Below, piece after piece: positions 1 through 64,000 of a stretch of DNA of 64,000 nucleotides. Below the pieces are notes generated by a model that did not search any database, was not told the origin of the DNA, and worked only from the letters and a program-made list of their open reading frames with translations. The DNA lies in assembly GCA_947627625.1 (NCBI GenBank), contig CANQWR010000003.1, positions 1 through 64,000 of the forward strand. The letters run 5' to 3'. Positions within the stretch are counted from its first letter, which is position 1. The number at the start of each line of letters is the position of its first letter. A program made the position numbers and the translations under genes. Origin of the DNA: an uncultured Ruminococcus sp. GTDB lineage: Bacteria; Bacillota; Clostridia; Oscillospirales; Ruminococcaceae.

Positions 1-944
1 AAAAAACTTTCAACATATCTCTCGCAAAACGCAGAATATTTATTGAACATATAAATCGTTATCTCAAACGTTTTCGTTTTATTTCTTCTCGTTATAGAAA
101 CAAACATCGCAGCTTCTCTGTAAAATTTCTTTATTACGCTTATCGGAAAGCTGTCTTTCAAATATTTTATGACTTCGCTTTTTATGATTTTTGATATTTT
201 TACATGGTAAATACAGGCGATTAAAAACATAACACACAATATGACAGCAGTACAAATCCTGACTTTGTTTTCAATTACTCCCAGCTCTCCACGAACATAA
301 TATTTTTGGTCATAATCCAAATAAGATTGTGAAAATTGCTCAAATTCACTGTCCGTTAAGAAAAAAACATATTTTCCGTTTGTGTATCTTTCTATTTTTT
401 CGTCATAGCCTAAGAATGCTACGGCGAAATATTTGTTATCATCAATCTTGTAATAGTCGGAAACATACGGAATAATCTCTTTGACGTGATAAGTTGCAGG
501 CATATCATAAATTGGTAAATCTACCTGTAACCGGTCTCCCTCCTTTACACCAAGCCTATCAGCTATCTGTTTTGAAACAGCAACCTCATCTGATTTGAGA
601 GAATTATTCAGACTAATCACTCCGTTATTCACATCGGAACTAAGATATGTATTTACATTGATACGATTGTCAGCATTGAGAAAAGTAACAAGATTTTCGA
701 GCTTGTAATTCCGTCTGTAGTCCAAACTCTTATTTTGGCTCTCGACAGCATAGTCGTAATTGCACTCCCTGATGCTTGCACAGTTTTTAGTCATCGGATT
801 GATAATCACCACAGCACAAATAGTAACTATAACAGATATTGTTACGAAAGCAACCGGATATACCAATATAGATAAAAAATTCTTCTTGAAGTGCTTAACA
901 TATTCATGTCTGTATCGCACAGCAGAATTATCTTGCTTGGTCAT
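1..944 (-). CDS. FtsX/MacB-like membrane protein, partial (runs off window start)
   Basis: An open frame reads leftward from ATG at 944 to the window edge without a stop, about 314 codons visible. The N-terminus is basic and followed by a hydrophobic segment at about residues 24-46 (ILVYPVAFVTISVIVTICAVV), then about 200 polar residues, then a second hydrophobic segment (RICTAVILCVMFLIACIY). One membrane anchor, a large extracytoplasmic domain and a second membrane segment is the layout of MacB/FtsX-type ABC permease proteins. It starts 3 nt after the stop of the upstream gene, so the two are co-transcribed. No ATPase partner is visible, so the transporter assignment is by topology only. The frame lacks an end in this window. 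Confidence 0.6.
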   Translation of the reverse strand, partial: MTKQDNSAVRYRHEYVKHFKKNFLSILVYPVAFVTISVIVTICAVVIINPMTKNCASIRECNYDYAVESQNKSLDYRRNYKLENLVTFLNADNRINVNTYLSSDVNNGVISLNNSLKSDEVAVSKQIADRLGVKEGDRLQVDLPIYDMPATYHVKEIIPYVSDYYKIDDNKYFAVAFLGYDEKIERYTNGKYVFFLTDSEFEQFSQSYLDYDQKYYVRGELGVIENKVRICTAVILCVMFLIACIYHVKISKIIKSEVIKYLKDSFPISVIKKFYREAAMFVSITRRNKTKTFEITIYMFNKYSAFCERYVESF

Positions 945-947
945 TTA

Positions 948-2111
948 TCATTCACCTTCGCTCTCTTTTCTGATTTTTTCAGAAACTGTTGAGAAATGTC
1001 TGTTGAGCTTACCAATTGTAGAAACTCTTGCTATCAAACTAAATAAAACAGTCGAAACAAGTGCCGAGATGTTGTTTATCGAAACAAGATTGTTGCCTAA
1101 AATAAAAGAAAATGCAACGAAAACACACACAAATATGATATAGAGGAAAAATCCTGAAGAGTTATATCGTCCATACATCTGCTTTTCTTGCTCAAGCGTG
1201 AAATTGTTGCGTATATCCTTTTCAACATCATTTTTTGTATATTTGTCGGGTTTACCGCAAAGGTCAATAAGAAGAACGATTACAGCTATAACAATGAAAG
1301 CTGTTGATATGAAAAAATCACGCTCTAACCTTGAATTATACCTTTTTTCAAGTTCTTTTATAAAACTTGAAATATAAATTGTCGATTTGGTACTGTTTTT
1401 ATTTTTTCGATTCTCCAAATATTGCTGATAGGCATCGTCACTATCGAACTCGTCTGCGGAACGGATGTCACCCATACCTACATATGTTTCAATATATGAC
1501 TGAGTGGAATTTACATCATTACTGCACACATAGGCACCATTGTACCTGTAATTCTCGCCACATATAGCTTTTACATCATTTTGCATAATGGCAATAGCTG
1601 TACCGCCAACATTTCTGTAATCACTCTTATAGATACCACTAATTACAAATTCAACAGTGTTTTCTGAAAGTGTGATATTGACCGTATCATTTAACGATAG
1701 TCCTGCACTCTTTGCAAGGTCCGATGAAACATACAGAGGATTATTTGCAGTCAAAGTAGTTGTTTTAAGCTTTAAGCTATCCGAAAATACTGTGTAATCC
1801 AAATCATCAGAACTTTCAATAATATACAGACTTGAATTGATAGATTTTTTATTTCCCTCAATGTCCGTTGATTTGTATACATAGGGAACAACTCTGTCAA
1901 CATCATTTCTCGCTTCAATTTCTGTTACCTGTTCAGGACTCGGTGCTTCAATAATAAAGTCCACTTTTGTTTGTTCTATATTGAATTTTCCTTTGGTTTC
2001 CTGACATTCTGCCAAAAAAAGAGCCGAGCCCATCAGGAGAACAAAGAAGATAATTGCAAAAACAAAATCAAAAGCAGAAATATGAAGCCTTTTGTTGTTG
2101 TATTTGCTCAT
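948..2111 (-). CDS. FtsX/MacB-like permease-type membrane protein
   Basis: This 387-residue protein has an N-terminal membrane segment (about residues 13-33, FDFVFAIIFFVLLMGSALFLA), an extracytoplasmic region of roughly 230 residues resembling the MacB core domain (it contains DLAKSAGLSLNDTVNI and FVISGIYKS, typical of lipoprotein-release and antimicrobial-peptide permeases), then a membrane segment near 266-285 and two more near 320-365. The C-terminal FtsX membrane bundle is irregular. It sits between the fragment at 2114-2335 and the similar protein at 1-944 with 2-3 nt gaps, so it belongs to one operon. No ABC ATPase is visible here. Function is inferred from topology and local motifs; a stand-alone signalling or structural role is possible. 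Confidence 0.6.
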   Translation of the reverse strand: MSKYNNKRLHISAFDFVFAIIFFVLLMGSALFLAECQETKGKFNIEQTKVDFIIEAPSPEQVTEIEARNDVDRVVPYVYKSTDIEGNKKSINSSLYIIESSDDLDYTVFSDSLKLKTTTLTANNPLYVSSDLAKSAGLSLNDTVNITLSENTVEFVISGIYKSDYRNVGGTAIAIMQNDVKAICGENYRYNGAYVCSNDVNSTQSYIETYVGMGDIRSADEFDSDDAYQQYLENRKNKNSTKSTIYISSFIKELEKRYNSRLERDFFISTAFIVIAVIVLLIDLCGKPDKYTKNDVEKDIRNNFTLEQEKQMYGRYNSSGFFLYIIFVCVFVAFSFILGNNLVSINNISALVSTVLFSLIARVSTIGKLNRHFSTVSEKIRKESEGE

Positions 2112-2113
2112 TA

Positions 2114-2335
2114 TTAGTCCTCTCCTGTGTTAAGCTCATATTCAAAGAATACCTTTCTCGAATAGCCGGCGTTGATTTCATTTCCTTCCTCATCGTAGAT
2201 GTGAACCGTCATTTCAGCCTCGCCTTCATCAGTCGGAGTACCATAGAACATGATATTATCGGCAATCGCTTCTTTATAGCCCTTGACCGTAAAAGTCATT
2301 TTAGTGAGCTGTTTATCTTCAACCCAGTGGTGGAT
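2114..2335 (-). pseudogene. C-terminal remnant of a truncated gene at the BREX-side junction
   Basis: A 61-residue frame can start at an internal ATG (2299), but the coding-like sequence extends 12 codons further up (IHHWVEDKQLTK before that Met) to an in-frame stop at 2336-2338, with no start codon or ribosome site there. The product is acidic and beta-rich (IMFYGTPTDEGEAEMTVHIYDEE) and ends 2 nt before the permease gene at 2111. This looks like the tail of a longer protein whose front was removed when the sequence to its right was brought in. The parent family is not recognised. A genuine short gene from ATG 2299 is the alternative. Confidence 0.5.
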
Positions 2336-2346
2336 TCAAAGTTCAT

Positions 2347-2382
2347 AAGCACGGTCGGTAATATGCTGACCGTGCTTTTTTA
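2347..2382 (+). terminator. Rho-independent terminator (plus strand)
   Basis: A perfect 10-bp stem, AAGCACGGTC (2347-2356) pairing with GACCGTGCTT (2368-2377), has an 11-nt loop and runs into a T tract on the plus strand. No plus-strand gene lies upstream in the window, so it may be a leftover of whatever occupied this junction, or a shield against antisense transcription. On the minus strand it is not followed by a U tract. Confidence 0.7.
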
Positions 2383-2439
2383 TTGAAAAATTATGAATAA
2401 ATCAGAAATTTATTTCACAGAAATTCGTATCTGAAAATA

Positions 2440-2468
2440 TTGACAGAATTGATTGTTTGTGATATAAT
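2440..2468 (+). promoter_or_regulatory. Consensus sigma-A promoter of the BREX operon
   Basis: TTGACA at 2440-2445 and TATAAT at 2463-2468 are separated by exactly 17 bp, a perfect match to the housekeeping consensus. It lies about 55 nt upstream of the brxA start and is the only strong promoter seen before pglZ. The six BREX genes and the embedded HEPN gene are closely packed or overlapping, so this one promoter probably drives the whole set. Confidence 0.85.
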
Positions 2469-2523
2469 ACAGAATAGATGTTTAGTTTGTGGGAATCTGA
2501 AATATGAACAATGGTGAGTGACA

Positions 2524-3129
2524 ATGGAAGAAAAGTACAGTGCGGGACTGATTTCGCAATCATTCTGGTTTGTTGAGTTCAAAAAAATCGTTATTTTATA
2601 TAAGAATGGTGCTGATTATGGGGAAATCAAACGTCGGTGTACAGAGGAGAATCTGTTCGGGGCAGTAAGTCCTGAGCGTGGGAGACGTATGTGCGGTTAT
2701 TTGCTCAGAAGGCTTAGGGCTATGGACGAAAAAATGATTGATATTTTTGTGAATGCTGATGTGTCCACTCGGAAACTTATAAATCTGATAACGATTATGA
2801 AAACCGACAAATTGTTTTTTGAGTTTGTGTATGAGGTATATCGTGGCAAACTGATTGTCGGCGATACAAATATTGACCTGAAAGACGTGAACATTTTCTT
2901 TGCACAGAAAGAAACTCAGAGCGACGAACCTGCTTCTTGGACGGAACAGACCAAAAAGAAACTGCGGTCACTGTTCCTGAATATGCTGACGGAGGCGGGG
3001 CTTGTGAAGTGGGCTGATGACAAGAAACAGAAGCGTATAGTCAACAGGGTTTTCATCACTATGGAGCTTGAAAACTACCTGAAAGCCACAAATGTGAGTA
3101 TGTATAAAGCGATAGCGGGAGTAAACTGA
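2524..3129 (+). CDS. brxA: BREX protein BrxA (DUF1819 family)
   Basis: The product is about 201 residues, the usual size of BrxA, the small first protein of type I BREX loci, which is reported to adopt a helix-turn-helix-rich fold related to NusB and to bind DNA. The sequence shows the family pattern: a short helical start (SAGLISQSFWFVEFKKIV), a region rich in charged helices, and a conserved C-terminal stretch (AGLVKWADDKKQKRIVNRVF). ATG 2524 is preferred because GGTGAG lies 5 nt upstream; GTG 2518 in the same frame is the alternative. The stop overlaps the brxB start by one base (TGATG), so the two are translationally coupled. Identity rests on family resemblance plus gene order. Confidence 0.85.
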   Translation: MEEKYSAGLISQSFWFVEFKKIVILYKNGADYGEIKRRCTEENLFGAVSPERGRRMCGYLLRRLRAMDEKMIDIFVNADVSTRKLINLITIMKTDKLFFEFVYEVYRGKLIVGDTNIDLKDVNIFFAQKETQSDEPASWTEQTKKKLRSLFLNMLTEAGLVKWADDKKQKRIVNRVFITMELENYLKATNVSMYKAIAGVN

Positions 3130-3695
3130 TGAGTAAACTTGAAGAGAGATTTGACAAAGCTGAAGAGGTTATACTCGGACGCACTTTCCGAAAAAACAGC
3201 GGTTTTGAGGATTCCTGTTATATTTTCGACTACGAACCCTCCAAAGAGCTGTATATCCGTGAGAGAATTGATTTTTTCGTAAAGAAGAGCAGGTCTGCGG
3301 ACATTGAGATAAAGGTGTTTGACCTCTATGATATTATAATTAAAATTTCCGAGGACAAAGGTTTCCTTGAAAAAAATTTTGAGTTTGAACAGAAAAAAGG
3401 TCTGGAGCGTGTAACAAAAGCTATTGGGAATATGTTGCGTGTCACCACTCCAAACAACCTTGTTGTAAAGTATATTGAAGAACACTCTGAGAACGCTGAT
3501 GTCATATTCCTGACGGGTATAGGAAAGTGTTTCCCTCTTTTCAGGGCACACAATGTTCTCAATAACCTTAACAGCGTTGTTCACAATATACCCGTAGTCA
3601 TGTTCTACCCGGGGAGCTACGATGGACAGTATCTCGTTTTATTCTCACAAATCAAGGACGACAATCACTACAGAGCGTTTAAGCTTGTTGACTGA
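3129..3695 (+). CDS. brxB: BREX protein BrxB (DUF1788 family)
   Basis: This 188-residue protein matches BrxB, an essential type I BREX component of unknown biochemical role. Family features are the N-terminal RFDKAEEVILGRTF, a central DVIFLTGIGKCFPLFRAHNVLNNL block, and PVVMFYPGSYDGQYLVLF near the end. In this family the PVVMFYPG-type strand closes a Rossmann-like fold. It starts on the last base of the brxA stop and ends 15 nt before brxC, where GGAG provides the next ribosome site. Length is typical and no disruption is seen. Confidence 0.88.
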   Translation: MSKLEERFDKAEEVILGRTFRKNSGFEDSCYIFDYEPSKELYIRERIDFFVKKSRSADIEIKVFDLYDIIIKISEDKGFLEKNFEFEQKKGLERVTKAIGNMLRVTTPNNLVVKYIEEHSENADVIFLTGIGKCFPLFRAHNVLNNLNSVVHNIPVVMFYPGSYDGQYLVLFSQIKDDNHYRAFKLVD

Positions 3696-3710
3696 TAAAG
3701 GAGTATTGCA

Positions 3711-6700
3711 ATGACAATCGGTGAAGTTTTTAAGAAAGAAATCACACGTCCGATAAAGGGCGTAATCACGGTGGGCGGTTCGGAAAGTGAAGAGGAAATA
3801 AAACAGGAGCTTGAAGAATATGTTGTCACCAGAGAAATAAGAAAGCACATGAGGACTCTCTACACAAATTACTGCAAGAGTCTTGACGGCAAAACCACCG
3901 ATATTGGCGTGTGGGTGTCGGGCTTTTTCGGAAGCGGTAAATCACATTTTGAACGCATTAACGCAACTCTTCTCGAAAACAGCGTGATTGACGGGAAAAG
4001 GGCTGTTGAATATTTTATAGACGATGATAAATTTAATGACGAAATGCTTGTGGCAGATGTCCGCAGGGCAGTTTCCGTTCCGACCGATGTTATTCAGTTC
4101 AATATTGACTCCCGAAGCGAGATGACAGGAAAACACAACAAGGAAGCTATAGGTTACGTACTGCTCAAAGTTTTCAACGAAATGCAGGGCTTTTGCGGTG
4201 CAATTCCCCTTGTCGCCGATATTGAACGCCGTCTCAGCAAAAGAGGTCTCTATGAAGAATTTAAGGCAAAGTTTGAGGAAATTTACGGCTCTCCGTGGGT
4301 TGAATCAAGAGATGAGTTTGACTATGTACAGGACGAAGTTGTTGAGGCTCTTGTCGCTGTCGGTGCAATGAGTGAGGAGGCGGCGAGAAATACCTGTGAA
4401 AAAATCACTCTCGACTACAAAATGGACACGGAAGCCTTTGCAAAACTCGTCAAGAGCTATATCGACGGCAAGGGCAGACATCACCACGTTGTATTTGTCA
4501 TTGACGAAATCGGGCAGTACATAGGTGAGGACGATGACCTTATGCTCAATTTGCAGACCGTCACCGAGGATTTGGGCAAAATCTGTCAGGGACAGGCGTG
4601 GATTATGGTTACAAGTCAGCAGGATATTGACTCCATAACAAAAACCCGTTCGGACAACTTCTCCAAAATTCAGGGCAGATTTGCAACCCGTCTGTCGCTG
4701 TCCTCCACCAATGTCGACGAGGTTATCCGTGAGAGAATTTTGAAAAAAAATCAGACGGGACACGATTCTCTTTGCCTGCTCTACGACAAAGTTGAGACAC
4801 TTATAAAAAATTTAATTCTCTGGAATGACGAAATAAACAAACCGCTTTACTCCGATAGAGAGAACTTTGCGGATGTCTACCCGTTTATCCCTTACCAGTT
4901 CAATATGCTGGGTTCTATCCTTACGGCTATCCGCACATATGGAGCTTCGGGAAAACACCTCGCCGACGGTGAACGTTCCATGCTTGCTCTTTTCAAAGAA
5001 GCAGCCGTCCGCCTGAAAGACAGGGAACCCGGTGAGCTTGTACCGCTCCATATGTTCTATGACTCATTGGAACAGTTCCTTGACCACTCCCACAGCTCTG
5101 TTATTTCCCGTGCATACGATAACCCGTATCTCAACCCCGAACACGAGGAAAACAATTTTACTATCAATGTGCTCAAGACACTGTTCTTGATTAAATATAT
5201 AAAAGAAATTGTCCCGACTCCTGAAAATATAACAAGTCTCATGGTCTCCCATGTGAACGACAACAGAATGGAGTTACAAAATAAAGTTGAAAAGTCTCTT
5301 GATATGCTTGTGAAGCAGATGCTCGTCTCTCACAACGGAAGAAATTATATCTTCCTGACGAACGAGGAGCAGGAAATAAACCGTTCAATTTCCGCTATGA
5401 ACGTTGAGCTTGATGAGCGGACAAGAATGATTTCCGAATTGATTTTTGAGGAGATTTACACAGACAGAAAATTCAGGTCCGCAAAGTTCGGCAACAGGTA
5501 CAGTTTCGGTTTCAGACAGATGGTTGACGAGAAGTATTACAGGACAAACAACGACTACCCAATGACGCTCCGCATCCTGACACCCGACAGCGATGAAGCT
5601 ACCACCGATGACGGCACTATGCGTTTTCTTTCGGGACAGGATAATGTTGTACTCGTGGTTTTGCCTCCGAACAGAGCCTTTATTGACGAACTTGTCAGTG
5701 CAAAGCAGATTGAAAAGTACATGACCAGCGGTGCAAGCGGAAATCTTGAAAAATATGAGCAGATAAAGGCGAGCAAGAGCAGAGAGATGCGTGATAAGCG
5801 TTGTAATGCAAAAATTTACCTTCAAAATTCTCTCAAAGAAGCCGTTATTTATGTCGGCGGTGACAGGGTACGGAGCAATTCAAGAGACATCAGCTCCAGA
5901 ATAAACGATGGTCTTGAAAAACTTATCAATACGCTGTATCACAAGCTCTCCTATATCACTGTGCCTGTTACCGAGGGCGATATTCTCTCCGTTCTGACTG
6001 ATAACGGTGGACAACTCTCCCTTGACAATGAGGGTTCAAAGGCAAATGAGTTTGCCGTCTCCGATGTGAGGGACTTCATTGCAAGGAACTCCGCACAGAA
6101 GCACTCTAAAACCTCGCTGAAATCTCTCCTTGACACGTTCAAATCAGCTCCATATGGTTTTGTGGAACTTGATGTGCAGTGGATTGTCGCAAAACTTCTG
6201 AAACAGGGCGATATTACACTGTATATGAACGGCGAAATTGTAAGTCTGCTGAACAGGGAGGCAAAGGAGATACTCCGCTATCTCACAAGAAAAGAGTACT
6301 TTGAAAAGCTGATGATTGAGCCGAAAGTCAGAGCAGGACAAGCTAAGATTAAGGTGACAAAAGGCGTTATAAAAGACCTATTCGGCGTAAGCTGTCTGAG
6401 CGATGATGAAGATGTGATTATGCGTGATTTCAAGCGTTATGCTGAGAGTCTGAAGCGTGAACTTGAAAAAATTGAGTATAACTACAGTACGCAACCGAAA
6501 TATCCCGGCAAGGCTGTCATTGCAAAGGGAAAGAGCCTGCTGACCGAAATTCTGCTGATACAGTTTCCCGTGGAGTTTTTCAATGTTGTCAAGGGTAAAG
6601 AAGAAGACCTCCTTGACTTTGCTGAGGACTATGAGCCTGTCAAAAAATTTTTCGGCACAGGAGACAATCCGGGAGAACAAAAGAAAATTTTTGACGATGT

Positions 6701-7340
6701 TTTGCGTATTCTCGGCATTTATGAGTGCAGTAAGACCTATATCGTTGACAGGGACATTGAAGATACTGCCGCCGAAATCGGGAAGATTATCAACAATCCG
6801 AACCCCTATAACGAAATCCACAAGCTCCCTCCGTTGCGTGACACATTCATTGCAGCTAATGTGAGACTTCTCTCACAAACGGCTGAACCTGTAAAGAAAG
6901 CTGTCGACGATGCGAAAAAGCGTGTGTTTGAGGAACTTGACGGCAAACTGTGCAAAGATAAGCTGTCCGAAAAGTTTGTAAGGCTGTTTGCGGAGCTGAA
7001 AGAAAAGGCGGGGCATTGTAATGATGTGGCTGCACTGAAAGCAATCACGTCCGAAGCCGATGCTCTCAAACTCCGTTGTCTCAACGAGATAAACGACAAT
7101 GAAGCCAAAATGACTCCGCCTCCGCAGTCTCCTGTGAGTGGCGGTGATATTGATACGCCTGTTACACCTCCTACAACAAAGCCTGTCAAGAGGCGAAAGT
7201 CCGTAAGTATCAAGACAATTAACAACGCTTCCACTTGGCAGATTGAAACAGAGGAAGACGTAAAGAAATATGTGGCAGAGCTTGAAAAGCGTCTGATTGC
7301 AACGCTTGAAGATGATACTGTCATTAACATAGAATTTTAA
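3711..7340 (+). CDS. brxC: BREX P-loop ATPase BrxC
   Basis: The product has 1209 residues, the normal size for BrxC, the large STAND/AAA-like ATPase of type I BREX. A Walker A motif, GFFGSGKSHF, lies at residues 71-80. A Walker B-like VFVIDEIGQYIG follows at about 260-271, and an arginine-rich sensor region near 300-330 contains TRSDNFSKIQGRFATR. The long C-terminal half is helical and ends in a proline/threonine-rich linker (PPPQSPVSGG) and a short helical tail. The family is thought to use ATP to assemble or move the BREX complex on DNA. The start ATG follows TAAAGGAG. The gene is intact and leads straight into pglX with a 10-nt gap. Confidence 0.93.
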   Translation: MTIGEVFKKEITRPIKGVITVGGSESEEEIKQELEEYVVTREIRKHMRTLYTNYCKSLDGKTTDIGVWVSGFFGSGKSHFERINATLLENSVIDGKRAVEYFIDDDKFNDEMLVADVRRAVSVPTDVIQFNIDSRSEMTGKHNKEAIGYVLLKVFNEMQGFCGAIPLVADIERRLSKRGLYEEFKAKFEEIYGSPWVESRDEFDYVQDEVVEALVAVGAMSEEAARNTCEKITLDYKMDTEAFAKLVKSYIDGKGRHHHVVFVIDEIGQYIGEDDDLMLNLQTVTEDLGKICQGQAWIMVTSQQDIDSITKTRSDNFSKIQGRFATRLSLSSTNVDEVIRERILKKNQTGHDSLCLLYDKVETLIKNLILWNDEINKPLYSDRENFADVYPFIPYQFNMLGSILTAIRTYGASGKHLADGERSMLALFKEAAVRLKDREPGELVPLHMFYDSLEQFLDHSHSSVISRAYDNPYLNPEHEENNFTINVLKTLFLIKYIKEIVPTPENITSLMVSHVNDNRMELQNKVEKSLDMLVKQMLVSHNGRNYIFLTNEEQEINRSISAMNVELDERTRMISELIFEEIYTDRKFRSAKFGNRYSFGFRQMVDEKYYRTNNDYPMTLRILTPDSDEATTDDGTMRFLSGQDNVVLVVLPPNRAFIDELVSAKQIEKYMTSGASGNLEKYEQIKASKSREMRDKRCNAKIYLQNSLKEAVIYVGGDRVRSNSRDISSRINDGLEKLINTLYHKLSYITVPVTEGDILSVLTDNGGQLSLDNEGSKANEFAVSDVRDFIARNSAQKHSKTSLKSLLDTFKSAPYGFVELDVQWIVAKLLKQGDITLYMNGEIVSLLNREAKEILRYLTRKEYFEKLMIEPKVRAGQAKIKVTKGVIKDLFGVSCLSDDEDVIMRDFKRYAESLKRELEKIEYNYSTQPKYPGKAVIAKGKSLLTEILLIQFPVEFFNVVKGKEEDLLDFAEDYEPVKKFFGTGDNPGEQKKIFDDVLRILGIYECSKTYIVDRDIEDTAAEIGKIINNPNPYNEIHKLPPLRDTFIAANVRLLSQTAEPVKKAVDDAKKRVFEELDGKLCKDKLSEKFVRLFAELKEKAGHCNDVAALKAITSEADALKLRCLNEINDNEAKMTPPPQSPVSGGDIDTPVTPPTTKPVKRRKSVSIKTINNASTWQIETEEDVKKYVAELEKRLIATLEDDTVINIEF

Positions 7341-7350
7341 GGTGATATAT

Positions 7351-9912
7351 ATGAACAAGACAAAGATTAAAAATTTTTCGGTATGGGCAAGACGAAACCT
7401 GATTGAAGTTATCGCATACCGTATGCGTTTTCTCGGTATCAGTGAGAACGGTATCGCTCCCGAAATGGACGGTTCTACCAACAAGCTGAAACTGTACGAT
7501 ATGGGTACAAGCAAGCCTGCTGAGGTGGCTGACAAAGACATTGCAAAGCGTGTCCGCCTTGCAAATCATATCAGAGAACTCGAAAAGACTTCCGACTACA
7601 AAACCGCCTATGAGACGGCAGTTGAGGAAATCGCATACACTTGGTTCAACAGGCTGATTGCTATTCGCTTTATGGAGGTCAATGACTATCTGCCTTCAGG
7701 AGTGCGTGTGCTCTCCTCCGAAAGCGGCAAGCGTGAGCCCGATATTGTCACCAATGCGGCAGAAGTTGCCGAAGCAGAGGGATTTTTTGTCTCAAAGGAC
7801 AATATCTGGAAACTCAAAGATGAAAACAAGCTCGATGAACTTTTCCGCATTATGTTTATCGCACAGTGCAGAAAACTCCATGAAGTACTTCCTGAACTTT
7901 TCGACAACTCTCTTGATGACTATACGGAACTCCTCCTGCCTATCTCGTTTATTGACGACGATGCCTTTATCCGTCACCTTGTAACCGATATTGATGAGGC
8001 TGATTTTGACCTGTCAAAACAGGGACAGGTCGAGATTATCGGCTGGCTGTATCAGTACTACAACACCGAAAAGAAAGATGCCGTCTTTGAGGCAATGAAA
8101 AAGAATGTCAAGGTGAGCAAGGAGAACATCGCTCCCGCTACTCAGCTCTTTACGCCCGACTGGATTGTCCGATATATGGTAGAAAACTCCCTCGGTCGGC
8201 TCTGGGCGGACGGTCACGGCAAACCCCAAAACGCCGACTGGAAATATTACCTCGATGAGGCACAACAAGAGGAGTCCGTTATGGCGGAACTCCAAAAAAT
8301 CCGTGCGGAATCCCAAAATATTCAACCCGAACAAATTAAAATTATTGACCCTTGCATGGGCAGCGGACATATCCTCGTGTACGCTTTTGACGTTCTTATG
8401 GATATTTATACCTCCTACGGATATACTCAGCGTGAGGCTACACAGAACATAGTCCGCAAAAACCTTTGGGGGCTCGACATCGATAAACGTGCTTATCAGC
8501 TTGCATATTTTGCGGTTATGATGAAAGCAAGACAGTATGACCGCCGTTTCCTTACAAGAAATATAGAGCCCAATCTTTCTCATTTTCAGGATTTGCCCGT
8601 ACCAAACTATGACGCTCTCGGCGAAAAAATCAAGCCATTTTTGGAGCAGTTTAAGAATGCCGACACATACGGTTCTCTTATGACCGTTCAGCCTTGCGAA
8701 ATTCCGCAGATGACATCTTCCATTGATATGGATAAGCACCAAATTGATCATATGATTAAACTTTACGGGATTCTCTCGCAGAAATATGACGTTGTATGCA
8801 CAAATCCGCCATATATGGGAAGTTCGGGAATGAATGCGGTGCTGTCGGATTTTGTTAAAAAGAATTACCCCGATGCAAAATCTGATTTGTTTGCGTGCTT
8901 TATTGAGCGTTGCGGAATGCTTGCAAAACCGCAGGGCTATTATGCTATGATTACTCAACACGCTTGGATGTTTTTGTCAAGTTATGAAAAACTCCGTGAA
9001 AAATTAAATGCTAAAAGTTTTATCAATATGTTGCATTTAGGTGCAAGGGCATTTGACGAAATCGGCGGTGAAGTCGTACAGACAACGACATTTGTGCATA
9101 AAAATACACACGAAAAAAATTATACGGCTACATATGTCAGACTTGTTGATATTGTCGGTGAAAATGAAAAGCGTGATATGTACCTGAGCGGTGAAAATCG
9201 CTACACGGCAAAGCAGGAAAACTTCTCTAAAATCCCCGGCTCGCCTGTCGCTTATTGGGTTAGCGAGAATTTTGTTAGGGTGTTTGAGAATCCAAAGTTG
9301 GGGGAGATTGCTAAACCTCGTGTTGGCTTACAAACTGGAGATAATAACAGATTTTTAAGAATGTGGTTTGAGGTTAGTAATAAAAAATGTGAAATGAATT
9401 GCAAAAATTCAAAAGAATCACAACTTTCTAATGCCACTTGGTATCCGCACAATAAAGGTGGAGCATATAGAAAATGGTACGGAAATAATGAATATGTAAT
9501 CAACTATAAAAATAATGGTATGCTTCTAAGAGAAACAGACGGTGCTTCTACTATCCCTGATGTGCTTTGTTTCAATTCGGCAATAACTTACTCAAGAATA
9601 ACATCTGGGTGTATTTCTTTTAGAATACAGCCTGTAGGATTTATTTTTGACTCTGCATCTGTGAATTGCTATCCTAAAGAAAAAAATTATTGCTTAGGAT
9701 TTTTCAATACCAAAATTGTTGATTATATTCTCAGAGTAATCGCTCCAACTCTTAACACTCAGCCTGGAGATATTGCAAAAATACCTATAATAATTGACGA
9801 AAACAAAAAGCCTGTCGTTGATAAACTTGTTGAAGAAAATATAAACATAAGTAAAACTGACTGGGATTCTTTTGAGACCTCTTGGGATTTCAAGAGACAT
9901 CCGCTGATTTAA
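7351..9912 (+). CDS. pglX: BREX adenine-specific methyltransferase PglX, N-terminal part (split gene)
   Basis: This is the catalytic part of PglX, which methylates adenine-N6 in the BREX recognition site and marks host DNA as self. The SAM-binding motif IIDPCMGSGHILVYAFDVL starts near residue 330 and the catalytic NPPY motif is at about 485-488, with a target-recognition region after about residue 570. ATG 7351 is chosen because AAGGTGA sits just upstream. Only 853 residues are present against about 1150-1200 in usual PglX. The frame stops after DWDSFETSWDFKRHPLI, a conserved point in full-length relatives, and the missing end is encoded separately at 10543-11451. From about 9050 onward the DNA is visibly more AT-rich than the rest of the operon, suggesting the recognition domain was exchanged. 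Confidence 0.92.
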   Translation: MNKTKIKNFSVWARRNLIEVIAYRMRFLGISENGIAPEMDGSTNKLKLYDMGTSKPAEVADKDIAKRVRLANHIRELEKTSDYKTAYETAVEEIAYTWFNRLIAIRFMEVNDYLPSGVRVLSSESGKREPDIVTNAAEVAEAEGFFVSKDNIWKLKDENKLDELFRIMFIAQCRKLHEVLPELFDNSLDDYTELLLPISFIDDDAFIRHLVTDIDEADFDLSKQGQVEIIGWLYQYYNTEKKDAVFEAMKKNVKVSKENIAPATQLFTPDWIVRYMVENSLGRLWADGHGKPQNADWKYYLDEAQQEESVMAELQKIRAESQNIQPEQIKIIDPCMGSGHILVYAFDVLMDIYTSYGYTQREATQNIVRKNLWGLDIDKRAYQLAYFAVMMKARQYDRRFLTRNIEPNLSHFQDLPVPNYDALGEKIKPFLEQFKNADTYGSLMTVQPCEIPQMTSSIDMDKHQIDHMIKLYGILSQKYDVVCTNPPYMGSSGMNAVLSDFVKKNYPDAKSDLFACFIERCGMLAKPQGYYAMITQHAWMFLSSYEKLREKLNAKSFINMLHLGARAFDEIGGEVVQTTTFVHKNTHEKNYTATYVRLVDIVGENEKRDMYLSGENRYTAKQENFSKIPGSPVAYWVSENFVRVFENPKLGEIAKPRVGLQTGDNNRFLRMWFEVSNKKCEMNCKNSKESQLSNATWYPHNKGGAYRKWYGNNEYVINYKNNGMLLRETDGASTIPDVLCFNSAITYSRITSGCISFRIQPVGFIFDSASVNCYPKEKNYCLGFFNTKIVDYILRVIAPTLNTQPGDIAKIPIIIDENKKPVVDKLVEENINISKTDWDSFETSWDFKRHPLI

Positions 9913-9925
9913 TGGAGGTAGAAAA

Positions 9926-10546
9926 ATGAGTGATTGGTGGAGAAAAGGAACATTTTATCCTGAATACAAATCGAATTACCCGAAAATTATCAGTTTCTAT
10001 TTATTTAATTGTCCAGTTCAGACTTTTACATATGAAAAGATAGATAAAACCAAGAAAAAAGGCAAGGACAATAGAAGGAAAGTGTTCAAAAAAGTATCGC
10101 AAACAAACGATACTTTTGAAAGTCGAAATTGGGTTAAAGGTAATCTTATTACACTCCAAAATGCTATGAAAGGTAATATTCCGTTTATTTTTGTAGAAAG
10201 TACTGACAATGTTGAGGAAAAGCACAGAAACCTTGAAGCATCAAGTAGTAATTCTGACAAGAATTATGAATATGTGATTTTTAAAAAGTCAGGTGAATTA
10301 AGTCAAACGGTGAGTATTTTTTACCACATTAGAAACGCAATTGCTCACGGCTCTTTTTCAGTAGTCAGAAATAATGATACCCCAATTTACTATTTTCAAA
10401 GTCAAAAAGACGGTGATATTAAGTCAAGAATAAGACTTAAAGAGAATACACTGCTACAATGGATTGATTTTTTTAATTCTAATGTTTCTGAAATAAAAGA
10501 AATGAAACAAGCAAAGAAATCTAAGAAAAAGGTGAAGAATAAATGA
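9926..10546 (+). CDS. HEPN-motif protein embedded between the two pglX halves
   Basis: This 206-residue, lysine-rich protein has the block FYHIRNAIAHGSF, in which R136-N137 and H141 form the Rx4H signature of HEPN domains. That motif is the RNase active site of many toxins and abortive-infection proteins (RnlA, LsoA, Cas13 and HEPN-MNT relatives use the same logic). The rest is not recognised; the tail (residues 194-206) is strongly basic. A GGAGG site precedes ATG 9926. The gene begins 13 nt after the first pglX part stops, and its TGA overlaps the ATG of the second part (ATGA), so all three are co-translated. Base composition is AT-rich like the adjoining PglX recognition region and unlike pglZ. 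An RNase role is inferred, not shown. Confidence 0.75.
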   Translation: MSDWWRKGTFYPEYKSNYPKIISFYLFNCPVQTFTYEKIDKTKKKGKDNRRKVFKKVSQTNDTFESRNWVKGNLITLQNAMKGNIPFIFVESTDNVEEKHRNLEASSSNSDKNYEYVIFKKSGELSQTVSIFYHIRNAIAHGSFSVVRNNDTPIYYFQSQKDGDIKSRIRLKENTLLQWIDFFNSNVSEIKEMKQAKKSKKKVKNK

Positions 10547-11451
10547 GCAGACTAATATCCGATAAATACAAAGCATGGGAACAGGAATGCAGCAGCCGTT
10601 TCAGCCGCCTGAAAGCCAACGAGGAGGAACTAAACCGCATTTTCATCGACATTTACGGCTTGCATGGCGAGCTTTCGCCCGATGTCGATGACAAGGACGT
10701 GACCGTCAGAAAAGCCGATTTACAGCGGGAAATCAAGAGCCTGATAAGCTATGCAGTCGGCTGCCTTTTCGGCAGATATTCCCTTGACTGCGACGGTATC
10801 GCATACGCCGGCGGTGAGTGGGACAGCACGAAATACCGCACAATTATCCCCGTAAAAGATAACTGTCTGCCGATAACGGAGGAATATTTCTTTGAAAACG
10901 ATATTGTCTCAATGTTTGTGAATTTCGTACGTGTGGTCTACGGAGAGGAAACCCTTGAGGAAAATCTCCGCTATATAGCGGGGAATCTCGGCATAAAGGG
11001 CAACGGCACCGCAAGAGAAAAAATCCGTCAATATTTTTTGAAAGACTTTTTCAGAGACCACTGCAAAATTTATCAGAAACGCCCGATTTACTGGCTTTTT
11101 GACACAGGAAAGAAAAACGGCTTCAAGGCACTTGTCTACATTCACCGCTGGACGGTCAACACGACGGGGGACGTAAGAATCGACTATATGCACAAGTTGC
11201 AGAGACTTTACAGGAATGAGATTATCCGTCTGAAAGAGAACATAGATGAAGGTGAGGAGATTGCAAAGAGTCAGAAGCGTCTTGAGAATATAACGGGGAA
11301 GTTGCAGGAGACGGAAGAATATGATGCTAAGATTGGTATTGTAGTGGCTGCCCGCACGGAGATTGACCTCGATGACGGCGTGAAAGTCAACTATGACAAG
11401 GTGCAGGTCGGCTCTGACGGCAAGCACTATCAGATTTTGGCGAAAATATGA
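10543..11451 (+). CDS. pglX: PglX C-terminal part encoded as a separate protein
   Basis: The 302 residues correspond to the conserved C-terminal region of full-length PglX: RFSRLKANEEELNRIFIDIYGL, DKDVTVRKADL, SLISYAVGCLFGRYSLD, YQKRPIYWLFDTGKKNGFKAL and the ending DLDDGVKVNYDKVQ. In intact relatives this follows the SWDFKRHPL segment directly. Here it has its own ATG, overlapping the HEPN gene stop as ATGA. 853 plus 302 residues gives 1155, a normal PglX total. It lacks any catalytic motif, so it should work by assembling with the N-terminal part. Both pglX frames lie in the same phase; the interval from the first stop codon to this ATG is 633 nt, divisible by three. Confidence 0.9.
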   Translation: MSRLISDKYKAWEQECSSRFSRLKANEEELNRIFIDIYGLHGELSPDVDDKDVTVRKADLQREIKSLISYAVGCLFGRYSLDCDGIAYAGGEWDSTKYRTIIPVKDNCLPITEEYFFENDIVSMFVNFVRVVYGEETLEENLRYIAGNLGIKGNGTAREKIRQYFLKDFFRDHCKIYQKRPIYWLFDTGKKNGFKALVYIHRWTVNTTGDVRIDYMHKLQRLYRNEIIRLKENIDEGEEIAKSQKRLENITGKLQETEEYDAKIGIVVAARTEIDLDDGVKVNYDKVQVGSDGKHYQILAKI

Positions 11452-11460
11452 GGAAGAACT

Positions 11461-13974
11461 ATGGTCGGACTTAACTTGAATCAGATTACTGCCAAACTGA
11501 ATGAAGCGTTCACAGGCGATGCAAGGCAGTTAATCTTTTGGTATGACGAAAACGGCGATTTTGCGGAGGACATTGACACCCTTGTTCTCGACAATGCAAA
11601 GGTGTACAGGCTCGAACCGAATAATCAGATTTACACAAAATATTTTCTTACATACAAGGACACGGAAACAAATTATCTGATTTACGCACCTTTCCCGAAA
11701 CCCGATGTGTATGACAATCATCTTGAGGATATGTTGCTATATTCAAGGCAATTTTTCGCTGACCGTGCCTCAATTATCTGTGCGGAACTCGGTATTTGTG
11801 AGGAGCTGAAACCTGTCATTCAGAAATACAGCAAATATTTTTCTGCAAAGGACAGGACGAAACGTTTTTATGACCTCGGAATTGAGAGCTGGAGCGAGGA
11901 CAGTATAAAAATCGGTATAATGTCGGCTGTATGCGGTACGAAAATCTCTTCTTTTGAGGAAGTCGTAAAGGTCCTGCTCAATAGCAGACTTGATGAGGAA
12001 AACCCGTATATGGCTGATTTTCGGAAGTACGGGCTTGTTGAGGATTTTTGGACTAAGGCAGAGACTTATTTCGGCTTCACGCACCGGTCTCCCGACATCA
12101 GAAACTTCACGGCTTCGCTGTTCCTGACCTATGCCGCTAAGGAAATCACAGCAGAAATGCCGAAAAACCTCAGAGACGGTCTGACCTACAAAACAGGCTC
12201 GGTCGTTGCGTTCCTCAACAATCTGATGAACAACACCGAATATGCGAAGCGTTTTGACGAGCTGTCGGATTTTGTCTACGGGGGACTCGGCGGAGATAAG
12301 TTTCTCGACACTTTTCCCGTGGAGTCAATGATTAGATGTGATGCGTTCAGGGCTGTTGACGAATTTATCATCAAATGGCTGATAGAGCGTCTTGAAACTG
12401 AGGACACAAGTGCAAAGCTATCGGGGAGTACAATTCTTCAGCTCTGTTCCGACAGAAAGAAAACACATTTCGGTAAAAATTATACAGTGCAGTATTCCGT
12501 TATTGAGTACGCATATAAGATTATTTATGCGGGCAGGTACGAACCTGTCAGCCTGCTCCCCGACATTGTGAAAAATTACAGGGAAAATTATTACAAGAAC
12601 GACAGAAATTACCGTCTGTTTTACTACAATTACGATAAACTGACAGAGACTTCGGCTTTTGAGAAACTCCGTGAGCTTGTTGAAAATATCTATACAAACG
12701 ACTATCTGGAAAATATCTGCACCAACTGGACTAAGGCTTTTGCAGAGGGAGAGGGGAAATCGGGTCTGCCGTTTCAAATTAACTTCTGGCGTGAAAGAGT
12801 TGCACCTGTCAGGGAGCGTGTGGTAGTGTTTATCTCCGATGCTATGCGTTATGAAGTCGGTATGTCTCTCTATGAAAAGCTCAATGCAGACGAGAAATGC
12901 AAGGCTACGCTTTATGCGATGCAGACCGTTTTGCCGTCAATTACGATGTGCGGAATGGCAGCACTTCTCCCTCACAGGACATATGAGCTGACACCTGATT
13001 ACAGACTTTTGGTGGACGGAAAACCCTGTGCTTCAACTACTGACAGAGAAAAAATAATCAGGTCTTACAATCCGAAAAGTCTCTGTATTCAGTATGATGA
13101 ACTTAAAGGCAAGAAGGTCGATGAGCTGAAAGCACTTGTTTCAGGGCTTGAAGTGATTTATGTCTATCACAATCAGATAGATGCCCGTGGAGACAAAGCT
13201 ACTACGGAAGATGAAGTGTTTATCGCTTGTCAGGAGACTGTGGACGAGATTTCATTCATGATAAGGCGGTTGACGGGTGCAAATGTAACTCGTTTCTTAG
13301 TGACCTCAGACCACGGATTTATATACAAGCGTGACAAATTGAGAGCAGGGGACAAAATCGGCGACGTGTCGTCCAAATCGCAGTTCATGGGCAAGAGGTA
13401 CGCTGTTGCCGACGATGTGATAGATATGGACGGCGTGAGCGGTGTCGGTCTCGGCAGTATCTGCCGCAACAGTGATACAAGAAGTGTTTCCTTCCCCGTG
13501 GGTGCAGATATTTTCAAAACCCAGGGCGGTGGTCTGAATTTCGTACACGGCGGTTGCTCTCCACAGGAGATGATTATTCCGCTGATTGACGTAAAAACAG
13601 AGAAATCTAAGGTTGAAACTACATTTGCGGGAATCTCAATGACTACAAATATCAGCAAGATTACAAACCTCAGCGTGAATCTTGAATTTTTCCAAAGGCA
13701 ACCTGTTTCTGATATAGTCAAGTCGGCGACTTATCACATTTACTTTGAAGCTGAGGACGGCGAAAGAGTATCAAATGAAAATCAGTACCACGCCGACAGT
13801 TCGGATAAAAATCCTCTGAACACAAAGGCAAAGCTGAGATTTTCATTCAAGAACAGGATTTACAGCAACAGGGACAAATATTACCTGATAATTATGGATG
13901 AGGAGCATAACATTCAGCTCGCTAAAATTCCGTTCACAATCGATATAGCTATGGCGAATGACTTTGGTTTTTAA
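11461..13974 (+). CDS. pglZ: BREX PglZ, alkaline-phosphatase superfamily
   Basis: The 837-residue product has the expected length and motifs of PglZ, the putative phosphatase/hydrolase that defines BREX. The metal-binding block VVVFISDAMRYEVGMSLYEKL is near residue 455-475. HNQIDARGDKATTEDEVF lies near 565-580, and TSDHGFIYKRDKL, with the Asp-His pair of the alkaline phosphatase core, near 615-627. The N-terminal 400 residues are the helical PglZ-specific region. GAGGAAG provides a ribosome site 5-6 nt before ATG 11461, 9 nt after the pglX C-part. The gene is intact. Its substrate is not established in the family. Confidence 0.93.
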   Translation: MVGLNLNQITAKLNEAFTGDARQLIFWYDENGDFAEDIDTLVLDNAKVYRLEPNNQIYTKYFLTYKDTETNYLIYAPFPKPDVYDNHLEDMLLYSRQFFADRASIICAELGICEELKPVIQKYSKYFSAKDRTKRFYDLGIESWSEDSIKIGIMSAVCGTKISSFEEVVKVLLNSRLDEENPYMADFRKYGLVEDFWTKAETYFGFTHRSPDIRNFTASLFLTYAAKEITAEMPKNLRDGLTYKTGSVVAFLNNLMNNTEYAKRFDELSDFVYGGLGGDKFLDTFPVESMIRCDAFRAVDEFIIKWLIERLETEDTSAKLSGSTILQLCSDRKKTHFGKNYTVQYSVIEYAYKIIYAGRYEPVSLLPDIVKNYRENYYKNDRNYRLFYYNYDKLTETSAFEKLRELVENIYTNDYLENICTNWTKAFAEGEGKSGLPFQINFWRERVAPVRERVVVFISDAMRYEVGMSLYEKLNADEKCKATLYAMQTVLPSITMCGMAALLPHRTYELTPDYRLLVDGKPCASTTDREKIIRSYNPKSLCIQYDELKGKKVDELKALVSGLEVIYVYHNQIDARGDKATTEDEVFIACQETVDEISFMIRRLTGANVTRFLVTSDHGFIYKRDKLRAGDKIGDVSSKSQFMGKRYAVADDVIDMDGVSGVGLGSICRNSDTRSVSFPVGADIFKTQGGGLNFVHGGCSPQEMIIPLIDVKTEKSKVETTFAGISMTTNISKITNLSVNLEFFQRQPVSDIVKSATYHIYFEAEDGERVSNENQYHADSSDKNPLNTKAKLRFSFKNRIYSNRDKYYLIIMDEEHNIQLAKIPFTIDIAMANDFGF

Positions 13975-13987
13975 TGGAGATGGACAG

Positions 13988-16069
13988 ATGGAAGATAATA
14001 TTTTTACGGAAAGCAGTACAAGAGAGGAAATATATCGCAAATTGAGGGATAATTTTGACGGAAAGATAGTCCGCAAAGACCTAACAAAGCGTATAAAGGA
14101 GGGGGCAAACGTCCCCGTCTATGTGCTTGAATTTCTTTTAGGGCAGTACTGTAGCAGTGATGATGAAGATGTTGTGCAGGACGGTGTGAAGCAGGTCAAG
14201 AGGATTTTGTCCGAAAACTACGTCCGTCCTGATGAGTCCGAAAAGGTGCTTTCAAAGCTGAGACAGAGAGGTTCAATGAGTATAATTGACAGAGTGACGG
14301 TCACTCTGAACCTCAAAACCGACAGCTATGAGGCGTGGTTCTCAAACCTCGGTCTTGGCAAAGTGCCTATTTCCGAAAACTATCCGCAGGAATTTGACCG
14401 ACTTCTGTGCGGTGGTATCTGGTGTATCATAAATCTTGAATATATAAGCGGCGATTCTCTTTTTGACAATGAGACAAATAAAGCAGTACCGCCCATTGTT
14501 ATCAACAAGCTCACTCCGATTCAGATGCCCTATGTGGACATGAATGATTTGAGAGAGGGCAGAAAGGCTTTTACAAAATCTGAGTGGATAGACGTGTTAT
14601 TGCGTTCCATAGGCATGGAGCCTGATACCCTGACTGAGCGTGAAAAATGGCTTTTGATTGCCAGAATGATGCCCCTTGTGGAAAATAACTTCAATATGTG
14701 TGAACTCGGACCTCGCTCTACAGGTAAATCCCACATCTACAAGGAAATCTCTCCGAACAGTATTCTTGTGTCAGGTGGTCAGACAACGGTCGCCAATCTG
14801 TTCTATAATATGAGCAGACACTCTGTCGGTCTTGTCGGACTTTGGGACTGTGTAGCCTTTGATGAGGTTGCGGGTATAAAGTTTAAGGACAAAGACGGCG
14901 TACAGATTATGAAAGACTATATGGCTTCGGGTTCATTCGCAAGGGGAAAAGAGGAAATCGGAGCTTCTGCCTCTATGGTCTTTGTCGGAAACATCAATCA
15001 GAGTGTCGATGTACTCTTGAAAACTTCAAGTCTTTTTGACCCTTTTCCGCCCGAAATGGGTACGGACACGGCTTTTCTTGACCGTATGCACTGCTATATC
15101 CCAGGTTGGGAAATTCCGAAATTCAGACCCGAACATTTTACCGACGATTACGGCTTTATTACGGACTATCTCGCTGAGTTTATCAGGGAACTCCGCAAAG
15201 TGCAGTACGGCGATGTGATTGACAGATATTTCAAACTCGGAAAGAACCTCAATCAGAGAGACACTATAGCTGTCAGAAAAATGGTCGGCGGTCTTGTGAA
15301 ACTCATATATCCCGATGGTGAGTTTACAAAGGAGGAGCTGGAGGAAATTTTGCGTTTTGCCCTCGAAATGAGACGGAGAGTTAAAGAACAGCTCAAAAAA
15401 CTCGGCGGTATGGAATTCTATGATGTGAATTTCTCCTATATTGATAATGACACATTTGAGGAGCATTATGTTTCCGTTCCTGAACAGGGTGGCGGGAAGC
15501 TGATACCCGAAGGCATATGCAATCCCGGTCAGATATACACCGTTTCAAGGGGTAAAACGGGAATGCTCGGCGTGTTCAGACTTGAATCTCAGGTGTTGCC
15601 GGGCAACGGCAAATTTGAGAAAACAGGTCTCGGAAGTGACCGTGAGGCAAAGGAGGCTGTCAACACAGCTTATAATTTCCTGAAAGCCAACGGGAAACGT
15701 GTCAGCAGTTCGATTGACATATCCACAAAGGACTATATTATAAATTATCAGGACTTGCAAGGCATCGGTATGACCTCTACACTTGCAGTGTCCACCCTTA
15801 TTGCAATCTGTTCAATAGCACTCGGCAAGCCTGCACTTCCGTCTTTGGCTGTTCTCGGTGAAATAAGTATCAGCGGTTCACTTATAAAGGTTGAGGACTT
15901 GGCAAATTCGCTTCAGGTATGCCTTGACAGCGGAGCAAAGAAAGTCCTTCTCCCGATAACTTCCGCAGTGGACCTCGGTACAGTACCGCCTGAGCTTATG
16001 GGCAATTTCAGCATTATATTCTATCAGAGTGCGGAAGATGCTGTGTTCAAGGCTTTGGGAGTTGAATAA
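13988..16069 (+). CDS. brxL: BREX Lon-like AAA+ protein BrxL
   Basis: The product has 693 residues from ATG 13988, chosen because GGAG lies just upstream; an earlier in-frame ATG at 13958 is inside pglZ and has no ribosome site. A Walker A motif GPRSTGKSH is near residues 241-249, with Walker B-type DCVAFDEVAGI near 290. The C-terminal 110 residues form the Lon-protease-like domain (GIGMTSTLAVSTLIAICSIALGK, then LGEISISGSLIKVEDLANSL, and AKKVLLP). BrxL of type I BREX forms barrel-shaped hexamers on DNA and is needed for phage defence but not methylation. It is the last BREX gene, starting 13 nt after pglZ. No clear terminator follows it. Confidence 0.93.
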   Translation: MEDNIFTESSTREEIYRKLRDNFDGKIVRKDLTKRIKEGANVPVYVLEFLLGQYCSSDDEDVVQDGVKQVKRILSENYVRPDESEKVLSKLRQRGSMSIIDRVTVTLNLKTDSYEAWFSNLGLGKVPISENYPQEFDRLLCGGIWCIINLEYISGDSLFDNETNKAVPPIVINKLTPIQMPYVDMNDLREGRKAFTKSEWIDVLLRSIGMEPDTLTEREKWLLIARMMPLVENNFNMCELGPRSTGKSHIYKEISPNSILVSGGQTTVANLFYNMSRHSVGLVGLWDCVAFDEVAGIKFKDKDGVQIMKDYMASGSFARGKEEIGASASMVFVGNINQSVDVLLKTSSLFDPFPPEMGTDTAFLDRMHCYIPGWEIPKFRPEHFTDDYGFITDYLAEFIRELRKVQYGDVIDRYFKLGKNLNQRDTIAVRKMVGGLVKLIYPDGEFTKEELEEILRFALEMRRRVKEQLKKLGGMEFYDVNFSYIDNDTFEEHYVSVPEQGGGKLIPEGICNPGQIYTVSRGKTGMLGVFRLESQVLPGNGKFEKTGLGSDREAKEAVNTAYNFLKANGKRVSSSIDISTKDYIINYQDLQGIGMTSTLAVSTLIAICSIALGKPALPSLAVLGEISISGSLIKVEDLANSLQVCLDSGAKKVLLPITSAVDLGTVPPELMGNFSIIFYQSAEDAVFKALGVE

Positions 16070-16125
16070 TACGAATTTTCACAATAGGCTCGTTTAACAA
16101 TAATTTTTTGAACTATAATACATCA

Positions 16126-16587
16126 ATGCGTCCTAAAACTCTGAAAGCAGTGAAGAACAATTTGATAAAACTCACTTTATCTTCTTAAGACAGGATATTT
16201 TTACAGCTTCATGTGCAACTCCTGAATTTTGACGCTGATACCGAAAAGATTAAGGAATTATTAGAGAAAGCAATATTTTTTTCAAGAGATAATTACGATT
16301 TACAGCAGCAATGTGTTCCTGTTGCTTTGAGACTTGATACAGCAAGAACAATATTCAAAAAACTTACCAATGAGGGATATTCACTTGAAATAAATGGAAA
16401 ACTCCTTAGCCTGATTTATAATAGATATGATTGTGATAGAGAAGCGTATGGCATTCTTGTTAATCGTATTGGAAAAGAAAACACGATAACTTGGCTAAAT
16501 ATCAAGCTCCAATATCATATCGATATAAAAAGTGGAGCGTATGCAAATATACAGACAAAGGGAAGGCAGAGATTCACAAAAATCTAA
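16126..16587 (+). pseudogene. Decayed hypothetical reading frame after brxL
   Basis: A frame from ATG 16126 (MRPKTLKAVKNN) hits TAA at 16186-16188 and then continues openly for about 130 codons in the same phase (LLNFDADTEKIKELLEKAI, then DLQQQCVPVALRLDTARTIF). Around 16490-16680 a different plus-strand frame reads plausible protein (AEIHKNLKFDPYAIWCMHQFAEQY), suggesting a later frameshift. No Shine-Dalgarno is seen before 16213. It is best read as a broken gene beside the defence operon. The family is not recognised, and a real 120-residue protein starting near 16211 remains possible. Confidence 0.4.
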
Positions 16588-16789
16588 AGTTTGACCCCTA
16601 TGCGATATGGTGTATGCACCAATTCGCAGAACAGTATATACCGAACATTTCAACAGCAGTTTCACCGTTCTCACAATAGCGATAATCCTTGCTTTAGTAA
16701 AATTCCAATTCGGTGGTAAATCCATCACCCTACTGAGCAGACCATATCAGAAACAGTCTTTTGGATGATTTGTTTACAGTGATTTTGAC

Positions 16790-16927
16790 TTATATATCGG
16801 GAAAATCAGATAGAACGTTTGTTTGGACAATTTTATCAATTTTTTCGCTCATTATTGTGTGCAGAATAGTCATCTGTTCCTCTGAAAATCTCAGGTTCGG
16901 CACACCAATCGCACTTGGGTTCGGCAT
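16790..16927 (-). CDS. Small hypothetical protein, 45 aa, good ribosome site
   Basis: On the minus strand an AGGGAGG ribosome site lies about 7 nt before ATG (16927-16925), and the frame gives MPNPSAIGVPNLRFSEEQ and so on, ending SDFPDI at TAA 16792-16790. It is too short for usual gene finders. The strong ribosome site and the absence of another gene within 700 bp make it a plausible small gene. It points away from the terminator at 16995-17048. No family is recognised. It could be the start of a truncated gene, since the following sequence carries stops in the same frame. Confidence 0.4.
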   Translation of the reverse strand: MPNPSAIGVPNLRFSEEQMTILHTIMSEKIDKIVQTNVLSDFPDI

Positions 16928-16994
16928 AAAAAGACCTCCCTGTTTGTTGAAAAAAATACTTTTTATTTTTGTAAAAATATTCAGTTAAGGACAT

Positions 16995-17048
16995 AAAAAC
17001 AGCGGACAGTGTTTCTCAATATGAAATACTGTCCGCTATAATTTTTTA
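16995..17048. terminator. Bidirectional rho-independent terminator
   Basis: AGCGGACAGT (17001-17010) pairs with ACTGTCCGCT (17028-17037), and a TTTC/GAAA pairing extends the stem inside. A T-rich tract follows on the plus strand (ATAATTTTTT) and a five-T run on the minus strand. It separates the debris zone after brxL from the leucine-rich repeat gene and may mark the right side of the acquired segment. Confidence 0.7.
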
Positions 17049-17105
17049 TTTAATATTTTTATTTAATTTTTTCAACAGACTTCTGTCTATTTGGGCTTAT
17101 TTTGG

Positions 17106-17257
17106 TTGTCTACCAGTTTTCTACCAACTTTTTCTCCCGTTGGTGTCTACCGATTGTCTACCAAATTTCTACCGGATTTCTTAAAATTTGTGATTTTTGA
17201 GAACAACGGGAACTCGCTGATTTTCTCATTTCTACCCACTTAAACGGCAATTCTACG
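17106..17257. repeat. Cluster of TCTACC direct repeats
   Basis: TCTACC occurs at 17109, 17120, 17146, 17157, 17168 and 17231, with a variant TCTACG at 17252. The paired copies at 17109/17120 and 17157/17168 sit in near-identical 20-bp blocks 48 bp apart, each beginning TTGTCTACCA. No open frame runs through the cluster. Spacings of 11, 11 and 11 bp (about one helical turn) suggest protein-binding sites or recombination-end repeats. There is no neighbouring replication or integrase gene to support a definite role. Confidence 0.5.
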
Positions 17258-17459
17258 CCAATTTGGCAGCATTTCACGATACTTAGTGATAAGTGGCGAT
17301 AAAGTAGCTTAATTTTAACATATTCTGCTGAAAATGTCAATGACATTATTGAAAACTTATTTTTATGTTCCGACAAATACCGCAACTTAAGTCGTTTTAT
17401 CGCTATCAGATATAGACAATTTCCCTAAATTCTGAGTTATTTTTTAGTGAAGATTACTA

Positions 17460-17488
17460 TTGCATAATATGGGGAAGTGTGTTACAAT
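17460..17488 (+). promoter_or_regulatory. Promoter of the leucine-rich repeat gene
   Basis: TTGCAT (17460-17465) and TACAAT (17483-17488) are separated by 17 bp and lie 32 nt before the ATG at 17521, itself preceded by GGGAGG. The -35 box is one base off consensus at two positions. The sequence from 17258 to 17459 holds nothing else I can support. Confidence 0.65.
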
Positions 17489-17520
17489 AAATATATGTTC
17501 GACACAGGGAGGAAAATATT

Positions 17521-19914
17521 ATGGGATTCAAAATTAAAAACTTGCTAAAAAAATATGTGGAAGAGGATGATGTAACAGATATTGTCATTCCCGAGGGCGT
17601 TACGGAAATTGGGAAAAAGGCATTTGAAGACTGTGAAAGTCTTGAAAGCGTGACAATTCCTGACAGCGTTAAGAAAATTAGAGAGTACGCATTTTCGGAC
17701 TGCACAAGTCTTACAAGCATAACTATTCCGAAAGGCGTTAAGGAAATCGAAAAAAAATCATTTGAAGGCTGTGAAAACCTTACGAACGTTATAATTTCCG
17801 AGGGCGTTAAGAAAATCAAAAAAAAGGCATTTTACGGCTGCGAAAGCCTTGAAAGCGTGACAATCCCGGATAGTATTACAAAAATCGGAAATAGTGCATT
17901 TGAAGACTGTGAAAGCCTTGAAAATGTGACAATTCCCGACAGCGTTACAGAAATTGGAGAGTACGCATTTTATAATTGCACAAGCCTTACAAGCATAACC
18001 ATTCCCGACAGCGTTACGAAAATTGGAAAATACGCATTTTCGGACTGTACAAGCCTTAAAAGCATAACTATTCCAAAAGGCGTTAAGAAAATCGGATATG
18101 GTGCATTTGAAGGCTGTACGAGCCTTAAAAGCATAACAATCCCGAAAGGCGTTATGAAAATCGGGAAAAAGGCATTTGAAGACTGTAAAAGCCTTACAAG
18201 CATAACTATTCCGAAAGGCGTTGCGAAAATCGGAGAAAATGCATTTTCAGGCTGTGAAAACCTTACAAGCGTGATAATTCCCAATGGAGTGGCAAAAATC
18301 GGAAATAGTGCATTTGAAAAATGTACAAGTCTTACAAGCATAACTATTCCTGACAGCGTGACAATAATCAGGGGTAGTGCATTTGAAAGCTGTAAAAGCC
18401 TTACGAGCATAACGATTCCGGACAGCGTAATGGTAATCAGGGGTAGTGCATTTGAAGGATGTAAAAGCCTTACGAGAGTGACAATCCCCGACAGCGTGAC
18501 GAAAATCGGAAATTGTGCATTTTCCGGCTGTACAAGCCTTAAAAGCATAACTATTCCGGATAGCGTGGCAGAAATCGGGGATAGTGCGTTTTGTAGCTGT
18601 GAAAACCTTACAAATGTGACAATCCCGGAGAGCGTGACAGGAATCGGAGGTAGTGTGTTTTGTGACTGTGAAAGCCTTAAAAACATAACAATCCCGAACA
18701 GTGTGACGAAAATCGGTTTGTGTGCATTTCAAAACTGTAAAAGCCTTAAGAGCATAACAATCCTGAACAGCGTGACAGAAATCGGAGACGGTGCGTTTTC
18801 AGGCTGTAAAAACCTTACAAATGTGACAATCCCGGAGAGCGTGGCAGAAATCGGGGATAGTGCGTTTTGTAGCTGTGAAAACCTTACAAATGTGACAATC
18901 CCGGAGAGCGTGACGAAAATCGGAAATTGTGCGTTTTCAGGCTGTAAAAACCTTACAAATGTGACAATCCCGGAGAGCGTGACAGAAATCGGAGGTAGTG
19001 TGTTTTGTGACTGTGAAAGCCTTAAAAACATAACAATCCCGAACAGTGTGACGAAAATCGGTTTGTGTGCATTTCAAAACTGTAAAAGCCTTAAGAGCAT
19101 AACAATCCTGAACAGCGTGACAGAAATCGGAGACGGTGCGTTTTCAGGCTGTAAAAACCTTACAAATGTGACAATCCCGGAGAGCGTGACGAAAATCGGA
19201 GAAAAGGCATTTTATGAATGTAAAAGCCTTAAAAACATAACAATCCCGAACAGCGTTACGGAAATCGGAGGCGGTGCGTTTTCCGGCTGTGAAAACCTTA
19301 AAAGCATAACTATTCCCGACGGCGTGACAGTAATCGGTTGGTCTGCATTTGAAAATTGTACAAATCTTGAAAACATAACTATTTCCGACAGCGTGACGGA
19401 AATCGGAGGTAGTGCATTTTATGGTTGCGGAAGTCTTACAAGCTTGAAAATTTCCGACAGCATAACGGTAATCGGTTGGTCTGCATTTGAAAATTGTACA
19501 AGCCTTAAAGAAATAATTACACCTGATTTTGAAATTAAAGTATATAACCATGACGAAATAGCTAAACAGATTTGGCTTGTTGTTTCCGGAGACCTTTCTT
19601 TTGAAGTTTCCCCCCAAGCAAAATATGACATAATCTTGCAGATGTTTTTACAAAAGCCCGATGACGAAGAGTTGCTTACATACGTCAAGAAAAATTTCAC
19701 AAAAGCATTGAAGAGTACCATAGACAACAACGATGTTGAGACGATTTCTGCTGTCTGCAAGAGGAAAGACCTCCTCACAAAAAGAAATATCGACAATCTA
19801 ATCGAGTACGCTATCCAACACACCCGGAACGGCGGAACTGTTGAGATACAGGCTATTCTCATGCGTTACAAAAACGAAAATATCGGTTTCAGTACACCGA
19901 GTTTCAGAATATAA
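17521..19914 (+). CDS. BspA-type leucine-rich repeat protein without signal peptide
   Basis: The 797-residue protein is built of about 28 tandem 23-residue LRR_5 repeats with the pattern ITIPDSVTKIGxxAFxxCxSL, spanning roughly residues 15-665. A C-terminal helical domain of about 130 residues follows (IAKQIWLVVSGDLSFEVSPQAKYDIILQMFL, then LLTYVKKNFTKALKSTIDNND). There is no signal peptide, membrane anchor or dockerin, so it appears cytoplasmic, unlike adhesin-type BspA proteins. The C-terminal domain also occurs in other intracellular Ruminococcus-type LRR proteins but has no assigned function. GGGAGG precedes ATG 17521. DNA-level duplications inside the array show recent expansion. It has its own promoter and terminator, so it is monocistronic. 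Confidence 0.85.
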   Translation: MGFKIKNLLKKYVEEDDVTDIVIPEGVTEIGKKAFEDCESLESVTIPDSVKKIREYAFSDCTSLTSITIPKGVKEIEKKSFEGCENLTNVIISEGVKKIKKKAFYGCESLESVTIPDSITKIGNSAFEDCESLENVTIPDSVTEIGEYAFYNCTSLTSITIPDSVTKIGKYAFSDCTSLKSITIPKGVKKIGYGAFEGCTSLKSITIPKGVMKIGKKAFEDCKSLTSITIPKGVAKIGENAFSGCENLTSVIIPNGVAKIGNSAFEKCTSLTSITIPDSVTIIRGSAFESCKSLTSITIPDSVMVIRGSAFEGCKSLTRVTIPDSVTKIGNCAFSGCTSLKSITIPDSVAEIGDSAFCSCENLTNVTIPESVTGIGGSVFCDCESLKNITIPNSVTKIGLCAFQNCKSLKSITILNSVTEIGDGAFSGCKNLTNVTIPESVAEIGDSAFCSCENLTNVTIPESVTKIGNCAFSGCKNLTNVTIPESVTEIGGSVFCDCESLKNITIPNSVTKIGLCAFQNCKSLKSITILNSVTEIGDGAFSGCKNLTNVTIPESVTKIGEKAFYECKSLKNITIPNSVTEIGGGAFSGCENLKSITIPDGVTVIGWSAFENCTNLENITISDSVTEIGGSAFYGCGSLTSLKISDSITVIGWSAFENCTSLKEIITPDFEIKVYNHDEIAKQIWLVVSGDLSFEVSPQAKYDIILQMFLQKPDDEELLTYVKKNFTKALKSTIDNNDVETISAVCKRKDLLTKRNIDNLIEYAIQHTRNGGTVEIQAILMRYKNENIGFSTPSFRI
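18631..19190 (+). repeat. 345-bp internal tandem duplication in the LRR array
   Basis: The stretch from about 18631 to 18845 recurs nearly base for base at 18976-19190. The marker GTTTTGTGACTGTGAAAGCC shows the offset as 345 bp, exactly five 69-bp repeat units. Synonymous positions match too, so this is a recent unequal-crossover duplication of five leucine-rich repeats, not protein-level convergence. Confidence 0.85.
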
Positions 19915-19925
19915 TCAAAAATATC

Positions 19926-19960
19926 AGCCGCTTTGCAAATTTGCAGAGTGGCTGTTTTTG
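19926..19960 (+). terminator. Rho-independent terminator of the LRR gene
   Basis: AGCCGCT at 19926 pairs with AGTGGCT ending at 19953, with an inner TGCAAA/TTGCA stem, followed by GTTTTTG. It lies 12 nt after the stop codon of the leucine-rich repeat gene. Confidence 0.75.
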
Positions 19961-20157
19961 TGTCCGAAAGAGAAATTGACGAGATGAGTTATGCTGTGAA
20001 ACCACATTTTTCATAAAGTTTTTTGATAAATCTCTTGTACACGTTCAATTCACTCTTCTTTCGTGTGAGAAAGAACATATATTTTATCCGATTTGTTTAT
20101 TTTTATCTAAATTCTACTAACAATAGAGAAAAAATACAAATTTTTACACAAAGTCTC

Positions 20158-20186
20158 TTGACAAAGTTATGAAAACGTGATACAAT
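20158..20186 (+). promoter_or_regulatory. Consensus promoter with a 240-nt leader before the FHA gene
   Basis: TTGACA (20158-20163) and TACAAT (20181-20186) are 17 bp apart. The next gene starts only at 20429, leaving a leader of about 235 nt with a CTGAAAG/CTTTCAG hairpin near 20350-20385. The interval 19961-20157 has no gene I can defend; on its minus strand short coding-like stretches are interrupted by stops (around 19990-20075), possibly old debris. Confidence 0.7.
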
Positions 20187-20428
20187 AGTTGTGCTTTATA
20201 AAACTTTTTTCAAAAGATTGCCGACTCATATCAAGGAAAGCTATTATAATGGTACTATGACTGATAATTAAGAAATAACAGTCTCATCGTCTCAATTGGT
20301 GTTCTAAGAGCGTAAAACGTATAGATTTCAAGATTGCACTTCTTTATCTGAAAGTATCGCTATATAAAATGTTCTTTCAGCAGAAATTTTGATATATTTT
20401 GAACTATAATGCAAGAGGAGAGATAACA

Positions 20429-21766
20429 ATGATTGACAATAAAACCGTGCACTGTGCACCTCTTCCGCCTAAGACTGCCACGCTGCTGGTTTTAGAACGT
20501 GGCAAACCTGTACGTGTTGTTACACTGAATGGTGATATGCATTTAGGTCGGGAAGGGGCTGGAACTCATAGCGACATTACATTGCAGTCATCTATCGTTT
20601 CTCGCAATCATGGCGATTTTTCTTATGTAGACGGTGTGTATTATTACAGGGACAACAACAGTCTTAACGGGACTTTTCTCAATGGAAAGAAAATGGAGCC
20701 GTATAATGAACACGGCACAAAATCTGTAGCTTTGCACGATGGCGATGTACTTAGAATTGATAGACAAACACCAAATAATCCACACCCTGAAGCGGTTGAA
20801 ATGATTTTTAGTACGACTTTTTCTCCCGAAGGTCGTGTTAATCAAACCGAATATGCTGAAACTGATACCGACTATGATGTTTCCCGCACAAAGAAAACAA
20901 CTTCTGTCAAACCGGTTGCTACAGCTGTTTTGTTAATTCTGCTCGTGGCAGGAGTTTTCCTTGGAGTTACAAAATTTGATAAATCAGATATTCAAAATTA
21001 CATCAATGGAAACATAGTGGACAAATTACTAAATAAATCGTCGGAAGATAGCGTTATTGACACAACCGGAGAGATAGTGACAGATAGTGAGGATTACGTT
21101 GAAGAAAACACAGAGGACGAATTATTGGACACGTCGTCGGAAGATGATATTACAGACACAACCGAAGAAATATTAGCAGATAGTGAGGATTACGTTGAAG
21201 AAGACGCAGAGGACGAATTGTCAGATACACCGTCGGAAGATGATATTACAGATACGGCTGAAGAAACAGTAACCGAAGCGATTGAGCCTGTTGTGCAGAA
21301 TGTACCGCATATATCGGACTACAGGTCTCATATTTCCGGTATTACCTCAAGCAGCCATCTGGCGGACGAAACTTATGGAAACGTAACATATGTACACTCA
21401 GCAGAAAAGGCGTTCGACAATGATATGTCAACCTGTTGGAGCGAGGGCGTTGACGGTTACGGCAAGGGAGAGTCTATAACGATTTCTTTTGATGGTGTGT
21501 ACGAAATATCGGAATTATCTATATATAACAGCTTGTGTACAAACGAGGATTTGTTCTATAAAAATTCCAGACTTAAAAGTATTTCTGTTATATTATCAGG
21601 TGGAAACGTTTACAATTTTGAATGCTTTGACGGTTGGGAAAACAGGAATAATACGTTTTCGTTTGAAGAAAATGTTGAGACATCATCACTGACAATTATC
21701 ATTCAGTCTGTCTATGAAGGAAACAAGTATCAAGATACCTGTATATCGGAAATAATTGTATCATAA
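20429..21766 (+). CDS. FHA-domain membrane protein with acidic repeats and discoidin-like C-terminus
   Basis: The product has 445 residues from ATG 20429, preceded by GAGGAGAG. Residues about 18-112 form an FHA phosphothreonine-binding domain (MHLGRE, SSIVSRNHG, NNSLNGTFLNGK). One membrane helix lies at about 163-181. Residues about 198-290 are an acidic spacer with a 32-residue DNA-level repeat (DSEDYVEE, EDELLDTSSEDD). Residues about 300-445 look like an F5/8-type or NADase-type glycan-binding beta domain (AEKAFDNDMSTCWSEGVDGYGKGESITISF). The layout puts the FHA domain in the cytoplasm and the ligand-binding domain outside, fitting a Ser/Thr-kinase-linked wall sensor. The VanX-like lipoprotein follows after 21 nt, probably in the same operon. 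The kinase partner is not in the window. Confidence 0.75.
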   Translation: MIDNKTVHCAPLPPKTATLLVLERGKPVRVVTLNGDMHLGREGAGTHSDITLQSSIVSRNHGDFSYVDGVYYYRDNNSLNGTFLNGKKMEPYNEHGTKSVALHDGDVLRIDRQTPNNPHPEAVEMIFSTTFSPEGRVNQTEYAETDTDYDVSRTKKTTSVKPVATAVLLILLVAGVFLGVTKFDKSDIQNYINGNIVDKLLNKSSEDSVIDTTGEIVTDSEDYVEENTEDELLDTSSEDDITDTTEEILADSEDYVEEDAEDELSDTPSEDDITDTAEETVTEAIEPVVQNVPHISDYRSHISGITSSSHLADETYGNVTYVHSAEKAFDNDMSTCWSEGVDGYGKGESITISFDGVYEISELSIYNSLCTNEDLFYKNSRLKSISVILSGGNVYNFECFDGWENRNNTFSFEENVETSSLTIIIQSVYEGNKYQDTCISEIIVS

Positions 21767-21787
21767 TTTATGTAAGGGCAAAACACT

Positions 21788-22576
21788 ATGAAAAGAATAT
21801 TACTCTCATTCTTGATTTTGACAATGGTACTGACAGGTTGCACATCAAAAAGTGAAAATAACAACTCATTTGATAACTTTGAATCCGAAACTGCTGATTT
21901 AGTATCTTCTACTATCAATACTACCACAAGTGTCGCTGAAACAACAGAACTGATTTCTGCCACGCATCAGGAAAACACAACGATTTCCACTCATTCAGCT
22001 TATCCCACTTATCAAATTGAAACATCCTCCGAGACAGTTCCGGAGGACGGGCAATTGGTTCGTATACTTGACTTTATTCCGGACGCAGAAATTGATTTAA
22101 GATACGCCACTACCAATAATTTTACAGGTACTGTAATATATGATGATTCAGAGGCTTATCTCTGCTATGGCACAGTTAAAAAACTTGCCTGTGTTCAGAG
22201 CGAACTAAAGGAAATGGGATACCGAATTTTAATATGGGACGCATATCGTTCTCCTGAAGCTCAGTGGAAACTGTGGGAGACCTATCCTGACCCCGCTTTT
22301 GTAGCAAACCCCAATAATGGCATAACAAGTCATAGTCAAGGAAATACAATAGACATATCTTTAGTATATGAAGACGGGTCTTTGGTTGAAATGCCGTCGG
22401 CATTTGATGAATTTGAAGCGATTGCGGACAGAGATTATAGTGATGTTTCGGAGACTGCTGCTGAAAATTCAAGACTACTTGAAAAAATTATGTACAAATA
22501 TGGCTTTACGGGTTACTATGGCGAGTGGTGGGACTATTCCGATACAAATCAGTACGAATTGATACCCGTTGCATAG
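21788..22576 (+). CDS. VanX/DdpX-like M15 peptidase lipoprotein
   Basis: The 262-residue product has a lipoprotein signal (MKRILLSFLILTMVLTGC, Cys18), a Ser/Thr-rich linker to about residue 85, then an M15D D-Ala-D-Ala dipeptidase domain. Visible family motifs are IDLRYATTNNFTG, the Arg154 region WDAYRSPEAQ, and SHSQGNTIDISL with zinc ligands His182 and Asp189. The last motif reads EWWDY (Glu246, Asp249), where VanX-type enzymes usually have EWWH; the third zinc ligand would be Asp instead of His. Being membrane-anchored and extracellular, it probably trims cell-wall peptides or serves dipeptide salvage rather than vancomycin resistance. It is downstream of the FHA/discoidin gene. Confidence 0.75.
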   Translation: MKRILLSFLILTMVLTGCTSKSENNNSFDNFESETADLVSSTINTTTSVAETTELISATHQENTTISTHSAYPTYQIETSSETVPEDGQLVRILDFIPDAEIDLRYATTNNFTGTVIYDDSEAYLCYGTVKKLACVQSELKEMGYRILIWDAYRSPEAQWKLWETYPDPAFVANPNNGITSHSQGNTIDISLVYEDGSLVEMPSAFDEFEAIADRDYSDVSETAAENSRLLEKIMYKYGFTGYYGEWWDYSDTNQYELIPVA

Positions 22577-22712
22577 GATAGTGAAAATTCATATACCGAA
22601 ATTGACATACAGATATTTTAAGCAGTCAGGGAGTGAAATTATTGAAAACTTATGCAGAGGGCTTTTCATTTGGTTTGAAAGCTCTCCGCTGTTTAATTTC
22701 CCAAAAAAAGTC

Positions 22713-22741
22713 TTGACAAACCGAAATTTTTGTGTTACAAT
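22713..22741 (+). promoter_or_regulatory. Consensus promoter of the dockerin protein gene
   Basis: TTGACA (22713-22718) and TACAAT (22736-22741) have a 17-bp spacer and lie 23 nt before the ATG at 22765. An imperfect hairpin at about 22656-22685 (GAGGGCTTTTCA with TGAAAGCTCTC) just upstream may end the previous operon, though it lacks a clean T tract. Confidence 0.8.
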
Positions 22742-22764
22742 GACAGTGAGAGGGGGAAATCTCA

Positions 22765-25392
22765 ATGAAAAAGAAAGACAGAAAATTTTTGAGAAAGAGA
22801 AATAAAAAAATTTTAACCGAGATGATTTCGGCAGTCCTTGCGGTTTCTGCGATTGTCCCGATGAACATTCCCGTTGTCGGCGATGCCGTTTCGGATTTGC
22901 TCTTAGACGTAGCCGAGACAACTCCGTATGACATAGACAGACGTTTCACGCCCGTTGAGAAAGGTGTTTCCGACGGCTGGGTCTATGCGATAGTAAACGG
23001 TGCGACAAAACAGCGTTTTTCGGAGGACACAAGCAAGCAGTACGCTGTTATTGACAGGTATATCGGTGAGGAGAAAATTCTGGAAGTGCCGAGCGAGATA
23101 AACGGCTATAAGGTCAAGTGCTGTGCCTCTAACCTGAGTTACAGTGCCGAAAAGATAGTCTACCCGAAAACTGTCAATTATATTTACCAGAGTTCGGGAT
23201 ATATCGACCGTGACGAGGACGGCTATATTATTGAGCATGATTATTTTCTCAAAGAGGTTGAGTTTGAGGAGGGCTGTGAAGTTTTGTTTGACCAAAGTTG
23301 TTTTTCGGGTATGTTCACGGGTATTTTTGTGGGAGAGAGTATAAAGCTTCCCGTGATGCTGAATTGTTACGAGTATTTGAAACAGGACGAGCTGGTTTAC
23401 AACACAGATATTGTTAAACTTCTTGGCAAAAACGAAACATACATAATGAATTGTGCAAGTGCGGATGTGTTTGAGAACTGCAAAAATCTGAAAACCGTTG
23501 AATTTACAAATACGGGTGATTTTAATATACCTCTCGGTTTTTTCATTTTTTGCGAAAACCTCACAAATGTTATTGTACCCGAAAGCATGAATATCTGTGA
23601 AATAAATACTCAGGCTTTTTATGAAACTGCCCTTGCCGATACGTCTTTCCTGCACAACAGCAACGGTACTATTGTGATTAAAGACATGGCTTTTGGTTCT
23701 GTAAAAAATCTGGATAAAATTGACATTGACGGGGACTGCATTTTTGAGGAAGATTCTATTGGCGAAATAAGTTCAGTCACAGTGAATGGCAATATGGAGG
23801 CACAGGAAGGAGCTTTTGCCTTAAAAAATCTGACAGTAAACGGCAATGCAGTTTTTGCGGAAAATGCCTTTGATGAAGAATATCTCGTAATAGAAAACAT
23901 AAATATTTCCGGCGATGCGACTATCCCCGACCATCTCTGTTCAAAACCGGGCTCAAGATTTTCGCCCGAAATTACAGCCTGTACAAACCTCAAAAGCCTG
24001 TACATAGGTGGAAATGCGACAATCGGGGCAGATGCTTTCCGCCAGTGTTTAAGCCTTGAAAGCGTCCATATCGGCGGTGACTGCACAATCGGAGACAACG
24101 CTTTCGCAAGCTGTAATCTCTCCAAAGAGCTGTATTTCGGCGGAAGTGCTCAGATTGGTTCTTTCTGCTTTGCCAACACTCAAGTCAAAAAAATTACTCT
24201 TAACAGCGATAATATAAAAAACTCCTCCCCCGACAGTTTCAACGACTGTTTTAACCTCTCCGACATTGAAATCGGCGACATCTCTGCCCTGACGACTTTT
24301 GACTTTGACGACTGCTACAGTCTCAAAAATATTAACGGAAAAGCTCTTTTCAACAGCGAAACAGGTGACTTTGAATACAATGCAAAAGATTTGATTTTTG
24401 ACAGGTACAAGGGCGGTAAGAACATAGGTTTCATGAACGATTTCGCTCGCTTTAACGCCAAAAAGATAGTGTCCGAAATAGTCACCCCCGATATGAGCGA
24501 TGTACGGAAAGTAAGGGCGATTCACGACTATGTGTGCGAAAAATTCACTTTTGACTACAATGAGGAACTACCCGACATTGACGGCACTTATTACACCCTC
24601 TTTGCGTCCGATACAGCTGTTTGCAGGGGCTATTCTTCGGCTTTCGGACTACTCGCACAGGAAGCCGGCATTGAAGTAGGTTTTGTCTACGGCGTGAACC
24701 ACGTCTGGAATACTGTAAAGCTTAACGGCATGAATTTCAATGTTGACTGCACTTGGGACGACACTCTCGACAGCGGAAAAGTCTCGCACGACTACTTTCT
24801 CAAATCATATGACCAGATTGCGGACGATGTCCACACACAGCTCAGACTTGCAAACAGCGACGAACTTTTCTACAAGACAACCGACTTGTTTGACGTGATT
24901 TATGAGGAAATGCCGTCCTGCACCGATGTGATTGGCGACACAAACCGTGACGGAACTTTGAACATTGCCGATGCGGTGATATTAAATAAATATCTCCTAA
25001 ATTCGGCTGTGGGGGACGTTCCGAATTTCCCCGTGGACGTAAATTCCGACGGCTCTGTAGACGTTTTTGACCTTGTTGCAATGCGTAAAAACAGCGACAG
25101 TTTCGGCGTTTCCGATTTCAAAGCTATGGGGAAGTACCTCTTAAATTCTGCTACGGGGGACGTTCCGAATTTCCCCGTGGACGTAAATTCCGACGGCTCT
25201 GTAGACGTCTTTGACCTTGTGGAAATGCGTAAAAACAGCGACGGTTTCAACAGCTCCGATTTCAGGGCTATGGAAAAGTACCTGCTCGGCTCACTGTCCG
25301 ACAACACTACCGAAATACTCGGCGATACAAATCTCGACGGCTATGCAGATGTCTTTGACTTGGTGAACATGAGACAGAATTTCCCCGAATAA
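22765..25392 (+). CDS. Secreted LRR-transglutaminase protein with tandem dockerin-type repeats
   Basis: The 875-residue product has a basic start and hydrophobic signal region (residues about 18-45). About 450 residues of degenerate BspA-type leucine-rich repeats follow (NCKNLKTVEF, CTNLKSLYIGGNATIGADAF). Next comes a transglutaminase-like domain with the triad Cys620 (VCRGYSSAF), His646 (NHVWN) and Asp661 (VDCTWDD). The last 165 residues hold three or four calcium-loop segments of dockerin type (GDTNRDGTLNIADAVILNKYLL, DVNSDGSVDVFDLVAMRKN twice, GDTNLDGYADVFDLVNMRQN). Dockerins bind cohesins, so the protein is probably attached to a cellulosome or cell-surface scaffold, where the Cys domain may cross-link or cleave peptides. 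GAGAGGGGG precedes the ATG. Own promoter and terminator. Confidence 0.88.
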   Translation: MKKKDRKFLRKRNKKILTEMISAVLAVSAIVPMNIPVVGDAVSDLLLDVAETTPYDIDRRFTPVEKGVSDGWVYAIVNGATKQRFSEDTSKQYAVIDRYIGEEKILEVPSEINGYKVKCCASNLSYSAEKIVYPKTVNYIYQSSGYIDRDEDGYIIEHDYFLKEVEFEEGCEVLFDQSCFSGMFTGIFVGESIKLPVMLNCYEYLKQDELVYNTDIVKLLGKNETYIMNCASADVFENCKNLKTVEFTNTGDFNIPLGFFIFCENLTNVIVPESMNICEINTQAFYETALADTSFLHNSNGTIVIKDMAFGSVKNLDKIDIDGDCIFEEDSIGEISSVTVNGNMEAQEGAFALKNLTVNGNAVFAENAFDEEYLVIENINISGDATIPDHLCSKPGSRFSPEITACTNLKSLYIGGNATIGADAFRQCLSLESVHIGGDCTIGDNAFASCNLSKELYFGGSAQIGSFCFANTQVKKITLNSDNIKNSSPDSFNDCFNLSDIEIGDISALTTFDFDDCYSLKNINGKALFNSETGDFEYNAKDLIFDRYKGGKNIGFMNDFARFNAKKIVSEIVTPDMSDVRKVRAIHDYVCEKFTFDYNEELPDIDGTYYTLFASDTAVCRGYSSAFGLLAQEAGIEVGFVYGVNHVWNTVKLNGMNFNVDCTWDDTLDSGKVSHDYFLKSYDQIADDVHTQLRLANSDELFYKTTDLFDVIYEEMPSCTDVIGDTNRDGTLNIADAVILNKYLLNSAVGDVPNFPVDVNSDGSVDVFDLVAMRKNSDSFGVSDFKAMGKYLLNSATGDVPNFPVDVNSDGSVDVFDLVEMRKNSDGFNSSDFRAMEKYLLGSLSDNTTEILGDTNLDGYADVFDLVNMRQNFPE
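25011..25215 (+). repeat. 144-bp duplicated dockerin-encoding unit
   Basis: The run beginning GGGGGACGTTCCGAATTTCC at 25011 recurs at 25155, an offset of 144 bp (48 codons), with almost no differences over about 60 bp and good similarity beyond. It encodes the duplicated calcium-loop half-dockerin of the upstream protein and shows recent tandem duplication within the gene. Confidence 0.8.
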
Positions 25393-25408
25393 ATTCAAAT
25401 AAAGTTTC

Positions 25409-25435
25409 ACCGTCCCGCAAAAGGACGGTTTTTTT
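25409..25435 (+). terminator. Rho-independent terminator
   Basis: ACCGTCC (25409-25415) pairs with GGACGGT (25423-25429), followed by seven Ts. It lies 16 nt after the dockerin protein stop codon. Confidence 0.9.
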
Positions 25436-25468
25436 GTGCGTTTAGTCCGCAAAAATTTCCAAAATCTG

Positions 25469-25497
25469 TTGACAATTCCGACAATATCTGTTATAAT
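25469..25497 (+). promoter_or_regulatory. Consensus promoter of the sensor kinase gene
   Basis: TTGACA (25469-25474) and TATAAT (25492-25497), spacer 17 bp, perfect consensus. The start codon is 134 nt downstream, and a terminator-like hairpin lies in between. Confidence 0.85.
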
Positions 25498-25582
25498 ACT
25501 GCATGGGTGAAACTTCGGAATTTTATTAAATCAAATCAGATTAAATTAAAATAAATTAAAATCAAATAAAAAATATTCGCAT

Positions 25583-25608
25583 ACCTCGTGTGAGGTGTTT
25601 TTTGTTTT
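25583..25608 (+). terminator. Leader hairpin, possible attenuator before the sensor kinase
   Basis: ACCTC (25583-25587) pairs with GAGGT (25592-25596) around GTGT, then G and six Ts. It sits between the promoter at 25469 and the ribosome site of the kinase gene, so RNA polymerase must read through it. A short 5-bp stem may be only partly effective. Attenuation is inferred; the preceding AT-rich leader shows no leader peptide. Confidence 0.45.
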
Positions 25609-25630
25609 AGTGCAGAAAGGCGGATTGTCT

Positions 25631-28600
25631 ATGAAAAGACGTAAAAAGAAATGTAACAGAATTATTGCAGTCATTTCGGTCATAATGATGTTTATGGTGT
25701 CTGCCGTGGGGGGACTGCCGTTGTTTGCGGACGGTGCGGAAAAAAAGACGGTTGTACGCATTCCCTACGGTTTCAACACGTTTCTCAATCTTGACGAAAA
25801 CGGCAAACCCGTGGGTTACTACGCCGACTACCTTGAGGAACTCGCAAATGTGAACAACTGGGAGTATGAATATGTAAAGGCGAACTGGACGGAAGCTGTT
25901 GAGATGCTTGAGGACGGGAGCATTGATTTTCTTTTCCCGACAAACTACAGTGAAGAACGTGACAAGACTATGGATTTTTCGTCAATCCCGACGGGCTACA
26001 CCTCTGTGGGAATTTTCGCCCTTGAAGACAGCGTTTACAACTATGAGGACTTCTCATCTTTTGACGGTGCAAGGGTGGCTTGTGCGGAGAACTCCACAAA
26101 TGCGGAGGAATTTGCGGTGTACGCAAAAAACAACAATTTTTCGTACACTCTCGTCCCCTGCACCACAAATGAAGAGATGATACAAGCTGTAAAGGACGGT
26201 GAAGCAGACCTTGCGGTGTTCAGCTCGGCTAACTCCTTCATCGGTTCAAAACTCGTTGCAGTCTTCGCCTCTGCACCCGTTTTTCTGACAGTCAAGCAGG
26301 GCAACACAAAGCTTCTCTCCGAAATAGACAACGGTATGCAGGAGATAATGATGGAAAATATGGAACTCGTCTCGGAGACCATGAGAAAAACTCTTGTGGG
26401 CGAAAACAACAGTACGACGGCTTTTACATCGGAGGAACAGGATTTTGTGCAGTCGGGCAGAGAGCTTGTCGTCGGTTTCTATGAGGAGAGCGAACCTCTT
26501 GCGTACGTCAACGCTGACGGCAATTACAAGGGCATTTATATAGAATTTCTGTCGCACGTCATGCGGGAGTCGGGTGTCAGGCTCACCCCCTACCCGATCA
26601 AGAGAGACGAAAAGTGGCAGGATTTAATCAAGAGCGGGGACATCGATTTTTACATAGGTTCTTCCGATATTATAGTCTTTCAGGACGACGATATATGCAC
26701 AACACGTCCGTTTATGGAATACTCCAATCTCCTCGTCACAAAGAGCAACTGTTCACTGAATCAGATTGAAAAGCCTGTTATTTCCATGACTTACGGGCGA
26801 ACTAACTGGTCCGAATATCTTGAGGAGAAGTTTGGGAAAGACCTCGATTTCAGGTACTACAGGACGACAAGGGAGTGCATTATGTCTGTCGCAACGGGCA
26901 AGGCTGACGCTGCTCTGATAAACAATCTTGAATTTAACTACCACAAGAAAAATCCCCGCTTTGCCTCTCTGACCTATTCGACACAGTACCGCTACCCCAC
27001 TAAAATAAGTATGGCGACTTCCGCCGACATTGACCCGAATGTGCTGTCTGCGATAAACAAGATGATAAGTATTGCCGACTCCGACTACATAGACATGATT
27101 TCGGACGAGTCACTCACAATTTCCTACCACTCTTACTCTTTCGGTGACTATCTCTACAATCTGCGTTTTGTACTCCTGATTATAGGCGGTATCGTCACCA
27201 TAGTCATTATATCGGTGATGTTCCACAGGAGCAAGGTGAAGTTCAGGCAGGAGGCAAGCCGCAAGGAGCAGGAGACCCTCCGCATACTTGCCGCACTAAG
27301 TGACGACTACACCGCAATCTATTTCACTGACCTTGATGCAGACCACTGCAATATTGTCCGTTTCCCCGAGGACAGCAAGTTGCCCATATACAAAGAGGAA
27401 AAGCATTCGGAAGCCCTTAAAATCTACTTGAACGAATGCGTTGTGCCCGAGTACCGTGAGACTATCGAGCCCTACTGCGACACTCAAAATATAATTGAAA
27501 GATTCAAAAGCGAAAAGGCTTTCTGTATACGCTATCAGGTTTTCCCGTCAAGTAAAAATACTACTTACTACGAAATGTGCTTTGTGAACGTCAGTGAGGA
27601 CGGCAAAAACAGAATGGTTTTCGGCATACGCTGTGTGGACGAACTTGTCAACGCCGAACGTAAACAGAGACAGTTGCTTGAAGATGCTTTGAGAAGTGCG
27701 AACCGTGCAAACGCCGCAAAATCGGACTTCCTGTCGATGATGTCCCACGATATACGCACTCCCATGAACGCAATTATAGGTATGACCGCAATAGCTTCCG
27801 CACACGCTGAAGAGCCTGAACGTGTCCGTGATGCACTCGGAAAAATTGCAAGCTCCAGCCAGTACCTGCTCAGTTTAATAAATGACGTTCTCGACATGAG
27901 CAAGATAGAGTCGGGCAAATTCAAGCTGACACAGGAAAATATCGACCTGAACACACTCCTTGACGATTTGATAGACATGATTCAGCCACAGATAAAACAG
28001 CACGGTCACACCCTCACGACCGATATAAAAAATATCACTCACAACAAAGTCATGGGCGACAAACTCCGTATACAGCAGGTTTTCATGAACCTTATGAGCA
28101 ATGCCGTCAAGTACACCCCCGACGGAGGAAGTATTTACTTCGGTGTCAGCGAAAAGAAGATCAGCAACAATTCGGCAGGTTGCTTTGAATTTGTTTTCAG
28201 GGACAGCGGTGTCGGAATGTCGGCTGAACTCCTCTCGCACGTCTTTGAACCCTTTGTCCGTGCGGAGGACTTGCGTATAAGTAAGACACAGGGTACGGGT
28301 CTCGGACTTTCTATCACAAGAAATATTATCCACATGATGAACGGTTCTATTGAAGTTGAGAGTGAGCTGAAAAAGGGTTCGACTTTCTTTGTGACAATCT
28401 TCCTGAAATTGCAGAATAAGACCGAAAACTCCGAAAATCCCGACACCAACGACAAAAACAAAATCCACACGGGCAATTTCAGCGGTAAACGTATTCTGCT
28501 TGCTGAGGACAACGATCTGAACCGTGAAATTGCAAAGGAAATTTTTGAGATGTCGGGACTTATTGTCGACGAGGCAGAGGACGGTCAGGTGGCTTTTGAC

Positions 28601-28858
28601 AAATTTGCAGAGTCCGATGACGGTTACTATAATATGATTTTTATGGACATTCAAATGCCGAACCTCAACGGTTACGACGCAACAAGGGCTATAAGAAATC
28701 TACAGCACCCCTATGCCGAAAATATCCCCATTATAGCTATGACCGCAAACGCTTTTGTTGAGGACATAAAGGCTTCCGAATCGGCAGGTATGAACGAACA
28801 CCTCTCAAAGCCGATTGACTTTGCAAAACTCCACCAGATACTTGAAAAATACCTCTGA
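25631..28858 (+). CDS. Hybrid sensor histidine kinase with two solute-binding sensor domains
   Basis: The product has 1075 residues from ATG 25631 (AAAGGCGG site upstream). After a signal/anchor helix (about 10-33) come two tandem SBP_bac_3 domains (about 42-260 and 275-500; KTVVRIPYGFNTFLNLDENGKPVGYY opens the first, ELVVGFYEESEPLAYVNADGNYKGIY the second). A membrane helix follows near 513-535, then a PAS-like linker. HisKA has His706 in MMSHDIRTPMN, the HATPase domain has GTGLGLSI, and a receiver domain has acceptor Asp1006 (FMDIQMPNLNG). This is the EvgS/BvgS layout, so the likely ligands are amino acids or similar small molecules. There is no HPt domain and no output regulator nearby, so the phosphate must pass to an unlinked partner. 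Confidence 0.9.
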   Translation: MKRRKKKCNRIIAVISVIMMFMVSAVGGLPLFADGAEKKTVVRIPYGFNTFLNLDENGKPVGYYADYLEELANVNNWEYEYVKANWTEAVEMLEDGSIDFLFPTNYSEERDKTMDFSSIPTGYTSVGIFALEDSVYNYEDFSSFDGARVACAENSTNAEEFAVYAKNNNFSYTLVPCTTNEEMIQAVKDGEADLAVFSSANSFIGSKLVAVFASAPVFLTVKQGNTKLLSEIDNGMQEIMMENMELVSETMRKTLVGENNSTTAFTSEEQDFVQSGRELVVGFYEESEPLAYVNADGNYKGIYIEFLSHVMRESGVRLTPYPIKRDEKWQDLIKSGDIDFYIGSSDIIVFQDDDICTTRPFMEYSNLLVTKSNCSLNQIEKPVISMTYGRTNWSEYLEEKFGKDLDFRYYRTTRECIMSVATGKADAALINNLEFNYHKKNPRFASLTYSTQYRYPTKISMATSADIDPNVLSAINKMISIADSDYIDMISDESLTISYHSYSFGDYLYNLRFVLLIIGGIVTIVIISVMFHRSKVKFRQEASRKEQETLRILAALSDDYTAIYFTDLDADHCNIVRFPEDSKLPIYKEEKHSEALKIYLNECVVPEYRETIEPYCDTQNIIERFKSEKAFCIRYQVFPSSKNTTYYEMCFVNVSEDGKNRMVFGIRCVDELVNAERKQRQLLEDALRSANRANAAKSDFLSMMSHDIRTPMNAIIGMTAIASAHAEEPERVRDALGKIASSSQYLLSLINDVLDMSKIESGKFKLTQENIDLNTLLDDLIDMIQPQIKQHGHTLTTDIKNITHNKVMGDKLRIQQVFMNLMSNAVKYTPDGGSIYFGVSEKKISNNSAGCFEFVFRDSGVGMSAELLSHVFEPFVRAEDLRISKTQGTGLGLSITRNIIHMMNGSIEVESELKKGSTFFVTIFLKLQNKTENSENPDTNDKNKIHTGNFSGKRILLAEDNDLNREIAKEIFEMSGLIVDEAEDGQVAFDKFAESDDGYYNMIFMDIQMPNLNGYDATRAIRNLQHPYAENIPIIAMTANAFVEDIKASESAGMNEHLSKPIDFAKLHQILEKYL

Positions 28859-28883
28859 AAAATTTTTAATTTTTACACTTGCC

Positions 28884-28957
28884 GTGACAGTTGCGGAGTG
28901 CATTGGAAAAGAGAAAACTCGTCTCTCTTCCGCACTCCCGACTGTCACAAATTTTTA
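28884..28957. terminator. Long bidirectional terminator between convergent kinase genes
   Basis: GTGACAGTTGCGGAGTGC (28884-28901) pairs with GCACTCCCGACTGTCAC (28932-28948) with one or two mismatches, and an inner stem GGAAAAGAGA/TCTCTCTTCC continues it. A-rich and T-rich runs flank both sides. It lies in the 107-bp gap between the two convergent sensor kinase genes and can stop transcription from both. Confidence 0.85.
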
Positions 28958-28965
28958 CATATAAA

Positions 28966-31176
28966 TCAGCCGTGATTTAGAATTTCGTTCATCGCCGCAA
29001 GGACTGCCGAAATTTCAAGAGGTTTTGAGAGATGGGCGTTCATTCCCGCAAGCCTGCTCTTCTCCTCGTCTTCGGCAAAGGCATTTGCTGTCATTGCGAA
29101 TATGGGGACGGTTTTGGAGTCGGGACGCTCCATTGAACGGATTTTTCTCGTCGCCTCAAAGCCGTCCATGCGTGGCATTTGTATATCCATGAGAATAAGG
29201 TCATAGAAGTTCACTTCGCTCTCCCCGAAAATTTCAACAGCCCTCTGTCCGTCCTCAGCCTCGTCTATTTCCGCACCCGTGACGGCACCTAAAAGTTCCA
29301 TGGCGATTTCCCTGTTGAGTTCGTTGTCCTCGGCAAGGAGAATGTGCTTGCCGTTGAAATCATAAGTTTTTTTCTCGACAGTCCTCTTCTCGGGGGTCTT
29401 CCCACACTCCCAGTCTATAATATTTGAGTCCTCCGTGACCGTGAACGGCAGGGAGACTTCAAATTCCGAACCCTTTCCGTAATCGCTCTTAACGGAGACA
29501 CTTCCGCCCATGAGTTCAGAAAATTTTTTGACAATTGACAGTCCGAGACCCGTCCCGCCGAATTTGTGGGCTATTTCAGCGTTCTCCTGTTCAAAAGCCT
29601 CAAATATCTTGTCAAGGTTTTCCTCTTTTATGCCGATACCCGTGTCCTTTACCGAAAATTGCAGAAATACCGTGTTTCCCTCGTGTTTCAGTTCACTCAC
29701 GCTGAAAGTTATCTTACCGCCCTCGGGAGTGAATTTGAATGCGTTCGACAGAAAATTTGTCACTATCTGATTGAGATGCAGAGAGTCTCCCTTTATAAAC
29801 TCGTCTACCTTGCCAAACAGACATATTTCAAACTCAATATTCTTTTCCTCAGCTTGTATTCCGTAGATGTTTTCAATATTCTCAATAAACATACGCAAGT
29901 CAAAAAACTCGCTTTTGAGCTGTATTTTTCCGCTCTCTATCTTGGACATATCAAGTACATCGTTTATAAGCGACATCAGGTGTTTCGACGACAAAGCGAC
30001 TTTTTTGAGACAATCGTCAACTTTTTCGTAGTCGTCCATATTTCGCCTTGCTATTTCGGTCATACCTATTATTCCGTTCATGGGAGTGCGGATTTCGTGA
30101 CTCATACGGCTTAAAAACTCACTCTTTGCAAGACTTGCCTGCTCCGCCTCCTTTTGGGACTGCTCAGCCTGTTCACGGGCAATTTCAAGCTGTTTGGAGT
30201 GCGTTTTCAGATTCATTAAATATATAAAGAAAATGATAATTATCAGAATCATTATGGAAGTCATCATAGCTATGGCGTTTCTGTTCAGGTCGCCGCTGAG
30301 TTTTTCGGTCATCTCGTCGACAACTTCATACGGCACTTCCATCAGCATATACCACTCCGTGCCGTCAATCGGTGAGTAGTACATACACATATGCGTGTTG
30401 TCAGCTTTGAAAGTTACCATATCCGACTTGCCTTTTCGGAAATCCTCCGCCATCTTCTCCACCGAAAAATCGCCGTCAAAAACAGCGTACTCCCTGAATT
30501 TGGATATAATATTGCTGCCGTGCGGGAGGTCCGAAAAATATGTGTTGTAAACTATGAAATTGCCGTCTTTCGTGACTATACTCGCATTTGTACGCCCGTC
30601 CTCACTGCGGAGAAATAAATGCTGACCGATTGCATCGGCAGAAAATCCTGCAATTATAGCTATTATTTCCGTGTCGCCACACTTAATGGGCACTATCTGT
30701 GTCCCAAGGACTATCATGTTGCTGTCAATAAAAGTCTCATTGTAAGAGATTAGTTTGTCCTCACCCGCAAGCAGCTGTGCAAGAAAACTGAGCTGTGAGG
30801 CGGCAGGTCTTTTGCCGTCTCTGCTGTAATAGTAGCCGTCTCTGTCCACAAAAGCCATGAACTCAAAGTCATTGTTCTGTTCGGCATAAGTTATAAATCT
30901 TGACATATTGTCCATGTTCTCCATGTCCTCATCGTTCACGCTCTCCGCTATGGACTTCAATAAACTGTACCGCATGGACAGTCCCGACTTGAAATTTGCC
31001 TGTGTCAGGTTCGTCATCTCACGCAGATACATAGTGTTCATATTCTCCGTGAAGTTTGAAGTTATCCCCGAAGCCGAACTTATAAGCCAGACGACGAGTC
31101 CGCACACAAGCAGTATCGTAAACGCAAATGCCGAATATAACAGTTTGTGTGAAATTTTCCCGTGCTTCTCACGCAT
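28966..31176 (-). CDS. Hybrid sensor histidine kinase with Cache-type sensor
   Basis: The product has 736 residues. One membrane helix lies at about 14-34, an extracellular dCache-like sensor at about 40-295 (FEFMAFVDRDGYYYSRDGKR, NASIVTKDGNFIVYNTYFSD, TEWYMLMEVPYEVV), and a second helix at about 301-321. A short coiled coil rich in Glu/Gln precedes HisKA with His360 (RMSHEIRTPMN). HATPase follows with FLSNAFKFTPEGG and FGGTGLGLSIVKK, then a receiver domain with Asp664 (LMDIQMPRMDG). The start overlaps the end of the upstream solute-binding gene by 8 nt, so the two are translationally coupled and the lipoprotein probably presents ligand to this kinase. No HPt or output domain is present. Confidence 0.9.
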   Translation of the reverse strand: MREKHGKISHKLLYSAFAFTILLVCGLVVWLISSASGITSNFTENMNTMYLREMTNLTQANFKSGLSMRYSLLKSIAESVNDEDMENMDNMSRFITYAEQNNDFEFMAFVDRDGYYYSRDGKRPAASQLSFLAQLLAGEDKLISYNETFIDSNMIVLGTQIVPIKCGDTEIIAIIAGFSADAIGQHLFLRSEDGRTNASIVTKDGNFIVYNTYFSDLPHGSNIISKFREYAVFDGDFSVEKMAEDFRKGKSDMVTFKADNTHMCMYYSPIDGTEWYMLMEVPYEVVDEMTEKLSGDLNRNAIAMMTSIMILIIIIFFIYLMNLKTHSKQLEIAREQAEQSQKEAEQASLAKSEFLSRMSHEIRTPMNGIIGMTEIARRNMDDYEKVDDCLKKVALSSKHLMSLINDVLDMSKIESGKIQLKSEFFDLRMFIENIENIYGIQAEEKNIEFEICLFGKVDEFIKGDSLHLNQIVTNFLSNAFKFTPEGGKITFSVSELKHEGNTVFLQFSVKDTGIGIKEENLDKIFEAFEQENAEIAHKFGGTGLGLSIVKKFSELMGGSVSVKSDYGKGSEFEVSLPFTVTEDSNIIDWECGKTPEKRTVEKKTYDFNGKHILLAEDNELNREIAMELLGAVTGAEIDEAEDGQRAVEIFGESEVNFYDLILMDIQMPRMDGFEATRKIRSMERPDSKTVPIFAMTANAFAEDEEKSRLAGMNAHLSKPLEISAVLAAMNEILNHG

Positions 31177-33094
31177 CTCCCATCACCATAGTTATCCTTC
31201 CGTCTGTTTGCGAAACTATCTCCTCGTCGTTGTGGTTCACTATGAAGTCTTCAAGAATACTCCTGAAAGTGTAGTCCGTCTCCCTTATGAGTTTTATATT
31301 TTCGGGTTTCGGAACGTCGTCGCTGTAAACGTTCAGCATTGTGTAACCGTCACCGTTGTTGTCTATATAACTTCCCTTGCCCGCCATGTAGTCCGTGACT
31401 GCAATCGTGTACTTCTTGTTTTCGTCAAGCGGTGAACCGTCGGGCAGGGTGACCTCCACAATCTCAGAGGGCTTTTCGGGTGTCGGTTCCGTGAAAGAGT
31501 ACCTTATACCCGAGACGTTCAGAAATCTTCCCCCGGGAATATTGCCGTCCTGAATGAGCCTTGAAACCGAATTTGTGAGCATATCCCTTATGACTTCCGC
31601 ACTCACTTCAAGGACTATCACGTTGTTCGGGTACGGGCAGACTGCATCAAGGTCGTAACTGTACACGTCCCCTTTGTAGAGACTTGCCCTTATCGAACCG
31701 CCGTTCACTACCGCTATGTCCGCACCCGTCACTTCCCTTGCTGCGTCCGCAATCAAATCCCCTATTTCGGTCTCCTGCTGTCTGACGTTGTAATTTTCAA
31801 CAATCATATCGTGGTTGAGAGTTCCTATCAGGGCACTTGTCTCTTGACTTCCGTTTTTCATAAACTCGTCAACAGCTTCAAAAGCCTCTGAAATTTCGGT
31901 CTGTCCGCACAGTACCGCATTGCACCTGTTGCCGAAATAACGTATAAAATCCGTTGATATGGATATATTGTAGTTGTAACCGTCCTCTATGCAGCTCTCT
32001 ATTCCGTCGGGGACAATGTCAAAAACGGGTGAATAGTCCACAAGATAGGAGTAAGACGCACCGTTGTCAAGCATAAATGCGTTCTGACCATCGGGTGTCG
32101 ATATTAAGGACAGCACTCTCCTGCACGCATCGAGTTTCGTCTTATTTTCGTCTTTTGTCAGTTCACTGTTTATTCCGATAAAAGCTGTCGGCGATGAGAC
32201 CGTCCAAGAGGGGTTTCCCTCATCGCTCAGCATGGGCAGCATATCAAATTCGTAGTCGCTCTTCTGACGTATCCTGTCAAGTATTTTAACAGAGTCAAAA
32301 GCCATGAGTACCTCACCGCTTGCCATTTTTTCGTGTACGGGTGTGCTGTTTGTAAAAGCCTCAAATTGCAGGAAGTTCAGATACTCTTTTTTCACCATTT
32401 CAAGAGGCAAATCAAGACACGGTTCAAGTAAACCCGAAAAAGTCGCCTGACCGTTTTTCATATCGCTCAGCCAGCTTATACCCTCCGCAAGCCCGAAAAA
32501 ATCGGGGATTTGTGTCGATAACGCAAAAACAGCCGTTACAGCGGGGGTGCCGTCCACTACAAAATTGTTGCCGTTTTCGTCCGTGCCTATGTTCTTTTTC
32601 TTTGACTCCTCAAGGACTTCAAGAAGTTCCTCCCGTGTTTCGGGTATTTCGAGACCATTCTGCTCCATGAGAGTTTTATTGTAGATATATCCGTAGTACT
32701 GTGCGGGCAGAGGTATAAGGAGATTTGTGCCGTCATTTGCGGTTTTGTGCATTATTCCCGACTGATACGCCGATATATAGTCATCTGCACTCAAATCCGC
32801 AAGGTAGTTGAGTATATCTCCCGTTGCAAGCGTGGAAGTGACAATATCCGTGCCGTGACCGTTCCGCAAACGTCTCTCTATCTCGCCGTCTATAGTACTC
32901 GGAGCGTTTGTCTCTATCTGCAAATCAATGTCGCTGTAAGTGTTTTCAACAAGCTCTTCAAGATTGGGAAGTTCACCCGTGTAAATCATCGTGACGACGG
33001 TCTTTTCATCATTTTTAATCTCTGTTTTCCGTGAGGAACAGCTCCCGAAAAAGACAGATGCTGTAATTAAACAAAGCAATTTTTTAATATTCAT
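31169..33094 (-). CDS. Lipoprotein fusing solute-binding domain to 5'-nucleotidase C-terminal domain
   Basis: The product has 641 residues with a lipoprotein signal (LCLITASVFFGSCSS). Residues about 30-400 are an ABC-type SBP_bac_1 solute-binding domain (GTDIVTSTLATGDILNYLADL, LIPLPAQYYGYIYNKTLMEQNGLEIPET, VSSPTAFIGINSEL). Residues about 430-610 match the 5'-nucleotidase C-terminal domain (ETEIGDLIADAAREVTGADIAVVNGGSIRASL, LDAVCPYPNNVIVLEVSA, FLNVSGIRYSF), which in 5'-nucleotidases binds the nucleotide base. The catalytic metallophosphatase domain is absent. The gene is coupled to the Cache-type hybrid kinase, suggesting a two-ligand sensor lipoprotein rather than a transporter subunit, since no permease genes are nearby. 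ATG 33094 is preceded by an AACGGTGAT site. Confidence 0.85.
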   Translation of the reverse strand: MNIKKLLCLITASVFFGSCSSRKTEIKNDEKTVVTMIYTGELPNLEELVENTYSDIDLQIETNAPSTIDGEIERRLRNGHGTDIVTSTLATGDILNYLADLSADDYISAYQSGIMHKTANDGTNLLIPLPAQYYGYIYNKTLMEQNGLEIPETREELLEVLEESKKKNIGTDENGNNFVVDGTPAVTAVFALSTQIPDFFGLAEGISWLSDMKNGQATFSGLLEPCLDLPLEMVKKEYLNFLQFEAFTNSTPVHEKMASGEVLMAFDSVKILDRIRQKSDYEFDMLPMLSDEGNPSWTVSSPTAFIGINSELTKDENKTKLDACRRVLSLISTPDGQNAFMLDNGASYSYLVDYSPVFDIVPDGIESCIEDGYNYNISISTDFIRYFGNRCNAVLCGQTEISEAFEAVDEFMKNGSQETSALIGTLNHDMIVENYNVRQQETEIGDLIADAAREVTGADIAVVNGGSIRASLYKGDVYSYDLDAVCPYPNNVIVLEVSAEVIRDMLTNSVSRLIQDGNIPGGRFLNVSGIRYSFTEPTPEKPSEIVEVTLPDGSPLDENKKYTIAVTDYMAGKGSYIDNNGDGYTMLNVYSDDVPKPENIKLIRETDYTFRSILEDFIVNHNDEEIVSQTDGRITMVMGDA

Positions 33095-33478
33095 AATAAT
33101 ATCACCGTTTCCCTTGTCTGATTATAAAAAATTTTTTATATTATTCCGAAAATTCTGCGGACAGTACCAAATTTTTTCCTCTTCAATAAAAATAAGCTAC
33201 AGGACAGAAAACCACTCTATCCGGCAACTTCAGACCGATACGTCACGCACCCGTATTTATTACCGTGGGAAATCACGCTTTATCCCTCACTTTTTGTCTT
33301 GTCACAGCCGTACATACAAAAAACAAAAAAACATCTTCCGATATTTTTCAGTACTGCGTTAGCGGATATGCACACCAAAAGTCTCAAAAATCACTTTCCC
33401 GACTGTTTTTCGGGAAAATATATCTTATCAAATTTTAACTTCTTATGGGAAAAGACCAACATCTCCTCCTACACCAAT
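33095..33478 (-). promoter_or_regulatory. Long 5' leader of the solute-binding/kinase operon
   Basis: About 380 nt separate the minus-strand promoter at 33479-33507 from the ATG at 33094. The leader has a hairpin with TTTCCCGA/TCGGGAAA near 33400-33425 followed by T-rich sequence, and other short stems. A 23-codon frame with a GGAGGAG site begins about 33463, overlapping the first hairpin. I do not recognise a riboswitch class. A leader peptide or attenuator is possible, and no larger gene is supported here on either strand. Confidence 0.35.
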
Positions 33479-33507
33479 ATTATATATTATTTTCTCAAAA
33501 ATGTCAA
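33479..33507 (-). promoter_or_regulatory. Consensus minus-strand promoter
   Basis: On the minus strand TTGACA (33507-33502) and TATAAT (33484-33479) are 17 bp apart, a perfect consensus. It reads toward the solute-binding lipoprotein and its kinase. A second TATAAT much closer to the gene, in the AT-rich stretch at about 33120-33150, lacks a recognisable -35. Confidence 0.8.
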
Positions 33508-33519
33508 TAGTTTTCCAAA

Positions 33520-33546
33520 AAAGCAGTACCGCTATACTGCTTTTTG
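33520..33546. terminator. Bidirectional hairpin terminator between divergent promoters
   Basis: AGCAGTA (33522-33528) pairs with TACTGCT (33535-33541) with T tracts on both strands. It sits between the minus-strand promoter (33479-33507) and the plus-strand promoter (33583-33610), so it would insulate the two transcription units. Confidence 0.6.
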
Positions 33547-33582
33547 TCTGTCTGCTTTTTTGAAATTTTTTTCGGTTTTTAT

Positions 33583-33610
33583 TTGCGTTTCCGACAATAT
33601 GTGATATAAT
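33583..33610 (+). promoter_or_regulatory. Promoter of the metallophosphoesterase gene
   Basis: TTGCGT (33583-33588) and TATAAT (33605-33610) with a 16-bp spacer lie 67 nt before the ATG at 33678. The -35 box is imperfect. Confidence 0.55.
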
Positions 33611-33677
33611 ATTCACAGAGAGAATTTATATGATTTGTAATAAGTCATATATATTAAGAGAGGAGATATTTTTTGAC

Positions 33678-34343
33678 ATGGTTTATGTAACAGGTGATAT
33701 GCACGGAGATATAAGCAGGTTCTCGGACCCCGTGATAAGAAAACTCAAAAAAAATGATATACTCATTATATGCGGTGATTTCGGCTTTTTCTGGGACGGC
33801 TCACGCAAAGAAAAGACGGCTTTGAAAAAAATTATGTCGAAAAATTTCACAGTCGCTTTTGTGGACGGCTGTCACGAAAATTTCGACATACTTGAAAAGT
33901 TCCCCGTTACACAGTGGAACGGCGGTAAGGCGAGGATTATAGGCAATAATATTGTCCACCTTATGCGTGGACAGGTCTACAATATAGAAAACAAAAAAAT
34001 TTTTACTTTCGGCGGCGGACACTCTCAGGACTTCGATTTCAGAGACGGCGGTGACAAGTGGTGGATAAGAGAACAGCCCACTCACGCCGAAATACGGGAG
34101 GGGCTTGCAAATCTCGAAAAAAACGGCTGGAATGTGAACTATATAATAACACACGAACCCCCCGCATCTCTTAAAGACTGTCTCGGCGTTGACGTTCTTC
34201 AGAGACTGGAAGTCCACCTGTTTTTTGAAGATATGATAAAAATATGTAAATATGAGAAGTGGTTTTTCGGGAAGTGCCACATAGACAAGCACATACCCGT
34301 GAAATTTTACTCTGTCTTCAATGAAGTGATAGCATTGAAATAA
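33678..34343 (+). CDS. Calcineurin-like metallophosphoesterase
   Basis: The 221-residue product has the metallophosphoesterase signature: GDMHGD at residues 6-11 (binding the first metal), GDFGFFWD at 33-40, DGCHENFD near 70, and GGHSQDFD and ITHEPP further on. It fits small bacterial phosphodiesterases of the YfcE/serine-threonine-phosphatase group; the substrate cannot be told. ATG 33678 follows AGAGGAGAT; an upstream in-frame ATG at 33630 would add 16 residues ahead of the conserved VYVTGD strand and has no ribosome site. It is monocistronic and precedes the first copy of the C-rich repeat. Confidence 0.8.
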   Translation: MVYVTGDMHGDISRFSDPVIRKLKKNDILIICGDFGFFWDGSRKEKTALKKIMSKNFTVAFVDGCHENFDILEKFPVTQWNGGKARIIGNNIVHLMRGQVYNIENKKIFTFGGGHSQDFDFRDGGDKWWIREQPTHAEIREGLANLEKNGWNVNYIITHEPPASLKDCLGVDVLQRLEVHLFFEDMIKICKYEKWFFGKCHIDKHIPVKFYSVFNEVIALK

Positions 34344-34369
34344 ATTAAAAAATTTTTAGTAGGGAACTT

Positions 34370-34530
34370 TTCCCCCAAACCCCTATTAGTTAGAACGATA
34401 GGAGGCAGGGGGCTTCGCCCCCTGAACCCCCATTGAGGGCTCTGCCCCCAAGCCCCCGTCGGGGGGAAGAATCCCCCCCGAACCCCCCATGATAATTCTA
34501 TTGTTTAATTTTGGGGGTTCGGGGGATTAA
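34370..34530 (+). repeat. C/G-rich palindromic intergenic element, copy 1
   Basis: This is a mosaic of short palindromes such as GGGGGCTTCGCCCCC and near-palindromes CCCCCGTCGGGGGG. It is bounded on the left by TTAGAACGATAGGAGGCAGG (34388 onward) and on the right by CCCCCCATGAT. The same boundaries recur in the other copies, so this is one family. No open frame is conserved. The sequence 34531-34747 after it holds no gene I can support. Confidence 0.8.
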
Positions 34531-34747
34531 CTCTCAACGAGGTCAAAGGGCAGTCCCCACATTTCCGTGCCGTAAGACACCAACCTTACATTCCACAGCA
34601 GTTTTTTATAAGCTGACAGAGAATGTCAAATATGTTTCCGCACATCTTATTTCCCCTCCTTGCGTTATTTCCCCTACGGGATATTTACATTATAGCACAG
34701 GTATTCAGTAAAATCAATATTAAATGTGAGGAAAATATATTGACATA

Positions 34748-35821
34748 TTATTCCCGTGAGCAGTATTTTATTCTGTCCGACCATATGTCGCACAGTTCCG
34801 ATGCGGTTTCGGAGGAGTAAGCCTGAACTGTCACGGAAACTCTGTTTTTTCCGCTTCTGTCTATTATAACTCTGCTGTCCCTGCGGTTTATCACACGATT
34901 TTCATTTTCGGCAAAGTGGTCAATGGCGACCTCTCTGCTGACACTCACGGGAGTCGGTATGCTCTCAACAGTCCTCTCAAAGTTCAGCCTGTCCGAAAAA
35001 AGGTGTACAGCCATATAGAGAGGATCATTGAGAAAACGCTCGGGCACAACTCCCTCCGGTACTCCCTCTGAAACAGAATATCTCCTTATTTTCGGACTTT
35101 TCAGGGCAAAGTGAAAACTGTCGGGCAGATAGACCTTTTCAAGCCTGTCACGGTTCATTTTGATGTAGGTCCAGACAAGTTTTTCATACGGGATAAAGCC
35201 GTATTTCAACGAACAGGCGTTTACTCTGTCGCAACTGTCGGGTATCTGCAACATTAGCGAATCGTCCTCCCCAGAAAAAAATTCAAGCCACAAAAGCCTT
35301 AGCGACCTGTCTCCGCAACTTATTCCCGCCTGAAGCGACAAGCCCGAACCCGTGAGAGAGTCCGCTATATTATTTATATATATGTCCCTGAAAGAGGTAC
35401 AGCAGTTTATTTTCCCCGCTTTTCGGACCGGTTTTGCGGGGGACGACAGAAAAATTTTTTTGAGAACACTGTCCGCCAATGGCACACCGTGGCGGTCAAA
35501 GAACATTATTTTCAGAGAGGGCGAATTGCAGATAAATACTCCGCAGTCCGCCGACAAGAGAGGTATCCCGAACCTGAAAGACAGCACGTCACTGTTTTCG
35601 CACATATATACTTCACTCCCGCACTCCGCAATTCCCGAACAGAGAGCGTACAGAGAGTGCAGTCTGCCGTAGGACGAGCAAGAGACACTTATTCGCCCAA
35701 ATATCCCCGAGAGAGTTCTGCCGAGTGAGGTCATACCCTCTGAGCCGATACTTCCTCCCGAAAATTCCTCACAAAAGCTGTCCTGAAACCTGAAATAGCC
35801 GTTTTCTCCTATATATCCCAT
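34748..35821 (-). CDS. Degenerate phosphohexomutase-like protein, probably non-catalytic
   Basis: The 357-residue product follows the alpha-D-phosphohexomutase pattern without its active-site residues. GGSIGSEGMTSLGRTLSGIFGRISVSCSSYGRLHSLYALCSG parallels the family opening (GRDTR becomes SCSSYGR). ADCGVFICNSPSLKIMFFDRHGVPL sits where active enzymes have DAGVMISASHNP, so the phosphoserine is lost. The C-terminus, SRVIIDRSGKNRVSVTVQAYSSETASELCDIWSDRI, mirrors the phosphate-binding domain (RPSGTEPKIRVYVEA). It is about 100 residues shorter than active mutases, mostly in the middle. I infer a diverged, likely regulatory or binding protein. The symporter gene lies upstream on the same strand with a 106-bp AT-rich gap. 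Confidence 0.6.
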   Translation of the reverse strand: MGYIGENGYFRFQDSFCEEFSGGSIGSEGMTSLGRTLSGIFGRISVSCSSYGRLHSLYALCSGIAECGSEVYMCENSDVLSFRFGIPLLSADCGVFICNSPSLKIMFFDRHGVPLADSVLKKIFLSSPAKPVRKAGKINCCTSFRDIYINNIADSLTGSGLSLQAGISCGDRSLRLLWLEFFSGEDDSLMLQIPDSCDRVNACSLKYGFIPYEKLVWTYIKMNRDRLEKVYLPDSFHFALKSPKIRRYSVSEGVPEGVVPERFLNDPLYMAVHLFSDRLNFERTVESIPTPVSVSREVAIDHFAENENRVINRRDSRVIIDRSGKNRVSVTVQAYSSETASELCDIWSDRIKYCSRE

Positions 35822-35927
35822 AATTATCTCCCCTGCTCCGTGTTTTTGATTATTTTTAATTATTTTTAATTTAATTATATATTATATAATATAAATTTAA
35901 TATAATTATTGGATATATTGCGGAGTT

Positions 35928-37211
35928 TTATTCAGGTCTCCTGACTTTTCCCGACAGGATCAGGAGGGCGGTTATGTTCGGGAGAGCCATAAGACCGTTG
36001 AATATGTCGGAGACCGTCCAGACAGTTTTCATTGTAAAGAGCACTCCCAGAGACGAGACAGCCGAGAACAGTATACAGAAAATTTTTCCGTATCTGCCGT
36101 GGGAGAGGTACAGCAGAGCCTGTTTTCCGCAGTAGCACCAGCCTATCACCGTGCAGAACGCAAAAACAGCCGTCTCAAAGCAGAGAAACAGGTCGGAGAA
36201 GTTCCCCATAACGGAAAAAAACGCTGTGTTTACGGGATTTTCCGCACTCCCCGAATCGGAACACAGTATCACAAGAGCCGTGAGGGTACAGCAGATTATT
36301 GTGTCAAAAAAGACTTCAAACATACTCCAGATACTCTGAGTGTGCGGGGAACTGTCCTTTGAGGAGCTGTGCAGGATAGGGGAACTCCCAAGCCCTGCCT
36401 CGTTTGAGAATATCCCCCGTCTTATCCCGACAGAAATCGCATAGCCCGATATTCCCCCGACAGTCTGCCTGAAACCAAAAGCCTGTGAGAAAATTTCGGA
36501 AAAGACACGGGGGAGATTTTCACGGAATTTTATTATTATAACTACCCCGAAAACGGCGTACAGTACCGACGCAAGCGGTAAGAGAAACTGTGCGGAAGTA
36601 CCCGTTCGCTCCGCTCCTCCGCTGACTACTCCAAATATCACCGCAAATACTGCCACCGCAAGAAAAAAGCTGTCCACACGGGCTATACTCCTGAGATTTT
36701 CGGAAAATGTGTTGACCTGGACCATTCCCCCCATGCCAAACGATGCAAGCACACACGATACCGCAAAAAAGCAGGCGAGAAATCTGCTCTTCAAACCCTT
36801 TTCAAGATACGCAAAAGTACCCGAAATTTTTTCGTCACCATAAAATGCCGAAAGACTGTTTTCGGCGTAAACTACAGCCATTCCGAAAAATGCAGACACC
36901 CACATCCAAAAAACCGCCCCTGCTCCGCCCATTGCTATTGCAGATGCGACACCCGTTATATTTCCCGTACCCATAGCCGTTCCGAGCGACATACAGACCG
37001 TTTTTATCTGACTTATACCGCCTTTTTGTGCGGAATCTGAATAAATATTTCTTTCGGAGTGTCCCAATGATTTAATCAAATCAAACAGGTCAAGCTGAAT
37101 GAATTTCAGTCTGACAGTGTAAATGACACCTGTTATTATTATCAAAAATACAAGAATGTCACTCCAGACGAGTGAATTTATTTTGTCAAAAATAATATTT
37201 ATGCTGTCTAT
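35928..37211 (-). CDS. Alanine/glycine:cation symporter (AGCS family), apparent AUA start
   Basis: The protein carries AGCS signatures: MSLGTAMGTGNITGVASAIAMGGAGAVFWMWVSAFFGM, GGMVQVNT, and GIRRGIFSNEAGLGSSPILHSSSK. About ten membrane segments are visible. The family imports alanine or glycine with sodium or protons. The longest frame with a usual start begins at TTG 37145 but has no ribosome site and cuts the first helix. The open frame continues upstream with family-like residues (INSLVWSDILVFL) to an AGGAGG at 37226-37221, and the only codon at proper spacing (9 nt) is ATA at 37211-37209. No ATG, GTG or TTG exists between the upstream stop (37235-37233) and 37145. From the AUA the product has 427 residues, near normal. 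Confidence 0.85.
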   Translation of the reverse strand: MDSINIIFDKINSLVWSDILVFLIIITGVIYTVRLKFIQLDLFDLIKSLGHSERNIYSDSAQKGGISQIKTVCMSLGTAMGTGNITGVASAIAMGGAGAVFWMWVSAFFGMAVVYAENSLSAFYGDEKISGTFAYLEKGLKSRFLACFFAVSCVLASFGMGGMVQVNTFSENLRSIARVDSFFLAVAVFAVIFGVVSGGAERTGTSAQFLLPLASVLYAVFGVVIIIKFRENLPRVFSEIFSQAFGFRQTVGGISGYAISVGIRRGIFSNEAGLGSSPILHSSSKDSSPHTQSIWSMFEVFFDTIICCTLTALVILCSDSGSAENPVNTAFFSVMGNFSDLFLCFETAVFAFCTVIGWCYCGKQALLYLSHGRYGKIFCILFSAVSSLGVLFTMKTVWTVSDIFNGLMALPNITALLILSGKVRRPE

Positions 37212-37368
37212 GCCGGATACCCTCCTTTCAAATCAAAATAATCAAAATAATTAAAACAAATTACAGCGGAATTTTTTACAAAAAAGGTATACTTTCTGAA
37301 ATATTTGTGCTATAATATAAATATTACATATCTGAGAAAATATTACAGTGAGGAGTGATTTTTTACCC

Positions 37369-37821
37369 GTGAAACAGTATAAACCCGACAAAAACGGTCT
37401 TGTCACAATAAAAATTCTGACAGCAGTAGTGACTGTGGTACTCATAACGGCTGTACGCCTTTATCTCCCCGTGACATCGCTGAACATAATAATATCTTCC
37501 GCAATTCTGGCTGTGGCAGTATTTGCGATATTTATATATCTTCCGCTTTATTTCAAGTCCCTGAGATATGAATCCTCTGACGAAGAGATAACGAGAGTAA
37601 GCGGAGTATTCATAAAGAGACACCAGTCCGTCAGATACGACACTGTGCAGTACACGACAGTCGTGAGTATGCCCTTTTCGCAGTACACCGGACTGAATTT
37701 CCTGATTTTCTTTGTGTACGGCGGTCAGCTCACACTCCTCTTTCTAAGTCAGTCGGACGCTGTTGAGATACTCCACCGCACAGGAAATTCCGATATGCCG
37801 GAGGTCAGAAATGTACCATGA
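37369..37821 (+). CDS. Bacterial PH-domain membrane protein (YdbS-like)
   Basis: The product is about 150 residues from GTG 37369, with AGGAGTGA upstream at a slightly long spacing; GTG 37348 is the alternative. Two membrane helices lie near residues 14-34 and 40-62, followed by a bPH2 domain (YFKSLRYESSDEEITRVSGVFIKRHQSVRYDTVQYTTV). It matches the YdbS half of the YdbS/YdbT pair known in Firmicutes, whose function is little understood but includes protection against certain bacteriocins in Bacillus. The next gene overlaps its end by 11 nt. A TATAAT at 37312-37317 may be its -10. Confidence 0.75.
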   Translation: MKQYKPDKNGLVTIKILTAVVTVVLITAVRLYLPVTSLNIIISSAILAVAVFAIFIYLPLYFKSLRYESSDEEITRVSGVFIKRHQSVRYDTVQYTTVVSMPFSQYTGLNFLIFFVYGGQLTLLFLSQSDAVEILHRTGNSDMPEVRNVP

Positions 37822-39277
37822 ACACCCCGTCAGGATCATGAAATACTCCCTGAAAAATATATGGCTTCTGATATTCCCCCTCCTGAGAGGTCTGAACGTC
37901 TTCCGCTTCAATGCACAGGATTTCTATATCTGGCTTAAAGGTGCATGGCTCGACATACTCGTCATAGGTATAATTATGCTTTTCGGCTTTGTGCAGTGGT
38001 ACTTTTCAAGAATTTATATTCTTGAGGACTCAATAGTCCACAGAAGCGGTTTTCTGCTGAGAGTCAGAAAAGCCGTGCCCTTTGACAGCGTGAGTGTCGC
38101 AACGGCTGAGTACCCTTTTTATCTGATACCCATAAAGGGCGTGAGACTTAGCTGTGACACAAGGGCGGGGTTCGCAAAGAGTGCCGATATGAAAGTACTC
38201 GTGACGGAAAAAGTCTGTCGGGAAATTATGAAACATATGCCCGATGTAGTCCAGAAAGATATAAACAGCGACATAAAAAAGCCCAATGCCGTCTCCGTAC
38301 TGCTCTTTTCCGTCTTCTTTTCAAGCGGTTTTTCGGGAGTTGTCTATATAACAGCTTTTTTCATGAAGGGCGGAAATATCGCTCACGATATAATTTTAAT
38401 GTACCTGAACAGGGTGACGGAGGCGACCGAAAAAATAAGCAGTAAATTTCTCCTGAAGATACCCGCTGTGGCTCTTATTGTGGGAGTAATTTTCGTCAGT
38501 GCGTGGCTGTTGTCGTTTTTTGTGAATATGCTGAGATATTCCAGATTCCACATAGAGAGCGATATGAAGTGCATAAAAATAGCGTGCGGAATAACTAATA
38601 GGAGAGAGTACAGGATAAAAGTCTCCCACATGAACTATATAGACCTCAGACAGAATTTGATTATGAAAATTGCAGGGGCTGTCAGTGTGAGCGTCAGCTG
38701 TGCGGGGTACGGTGCGGACTCCCACCACATTCCCGTACTCCTGCCCATAAAAATGGAGAAACATATCGGGAAAAGTCTCTCGAAATTCGGCGTTGCATCG
38801 GACATAGAACGTGATTTCAAGCCAAAAATTACAAGTTGGTTCAACTACACTTTCCAACCGCTGATTTTTTCAATCGCACTCTTCCCCGCAAACAGTCTCT
38901 TTGTGAAATTTTTCCCGAACTTTGCGGAACTCTCACGCTTTTTTGCCATAATGCTTGAAATACCTGCGGTGTGGCTGATAATCGTGAAAACGGCTGCACT
39001 CCTGACAAGCGGTATATCGTTCTATGATGACAAAATACTGCTGAAATGCAGTCACCTGACAGATTTTCACACCATAATATCCGACAGGGCAAACGCCGTC
39101 AAACTCGAAATAAGGCAGACTGTTTTTCAGAAAATAAGCAAAAAATGCAGCGTGAGCGTGTGGCTGTGCGGGGAAAAACGCTCCAAATACACGGTGCGGG
39201 CTATAAATATGAGTGATGCCGTAAAGATAGCGGACATTCTCGGTCACGAAATATCGCATAAAAATTATTTGATATAA
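37811..39277 (+). CDS. Bacterial PH-domain membrane protein (YdbT-like)
   Basis: The product has 488 residues from ATG 37811, chosen because GGAGGTC is 5 nt upstream. It has pairs of membrane helices near residues 20-60, 180-215 and 345-390, and repeated bPH2 domains after each pair (RIYILEDSIVHRSGFLLRVRKAVPFDSVSVATAEYP; RFHIESDMKCIKIACGITNRREYRIKVSHMNYIDLRQNL; a third partial copy near 400-480). This is the architecture of YdbT, partner of YdbS. The start lies inside the end of the preceding gene, indicating translational coupling. The exact biochemical role is unknown. Confidence 0.78.
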   Translation: MYHEHPVRIMKYSLKNIWLLIFPLLRGLNVFRFNAQDFYIWLKGAWLDILVIGIIMLFGFVQWYFSRIYILEDSIVHRSGFLLRVRKAVPFDSVSVATAEYPFYLIPIKGVRLSCDTRAGFAKSADMKVLVTEKVCREIMKHMPDVVQKDINSDIKKPNAVSVLLFSVFFSSGFSGVVYITAFFMKGGNIAHDIILMYLNRVTEATEKISSKFLLKIPAVALIVGVIFVSAWLLSFFVNMLRYSRFHIESDMKCIKIACGITNRREYRIKVSHMNYIDLRQNLIMKIAGAVSVSVSCAGYGADSHHIPVLLPIKMEKHIGKSLSKFGVASDIERDFKPKITSWFNYTFQPLIFSIALFPANSLFVKFFPNFAELSRFFAIMLEIPAVWLIIVKTAALLTSGISFYDDKILLKCSHLTDFHTIISDRANAVKLEIRQTVFQKISKKCSVSVWLCGEKRSKYTVRAINMSDAVKIADILGHEISHKNYLI

Positions 39278-39290
39278 TTTTTTTAATAAA

Positions 39291-39570
39291 GGGGAACTTT
39301 GCCCCACCCCCTTTGACCCCCAAAATTAACACAGTAAACTGTCACGGGGTACAACACTCCTGTCTCAAATTTTTTCTTGTTTCCATCATGGGGGGGTCGG
39401 GTGTGCTTCCCCTGTGGGAATAATCATGGGGGGTCTGGGGGGATACTTCCCCCCAGCGGGGTCAAGGGGCGGAGCCCCTTGTGGGGGTTCAGGGGGCAAA
39501 GCCCCCTGCCTCTTATCGTTCTAATGGGTGTTTGGGAACAATGCCCCTTGTCGTTCCACTCCCCAAAATT
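39291..39570 (-). repeat. C/G-rich palindromic intergenic element, copy 2
   Basis: It lies inverted relative to copy 1: CATGGGGGG at the left side and GCCTCTTATCGTTCTAA at the right (about 39508-39525) are the reverse complement of the boundaries seen at 34388-34492. It contains AGGGGGCAAAGCCCCCT and AAGGGGCGGAGCCCCTT palindromes. A second, partial C-rich segment (39291-39335) precedes it. Confidence 0.8.
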
Positions 39571-39589
39571 TTTGAATTTCAAAAAACTG

Positions 39590-39618
39590 TTGACATACGG
39601 GAGAAAATTCAGTATAAT
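39590..39618 (+). promoter_or_regulatory. Consensus promoter of RNase J
   Basis: TTGACA (39590-39595) and TATAAT (39613-39618), 17-bp spacer, perfect consensus, placed directly after repeat copy 2. Confidence 0.85.
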
Positions 39619-39870
39619 AGTATATGTACAATTTTTGTATCGTGAATCCAAAGCTTTATACTCCCCCTTTTCTTGCGGAGTGTACGGCTTGTTATATATT
39701 TAATCTAATTTAATCTAATCTGATTTATATCTCTGAACGTAATCGGACTTTTTTAATCCGTCCGTAGAGAAATCTGTTTTCCGGAAATTTCTCCGGATAC
39801 ATCTCTGATTTTTATATTTTTTTACACCACCGAAACCAATTTGTACAAGACAAAGAAAGCGAGGTTTTAC
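39619..39870 (+). promoter_or_regulatory. Long 5' leader of RNase J
   Basis: A 250-nt untranslated leader precedes the ATG at 39871. It holds a tandem TTTAATCTAA run (about 39700-39720) and a cluster of stems around 39745-39810, including CGGACTTTTTTAATCCG and CCGGAAATTTCTCCGG. No coding frame with a ribosome site is seen. No known riboswitch is recognised; autoregulation through mRNA cleavage is possible, as for other RNases. Confidence 0.4.
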
Positions 39871-41706
39871 ATGAACGAAAAAGATCTGACAAAAAAGACT
39901 GCCGAAAACGGCGGTACACCGACACAGAAGAGAAAGTACACAAGAAAAAAACCTGAGACGGCAACGCCTGTCGCAACTGTCGCACCCGCTGAGGAGACAG
40001 AGGAAACTGCAAAGTCTGCAAGGGGCAGAAAGCCCAAAGACGGCAGAAAAACTCCCGTCAGAATAATTCCTCTCGGAGGTCTCAACGAAATAGGCAAGAA
40101 TATGACAGTTTTTGAGTGTTCAAACGATATGTTTATTCTCGACTGCGGTCTTGCATTCCCCGACCAGGATATGCCCGGCGTGGACATAGTAATTCCCGAT
40201 TTTACCTATGTTGAGCGAAATGCAAATAAAATCAGGGGTATTGTCATCACTCACGGTCACGAAGACCACATAGGCGGTCTTGCGTATCTTCTGAAAAAAA
40301 TAAACGCTCCCGTCTATGCCACAAGGCTGACTATAGGTCTCATAGAGGGGAAACTAAAAGAACAGGGGCTTTTCGGAAAAGTCAAACTTAATATAGTAGA
40401 GCCGAAAAAGACCGTTAAAATGGGCTGTATGGCTGTGGAGTTCATAAAGGTGAACCACTCCATTCCCGATTCTGTCGGTATGGCTATACACACTCCTGCG
40501 GGCGTGATAGTCCACACGGGTGACTTCAAAGTTGACTACTCCCCCATAGACGGTAAAATCATTGACCTTGCAAGATTCGGCGAACTCGGCAACAAGGGCG
40601 TACTCGCACTTATGTCCGACTCAACTAACGCTGAAAGAGCAGGCTATACCCACTCGGAACGCACTGTCGGGGAGTCCTTTGACAGACTTTTCCAGAAGGC
40701 TGAGGGCAAGAGAATTATAATAGCTACTTTTTCGTCCAATATACACAGGGTACAGCAAATCATAAATTCCGCATCAAGATACAAGAGAAAAGTCGCTATA
40801 TTCGGCAGGAGTATGGTGAACGTCATGAATACCGCTATAGAACTCGGCTATCTTGAAGTTCCTCCAAACACTATAATCGACATAGAGATGATGGGAAATT
40901 ACAGAAATGACCAGATAGTCCTGATAACTACGGGAAGTCAGGGAGAACCTATGTCCGCACTCACAAGAATGGCTATGAACGACCACAGGTCTGTTGTAAT
41001 AACTCCGCAGGACTTTATAATAATATCTGCAACTCCTATCCCCGGAAATGAAAAATACGTCACAAGAGTTGTGAACGAACTGATGAAATCGGGGGCGGAA
41101 GTGGTCTATGAAGCCATGTATGAAGTACACGTCTCCGGTCACGCCTGTCAGGAGGAGCTGAAACTCATGCTCGCCCTCACAAAGCCTAAATTCTTTATAC
41201 CTGTACACGGTGAGTACAAACACCTCAAAAAGCACGCAAGCCTTGCAATGCAGATGGGCATTCCCGAAAAAAATATAATAGTCGCCGAAATAGGAAACGT
41301 CATAGAGTCGGACGGCGTTAGCATGAAAGTAACTTCTCAAGTTCCCGCAGGACGCATTCTTGTGGACGGTCTCGGTGTCGGTGACGTTGGTTCTATAGTC
41401 CTCAGAGACAGAAAACATCTCGCTCAGGACGGTCTTATAATAGTCGTCATAGGAATAGAGCGTTCGACAAACGAAATAGTTGCAGGTCCTGACATAATTT
41501 CAAGGGGATTTGTCTATGTAAGGGAGTCGGAGTCGCTTATTATCCACGCAAGACGTGTCGTGCAATATACTCTCTCATCATGCAGTCCCGCCGAACTCAG
41601 GGAGTGGAACACCCTGAAAAACAAGATGCGTGACGCTCTTTCGGATTATATCTACCAGAAGACAAAGAGAAGCCCTATGATTCTGCCGATAATAATGGAG
41701 ACTTGA
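39871..41706 (+). CDS. rnj: Ribonuclease J
   Basis: The product has 611 residues from ATG 39871 (GCGAGG site). The first 60 residues are a low-complexity basic extension. The metallo-beta-lactamase core starts at RIIPLGGLNEIGKNMTV and carries the zinc motif ITHGHEDHIGG (His128, His130, Asp132, His133), PDSVGMAIHTPAGVIVHTGDFKVD, the beta-CASP block TTGSQGEPMSALTRMA, and HVSGHACQEELKLML with FIPVHGEYKHLKKHA. RNase J is the main 5'-to-3' exonuclease and endonuclease in RNA decay and rRNA maturation of Firmicutes. Full length and intact. Confidence 0.95.
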   Translation: MNEKDLTKKTAENGGTPTQKRKYTRKKPETATPVATVAPAEETEETAKSARGRKPKDGRKTPVRIIPLGGLNEIGKNMTVFECSNDMFILDCGLAFPDQDMPGVDIVIPDFTYVERNANKIRGIVITHGHEDHIGGLAYLLKKINAPVYATRLTIGLIEGKLKEQGLFGKVKLNIVEPKKTVKMGCMAVEFIKVNHSIPDSVGMAIHTPAGVIVHTGDFKVDYSPIDGKIIDLARFGELGNKGVLALMSDSTNAERAGYTHSERTVGESFDRLFQKAEGKRIIIATFSSNIHRVQQIINSASRYKRKVAIFGRSMVNVMNTAIELGYLEVPPNTIIDIEMMGNYRNDQIVLITTGSQGEPMSALTRMAMNDHRSVVITPQDFIIISATPIPGNEKYVTRVVNELMKSGAEVVYEAMYEVHVSGHACQEELKLMLALTKPKFFIPVHGEYKHLKKHASLAMQMGIPEKNIIVAEIGNVIESDGVSMKVTSQVPAGRILVDGLGVGDVGSIVLRDRKHLAQDGLIIVVIGIERSTNEIVAGPDIISRGFVYVRESESLIIHARRVVQYTLSSCSPAELREWNTLKNKMRDALSDYIYQKTKRSPMILPIIMET

Positions 41707-41732
41707 CGGTTACGGGGACAAGGACAAAAATA

Positions 41733-41980
41733 ATAACGATAGGAGGCAGGGGCGTTGCCCCCTGAACCCCCATCGGGGGCTTTGCCCCCGAACCCCCACC
41801 AAAGGGGGAAACCCCCTTTGGAAACCCGTTTTTATTACGCTGAAATTGTCCTTTAACTTTGAAAAAATTTTTTTCTGTGGCACTGCTCTAAAAAAACTAT
41901 TATGGGGGCGGGGTTTGGGGTGTCCCCATTTTCAAATCCCAAAGGGGCAAAACCCCAATATCCAAATAGCAACTCCCCCA
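41733..41980 (+). repeat. C/G-rich palindromic intergenic element, copy 3
   Basis: It begins AACGATAGGAGGCAGGGG, has GGGGGCTTTGCCCCC and the hairpin arm CCAAAGGGGGAAACCCCCTTTGG, then an AT-rich spacer (TTTTTTTCTGTGGCACTGCTC) and a second arm (ATGGGGGCGGGGTTTGGGG). The spacer is recognisably shared with copy 6 at 53165-53200. Confidence 0.78.
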
Positions 41981-42006
41981 AAAACAGGACAGAAAGGAGT
42001 CGGAAG

Positions 42007-43980
42007 TTGAAAAAAAAATCACCGGCAGTTTTTGTACTGCTCGTCTTTTCTCTCGTGCTGACAGCTTTTGCTTCGGCAGGAATACTGTTCAATTACCATG
42101 AACTGCTGGGTCTCTTAATGACTGTCGCTATGACAGTCCTGTCCGCAATGATTCTCGCTCTCGTGGCAGGATATGTCCACAACTCAATGAAATTTGTCTC
42201 AAAAATGAACTCCTGTCTTGAAAACTCCGTTGCGGAATATGTGAACCTCCTCCCCGCTCCCGTTGCCGTCATAAACAACAGGAGACAGTTCGTCTGGTAT
42301 AATCAGCTTTTTTCCGAAAAAATAGGTCTCGGTGCGGAACTCTACGGTATGGATTTCGAGGGCTTTGTAAAGACCGACATAGATTTTTTGGAGTCAAACG
42401 GCTTTGCGGTGTGCCATGTGAACGGTGCGGATTACAAAGTAAAAAGCAGTAAATTCCAAAAGGACGATGTTGAACTCACTATTCTGTACTTCCACGATGA
42501 GACGGCTTATCTTTCTCTTAAAAAAGAGTCGGAGGAGTCAAAGCCGAATGTGGTCATACTCACTATCGACAGCTATGACGAAATAATGCAGAACGCAAAG
42601 GAGAGCGAAAAGGCTCAGGCTTCTGTTGAAGCGGAGAAACTTATAGAGCAGTTCATGAGCGGTCACAACGGTCTTGTGAGAAAGACAAGTTCAAATACGT
42701 TCTTTGCCGTCATAGAGACAAGACATCTCAATGAGCTTATAGCCGAAAAGTTCAAAATACTCGACGAGGCGAGAAATATCATGATTGCCTCCAAATATCA
42801 GCTGACTTTTTCAATCGGAATAGGACAGAACGCTTCGGACCTTGCGGAGAGCGAACAGATCGCAAAACAGTGTCTTGATATGGCTCTCGGACGTGGCGGA
42901 GACCAGGCTGTCCTGAAAACAGACAGCGGTTACAGGTTCTTTGGCGGTGTCTCAAAGGGAGTTGAAAAAAAGTCAAGGGCAAAGACGAGAATTATCGCAA
43001 ATGCACTTCAGGATATAATTCTGAGTTCATCGAGAGTTTTCATAATGGGACACCGTTTCGGAGACCTCGATTCGGTGGGGGCTTCTTGCGGTCTTGCAGG
43101 AGCTGTCAGACTTTTCGGTATAGAAGTACATATAGCAGTCGACCGTTCAAGAAATCTTGCGTCACATCTCATTGACATGGTTGAGGAAAAGACGGACAGT
43201 GAGCTTTTTATAACCCCATATGATGCGGTTTCCGAAATAGGGCGTGACGATTTGCTGATAGTCGTGGACACCCACAACAAGGACATTGTTGAGAGCAGAG
43301 AACTCTACGAAAAAGCTAAGTCTGTAGTCGTGATAGACCACCACCGAAAGACTGTGAATTTCATTGACAATGCTGTAATATTTCACCACGAACCCTATGC
43401 TTCGTCCGCCTGTGAGATGGTGACGGAAATAATAGAGTATTTCAGGTTTCCCGACAACGGCAAAATCGACTCCTTCTATGCGGACGCACTCCTTGCGGGA
43501 ATAATGCTCGACACCAAAAATTTCGTCATGCGTACGGGTGTCAGGACTTTTGAGGCGGGAGCGTTTCTCAGAAAACTCGGTGCGGACACCGTTGCCGTGA
43601 AACTGCTTTTTTCGAGTTCAATAGACTCCTACAAGCGGAGAAGTCAGATAGTGTCATCGGCTAAAATACACGGGAACTGTGCAGTCGCTTCGGCTGATTT
43701 CAAGTGTGACGATATACGGGTAGTCGCACCACAGGCGGCAGACGAACTCCTCACGATAAGCGGTGTGGACGCATCTTTTGTTGTGTACAAAACAGGCAGT
43801 ATCGCCAACATTTCCGCACGCTCTCTCGGTGCGGTGAATGTGCAGGTGATTATGGAGAAACTCGGCGGAGGAGGTCATCAGACTATGGCTGCCACTCAAC
43901 TGGACGGATTTTCAGTTCAGGAGGCTGTCGACAAGCTGATCTCTGCCATAGACGAGAGAGAAAGTGAAGTCACGGAGTAA
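42007..43980 (+). CDS. gdpP: GdpP-type cyclic-di-AMP phosphodiesterase
   Basis: The product has 658 residues from TTG 42007, chosen because AAAGGAG lies 7 nt upstream and the longer open frame runs through repeat DNA. Two membrane helices lie at about 5-28 and 34-57, a PAS-like domain at about 75-170 and a degenerate GGDEF domain at about 180-315. The DHH/DHHA1 phosphodiesterase follows: GHRFGDLDSVGAS near 349-360, VVDTHN near 419, DHH at 444-446, and GGGGHQTMAATQ near the end. GdpP hydrolyses c-di-AMP, which controls osmotic balance, wall stress and beta-lactam tolerance. It sits upstream of rplI and dnaB, a common Firmicutes arrangement. Confidence 0.93.
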   Translation: MKKKSPAVFVLLVFSLVLTAFASAGILFNYHELLGLLMTVAMTVLSAMILALVAGYVHNSMKFVSKMNSCLENSVAEYVNLLPAPVAVINNRRQFVWYNQLFSEKIGLGAELYGMDFEGFVKTDIDFLESNGFAVCHVNGADYKVKSSKFQKDDVELTILYFHDETAYLSLKKESEESKPNVVILTIDSYDEIMQNAKESEKAQASVEAEKLIEQFMSGHNGLVRKTSSNTFFAVIETRHLNELIAEKFKILDEARNIMIASKYQLTFSIGIGQNASDLAESEQIAKQCLDMALGRGGDQAVLKTDSGYRFFGGVSKGVEKKSRAKTRIIANALQDIILSSSRVFIMGHRFGDLDSVGASCGLAGAVRLFGIEVHIAVDRSRNLASHLIDMVEEKTDSELFITPYDAVSEIGRDDLLIVVDTHNKDIVESRELYEKAKSVVVIDHHRKTVNFIDNAVIFHHEPYASSACEMVTEIIEYFRFPDNGKIDSFYADALLAGIMLDTKNFVMRTGVRTFEAGAFLRKLGADTVAVKLLFSSSIDSYKRRSQIVSSAKIHGNCAVASADFKCDDIRVVAPQAADELLTISGVDASFVVYKTGSIANISARSLGAVNVQVIMEKLGGGGHQTMAATQLDGFSVQEAVDKLISAIDERESEVTE

Positions 43981-44000
43981 TTTTTTGATTTGTGGACTGT

Positions 44001-44153
44001 TGGGGGCTTCGCCCCCAAACCCCTGTTAGAACGATGAGGGGCAGGGGGCTTTGCCCCCAGACCCCCGCTGGGGGGAAGTATCCCCCCAGACCCCCCATGA
44101 TGTTCTACTGCTTAATTTTTAAGAGCTGAAAGTTAGGGGGTTCAACACCCCAA
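44001..44153 (+). repeat. C/G-rich palindromic intergenic element, copy 4
   Basis: It has GGGGGCTTCGCCCCC, then TTAGAACGATGAGGGGCAGG, GGGGGCTTTGCCCCC, CCCCGCTGGGGGG and the right boundary CCCCCCATGATGTTCTACTG, the same order and orientation as copy 1. It separates gdpP from rplI. Confidence 0.8.
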
Positions 44154-44182
44154 AAATCTAAAATAAGAAAGGAAAGTTAATT

Positions 44183-44629
44183 ATGAAAGTCATTTTTTTA
44201 CAGGACGTGAAAGGTTCGGGCAAAAAGGGAGAGGTCAAAAACGTTGCGGACGGCTATGCAAGAAATTTGCTCTTCCCGAAAAATCTCGCTGCCCCTGCAA
44301 ACGCCGAAAACATGAACAAACTCAATGCACAAAAGTCCTCCGAACAGTTCAGGATAGACACAGAGAGAAAAAATGCTCGGGAGAGTGCGGAAAAACTCGA
44401 AGGAAAGAGAGTTGTCGTAAAAGCCAAGGCAGGTCCGAACGACAGGCTTTTCGGCTCTGTCACGGCAGGAAATGTCGCCGATGAAATCGAAAAACAATTC
44501 GGAGTCAAAATAGACAAGAAAAAAATTACTCTCAGCACAGATATTAAAAATTTCGGCTCTTACAGGGCTGTTATTAAACTTTTCAGCGGTGTCTCGTGCA
44601 ATATTGACATTGAGGTAGAAAGAGAATGA
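44183..44629 (+). CDS. rplI: 50S ribosomal protein L9
   Basis: The 148-residue product has the bL9 signature at the N-terminus ([36 protein letters not shown]), the long connecting helix and the C-terminal domain ([34 protein letters not shown]). It binds 23S rRNA near the L1 stalk. GAAAGGAAAG precedes the ATG. Its last codons overlap the dnaB start by 4 nt, the usual rplI-dnaB pairing of Firmicutes. Confidence 0.97.
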
Positions 44630-45984
44630 ACGGCTCTGATTTGGAAAACATTTCTTTCCCGAACGGTATGCCGAACGCTCAACAGGCAGAGAAGTCCGTG
44701 ATAGGCTCTGTCCTTGCGGACAGCTCACTCCTCCCTGAAGTGATAGAAAAAATACGTCCCGAATATTTCTACAACGAAACAAACAGAAAAGTTTTCAGGG
44801 TCATTTTCGATATGTTCTCCCTCGGCGACTCCGTTGACGTTGTTGCTGTTCTGGACGAAACTGTGAAGAGACGGATTTTCCCCGATGAACGCACCGCAAA
44901 GATGTATTTTGCCGATGTGGGAGAAACTCTGCCGACTGCCGAACACTCAAAGACGTACTGCGAAATAATTACGGACAAGTATCTCCTGAGAACTCTTAGC
45001 ACTGTCGCTCGGGAGATACTGAGAGATGTTGAGTCGGCTGACTGTGACTCCGGGCTTATCCTTGATTCAGCTGAAAAGAAGATCTACGACATAAGAAAGG
45101 GCAAGGACATAATGGGGCTGTCTCCCCTGAGTGATGCAATTTTGCAGGCTTATGACCATCTCGGAAAAATAGCGGGTGAGGACAGAGAGAAATATATCGG
45201 TGCAAGGACGGGTTTTACTTCTCTTGACACTATAACTTCCGGACTGAACAAGTCCGACCTTATAATCCTTGCGGCAAGACCGGGCATGGGTAAGACCTCC
45301 TTTGCAATGAATATCGCTATGAACGTCGCAAGAAGAACCGAAAAAGATGTTGCAGTGTTCAGTCTGGAGATGTCAAAGGAACAGCTTGCGACAAGACTTC
45401 TCTCGACTGATTCTCTCGTTGACACAAAGTCTCTTATGAGCGGCAGGATAAAAGACGATGAGTGGGTCAGACTTGCATCAAGTGCGGGGTATCTCTCGGC
45501 AATGCCCATATATATTGACGACACAGCGGGAAATATAACTGTACAGCAGATGAACGCAAAACTCAGGAGGCTTAAAAATCTCGGGCTTGTCATAATAGAC
45601 TATCTACAGCTTATATCAATGCCGTTTCACACTGACAACAGAGCTGTCGCCGTGGGTGAGATAACAAGACAGTTAAAAATGATGGCAAAGGAACTCGATG
45701 TACCTGTTATACTCCTCTCACAGCTATCCCGTGCAGTTGAGAGCAGACCGAGCAAGAGACCGCTTCTGTCGGACTTGCGTGACTCGGGAAGTATTGAGCA
45801 GGACGCTGATATAGTGCTGTTTTTGTACAGAGAGTCCTACTACGTCAAGGACTGCGAAAAGGCAAACAGTGCGGAGTGCATAGTCGCAAAGAACAGACAC
45901 GGCGAAACGGGCTCTGTGGAACTCGTCTGGGACGGCAAATACACTCGCTTCGCAAATCCCGACTATCAGGAGGATTTTGTATGA
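44626..45984 (+). CDS. dnaB: Replicative DNA helicase DnaB (DnaC in Bacillus)
   Basis: The 452-residue product has the N-terminal helicase domain ([16 protein letters not shown]) and the RecA-like core with Walker A ARPGMGKT near 217-224, Walker [11 protein letters not shown], and the [11 protein letters not shown] and [20 protein letters not shown] motifs of hexameric DnaB helicases. It unwinds DNA at the replication fork. The start overlaps rplI and the stop overlaps tilS (ATGA in both cases), so the three are translated together. Length is normal, and no intein is present. Confidence 0.97.
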
Positions 45985-47339
45985 TATTTGACAGAATATC
46001 CGAATTTATATCAGAATACAATATGCTCGTGAGGGGTGAAACAGTCGTGTGCGGACTGTCGGGCGGTGCGGACAGCGTTTTTCTGCTGCTTGCAATGTGC
46101 GAAATGCGTGAGAGACTTGGAATTTCCGTCAGGGCAGTTCACGTCAACCACTGTCTCCGTGGGAGTGAGAGCGACAGAGATGAAAATTTCTGCCGTCAGC
46201 TTTGCGAAAAAATCGGGGTGGACTTCAAAGCGGTCAGGTGTGACGTTAAAAAATTTGCACTCGAAAACTCCCTCTCCGATGAACAGGCGGGCAGAATTTT
46301 GCGTTACAGAATTTTCAGCGAAAACAGCGTCGGGTGCAAAATTGCGACTGCCCACAACGCTGACGACAACCTTGAAACTGTCATATTAAATCTGACAAGG
46401 GGTACTGCCCTGAAAGGTATCTGCGGAATACCGCCTGTCAGGGGGAACATCATAAGACCGATTTTAGCGGTCACAAGGGCTGAAATAGAGGACTACCTCA
46501 AATCAGCGGGACAGAATTTCGTCACGGACAGCACTAACCTCTCCGACGACTATACAAGAAATAAAATCCGCCACAGAGTAATTCCGATTCTCAGAGAGAT
46601 TAACCCCTCTCTGAACGAGACAGCAGTAAGGTCAATACGGAATCTCAGGGCGGAAAATGATTTTATAGAGATGTGGACTGACAAGGCTATGAAAAGCTGC
46701 CGCAAAGGAGACTCCCTTTGCGGTCTGAAATATTATGATGAAGTCATAAGACACAGGTGTATTGCGAGACTTCTCTCCGAAAAGGGTTTCCCCTACTCCT
46801 CAGAGCGTTTGCAGACAGCCGACAAAATACTCACAGAGGGCGGTAAACTGAATATAAGCGGAAATTTTCACTTAATATCGGACGGGGAAACCGTTTCACT
46901 GAAAGAGATAGTCCAACAAAGTCGGGAAATGCTGTCAAAAGAGCTTGTAATCGGGGAGAACGTCATTTTTCACGACAGAGTTATGAATTGCGAAATTTTA
47001 AGCTCAAAGGACTTCCATAACTCTCAGGAAATTTCAGGCGAATATGTTCACAAAAAATTAACATTTTACCTGCTCGATTATGATAAAATAGTAGGGAGAG
47101 CCATTGTCAGAAACAGACGTTTCGGAGACAGAATAAAACTCCCGCACCGTGGATTTGATTCGTCCGTAAAAAAACTTATAAACGAGACCGTCCCCAAAGA
47201 TATGCGTGCAGAGCTACACTTCATTGAGGACGGCGAGGGGACGATTTTTGCAGAGTGCATAGGCGTTGCGGAACGTGTTCTGCCCGTTGCGGAAACTGAA
47301 AGGCTTCTGAAAATTACTTTTGGAGATTGGAGAGGATAA
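45981..47339 (+). CDS. tilS: tRNA(Ile)-lysidine synthetase TilS
   Basis: The product has 452 residues from ATG 45981, which overlaps the dnaB stop. The PP-loop SGGADS lies at residues 27-32, followed by [38 protein letters not shown] and [16 protein letters not shown], all typical of TilS, with the C-terminal TilS domain near 380-450 ([26 protein letters not shown]). TilS changes the wobble C34 of tRNA-Ile(CAU) to lysidine so that it reads AUA. An apparent AUA start codon occurs elsewhere in this window at 37211. The ftsH TTG start follows by one base. Confidence 0.95.
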
Positions 47340-47340
47340 T

Positions 47341-49305
47341 TTGTCACCAAAGAAAAGCAGGGGGTTTTTTACCTATATTATGATATTTATTATTGCCGGA
47401 TTCTGTATTTACTTCATAAGTTCTATGGTCTCGGCTGACACTGATGAACAGGATTATACCTCTGTGATAAGTCACTTCGACAACTATGAAGTGAGTTATT
47501 ACGAACTTGACCTCGGTTCGGGAGAACTTACCTATCAGCTCAGGGGTGAAACTGTCAAAAAAAGATACACCGTTCCCAGTGTGCAGGTCTTTTACGACGA
47601 CACAAAGGACTACAGAAAAGAGTACAACGAACGCCATCCGAATGAACCGCTGAAACAGAATTATATAAAAATTACAGACAGAACTTGGCTTTACTCCCTC
47701 ATTCCCGTAATCCTGACCATTATACTCGGAATAGCTATACTCTATTTCATGATGAAACAGAGCAGCGGTGGAGGGAAATACACGTCTTTCGGAAAGGCAA
47801 ATCTGAAAAATCAGTTGAACGCAAGAAAGGCGACTTTTGACGACGTTGCGGGTGCGGACGAGGAAAAACAGGAGCTTGCGGAGATAGTCGACTATCTCAA
47901 AAATCCCGCAAAGTACACAAACATAGGTGCAAAAGTTCCGAAAGGAGTGCTTTTATTAGGTCCTCCCGGAACGGGAAAAACTCTCCTTGCAAGAGCTGTC
48001 GCAGGAGAGGCTGACTGCCCGTTTTTCCCCATTTCGGGTTCAGACTTTGTTGAGATGTTCGTCGGCGTGGGAGCGTCAAGGGTCAGGGACTTGTTTGAAC
48101 AGGCAAAGAAAAATGCTCCGTCAATAATATTCATAGACGAAATTGACGCTGTAGGACGGCACAGGGGTGCGGGTCTTGGCGGCGGTCACGATGAGCGTGA
48201 ACAGACCCTCAACCAGCTGCTTGTTGAGATGGACGGCTACACGGGTAACGAAAGTGTAATAGTCATTGCCGCTACAAACCGCCGTGACATTCTCGACCCC
48301 GCTCTTCTACGTCCGGGAAGATTCGACAGGCAGATTGTCGTGAACTACCCCGATGTAAAGGGCAGAGAGGAAATTCTCAAAGTCCACTCAAAAAACAAAC
48401 CTCTGAGTTCGGACGTAAATCTTAGAGTAATTGCACAGACTACTCAGGGCTTTACGGGTGCAGACCTCGAAAATCTCCTGAATGAGGCTGCTCTCCTCGC
48501 CGCAAGAGACAACAGACCTGAAATAACAGAAAAGGATATTGAGGACGCAACTATGAAAGTCATAGCAGGTCCCGAAAAGAAGTCAAGAATAGTCACGGAG
48601 CGTGACAGGCGTGTGACCGCTTATCACGAGGCGGGACACGCTGTTGTGGCGTACAATCTGCCCACTCAGGACAAAGTCCATCAGGTGACTATAATTCAAA
48701 GAGGTATGGCGGCAGGTCTCACAGTCACACGCCCCGATAACGATGACCAGCACGTCTCTCGCAATCAGATGAGAGAGAGTATAATAATGCTCCTCGGCGG
48801 ACGTGTGGCAGAGGAACTCGTTCTTGAAGACATCTGCACGGGGGCTTCAAACGACATAGAGCGTGCCACAAATACGGCAAGAAATATGGTGACAAAATAC
48901 GGTTTCTCAAAACGTCTCGGAACTGTCGTGTACGGCTCGGACAACGATGAAGTATTTCTCGGCAAGGACTACGGTCACACAAGAAATTACAGTGAGGAAG
49001 TCGCAGGACAAATCGATGAGGAAATCCGCTCCATTATAGAAAAAGCCTATAACGACTGCTCGGATATTCTCAAAGCAAATATGGACAAACTGCACTTTCT
49101 TGCACAGTATCTTCTCAAATTTGAAAAAATCGACGGTGAAAACTTTGAGAAACTTATGAAAGGTGAACTAAGCCCCGATATTCTCAAAGAACCCACGGAG
49201 GACACTCCCTCCACTGAAAATTCTCCCGAAAAAGAAAAGAGCGAAAAGCGTCTGTCCGACATTTTTGACGCTGAACTGGACTCCATTATAAATGGCGATG
49301 ACTGA
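47341..49305 (+). CDS. ftsH: ATP-dependent zinc metalloprotease FtsH
   Basis: The product has 654 residues from TTG 47341, preceded by GGAGAGGA. Membrane helices lie at about 9-30 and 117-137, enclosing an extracytoplasmic domain. The AAA+ module has Walker A GPPGTGKT at 207-214, Walker [12 protein letters not shown] and the SRH block [19 protein letters not shown]. The zinc protease site HEAGH lies near 429-433. The tail is acidic and variable. FtsH degrades misfolded membrane proteins and short-lived regulators. The tilS-ftsH adjacency is widespread in Firmicutes. Confidence 0.97.
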
Positions 49306-49307
49306 AT

Positions 49308-49665
49308 CGGGGACGTTGCCCCCTAAGAATATTGGGGGCGTTGCCCCCCAAGCCCCCCACCAAAGGGGGAAACCCCCTTTGGAAACCCGTAATTATTTTT
49401 AGTTTTGCGACTATCCAAGTATCGGTGAAACTGTTTGAGTTTCCATAATGGGGGTCAAGGGGGTTTTTAACCCCCTTGTGGGGGTCTGGGGGCAAAGCCC
49501 CCAGTGGGGGTTCAGGGGGCAAAGCCCCCTGCCCCCTCATCGTTCTAATGAATGTTTGGGGGCGAAACCCTCAACGGGTGTTCAGTGGGCAAAGTCTCAA
49601 ACGGAAGTTCAAACGGCAAAGTCCCCCTATGAAATTTTGGGTAAAGAGTCCCCCCGTCCCCCGAA
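49308..49665 (-). repeat. C/G-rich palindromic intergenic element, copy 5
   Basis: Two arms flank an AT-rich spacer: 49308-49391 (ending CCCCCTTTGGAAACCCGT) and 49450-49545 (ATGGGGGTCAAGGGGG through CCTCATCGTTCTAATG). Decayed extra units run to about 49665. The second arm carries the conserved boundary in reverse orientation. This is the longest copy. Confidence 0.8.
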
Positions 49666-49708
49666 TAAAAATAATTGTAATTCTTAGATTATATACGGAG
49701 GAGATAAT

Positions 49709-50113
49709 ATGGCTAAGAATGATATAAACTACATCTGGAGAGGAAAAAAACGTACTATATTCGGTCTGCCGTGGACCTTTACAACGTACTTCCTCACCGA
49801 GACAAAATTTATAACAAAAACAGGTTTCCTGAATGTCAGTGAGGACGAAATAGACCTCTACAAAATAACCGACAAAAAAATAATGCGTCCGCTTGCACAG
49901 AGAATTTTCGGGTGCGGAACTGTCATAATATACAGCAAGGACACCGATACTCCCACAAAAGAAATACACTGTATCAAAAACGTCAGGGAGGTTTCAGACC
50001 TGATAGACGAGTGTACAAACAAAATGCGTGACAAGTACAGGACAAGGGGACGTGACCTTATGTCTCTCCACGACCCTCACGACGGACACGATGACGATGA
50101 CTATGACGAATAA
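49709..50113 (+). CDS. PH-domain-like hypothetical protein
   Basis: The 134-residue soluble protein has the compact bacterial PH pattern: YIWRGKKRTIFGLPWTFTTYFLTETKFITKTGFLNVSEDEIDLYKITDKKIMRPLAQRIFGCGTVIIYS. A tail of His and Asp residues (HDPHDGHDDDDYDE) may bind metal. GGAGG precedes ATG 49709 and the FkbM gene follows 12 nt after the stop, so the two are co-transcribed. Small proteins of this kind are common in Ruminococcaceae without assigned function. Confidence 0.7.
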   Translation: MAKNDINYIWRGKKRTIFGLPWTFTTYFLTETKFITKTGFLNVSEDEIDLYKITDKKIMRPLAQRIFGCGTVIIYSKDTDTPTKEIHCIKNVREVSDLIDECTNKMRDKYRTRGRDLMSLHDPHDGHDDDDYDE

Positions 50114-50125
50114 GCGGAGGTTTTT

Positions 50126-51190
50126 ATGCTGTCTTTTATAGAGGAAAAAGTCTCCTGCTGGGAGAAACTCAGTCAGGAAAAAAGACCGATATTTATGTAC
50201 GGAATGGGAAACGGTGCGTTGAAAATAATGTCCGTCATGAGCAGGAAAAAAATACACCTTGAAGGAATTTTTGCAAGTGACGATTTTGTCAGGGGACACT
50301 CCTTTGAGGGCTACAGAGTTCAGAAACTCTCTGAAATAGAGGAAAAATACGACGATTTTGTGATAGTCCTCGCCTTTGCGGTGAACTATCGGGAGATGAT
50401 TGACAGAGTTTATGAACTCGCCGAAAAGTACACCCTCTATGTTCCGGACGTTCCTGTAGTGGGCGGAGGTCTTTTCACTTATGAGTACTGTGAGGAAAAC
50501 GCCGACAAGATAGAGGAAGTTTACAACTCTCTCTCGGACGACCTTTCAAGAAGAGTTTATTCGGATATAATAAATTTCAGAATAAGCGGTGACATAAGAC
50601 ATCTGACAGATATAACTACTCCCAGAGAGGAAATATATAAAAATATTATAAAGCCCTCGAATGCGGAGACTTATGTTGACCTCGGTGCTTACAACGGCGA
50701 CACTATAAGGGAGTTCCTTGAGTTCACAAAGGGCAGGTTCAAAAAAATATACGCCTTTGAACCCGACAGAAAAAATTTCAAAAAGCTCAACAAGTACACC
50801 GAAAATATAAAAAATATTGAGACAATAAATGCTGTAGCATGGGCAATTGACACCGAACTGCCGTTCTCTTCAAAATCGGGCAGACAGTCCGCACTCTCCC
50901 CCCTCGCTGACACCATGGTACAGGCACTTTCTGTCGACAGCGTTCTCGACAAAAAACCTGCCACTATTATAAAAATGGACGTTGAGGGCTTTGAGCGTGA
51001 GGCTATATGGGGTGCTTCCTACACAATATCCCACTACACACCCAAAATGATGGTCGCAATTTACCACCGAAACGAGGACATTTTTGAGCTTCCCCTGCTG
51101 ATAAAGAGTATAAATCCGTCCTATAAATTCTATATCAGACACCAGATGTACATTCCTGCGTGGGAGACAAATCTATATGTGACTACCTGA
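50126..51190 (+). CDS. FkbM-family methyltransferase
   Basis: The 354-residue product opens with a Rossmann-like region (PIFMYGMGNGALKIMSVMSRKKIHLEGIFASDDFVRG), then the SAM-binding core AETYVDLGAYNGDTIREFLEFT near 190-212 and YAFEPDRKNFKKLNKY. The FkbM C-terminal motif IIKMDVEGFEREAIWGA lies near 285-300. FkbM enzymes O-methylate sugars or natural products; the substrate here is unknown. It follows the PH-domain gene with a GGAGG site, so they may act together. Confidence 0.85.
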   Translation: MLSFIEEKVSCWEKLSQEKRPIFMYGMGNGALKIMSVMSRKKIHLEGIFASDDFVRGHSFEGYRVQKLSEIEEKYDDFVIVLAFAVNYREMIDRVYELAEKYTLYVPDVPVVGGGLFTYEYCEENADKIEEVYNSLSDDLSRRVYSDIINFRISGDIRHLTDITTPREEIYKNIIKPSNAETYVDLGAYNGDTIREFLEFTKGRFKKIYAFEPDRKNFKKLNKYTENIKNIETINAVAWAIDTELPFSSKSGRQSALSPLADTMVQALSVDSVLDKKPATIIKMDVEGFEREAIWGASYTISHYTPKMMVAIYHRNEDIFELPLLIKSINPSYKFYIRHQMYIPAWETNLYVTT

Positions 51191-51224
51191 GTTTATACGG
51201 TTTTTCGCTCTTATGTGAACGGGG

Positions 51225-51256
51225 GGACTGTCTCCGCAAACAGGGGCGACAGTCCC
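51225..51256 (+). terminator. Hairpin after the FkbM gene, weak terminator
   Basis: GGGACTGTC (51225-51233) pairs with GACAGTCCC (51248-51256) around a 14-nt loop. The following AT-rich sequence lacks a clean T tract. It lies between the FkbM stop and ribD and might instead be a leader structure of the riboflavin operon, but it does not resemble the FMN riboswitch. Confidence 0.4.
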
Positions 51257-51314
51257 GATAAATATTAAATAATAAATAATTAAACATAATAAATATACGA
51301 GAGGAGGAGAGTCA

Positions 51315-52430
51315 ATGACGGATACCGACTACATGAAAATTGCCCTCTCACTTGCGGAAAAGGGCATGGGTTTTGTAAACCCCAATCCGATGGTGGGGGC
51401 GGTCATAGTCCGTGACGGTGAAATAATAGGCAAGGGTTTTCACGAAAAATTCGGAGGTCTCCACGCCGAGAGAAACGCTTTTGCGGACTGTGACAGCAAA
51501 AATATTGACTGCAAAAATGCGGACCTGTACGTCACTTTAGAGCCGTGCTGTCACTACGGAAAAACTCCCCCCTGCACGGAGGCTATTATTGAACACGGAA
51601 TAAAGAGAGTTTTTATAGGTTCGGCAGATCCCAATCCGCTTGTGGCTGGCAAGGGCGTGAAAATTCTGCGTGAACACGGAATTGAAGTCTTTGAGAATAT
51701 TTTGAGAGACGAGTGCGACAGGCTCAACGAGATTTTTTTATATTATATAACCAATAAAAAGCCCTTTGTAACTCTCAAATACGCCATGACCGCCGACGGG
51801 AAAATTTGCTGTTATACGGGCAAATCAAAGTGGATTACGGGCGAATCCTCACGGCAGAACGTCCACCGTGACCGCCTGAGACACTCCGCAATTATGACGG
51901 GCGTGGGAACTGTCCTTGCCGATGATTCTCTTCTCACTTGCAGGCTTCCCGAAAGCAGAAACCCTGTCAGGATAATATGCGACTCAAATCTCCGCACTCC
52001 GCTTGATTCCCAAATAGTCCGCACCGCCGTGGAAGTCCGCACGATTATTGCGACAGTCTGTGACAATGTTAAAAAAATTTCCGAATACAAAGACAGGGGC
52101 TGTGAAGTCCTCCTGACACCCGAAAAAAATTCTCATGTTGATTTGAATTTTTTACTTGAAAAACTTGCCGAAAAAAATATAGACAGCGTTTTTTTAGAGT
52201 GTGGCGGTGAACTTGCGTGGTCGGCACTCGAATCGGGGATAGTAAACAAAATCCAGACGTATGTCGCTCCGAAAATTTTTGGCGGAATTTCCGCAAAATC
52301 GCCTGTGGGCGGGGCGGGTGTCCCCGAACCGTCGGGGGCTTACTCTCTGGAATTTACAGGCGTAAAAAATTTTGACGATGATATTCTCTTAGAGAGCAGG
52401 GTGATAAACAATGTTCACGGGAATAATTGA
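51315..52430 (+). CDS. ribD: Riboflavin biosynthesis deaminase/reductase RibD
   Basis: The 371-residue bifunctional enzyme carries out the second and third steps of riboflavin synthesis. The deaminase domain has zinc ligands His50 in GGLHAERNAF, Cys78 and Cys87 in LEPCCHYGKTPPC. The reductase domain begins near 148 (KPFVTLKYAMTADGKI) and has TGVGTVLADDSLL and ECGGELAWSAL. GAGAGGAGGAGAG gives a strong ribosome site. It is the first gene of the rib cluster, and ribE starts 20 nt before its end. Confidence 0.95.
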   Translation: MTDTDYMKIALSLAEKGMGFVNPNPMVGAVIVRDGEIIGKGFHEKFGGLHAERNAFADCDSKNIDCKNADLYVTLEPCCHYGKTPPCTEAIIEHGIKRVFIGSADPNPLVAGKGVKILREHGIEVFENILRDECDRLNEIFLYYITNKKPFVTLKYAMTADGKICCYTGKSKWITGESSRQNVHRDRLRHSAIMTGVGTVLADDSLLTCRLPESRNPVRIICDSNLRTPLDSQIVRTAVEVRTIIATVCDNVKKISEYKDRGCEVLLTPEKNSHVDLNFLLEKLAEKNIDSVFLECGGELAWSALESGIVNKIQTYVAPKIFGGISAKSPVGGAGVPEPSGAYSLEFTGVKNFDDDILLESRVINNVHGNN

Positions 52431-53052
52431 GGAGATCGGCACTGTCAGAGACCTTGACGGGAGGTCTTTTCTGAAAATTCAGGCTGAAAAAATTCTCTCC
52501 GACATCCACATCGGCGACAGCATTGCAGTGAACGGCGTGTGTCTCACAGTTACCGATTTTTCGGGAAATTCTTTCCGTGCGGACGTCATGAACGAGACGT
52601 TTGAACGCTCCTCCCTCGGCAGTCTCCGCAGGGACAGCAAGGTAAATCTGGAGCGTGCCATGAGTGCGGACGGACGTTTTGGCGGTCACATAGTTTCGGG
52701 GCACATCGACGGCACAGGTATAATTAAAAATATTAAAAATGACGGCATAGCGGTCTGGTACAAAATTTCCGCAAGCCCCGAAATAATGCGATATATAGCC
52801 GAAAAAGGCTCGGTGGCGGTTGACGGCATAAGTCTGACTGTCGCAAAAGTCGAGAGGGAAAATTTCAGCGTTTCGGTAATCCCCCACACCTCACAGCAAA
52901 CTATTCTGTCGCTTAAAAGACTTGGAGACGCTGTCAATCTGGAAAACGACATAATAGCTAAGTATGTCGAAAAATTCTTGACATCAGGTCGGGAGAGTTC
53001 CACGGAGAGCGTTATCGACATGAATTTTCTTGCGGAAAGAGGTTTTCTGTGA
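52411..53052 (+). CDS. ribE: Riboflavin synthase alpha subunit
   Basis: The 213-residue product has the duplicated lumazine-binding fold: MFTGIIEEIGTV and SIAVNGVCLTVTDF with VMNETFERSSLG in the first half, GGHIVSGHIDGTG and SVAVDGISLTVAKVE in the second. It forms riboflavin from two lumazine molecules. It overlaps ribD by 20 nt. In the same operon, ribBA and ribH follow, but a repeat element and a CPCC gene lie between. Confidence 0.95.
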   Translation: MFTGIIEEIGTVRDLDGRSFLKIQAEKILSDIHIGDSIAVNGVCLTVTDFSGNSFRADVMNETFERSSLGSLRRDSKVNLERAMSADGRFGGHIVSGHIDGTGIIKNIKNDGIAVWYKISASPEIMRYIAEKGSVAVDGISLTVAKVERENFSVSVIPHTSQQTILSLKRLGDAVNLENDIIAKYVEKFLTSGRESSTESVIDMNFLAERGFL

Positions 53053-53303
53053 TTTGGGGCTTCGCCCCTTTGGATATTGGGGGCTCTGCCCCCAAACCCC
53101 CGCCAAAGGGGTAAAACCCCTTTGGAAACCCTTAATTAGTATTTTTTAGAATGACGTGTCAGGAAATTTTTTCTGTGGTATTGCTCAAAAATAACTAAAT
53201 ATGGGGGGTTCGGGGGGATTCTTCCCCCCGACAGGGGTTTGGGGACGGAGTCCCCAATGGGGGTTCAGGGGGCAAAGCCCCCTGCCTCTTATCGTTCAAT
53301 TCA
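53053..53303 (-). repeat. C/G-rich palindromic intergenic element, copy 6
   Basis: Arm one is at 53053-53132 (GGGGCTTCGCCCC, CCCCTTTGGAAACCC), with a spacer that includes TTTTTTCTGTGGTATTGCTC as in copy 3. Arm two is at 53201-53303 (ATGGGGGGTTCGGGGGG through GCCTCTTATCGTTC). It is inserted within the riboflavin operon between ribE and the CPCC gene. A long open frame through it reads low-complexity Gly/Pro/Trp and is not a gene. Confidence 0.8.
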
Positions 53304-53326
53304 ACGTCCAAAACAGGAGTGATCTT

Positions 53327-53590
53327 ATGGCTGAAAAGAGGACGGCTTGCGTGTGTTGCGGCTATTTTACGATGATTGGCGAACCCGATGACTACGCATG
53401 GGATATATGTCCCGTGTGCTTCTGGGAGTGCGATGTCTTTTCGGACAACCCCGACAAGTCAAGCGGTGCGAATCATATGACCATAAGACAGGGGCGTGAG
53501 AACTTCCAAAAATACGGGGCTTGTGATGAAAAATTTGTGAAAAATGTCCGACCGCCAAAAAAAGAGGAGTTGCCCGAAAATAATATATAA
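53327..53590 (+). CDS. CPCC cysteine-rich zinc-ribbon-like protein
   Basis: The 87-residue product matches the CPCC family: ACVCCGYFTMIGEPDDYAWDICPVCFWECD with Cys pairs at about 8-11 and 28-31, then GANHMTIRQGRENFQKYGACDE. The paired CxxC motifs suggest zinc binding. ATG 53327 follows AGGAGTG; the longer open frame begins inside repeat DNA. It sits in the middle of the rib operon and seems unrelated to riboflavin synthesis, so it probably entered with or after the neighbouring repeat. Confidence 0.8.
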   Translation: MAEKRTACVCCGYFTMIGEPDDYAWDICPVCFWECDVFSDNPDKSSGANHMTIRQGRENFQKYGACDEKFVKNVRPPKKEELPENNI

Positions 53591-53644
53591 ATTATATAGA
53601 TTATATAAAATATATAAAATATAAATATATATGGAGATGATATA

Positions 53645-54844
53645 ATGTCGGAATATAACACGATTGACGAGGCTCTTGAAGCCCTCCGAAACGGCGAGAT
53701 TATCCTTGTGACCGATGACGAGGACAGGGAAAATGAGGGCGATATGATTTGTTCTGCGGAGTCCGCCACGACCGAAAATGTGAACTTCATGGCTATGCAC
53801 GCAAAGGGTCTTATCTGTATGCCGATGAGCGAGGAGTTGTGTAAAAAATTAAATCTTAACCAGATGGTGAACGTGAACACCGACAACCACTGCACGGCTT
53901 TCACGGTTTCGATAGACCACGTTGACACTACCACGGGAATTTCCGCACAGGAGAGGGGTTACACGGCGAGAATGGCGGTCAGTGACGGTGCAAAGCCCGA
54001 GGACTTCCGCCGTCCGGGACATATGTTTCCCCTTACCGCAAAGAAAAACGGCGTTTTGGAGCGTGAGGGTCACACCGAGGCGACTGTTGACCTTATGCGT
54101 CTTGCGGGGCTTAAAGAGTGCGGACTTTGTTGCGAAATAATGCGTGATGACGGCACTATGATGCGGACGGGTGAGTTAAAAGAAAAGGCTTGTGAATGGG
54201 GTATGAAGTTCATAACCATTCAGGCTCTTAAGGAGTACAGAAAAGTGCATGATGTCCTTGTGGAGCGTGTGGCTGATACGAAACTCCCGACAAAGTACGG
54301 AAATTTCCGTGCGATAGGTTTTGTCAATAAATTAAACGGTGAACACCATGTCGCACTTGTCAAGGGGGAAATCGGCGACGGTGAAAACATTCTCTGCCGT
54401 GTTCACTCCGAATGCCTTACGGGCGACGCTTTCGGTTCGCTGAAATGCGACTGCGGACAGCAGTTTGCGAGTGCTATGACTCAAATCGAAAAGGAGGGCA
54501 GGGGCGTACTCCTCTATATGCGGCAGGAGGGGCGTGGAATAGGTTTAATAAATAAACTTAAAGCCTATGAACTTCAGGACAGGGGCATGGACACTCTTGA
54601 GGCTAATATCGCACTCGGTTTTCCGCCCGATATGCGTGAGTACTACATAGGGGCACAAATTCTCCGTGACCTCGGCTGTAAGACTCTCAGACTTCTGACT
54701 AACAACCCCGACAAAATTTACGGTCTTTCGGGTTTCGGCATGGAGATAAAGGAACGTGTGCCGATTCAGATGGATATGACCGACTATGACGGTTTTTACC
54801 TGAAAACCAAACAGAAAAAGATGGGACACCTGCTTGATTACTAA
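53645..54844 (+). CDS. ribBA: RibBA: DHBP synthase and GTP cyclohydrolase II
   Basis: The 399-residue fusion supplies both precursors of riboflavin. The N-terminal DHBP synthase has [14 protein letters not shown], the N-terminal metal and substrate site, and RPGHMFPL. The C-terminal GTP cyclohydrolase II has the zinc site [22 protein letters not shown] and the catalytic [16 protein letters not shown] precedes the ATG. ribH follows 70 nt later across an AT-rich gap. Confidence 0.96.
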
Positions 54845-54914
54845 AGTTATAAATTTTATAATTTATAAAATTAAATAAAAAATAAAATTAAATTAAATAA
54901 AAAGGAGAATAACT

Positions 54915-55382
54915 ATGAAAATTTTTGAGGGAAATTATATTCCGCAGGGTGTAAAAATAGGAATAATTGTCGCAAGATTTAACAGTTTCGTGACGGTAAA
55001 ACTTCTTGACGGTGCGGTTGACACGCTCAAAAGGCACGGTGTGGACGACGATTCCATAGAAGTCGCATACGTCCCCGGGGCTTTTGAAATTCCGATTATC
55101 GCCAAAAAAATGGCTGAATCGGGCAAATATGACGCTGTAATCTGTCTTGGTGCCGTAATCAGGGGAAGTACTTCCCACTATGAACTTGTCTGCAATGAGT
55201 GTGCAAAGGGAATAGCACAGGTTTCGCTGAATACGGGCGTACCCGTGATGTTCGGGGTTGTGACTGCCGAAAATCTGGAGCAGGCTATAGACCGTGCAGG
55301 GGCAAAGTCGGGCAACAAGGGAAGCGAATGTGCAGAGGGTGCTATAGAGATGATAAATTTAATCAAAGGGCTTGGCGAGTGA
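54915..55382 (+). CDS. ribH: 6,7-dimethyl-8-ribityllumazine synthase
   Basis: The 155-residue product has [40 protein letters not shown], and the catalytic-His region [24 protein letters not shown] typical of RibH. It condenses the ribityl-uracil with dihydroxybutanone phosphate. AAGGAG precedes the ATG. The stop overlaps the HAD phosphatase start (TGATG). Confidence 0.96.
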
Positions 55383-56047
55383 TGGCGGTACTCGTTTTTG
55401 ACTACGACGGCACTGTCCACAACGCTATGAAAACCTATGCACCCGCTTTCCGAAATACTTGTGCTTGGCTTGCGGAAAACGGCTATATTCAGCCGAAAAA
55501 TTACGCTGACAGCGATATAAGCCGTTGGCTCGGCTACAATTCACAGGATATGTGGAGTGCCTTTCAGCCCGATTTGAACCCCGAAATCCGTGAGAGGGCG
55601 AGAATAATGCTCGGTGAGGATATGGCAAGGCGTACCGAAAACGGTGAAGGTTCGCTGTATGATGGTGCGGGGGAAACTCTCGAAAAGCTCAGAAATTCGG
55701 GGAATACGCTTGTTTTTCTGAGCAATTGCAGACGGCACTACATGGAGAGACATACGAGAGTTTTCGGTCTCAATAAATATTTTGACTATTTCTACTGCTG
55801 TGAGGACTATAATTTTACTCCCAAATACGAAATTTTCAAGACAATCAGTACAGAAGTTAAAAGCGATAACTATATAGTTATTGGCGACAGATTCCACGAT
55901 ATAGAGGTCGCCGTGAAAAATCAAGTCCGTTCAATAGGCTGTCTGTACGGCTATGGTTCGGCGGAGGAGCTGAGCTTTGCGGATTTGCTTGTCAAAGATA
56001 TTTCCGAAATTCCCTGTGCCGTTGATAAATTAGGACCGAGGAACTAA
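55382..56047 (+). CDS. HAD-superfamily hydrolase, candidate riboflavin-pathway phosphatase
   Basis: The 221-residue product has HAD motif I FDYDGTVHN at residues 5-13 (nucleophile Asp), motif II FLSNC, and motif III/IV region YIVIGDRFHDIEVAVKN. The cap is alpha-helical, of the phosphoglycolate-phosphatase type. ATG 55382 overlaps the ribH stop by one base. The pathway needs a phosphatase to dephosphorylate the RibD product, and HAD enzymes do this in several bacteria, so its coupling to ribH makes it a good candidate. Substrate not proven. Confidence 0.85.
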   Translation: MAVLVFDYDGTVHNAMKTYAPAFRNTCAWLAENGYIQPKNYADSDISRWLGYNSQDMWSAFQPDLNPEIRERARIMLGEDMARRTENGEGSLYDGAGETLEKLRNSGNTLVFLSNCRRHYMERHTRVFGLNKYFDYFYCCEDYNFTPKYEIFKTISTEVKSDNYIVIGDRFHDIEVAVKNQVRSIGCLYGYGSAEELSFADLLVKDISEIPCAVDKLGPRN

Positions 56048-56245
56048 ATCGGGGGTCTGGGGGTTTTTAACCCCCAGCATTAGGACCGAGGGTATAGTCA
56101 ATTTAGAACTGGGGGACGCTGTCCCCCGGACCCCCTGTTTTAAGTCTAAGGGGCAGGGGGCTTTGCCCCCTGAACCCCCCACAAGGGGCTCCGCCCCTTG
56201 ACCCCGCTGGGGGGAAGAATCCCCCCAGACCCCCCATGATTAACA
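56048..56245 (+). repeat. C/G-rich palindromic intergenic element, copy 7
   Basis: It has GGGGGTTTTTAACCCCC, GGGGGACGCTGTCCCCC, then AAGGGGCAGGGGGCTTTGCC, AAGGGGCTCCGCCCCTT, CCCCGCTGGGGGG and the right boundary CCCCCCATGATTAAC. Orientation is as copy 1. It closes the riboflavin operon. Confidence 0.78.
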
Positions 56246-56290
56246 AAAACCTAAAGAAGTCTGGCGGCTAAGTCCTCCAATTCACAAATA

Positions 56291-56323
56291 AAAAAAACAG
56301 TCCCTTTCGAGACTGCTTTTTTA
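56291..56323. terminator. Bidirectional terminator between rib operon and NADAR gene
   Basis: CAGTC (56298-56302) pairs with GACTG (56311-56315), with seven As before and six Ts after, so it works as an intrinsic terminator on both strands of the convergent pair. Confidence 0.7.
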
Positions 56324-56328
56324 TTTTA

Positions 56329-56880
56329 TTATTTAACCATATCCCTGACTTCCATAAGACAAAAGCCGAGGAGGTTCAGCCCACGCCATTTTTCGGGGTC
56401 GGTGCTGTCGGGATTCTTTGCGGACATCCCTATCCCCCATATGCGGTCATAGGGGCTTGCCTCCACAATCACCCTGCTGCCCGTATTCACAAGAAAATCC
56501 CTTATTTCGGGGTTCTGTGAGAATTTCGCAAAATTTCCACGTATCACTATATCGGTACGGTTTTCGTGCCAGATTTTCTCGTTGAAATTTTTAATCTTGC
56601 GTCCGAGAGCTTTGTACTGATTCGGGTGGGAGGCGTTCATTATTTCATTATAGACCTCCCCGTCGCCAAAGAGAATAGCTTTCTGAGCCATCATGTACTG
56701 CTCGGCGGTGTGGTACAAAACGCCGTCAACCGTGAAATTGCACTCGTACCACTGACTAAAACACTCCTTGCCGATTGAACCGTCCGCAGAGGGATTGTGT
56801 CCCCAAAAAAAGACGTATTTGAGCCTGTTTTCCGAGTCCATAAGTTTTTTTGCGTATTCAACGGAGTATTTCACAAGCAC
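56329..56880 (-). CDS. NADAR/YbiA-family protein, possible riboflavin-intermediate N-glycosidase
   Basis: The 183-residue product has the NADAR motifs: YVFFWGHNPS, FSQWYECNFTVDGVLYHTAEQYMMAQKA, IWHENRTDIVIRGNFAKFSQNPEIRDFL, ASPYDRIWGIGM and WRGLNLLGFCLMEVRD. COG3236/YbiA proteins have been shown to cleave the N-glycosidic bond of the first two riboflavin-pathway intermediates, which are reactive and damaging; others of the superfamily reverse ADP-ribosylation of DNA by DarT. The gene converges on the rib operon across a shared terminator, which favours the riboflavin damage-control role. No DarT-like gene is nearby. CDS start ATG 56880 lies in AT-rich DNA with AGGGGAGGGG upstream. Confidence 0.82.
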   Translation of the reverse strand: MLVKYSVEYAKKLMDSENRLKYVFFWGHNPSADGSIGKECFSQWYECNFTVDGVLYHTAEQYMMAQKAILFGDGEVYNEIMNASHPNQYKALGRKIKNFNEKIWHENRTDIVIRGNFAKFSQNPEIRDFLVNTGSRVIVEASPYDRIWGIGMSAKNPDSTDPEKWRGLNLLGFCLMEVRDMVK

Positions 56881-56932
56881 TCCCCTCCCCTGTTTTAATT
56901 TTAATTTATTTAATTTTAATAATTTTAATAAT

Positions 56933-58021
56933 TCAATAATTTATATCTAATATTAAAAGCGTGTCAAACTGCGAATAAAAGACGTTATCCGAAAACTCTA
57001 TCTTGCTCTTTTCGGAAATTTCCCATATATCGCCGTCATCGAACAGGCTTTTTATGGCGGTCTCGTAGGAATTTTCGTCGGCAAACATAAAAGCTATCCT
57101 GTGGTTTTCCCCGTTTTCAACGAATTTTTCCGTCATGTAGTCCACATCGTATTCGGTCAGGTAGCACCCGTTCACGACGTAATAATTCATGTCGAGACTG
57201 TCACAGGTCGGCACAAAATATTGATTTTCGTCAATAGTCCTGTCACGCAGGAGCATATCGTCGTTTATCAGGAAATATGAGTGCGACAGTGCATCGTTTT
57301 CAGCATCATCCCACGTCAGATCGAGCCAGTAATAATTGCCGTCAAGTAAAACATAGTTCCAGGAGTGTCTTCCCGTACTCGTTTCACCCGTGCAGAGACC
57401 GCTTTCAATGCCGAGTTTGCGTATAACGTACATAAACGCCTCCGTGTAGCCCTGACAGACCGCACTCCCGTTTACAAGACAGCCGTAAGCAGTCCCCCAT
57501 ATGCCACTGAAAGGCGACTCCGCACCCTCCGAGTCATAGACCGTATTTTCAACAATATAGTCGTGTACGAACAGGACTTTATCATAGTCAGAAGAACCCG
57601 CAGGAATTTGCGATATTATTTCATTTGCGGTGTTTTCGAGTTCGGCGAGCATTATAACGCAGTCCTGAGCGGAGTAGTCGTTCAGAATGTAGAAATCAAT
57701 CTCCGTGTAGTCCGAACCCGTCGTGACAGCGTAGCCGTTCAGCCAGAAAAATTCGGGCTTTTCCATCTTGAAAATATTTATGCCCTCGTTTATTATTTCG
57801 AGGTCAATAAGACCGTCAAACCGCACTGTATGGTCAATACAGCTTATCTCCTGTGAGAGCTTTTCACAGATATTTTCGGGAGTGTACCCCGACACCGAGC
57901 TTGCTGTTTTGTCGGAAGTGTTTTCAAATGACGGAATTACTTTCTCAATGGCAGAACACGAACTTGCCATGAGACAAAAAGCTGCCGTGACAGCCATAAG
58001 CGTTTTGAAGTTTTTTACCAT
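56933..58021 (-). CDS. Transglutaminase-like lipoprotein
   Basis: The product has 362 residues from ATG 58021 (MVKNFKTLMAVTAAFCLMASSC, lipobox Cys22); ATG 58036 would add five residues. The transglutaminase/cysteine-protease core has Cys189 (VCQGYTEAF), His219 (RHSWNYVLLDG) and Asp234 (WLDLTWDD). The upstream helical region DYDKVLFVHDYIVENTVYD is typical of bacterial transglutaminase domains. It is similar in its catalytic part to the dockerin protein at 22765-25392 but membrane-anchored. It is probably a cell-surface protease or peptide-modifying enzyme; substrate unknown. Confidence 0.82.
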   Translation of the reverse strand: MVKNFKTLMAVTAAFCLMASSCSAIEKVIPSFENTSDKTASSVSGYTPENICEKLSQEISCIDHTVRFDGLIDLEIINEGINIFKMEKPEFFWLNGYAVTTGSDYTEIDFYILNDYSAQDCVIMLAELENTANEIISQIPAGSSDYDKVLFVHDYIVENTVYDSEGAESPFSGIWGTAYGCLVNGSAVCQGYTEAFMYVIRKLGIESGLCTGETSTGRHSWNYVLLDGNYYWLDLTWDDAENDALSHSYFLINDDMLLRDRTIDENQYFVPTCDSLDMNYYVVNGCYLTEYDVDYMTEKFVENGENHRIAFMFADENSYETAIKSLFDDGDIWEISEKSKIEFSDNVFYSQFDTLLILDINY

Positions 58022-58164
58022 AGTTATCCCACACATTAAAATTTTTTTCTTTTTATAAATTCTTTATGAGCTTATATATTTTTCTGCTCAGTAATAATTA
58101 TATCATGTGTTGTGTGAGAATGCAACAGTTTTACCAAATTATAATTTATTTTAGAATTATTTGA

Positions 58165-58437
58165 AGTCGGGGGAACTCCTCTTGTATCCTCATTGGGGGC
58201 TCCGCCCCCAGACCCCCGTCGGGGGGTGATTTGAAAATGGGGATACCCCATACCCCGCCCCCGAACCCCCCATGATTACTCCCACAGAGGAAACACCCTC
58301 CATAATTAAAAAAAACTTGAATAGTGGGAAAACTAAAAATATATAATCACGGGTTTCCAAAGGGGCTTTGCCCCTTTGGTAGGGGGCTTGGGGGGCAACG
58401 CCCCCCAAATTCCAAAGGGGCGAAGCCCCACAAAATC
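58165..58437 (+). repeat. C/G-rich palindromic intergenic element, copy 8
   Basis: Arm one is at 58165-58275 (GGGGGCTCCGCCCCC, CCCCCGTCGGGGGG, ending CCCCCCATGATTACTCCC). An AT-rich spacer follows with CCACAGAGGAAA, the reverse of the CTGTGG spacer word in copies 3 and 6. Arm two is at 58350-58437 (GGGTTTCCAAAGGGGC, CCCTTTGG, GGGGGGCAACGCCCCCC). It lies directly after the glnN stop. Confidence 0.78.
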
Positions 58438-58439
58438 CG

Positions 58440-60533
58440 TCACACGTTATAAATCATTGCGGAATAGTCGGGTATGGGCCAGTGACTGCTCGGCATTATC
58501 CTCTCTATGGTGTCGGCGGTCGTACGCATACGCTCCATCTCGGCAAGTACTCTGTCGTGGAAAAACTCCGACTGTATGAGTATCTCCTTTATCTCACAAG
58601 CTTCATTTACAAGCGACTCAAGATTGTCGATAGAATCGTAAAAAGCATCACAGAGGTCGTTCAGTTTGGACGACATTTTCTGTTCGGTGTAAGAGGACAG
58701 TCCGACTTTATTTTTAATATCTATGGCGTTGCAGAGTTCGTGGACATAGCCGAGAGTAGCCGGGAGAAGCTGTTTTCTCGCCATCTCTATCATGGTGCGT
58801 GCTTCAATCCTGATAGTCTTTGAGTAAGTTTCAAGCAGGACTTCCGTCCTTGCTTGGAGTTCATTTTTTGTATATATTTTGAACTTTCTGAATATACGCA
58901 TATTTTTTTCGTCGATGTAGTGCGGCATACAGTCCACCGTTGACGGGTAGTTCGGCAGACCCCTTTTTTCGGCTTCACGAATCCACTCCAGTGAATAGCC
59001 GTCCCCGTTGAAAATAATTCTCCTGTGTTCTTTCAGGACTTTTTTCATGAGTTTTTTGACTTCCGTGTCAAAATTTTCGGTATTTTTGAACGGCTTCAGA
59101 ATTTCGGTGAACTGGCTGAGTTCCTCCGCAACTATAGTATTGAGAAGAGCGTTAGGGCAGGCTATGTTGTCGGACGAACCCACCATGCGAAATTCAAATC
59201 TGTTTCCCGTAAACGCAAAGGGGGAAGTCCTGTTTCTGTCGGTTGAATCTTTCGGGAAGGACGGCAGAGCGTTCACACCTATCTCAAAAGCCCGTGACTG
59301 CGTTTTGTATACGGAATCGTCCTCTATTGCTTTGAGTACAGCGTCCAGCTCCTCACCTAAAAACATTGAAACTATTGCGGGAGGTGCTTCATCTGCACCA
59401 AGCCTGTGGTCATTTCCTGCGGAGGCAGCCGAAATTCTCATAAGGTCGGAATACTCGTCAATTCCCTTTATCAATGCACAGAGAATAGTCAGAAATTGCA
59501 GATTTTCTATCGGAGTGTCACCAGGGTCAAGGAGATTCTGACCGTCATTTGTCATCATAGACCAGTTGTTGTGTTTACCCGAACCGTTCACGCCCTCAAA
59601 GGGTTTTTCGTGAAGTAGACACACAAGACCGTGACGGAGTGCCACTTTTTCCATGGTCTCCATGGCAAGCTCATTCTGGTCTGTACCCAGATTTGAAGTA
59701 GTGAATATGGGTGCCATCTCGTGCTGTGCGGGGGCTACTTCGTTGTGCTTGGTCTTTGAGTATATGCCCAATTTCCACAGTTCCTCGTCAAGTTCAGCCA
59801 TATACTTTGCAATTCTCGGTTTCAGATTTGCAAAATACTGATCGTCAAGCTCCTGACCTTTGGGAGGTTTCGCACCAAAGAGCGTTCTGCCCGTCAGGAT
59901 CAGATCTTCCCTCTGGTCGTACATTTTTTTATCTATAAGAAAATACTCCTGCTCCGCTCCCACTGTCGAGACAACTCTTGTCACGTTTTCATTGCCGAAC
60001 AGTTTAAGAAATTCAACCGCAACTTTGCTGAGAGCGTCCATAGAACGCAACAACGGCGTTTTCTTGTCAAGAGTCTCCCCCGTGTAGGACAAAAACACTG
60101 TCGGGATATAGAGACTTCCCTCTTTTACAAAACAGTTTGAAGTCGGGTCCCATGCGGTGTAACCCCTTGCACTGCTCGTCTGTCTCAGTCCCCCTGACGG
60201 AAAAGACGATGCGTCGGGTTCACCCTTTACAAGCGATTTCCCCGAAAACTCCGTGATAGCCATTCCACCCTGTGCAGGAGCTATAAAAGAGTCGTGCTTT
60301 TCGGCTGTAGAACCCGTCAAGGGCTGAAACCAGTGTGTATAGTGTGTTGCACCCTTTTCTATTGCCCACTCCTTTATTGTATTTGCAACTATGTCCGCTG
60401 TGGTCATATCAAGCTGACTGCCGTTGTTTATGGTGTCCATAAGTGTCCTGTAGACGTTTTTCGGAAGTCTCGCTTTCATTTCCTTTTCACTGAAAACATT
60501 TTCTCCGAATATCTCCGTAATATCTTTTCCCAT
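58440..60533 (-). CDS. glnN: Glutamine synthetase class III (GlnN)
   Basis: The product has 697 residues, as expected for class III enzymes, which form dodecamers in Bacteroides and Ruminococcaceae. Signature segments are FIAPAQGGMAITEFSGKSLVKGEPDASSFPSGGLR, VSTVGAEQEYFLIDKKMY, KHNEVAPAQHEMAPIF, EKPFEGVNGSGKHNNWSM and SAGNDHRLGADEAPPAI. It makes glutamine from glutamate, ammonia and ATP. ATG 60533 is chosen because GGGGGAGAC lies just upstream; the frame is open a further 67 codons but has no ribosome site and no family-like sequence there. It follows the WYL regulator gene after 95 nt. Confidence 0.95.
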   Translation of the reverse strand: MGKDITEIFGENVFSEKEMKARLPKNVYRTLMDTINNGSQLDMTTADIVANTIKEWAIEKGATHYTHWFQPLTGSTAEKHDSFIAPAQGGMAITEFSGKSLVKGEPDASSFPSGGLRQTSSARGYTAWDPTSNCFVKEGSLYIPTVFLSYTGETLDKKTPLLRSMDALSKVAVEFLKLFGNENVTRVVSTVGAEQEYFLIDKKMYDQREDLILTGRTLFGAKPPKGQELDDQYFANLKPRIAKYMAELDEELWKLGIYSKTKHNEVAPAQHEMAPIFTTSNLGTDQNELAMETMEKVALRHGLVCLLHEKPFEGVNGSGKHNNWSMMTNDGQNLLDPGDTPIENLQFLTILCALIKGIDEYSDLMRISAASAGNDHRLGADEAPPAIVSMFLGEELDAVLKAIEDDSVYKTQSRAFEIGVNALPSFPKDSTDRNRTSPFAFTGNRFEFRMVGSSDNIACPNALLNTIVAEELSQFTEILKPFKNTENFDTEVKKLMKKVLKEHRRIIFNGDGYSLEWIREAEKRGLPNYPSTVDCMPHYIDEKNMRIFRKFKIYTKNELQARTEVLLETYSKTIRIEARTMIEMARKQLLPATLGYVHELCNAIDIKNKVGLSSYTEQKMSSKLNDLCDAFYDSIDNLESLVNEACEIKEILIQSEFFHDRVLAEMERMRTTADTIERIMPSSHWPIPDYSAMIYNV

Positions 60534-60628
60534 AAAAGTCTCCCCCATAAAAAAATTTTTATATTCAAGTCCGCACTCCCTTTTTCGGAGGGGAACCGAA
60601 TCTGCGTTAAATAAATAAATAATAATAT

Positions 60629-61597
60629 CTATTTCAGATACTTGCCGAGTACACGCCTTAGAAGCTGTGCAAATTCGTCTCTCACATATTTCGGTGAGAG
60701 TATCTCCATATCGTCCCCGAAACGCATTACCCATTCATAAAACTGCTTGTTCACTCCCGCATAGACCCTCACGATAACTCTGTCCGCATTTTTCGGGTCA
60801 GGTCGCATTGTGGAGTACCTGCCGAGTTTTTCAAGCATTTCGTCAAGGAGAGTTTTGTTGACAAGCAAAGTGACAGTCTCAAAGAAATCGGGCTCAAAGA
60901 CGTTCACGACAAAAGCCCTGTCTTCGGGCAGTTCGGGTCTCTTCCCCGCACGCTCCCCCGCTGTTATATTTTTCATGCGGTCTATGCGGTAGGTTCGGAA
61001 AACTCCCTCCGTGACATTGTAACACCGCAAATAAAATCTCTCACTGAAATATCTGACTTTCAGCGGTATAACGTCACGGTTTTTTGTGTAGTAGATCATC
61101 TTTCTGTCGGTGTTGAACTTGCCGTAGTCAAAAACAATTTTCCGCCTCTGTTCTATTATACTGTAGATATTTTCCAGATTTTCAAGAATATCAAGGGACG
61201 GTATGCCTATGTCGTTCAGGGAAATTCTCCTTATAAGCTGTCTCGTCTCGTTCTCGGAACACATTCCCTCAAACTTTTTTATAAATCTCTGTTTCTGCTG
61301 TGGACTCAAAAACTTGCTAACTGAAACGGCATCGGTGACAAATCTTATCTCGTTAAATGTAAAACCTTTTCTGCAAAGTCTGTAACAGGCTGTGTTGTGG
61401 CTTCCGTAAGAAATTTCAATGTCATTGCCCATTGCAATAAGTCTGTCTATGTCACGCCTTATCGTAACGGCGGAGACGTTCTCCATGCCCGAATTTTCAA
61501 ACAGATAATTCTGTATATCCCTGACGGAGACGGCGTGGGAACTGTCCGTGCGTGTACTCAAACAGCGGAATATATGTATAATCCTCTCGTGGTCCAT
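60629..61597 (-). CDS. WYL-domain transcriptional regulator
   Basis: The 322-residue product has an N-terminal HTH (SVRDIQNYLFENSGMENVSAVTIRRDIDRLIAMG) near residues 23-58. A WYL domain follows near 145-225 (IIEQRRKIVFDYGKFNTDRKMIYYTKNRDVIPLKVRYFSERFYLRCYNVTEGVFRTYRIDRM) and a C-terminal WCX region ends QFYEWVMRFGDDMEILSPKYVRDEFAQLL. Such proteins sense ligands or nucleic acid and often regulate metabolism or defence. The ATG lies 4 nt after the stop of the TIM barrel/acyl-CoA synthetase gene, so it is in that operon. It is also just upstream of glnN. Confidence 0.85.
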   Translation of the reverse strand: MDHERIIHIFRCLSTRTDSSHAVSVRDIQNYLFENSGMENVSAVTIRRDIDRLIAMGNDIEISYGSHNTACYRLCRKGFTFNEIRFVTDAVSVSKFLSPQQKQRFIKKFEGMCSENETRQLIRRISLNDIGIPSLDILENLENIYSIIEQRRKIVFDYGKFNTDRKMIYYTKNRDVIPLKVRYFSERFYLRCYNVTEGVFRTYRIDRMKNITAGERAGKRPELPEDRAFVVNVFEPDFFETVTLLVNKTLLDEMLEKLGRYSTMRPDPKNADRVIVRVYAGVNKQFYEWVMRFGDDMEILSPKYVRDEFAQLLRRVLGKYLK

Positions 61598-61601
61598 AAT
61601 G

Positions 61602-64000
61602 TTATGCTGTCTCTATGCTGCCGGCGGTGCAAAGTTTCAACTTTGCGACAGCTTCCTCTCTCATCTTGTATTTGAGTATCTTTCCCGCCGCATTCATCGG
61701 GAACTTGTCAACAAAATCAACGTATTTCGGACACTTGCTCCTTGACATTCTCGCTATGCAGAAATCTCTTATCTCTTTTTTTGTAGCCTTTGCACCGTCC
61801 TGCAAAACTATGCAAGCCATTATCTCCTCACCGTAATCCTTATCGGGTACTCCTATGACCTGAACGTCCTTTACTTTCGGGTGGGTGTAGAGGAAGTCCT
61901 CAATCTCTTTCGGGTAGATGTTCTCACCGCCCCTTATTACCATGTCCTTTATCCTGCCTGTGATTTTATAGTAGCCGTCTGAGGAACGTTTTCTTGCAAG
62001 GTCTCCCGTGTGAAGCCAGCCCTCCGAATCTATAACGGACGCTGTAGCTTCGGGCATTTTGTAGTACCCTTTCATTATATTATATCCCCTTGCGACAAAT
62101 TCTCCGTCGGTGTCGTCGGGTAGCTCCTGATTTGTCTCGGGGTCTACTATCTTGCACTCCACCCCGAAAATAGGTTCCCCGACAGTGTTCACCCTCTGTT
62201 CAATTGAATCTGTAGTCTTGCTCATAGTTATGGCGGGGGAAGCCTCTGTCTGTCCGTAAGTTATACATATCTCGTTCATGTGCATCTTCTCAATGACTTC
62301 CTGTATAGTCTTTACGGGACACGGTGACCCCGCCATTATTCCCGTTCTCATGTGTGAGAAATCTGTCTTTGCAAAGTCTCTGTGACTTAACATTGCTATG
62401 AACATTGTCGGGACACCGTGGAAACAGGTTATCTTCTCACTGTTTATACAGCTTAAACCTGTTCTCGGTAAAAATCTCGTTATCGGCAACATTGTTGTGC
62501 CGTGTGTCATAGAGGCTGTCATTGCAAGAACCATTCCGAGACAGTGGAACATCGGCACTTGTATCATCATTCTGTCCGCCGTTGACAAGTCCATGCAGTC
62601 CCCTATAGCCTTGCCGTTGTTGACAACGTTGTAATGTGTCAGCATAACGCCCTTCGGGAAACCTGTCGTGCCTGAAGTGTACTGCATATTGCAGACATCG
62701 TGAATATCTATAGTCCTCCTGACCGTCTCAACGGCTATGTACGGAACGCTTTTTGACATCTCTATAGCCTGCTCCCATGTGTAACACCCCCTGTTTTCGG
62801 AGTTCACTGTTATGATATTTCTGAGATAGGGCAGTCTCTCCGACCTTAGATTTCCCGTCTCACAAGTCTCAAGTTCGGGACAGATTTCCTTTATTATTTC
62901 AATATAGTCTATATTTCTGATACCGTCTATCATGACAAGTGTCATAGTGTCGGACTGTTTCAGCAGATATTCAACTTCGTGTACCCTGTACTCGCTGTTC
63001 ATTGTGACAAGTACCGCACCTATTTTTGTGACCGCCCAGAAAGTTATATACCACTGCGGAACATTTGTAGCCCATATTGCAACATGGTCTCCCTTTTTTA
63101 CTCCCATTGCAATCAAAGAGCGTGCAAAAGTGTCCACATCGTCACGAAATTCGGGGTAAGTCCTTGTGTAGTCGAGTTCGGTATATCTGAAAGCGTACTG
63201 GTTCGGAAACTGGTCACATATCCTGTCGAGAACGTCCGGAAATGTGTAATTTATAATTCTCTCCTTTGGCCACGGGTAAGAACCGTCTCCCCTTATGCTC
63301 TTCTGGAGAGGGTGCTTGTATTTTGTCACATACGGGAACATATATTGCGAAAACTGCGGAACTGCTATCCCTGCCTCACTCAGTTCGGGAGTCCATTTTC
63401 TGAGCCATTCAAGAGATATATAGCCGTCATAGCCTATACTTATAAGTGATTCGACCATATCCGTGACGGGAATGTCACCGCTTCCCATCATGCAGTAACT
63501 CACTCTGCCGTCTTTATCAATTACGCTGTCCTTTGCGTGTACATATTTTATATACTCACCTATATTTGCGACAGTCTCTTCGGGAGTCTCCCCTGCATAC
63601 CTGTAGGGGTGGTGCATATCCCACAGAACTCCCACTTTACGGCTGTTTACGCTCTCTATAACTCCCGCAAGACGCTTTGTATCGCAGTAAACGCCGTTTG
63701 TCTCCACGACAAGAGTTGTATTGTACTCCTCCGCAATCGGAACAAGTTTTTTGAGCGTTTCGGCTATGTAAAAATCGTCAACTTCACCGTCGGGTTTCGG
63801 GAGCAAATCCGCAAGTACTCTCACATATGATGCACCGATTTTCTGTGCAAGACGTGCGTAACTCTGCACTTCAAGATAAATTTCGTCAAATTTGTCTCTG
63901 AATTTCAGACACGCCCCCGATGTTATACATGGTATCTCAAGACCGAGTGAACAGAGTTTCTCAGCAGATGCTTCCGTATGACTTTCGGAAAACGGCTGAT
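61602..64000 (-). CDS. Fusion of sugar-isomerase TIM barrel and acyl-CoA synthetase, partial
   Basis: The frame is open from the window end; about 798 residues are visible. The first 245 residues are a xylose-isomerase-like TIM barrel of the hydroxypyruvate-isomerase/IolE type (VRVLADLLPKPDGEV, TLVVETNGVYCDTKRLAGVIE, VGVLWDMHHPYRYAGETP, YVHAKDSV, GYDGYISLEW). From about residue 255 it becomes an AMP-binding acyl-CoA synthetase with MQYTSGTTGFPKGVMLTH, YGQTEASPA, GWLHTGDLARKRSSDGYYKITGRIKDMVIRGGENIYPKEIE and a C-terminal KCPKYVDFVDKFPMNAAGKILK block, close to medium-chain FadD-like ligases. No stop or ribosome site separates the halves, so this is one polypeptide. A pathway link between the two activities is not obvious. 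Start lies beyond the window. Confidence 0.85.
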   Translation of the reverse strand, partial: QPFSESHTEASAEKLCSLGLEIPCITSGACLKFRDKFDEIYLEVQSYARLAQKIGASYVRVLADLLPKPDGEVDDFYIAETLKKLVPIAEEYNTTLVVETNGVYCDTKRLAGVIESVNSRKVGVLWDMHHPYRYAGETPEETVANIGEYIKYVHAKDSVIDKDGRVSYCMMGSGDIPVTDMVESLISIGYDGYISLEWLRKWTPELSEAGIAVPQFSQYMFPYVTKYKHPLQKSIRGDGSYPWPKERIINYTFPDVLDRICDQFPNQYAFRYTELDYTRTYPEFRDDVDTFARSLIAMGVKKGDHVAIWATNVPQWYITFWAVTKIGAVLVTMNSEYRVHEVEYLLKQSDTMTLVMIDGIRNIDYIEIIKEICPELETCETGNLRSERLPYLRNIITVNSENRGCYTWEQAIEMSKSVPYIAVETVRRTIDIHDVCNMQYTSGTTGFPKGVMLTHYNVVNNGKAIGDCMDLSTADRMMIQVPMFHCLGMVLAMTASMTHGTTMLPITRFLPRTGLSCINSEKITCFHGVPTMFIAMLSHRDFAKTDFSHMRTGIMAGSPCPVKTIQEVIEKMHMNEICITYGQTEASPAITMSKTTDSIEQRVNTVGEPIFGVECKIVDPETNQELPDDTDGEFVARGYNIMKGYYKMPEATASVIDSEGWLHTGDLARKRSSDGYYKITGRIKDMVIRGGENIYPKEIEDFLYTHPKVKDVQVIGVPDKDYGEEIMACIVLQDGAKATKKEIRDFCIARMSRSKCPKYVDFVDKFPMNAAGKILKYKMREEAVAKLKLCTAGSIETA

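Follow-up and report, generated by a model that had tools for sequence, protein, structure and literature searches.

The locus considered here raises the question of how a full type I BREX operon comes to carry its pglX in two pieces with a third gene between them, and what that intervening gene might do there. The window, a stretch of 64,000 nt from an uncultured Ruminococcus sp., holds the complete type I gene set in one operon according to Pfam and PADLOC: brxA, brxB, brxC, pglX as two pieces, pglZ and brxL. On re-reading of the sequence, all coordinates and lengths given in the initial annotation proved correct, as did the 13-nt gap, the ATGA overlap and the shared reading phase. The features are as follows.

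2518..3129, + strand: brxA (Pfam PF08849, 3e-55; PADLOC BrxA)
3129..3695, + strand: brxB (Pfam PF08747, 8e-42)
3711..7340, + strand: brxC (PADLOC BrxC PDLC02471, E 0)
7351..9912, + strand: pglX-N, predicted methyltransferase and target-recognition subunit, 853 aa (PADLOC PDLC02521 positions 1-869; alignment with E. coli BrxX extends to its residue 870)
8347..8367, + strand: SAM-binding motif I, DPCMGSG, in pglX-N (sequence)
8803..8814, + strand: catalytic motif IV, NPPY, in pglX-N (sequence)
9880..9912, + strand: break point, SWDFKRHPLI and stop (corresponding end in 10/10 complete cargo-split loci)
9926..10546, + strand: embedded HEPN-motif gene, the slot cargo, 206 aa (R136, A140 and H141 invariant in 10 aligned proteins)
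10331..10348, + strand: RNAIAH (R136-H141), predicted HEPN RNase motif (the same three residues, window included)
10543..10546, + strand: ATGA overlap of pglX-C start and HEPN stop (sequence)
10543..11451, + strand: pglX-C, predicted stand-alone C-terminal subunit, 302 aa (PADLOC PDLC02521 positions 877-1169; PDB matches 9ewz, 8zek, 8c45)
11461..13974, + strand: pglZ (PADLOC PDLC02564, 1e-283)
13958..16069, + strand: brxL (PADLOC PDLC02506, E 0)

The three genes from pglX-N to pglX-C are thus packed as tightly as had been claimed, the HEPN-motif gene starting 13 nt past the pglX-N stop and its own stop overlapping the start of pglX-C. Both pglX frames lie in the same phase, as one pair in three would by chance. 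Promoter-like sites within the TRD, 130-330 nt upstream of the HEPN-motif gene, may give it a transcript of its own. The proposal that the halves sum to one normal PglX also held, since they cover positions 1-869 and 877-1169 of the 1174 in the PADLOC profile, with about seven positions lost at the break. NTD, methyltransferase motifs I and IV (both intact), TRD and CTD were all found by PADLOC and motif reading, spread over two proteins. With its stop after residue 853, the window PglX is not the single polypeptide of PglX/BrxX, and it was filed as a two-subunit variant. By sequence comparison, both halves align to the solved structures of BrxX from E. coli and PglX from Salmonella (9ewz, 8zek, 8c45, 8q56), which are single chains, whereas the window PglX is two. 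In E. coli BrxX numbering the break falls at residue 870, C-terminal to the TRD, placed at residues 651-837 in the available text of PMC11842806. At the positions aligned with the E. coli BrxX metal ligands D997, D999 and D1012, window PglX-C has V104, D106 and N119, two of the three aspartates being replaced (V104, N119); the first is kept in seven of the eight main-clade splits, L092 being without it. The AlphaFold model of window PglX-C (pLDDT 49.7) is too low in confidence for use.

The same break recurs elsewhere. An identical PglX break residue, in the form SWDFxx[HN]PL[IV]-stop, was found in every one of the ten complete cargo-bearing loci, the window and nine others; the split is real and, with all ten stopping there, more than chance. 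A ribosome-binding-like GGAG or GGTGA was seen by eye 3' of the PglX-N stop in eight of them, the remaining two (L028, L032) being ambiguous. A longer frame extends upstream of PglX-C in two loci, L027 and L028; the conserved internal start was used for both, one codon late in L028. Unbroken relatives carry a variable linker across the break site, which spans 34-63 aa between WDF and NEEELN in the nine that were measured. The recurring unit of PglX-N, HEPN-motif gene and PglX-C for which the initial annotation had proposed a search exists, among the nine other loci, in that of Collinsella aerofaciens, whose complete record has the three in the same order as the window. A draft genome of 87% completeness in 38 contigs might invite the view that the arrangement is an artefact of assembly or binning, but this is extremely improbable given that gene order in a complete record and the same break in eight other genomes.

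Several other loci were considered as cargo splits and set aside: L022, L059 and L060, which a contig edge cuts, yet in which PglX is fused across the site; L056 and L096, at contig edges that prevented a call for L056; L024, L090 and L091, which have frame breaks in the TRD without cargo; L095, with an IS insertion; and L031/G168, a distant PglX outside BREX. PglX-C matches occurred in 268 plasmid records, of which 60 were among the matches listed and three were read (Collinsella, Ligilactobacillus and Acinetobacter). The Acinetobacter record carries an IS.

Split PglX rows do not form one clade. Trees were computed with three duplicate rows removed, and the 12 split rows included, beside the ten complete loci, L052 (PglX-N truncated at a contig edge) and L057 (an unbroken PglX, cargo and a second PglX-C). 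Monophyly of the split rows was rejected with AU p of 2e-13 for 12 rows and 3.5e-39 for 11, and union of the main split clade with the window into one clade was also rejected (AU p 9.7e-5). In a tree from which another 12 intact rows, distant or on long branches, had been left out, window PglX-C stood apart from the free PglX-C of its own genus. These free copies come from eight further draft genomes in which PglX-C and PglX-N lie on different contigs, six of them without a BrxC match. With the window included, both halves co-occur in 9/9 genus genomes with PglX-C, and PglX-N is present in 0/21 that lack PglX-C (Fisher 7e-8, relatedness not corrected). The 13 unlinked PglX-N terminate at the HPL site too, with two running past it by 1 residue and by 7.

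Because the same break recurs, monophyly of the split rows is rejected and unlinked halves co-occur, PglX-N and PglX-C very probably constitute a two-subunit enzyme and not debris. A stray insertion that broke pglX and left BREX dead would agree with the long branch of window PglX-C and its two changed metal-ligand positions, and pglX is indeed broken elsewhere, by the frame breaks and IS insertion mentioned above and by a decayed TRD remnant in L132. Such decay is nevertheless improbable, as the ten loci share one clean stop, the halves are conserved with their motifs intact, and unlinked halves are retained together in the genus.

The gap between pglX-N and pglX-C is best read as a slot for exchangeable accessory effectors. 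Across the complete split loci the cargo comprises HEPN-motif, RES-like, Schlafen/AlbA (SLFN_AlbA_2), DUF2971, membrane and unknown proteins, among which HEPN, RES-like, SLFN_AlbA_2 and small membrane proteins (the last by hydropathy) are toxin or abortive-infection types. The three-gene HEPN system suggested by the initial annotation survives only in part: it recurs in Collinsella, but since seven of the ten complete loci carry other cargo, and three a HEPN-motif protein, there is no dedicated HEPN-PglX system. The hypothesis that a TRD always travels with its cargo was dropped because of two pairs: L053 and L055 share a TRD (74%) and differ in cargo, and L026 and L028 have a RES-like cargo in common (60%) with 35% likeness between their TRDs. 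The L026 RES-like gene occupies two frames that overlap, which could mean that it is broken. AT-richness was rejected as the mark of a foreign block of TRD and cargo, the TRD being AT-rich in 7/9 unbroken pglX too.

For the window cargo, the HEPN label is supported but indirect. In its favour, the 206-aa protein has the Rx4H motif as RNAIAH, R136, A140 and H141 are invariant across ten aligned A2 proteins, and four of those ten match PF18736 (HEPN pEK499_p136), among them the cargo of the split locus L092 (6e-18); two of four A1 relatives match it weakly (0.0033 and 0.039). Against it, the window protein itself matched no profile in Pfam, NCBIfam or PADLOC, PF18736 included. Its AlphaFold model (pLDDT 48.7) is too poor to show a fold, with a best Foldseek E of 0.12. 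A search of a phage collection with the protein gave no match.

The presence of HEPN genes within Pgl/BREX operons is already in print (PMC3710099, PMC12839542). In the available text of Anantharaman et al. 2013 (PMC3710099), the broad pEK499_p136 family is described both next to R-M genes and from operons that contain pglX, pglY and pglZ, a back-up RNase role is proposed, and HEPN domains are said not to fuse to methylases; that text makes no mention of a two-piece pglX or of a gene between the halves. Excerpts of PMC12839542 (NAR 2026) describe stand-alone HEPN, Schlafen and other nucleases that form a second line inside BREX core loci or adjoining them, and the words 'split' and 'fragment' are absent from the main text as accessed. 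The Salmonella ATPase-DUF4435 / PARIS cassette, as portrayed in the sections seen of PMC9009780 and PMC11341690, is comparable in placing accessory anti-phage genes within a BREX locus as an indel between pglX and pglZ; that cassette follows pglX, whereas the window cargo lies inside it. The claim that no described BREX has this arrangement thus needs narrowing: HEPN genes in such operons are known, and no literature report was found of the PglX split, its cargo slot or unlinked halves.

The closest working parallel is PrrC-EcoprrI, in which, according to the same partial source (PMC3710099), a HEPN RNase gene lies in a DNA-modification locus, is silenced by that locus and is freed by phage anti-restriction. 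The window has a gene for a predicted HEPN RNase in a comparable setting, lying between two methylase parts, unlike PrrC-EcoprrI. In PrrC, moreover, HEPN is fused to an ABC ATPase domain, whereas the 206-aa window protein has no Pfam domain, and only a likeness of working is claimed. On this analogy the window cargo probably serves, as PrrC does, as a reserve RNase. The overall model considered likely is a type I BREX in which PglX-N (NTD, methyltransferase and TRD) and PglX-C (C-terminal domain) would join after translation, the seam between their genes would serve as an exchangeable cargo slot, and the short protein with the HEPN motif would, most likely as a latent RNase silent in uninfected cells, act as a second-line, growth-stopping effector once BREX is overwhelmed or inhibited.

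It is quite possible, without being probable, that the slot gives its cargo only expression and co-transfer, so that the HEPN gene stands on its own, whether for abortive infection or as a selfish toxin, and profits from a site inside a host-needed gene, PglX neither holding nor triggering it. Unrelated cargos occupy the slot, HEPN relatives in L003 and L033 have no restriction or BREX gene nearby, and the Schlafen slot cargo has, in another genome, a counterpart of 70% identity that is flanked by an unbroken pglX and by pglZ. Because that gene adjoins an unbroken pglX, embedding is not needed for the Schlafen cargo, and the earlier idea that split PglX holds its cargo is weakened. Such independence sits less well with the 21 HEPN relatives outside the slot, for among the 11 whose surroundings were read, 5 have restriction-modification genes no more than three genes away, and with the window itself, where by eye no antitoxin gene adjoins the HEPN-motif gene and something must therefore silence its product. 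That the HEPN-motif protein is no RNase and instead aids docking of the PglX halves, in a structural or regulatory capacity, would suit the gene order and translational overlap, and an Rx4H motif alone is no proof of catalysis; it has little probability, however, as most other split loci carry unrelated cargo and seven of the eight genomes with unlinked halves yielded no HEPN relative, which in the eighth adjoins hsdS.

A wider reading, offered tentatively and rather unlikely as a whole, would join these observations. PglX would by nature be two-part with a shared C-terminal subunit; in the genus PglX-C would have left BREX, one copy serving either a single unlinked methyltransferase-TRD subunit or two, their specificity fixed, in a domesticated epigenetic system built like HsdM/HsdS; and in BREX operons the seam would have become a regular place for interchangeable effectors that stop the cell, monitor enzyme assembly and are freed if PglX-C is titrated, Ocr being an example of a DNA mimic that might do so.

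The split PglX bears both on how BREX components assemble and on how BREX responds when phage blocks it. A natural two-subunit PglX would provide separable parts for the study of assembly, and new anti-phage effectors might be sought in a slot whose cargo varies, the unknown proteins of L054, L052, L029 and L053 being direct candidates. The unlinked halves, in turn, point to BREX-derived methylation systems whose distant parts would be hard to connect by annotation.

The window's type I BREX operon is complete and runs brxA, brxB, brxC, pglX-N, HEPN-motif gene, pglX-C, pglZ, brxL, with the cargo gene lying in the slot between the two pglX halves:

7351..9912, PglX-N, methyltransferase (MTase) and TRD half, 853 aa
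9926..10546, slot cargo, HEPN-motif protein, 206 aa, motif RNAIAH
10543..11451, PglX-C, C-terminal half, 302 aa
16213..16587, gene after brxL, 124 aa, without match in Pfam, PADLOC or NCBIfam
17521..19914, downstream of BREX, BspA-type leucine-rich repeat protein

On the PADLOC PglX profile (1174 positions), PglX-N covers positions 1-869 and PglX-C 877-1169. By sequence alignment, PglX-N ends at residue 870 of E. coli BrxX, 33 residues past the published TRD end (TRD 651-837, PMC11842806). Residues 104 and 119 of the window PglX-C are V and N at two of the three metal-ligand aspartate positions of E. coli BrxX, and PglX-C proteins of genus relatives depart from these aspartates too.

The same break point is found in all ten complete cargo-split loci, PglX-N ending in SWDFxx[HN]PL[IV]-stop and PglX-C starting 18-19 aa upstream of RFxxL[KR]xNEEELN (at L027 and L028 the conserved start was used for PglX-C). 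None of the papers listed by searches of the open-access literature describes a split pglX with cargo in its title or abstract opening, and a phrase search was likewise empty. The initial annotation placed a HEPN-motif gene inside the window's split; such cargo occurs in three of the ten loci (window, Collinsella and G882, whose second cargo gene matches PF18736 at 6e-18); the remaining slots carry other cargo. These are RES-like proteins in G125 and G383 (60% alike, both below the Pfam cut-off, that of G125 split across two overlapping frames), SLFN_AlbA_2 in G383, DUF2971 in G295, DUF4760 in G606, proteins with a hydrophobic start in G013 and G639, and a protein without assigned kind in G568.

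In 10/10 complete loci the cargo has a lower GC content than the MTase and C-terminal domain (CTD) parts. The TRD is AT-rich in 7/9 unbroken pglX genes too, so that TRD AT-richness alone is uninformative. Recombination swaps the middle of split pglX, judging by G125 and G013 of one genus, whose MTase parts agree at 94% and CTD parts at 90%, against only 46% for the TRD, and whose slot cargos do not match each other in BLAST. In other pairs of loci, TRD and cargo have moved independently of each other.

PglX-C was searched in four genome sets, three of which include the window's genome, with matches in 11/394 genomes of the order, 13/300 of the family of G125, 43/398 of the phylum and 9/30 of the window's genus. 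The order matches comprise five cargo splits (window, G013, G125, G295, G383), three unbroken PglX (G266, G296, G373), one PglX fused across the site and cut by a contig edge (G279), one broken in the TRD (G139) and one distant PglX outside BREX (G168). Five of the 13 family matches were already in the order set; the eight new genomes gave splits in G568, G606 and G639 (the last with a second, partial split, L052), a hybrid in G581, an unbroken gene in G493, genes fused across the site and cut by a contig edge in G413 and G548, and the unassignable G610. In the phylum set, the match lies within an open frame of >1,100 aa in 35/43 genomes, a class read from frame length at most of these loci. 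Seven of the eight without a long frame (all but G962) were classed: the window, G013 and G882 are cargo splits, G909 and G1027 have a frame break within the TRD, G664 has an IS insertion and G934 is cut by a contig edge. By these counts, PglX is as a rule unbroken in the phylum sample, and splits are more frequent in the window's order. Collinsella belongs to the Actinomycetota, the window's lineage presumably to the Bacillota. The three-gene unit whose recurrence the initial annotation proposed to look for is present in Collinsella aerofaciens NZ_OY725717.1, reached by plasmid tblastn from both the HEPN protein and PglX-C, where pglX-N, HEPN gene and pglX-C lie within a complete BREX operon.

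The PglX-C tree has 53 rows, 12 of them split rows (the ten complete loci, L052 with PglX-N cut by a contig edge, and L057), which need at least four changes. In AU tests, a single clade was rejected for all 12 (p 2e-13), without L057 (p 3.5e-39), and for the main clade plus window (p 9.7e-5, a grouping chosen only after the tree had been inspected). The window row sits on a long branch; its clade with L052 was not rejected (p 0.18), and the main clade plus Collinsella was neither supported nor rejected. The split rows are thus not one clade, and repeated splitting, re-fusion and transfer are all compatible with this. In L057:5926-16487, an unbroken pglX is followed by several cargo genes, an MNT-HEPN pair among them, and a second stand-alone PglX-C, possibly an intermediate of the split. 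The viral contig L051:1-7065 has two genes resembling serine recombinases by eye ahead of a pglX whose C-terminal domain carries a long insert.

Stand-alone PglX-C also occurs in eight genus-set genomes besides the window. It follows brxC in G1448 and G1455; the other six show no BREX gene around PglX-C and no BrxC match genome-wide. In all eight, PglX-N-like genes occur on contigs other than that of PglX-C, one or two per genome, with two copies in 5/6 genomes lacking BrxC. PglX-N was found in 0/21 genus members without PglX-C by the same search, the eight genomes serving as positive control (Fisher p 7e-8 for co-occurrence, over 30 genomes with the window counted and relatedness ignored). 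In these draft genomes, the contigs of L141 and L156 end 135 nt and about 340 nt past PglX-N; none of the other unlinked PglX-N genes is seen to adjoin a PglX-C. On the PglX profile, 3/3 unlinked PglX-N tested match up to position 869 and 2/2 PglX-C from 876/877. The TRD tends to be more conserved than the MTase among free PglX-N, in 10/10 pairs of group a and 11/15 of group b (three pairs lower, one tied), opposite to BREX splits, where it is less conserved in 39/45 pairs (regions compared differ slightly), which suggests fixed specificity of the free PglX-N. Seven of the eight free PglX-C form one clade (98/88); the window's lies outside, among unbroken ones, a placement that counts against a simple story for the unlinked halves. 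Unlinked half genes (L134-L139, L141, L153-L164) have common neighbourhoods in several cases, and those of L159-L161 and L163 follow a xylulokinase-like gene (by eye). L132:3483-3620 in G1448 is a broken PglX TRD-end remnant with stops between brxC and pglX-C, PglX-N being on another contig.

The window HEPN-motif protein has no family match in Pfam, PADLOC or NCBIfam. Outside the slot 21 relatives were found, and surroundings were read for 11. Restriction-modification genes lie within three genes in 5/11 (L115, L117, L118, L140 and L008, the last an 86-aa frame ending ahead of the motif); the others have unrelated genes, or defence-like genes of further kinds, as neighbours, and that of L113 is on a viral contig. 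The relatives in L118 and L140 are part of type I R-M loci, adjacent to hsdS or flanked by hsdS genes, a position much like that of the gene for PrrC, the HEPN RNase beside EcoprrI.

Most likely the PglX halves assemble with each other and are produced together with the cargo, since the HEPN gene starts 13 nt after the PglX-N stop and PglX-C overlaps its stop by 4 nt. No plus-strand promoter-like site lies inside the HEPN gene, and several lie in the TRD shortly upstream, so the gene may be transcribed separately as well as with pglX-N. In L093, a gene 70% identical to the G383 Schlafen cargo stands between unbroken pglX and pglZ, which argues that Schlafen-type cargo can work without a split PglX. 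From the precedent of PrrC (PMC3710099), the cargo classes, and the fact that no antitoxin gene is seen beside the HEPN gene of the window, the cargo may be a latent RNase that would be freed when BREX fails.
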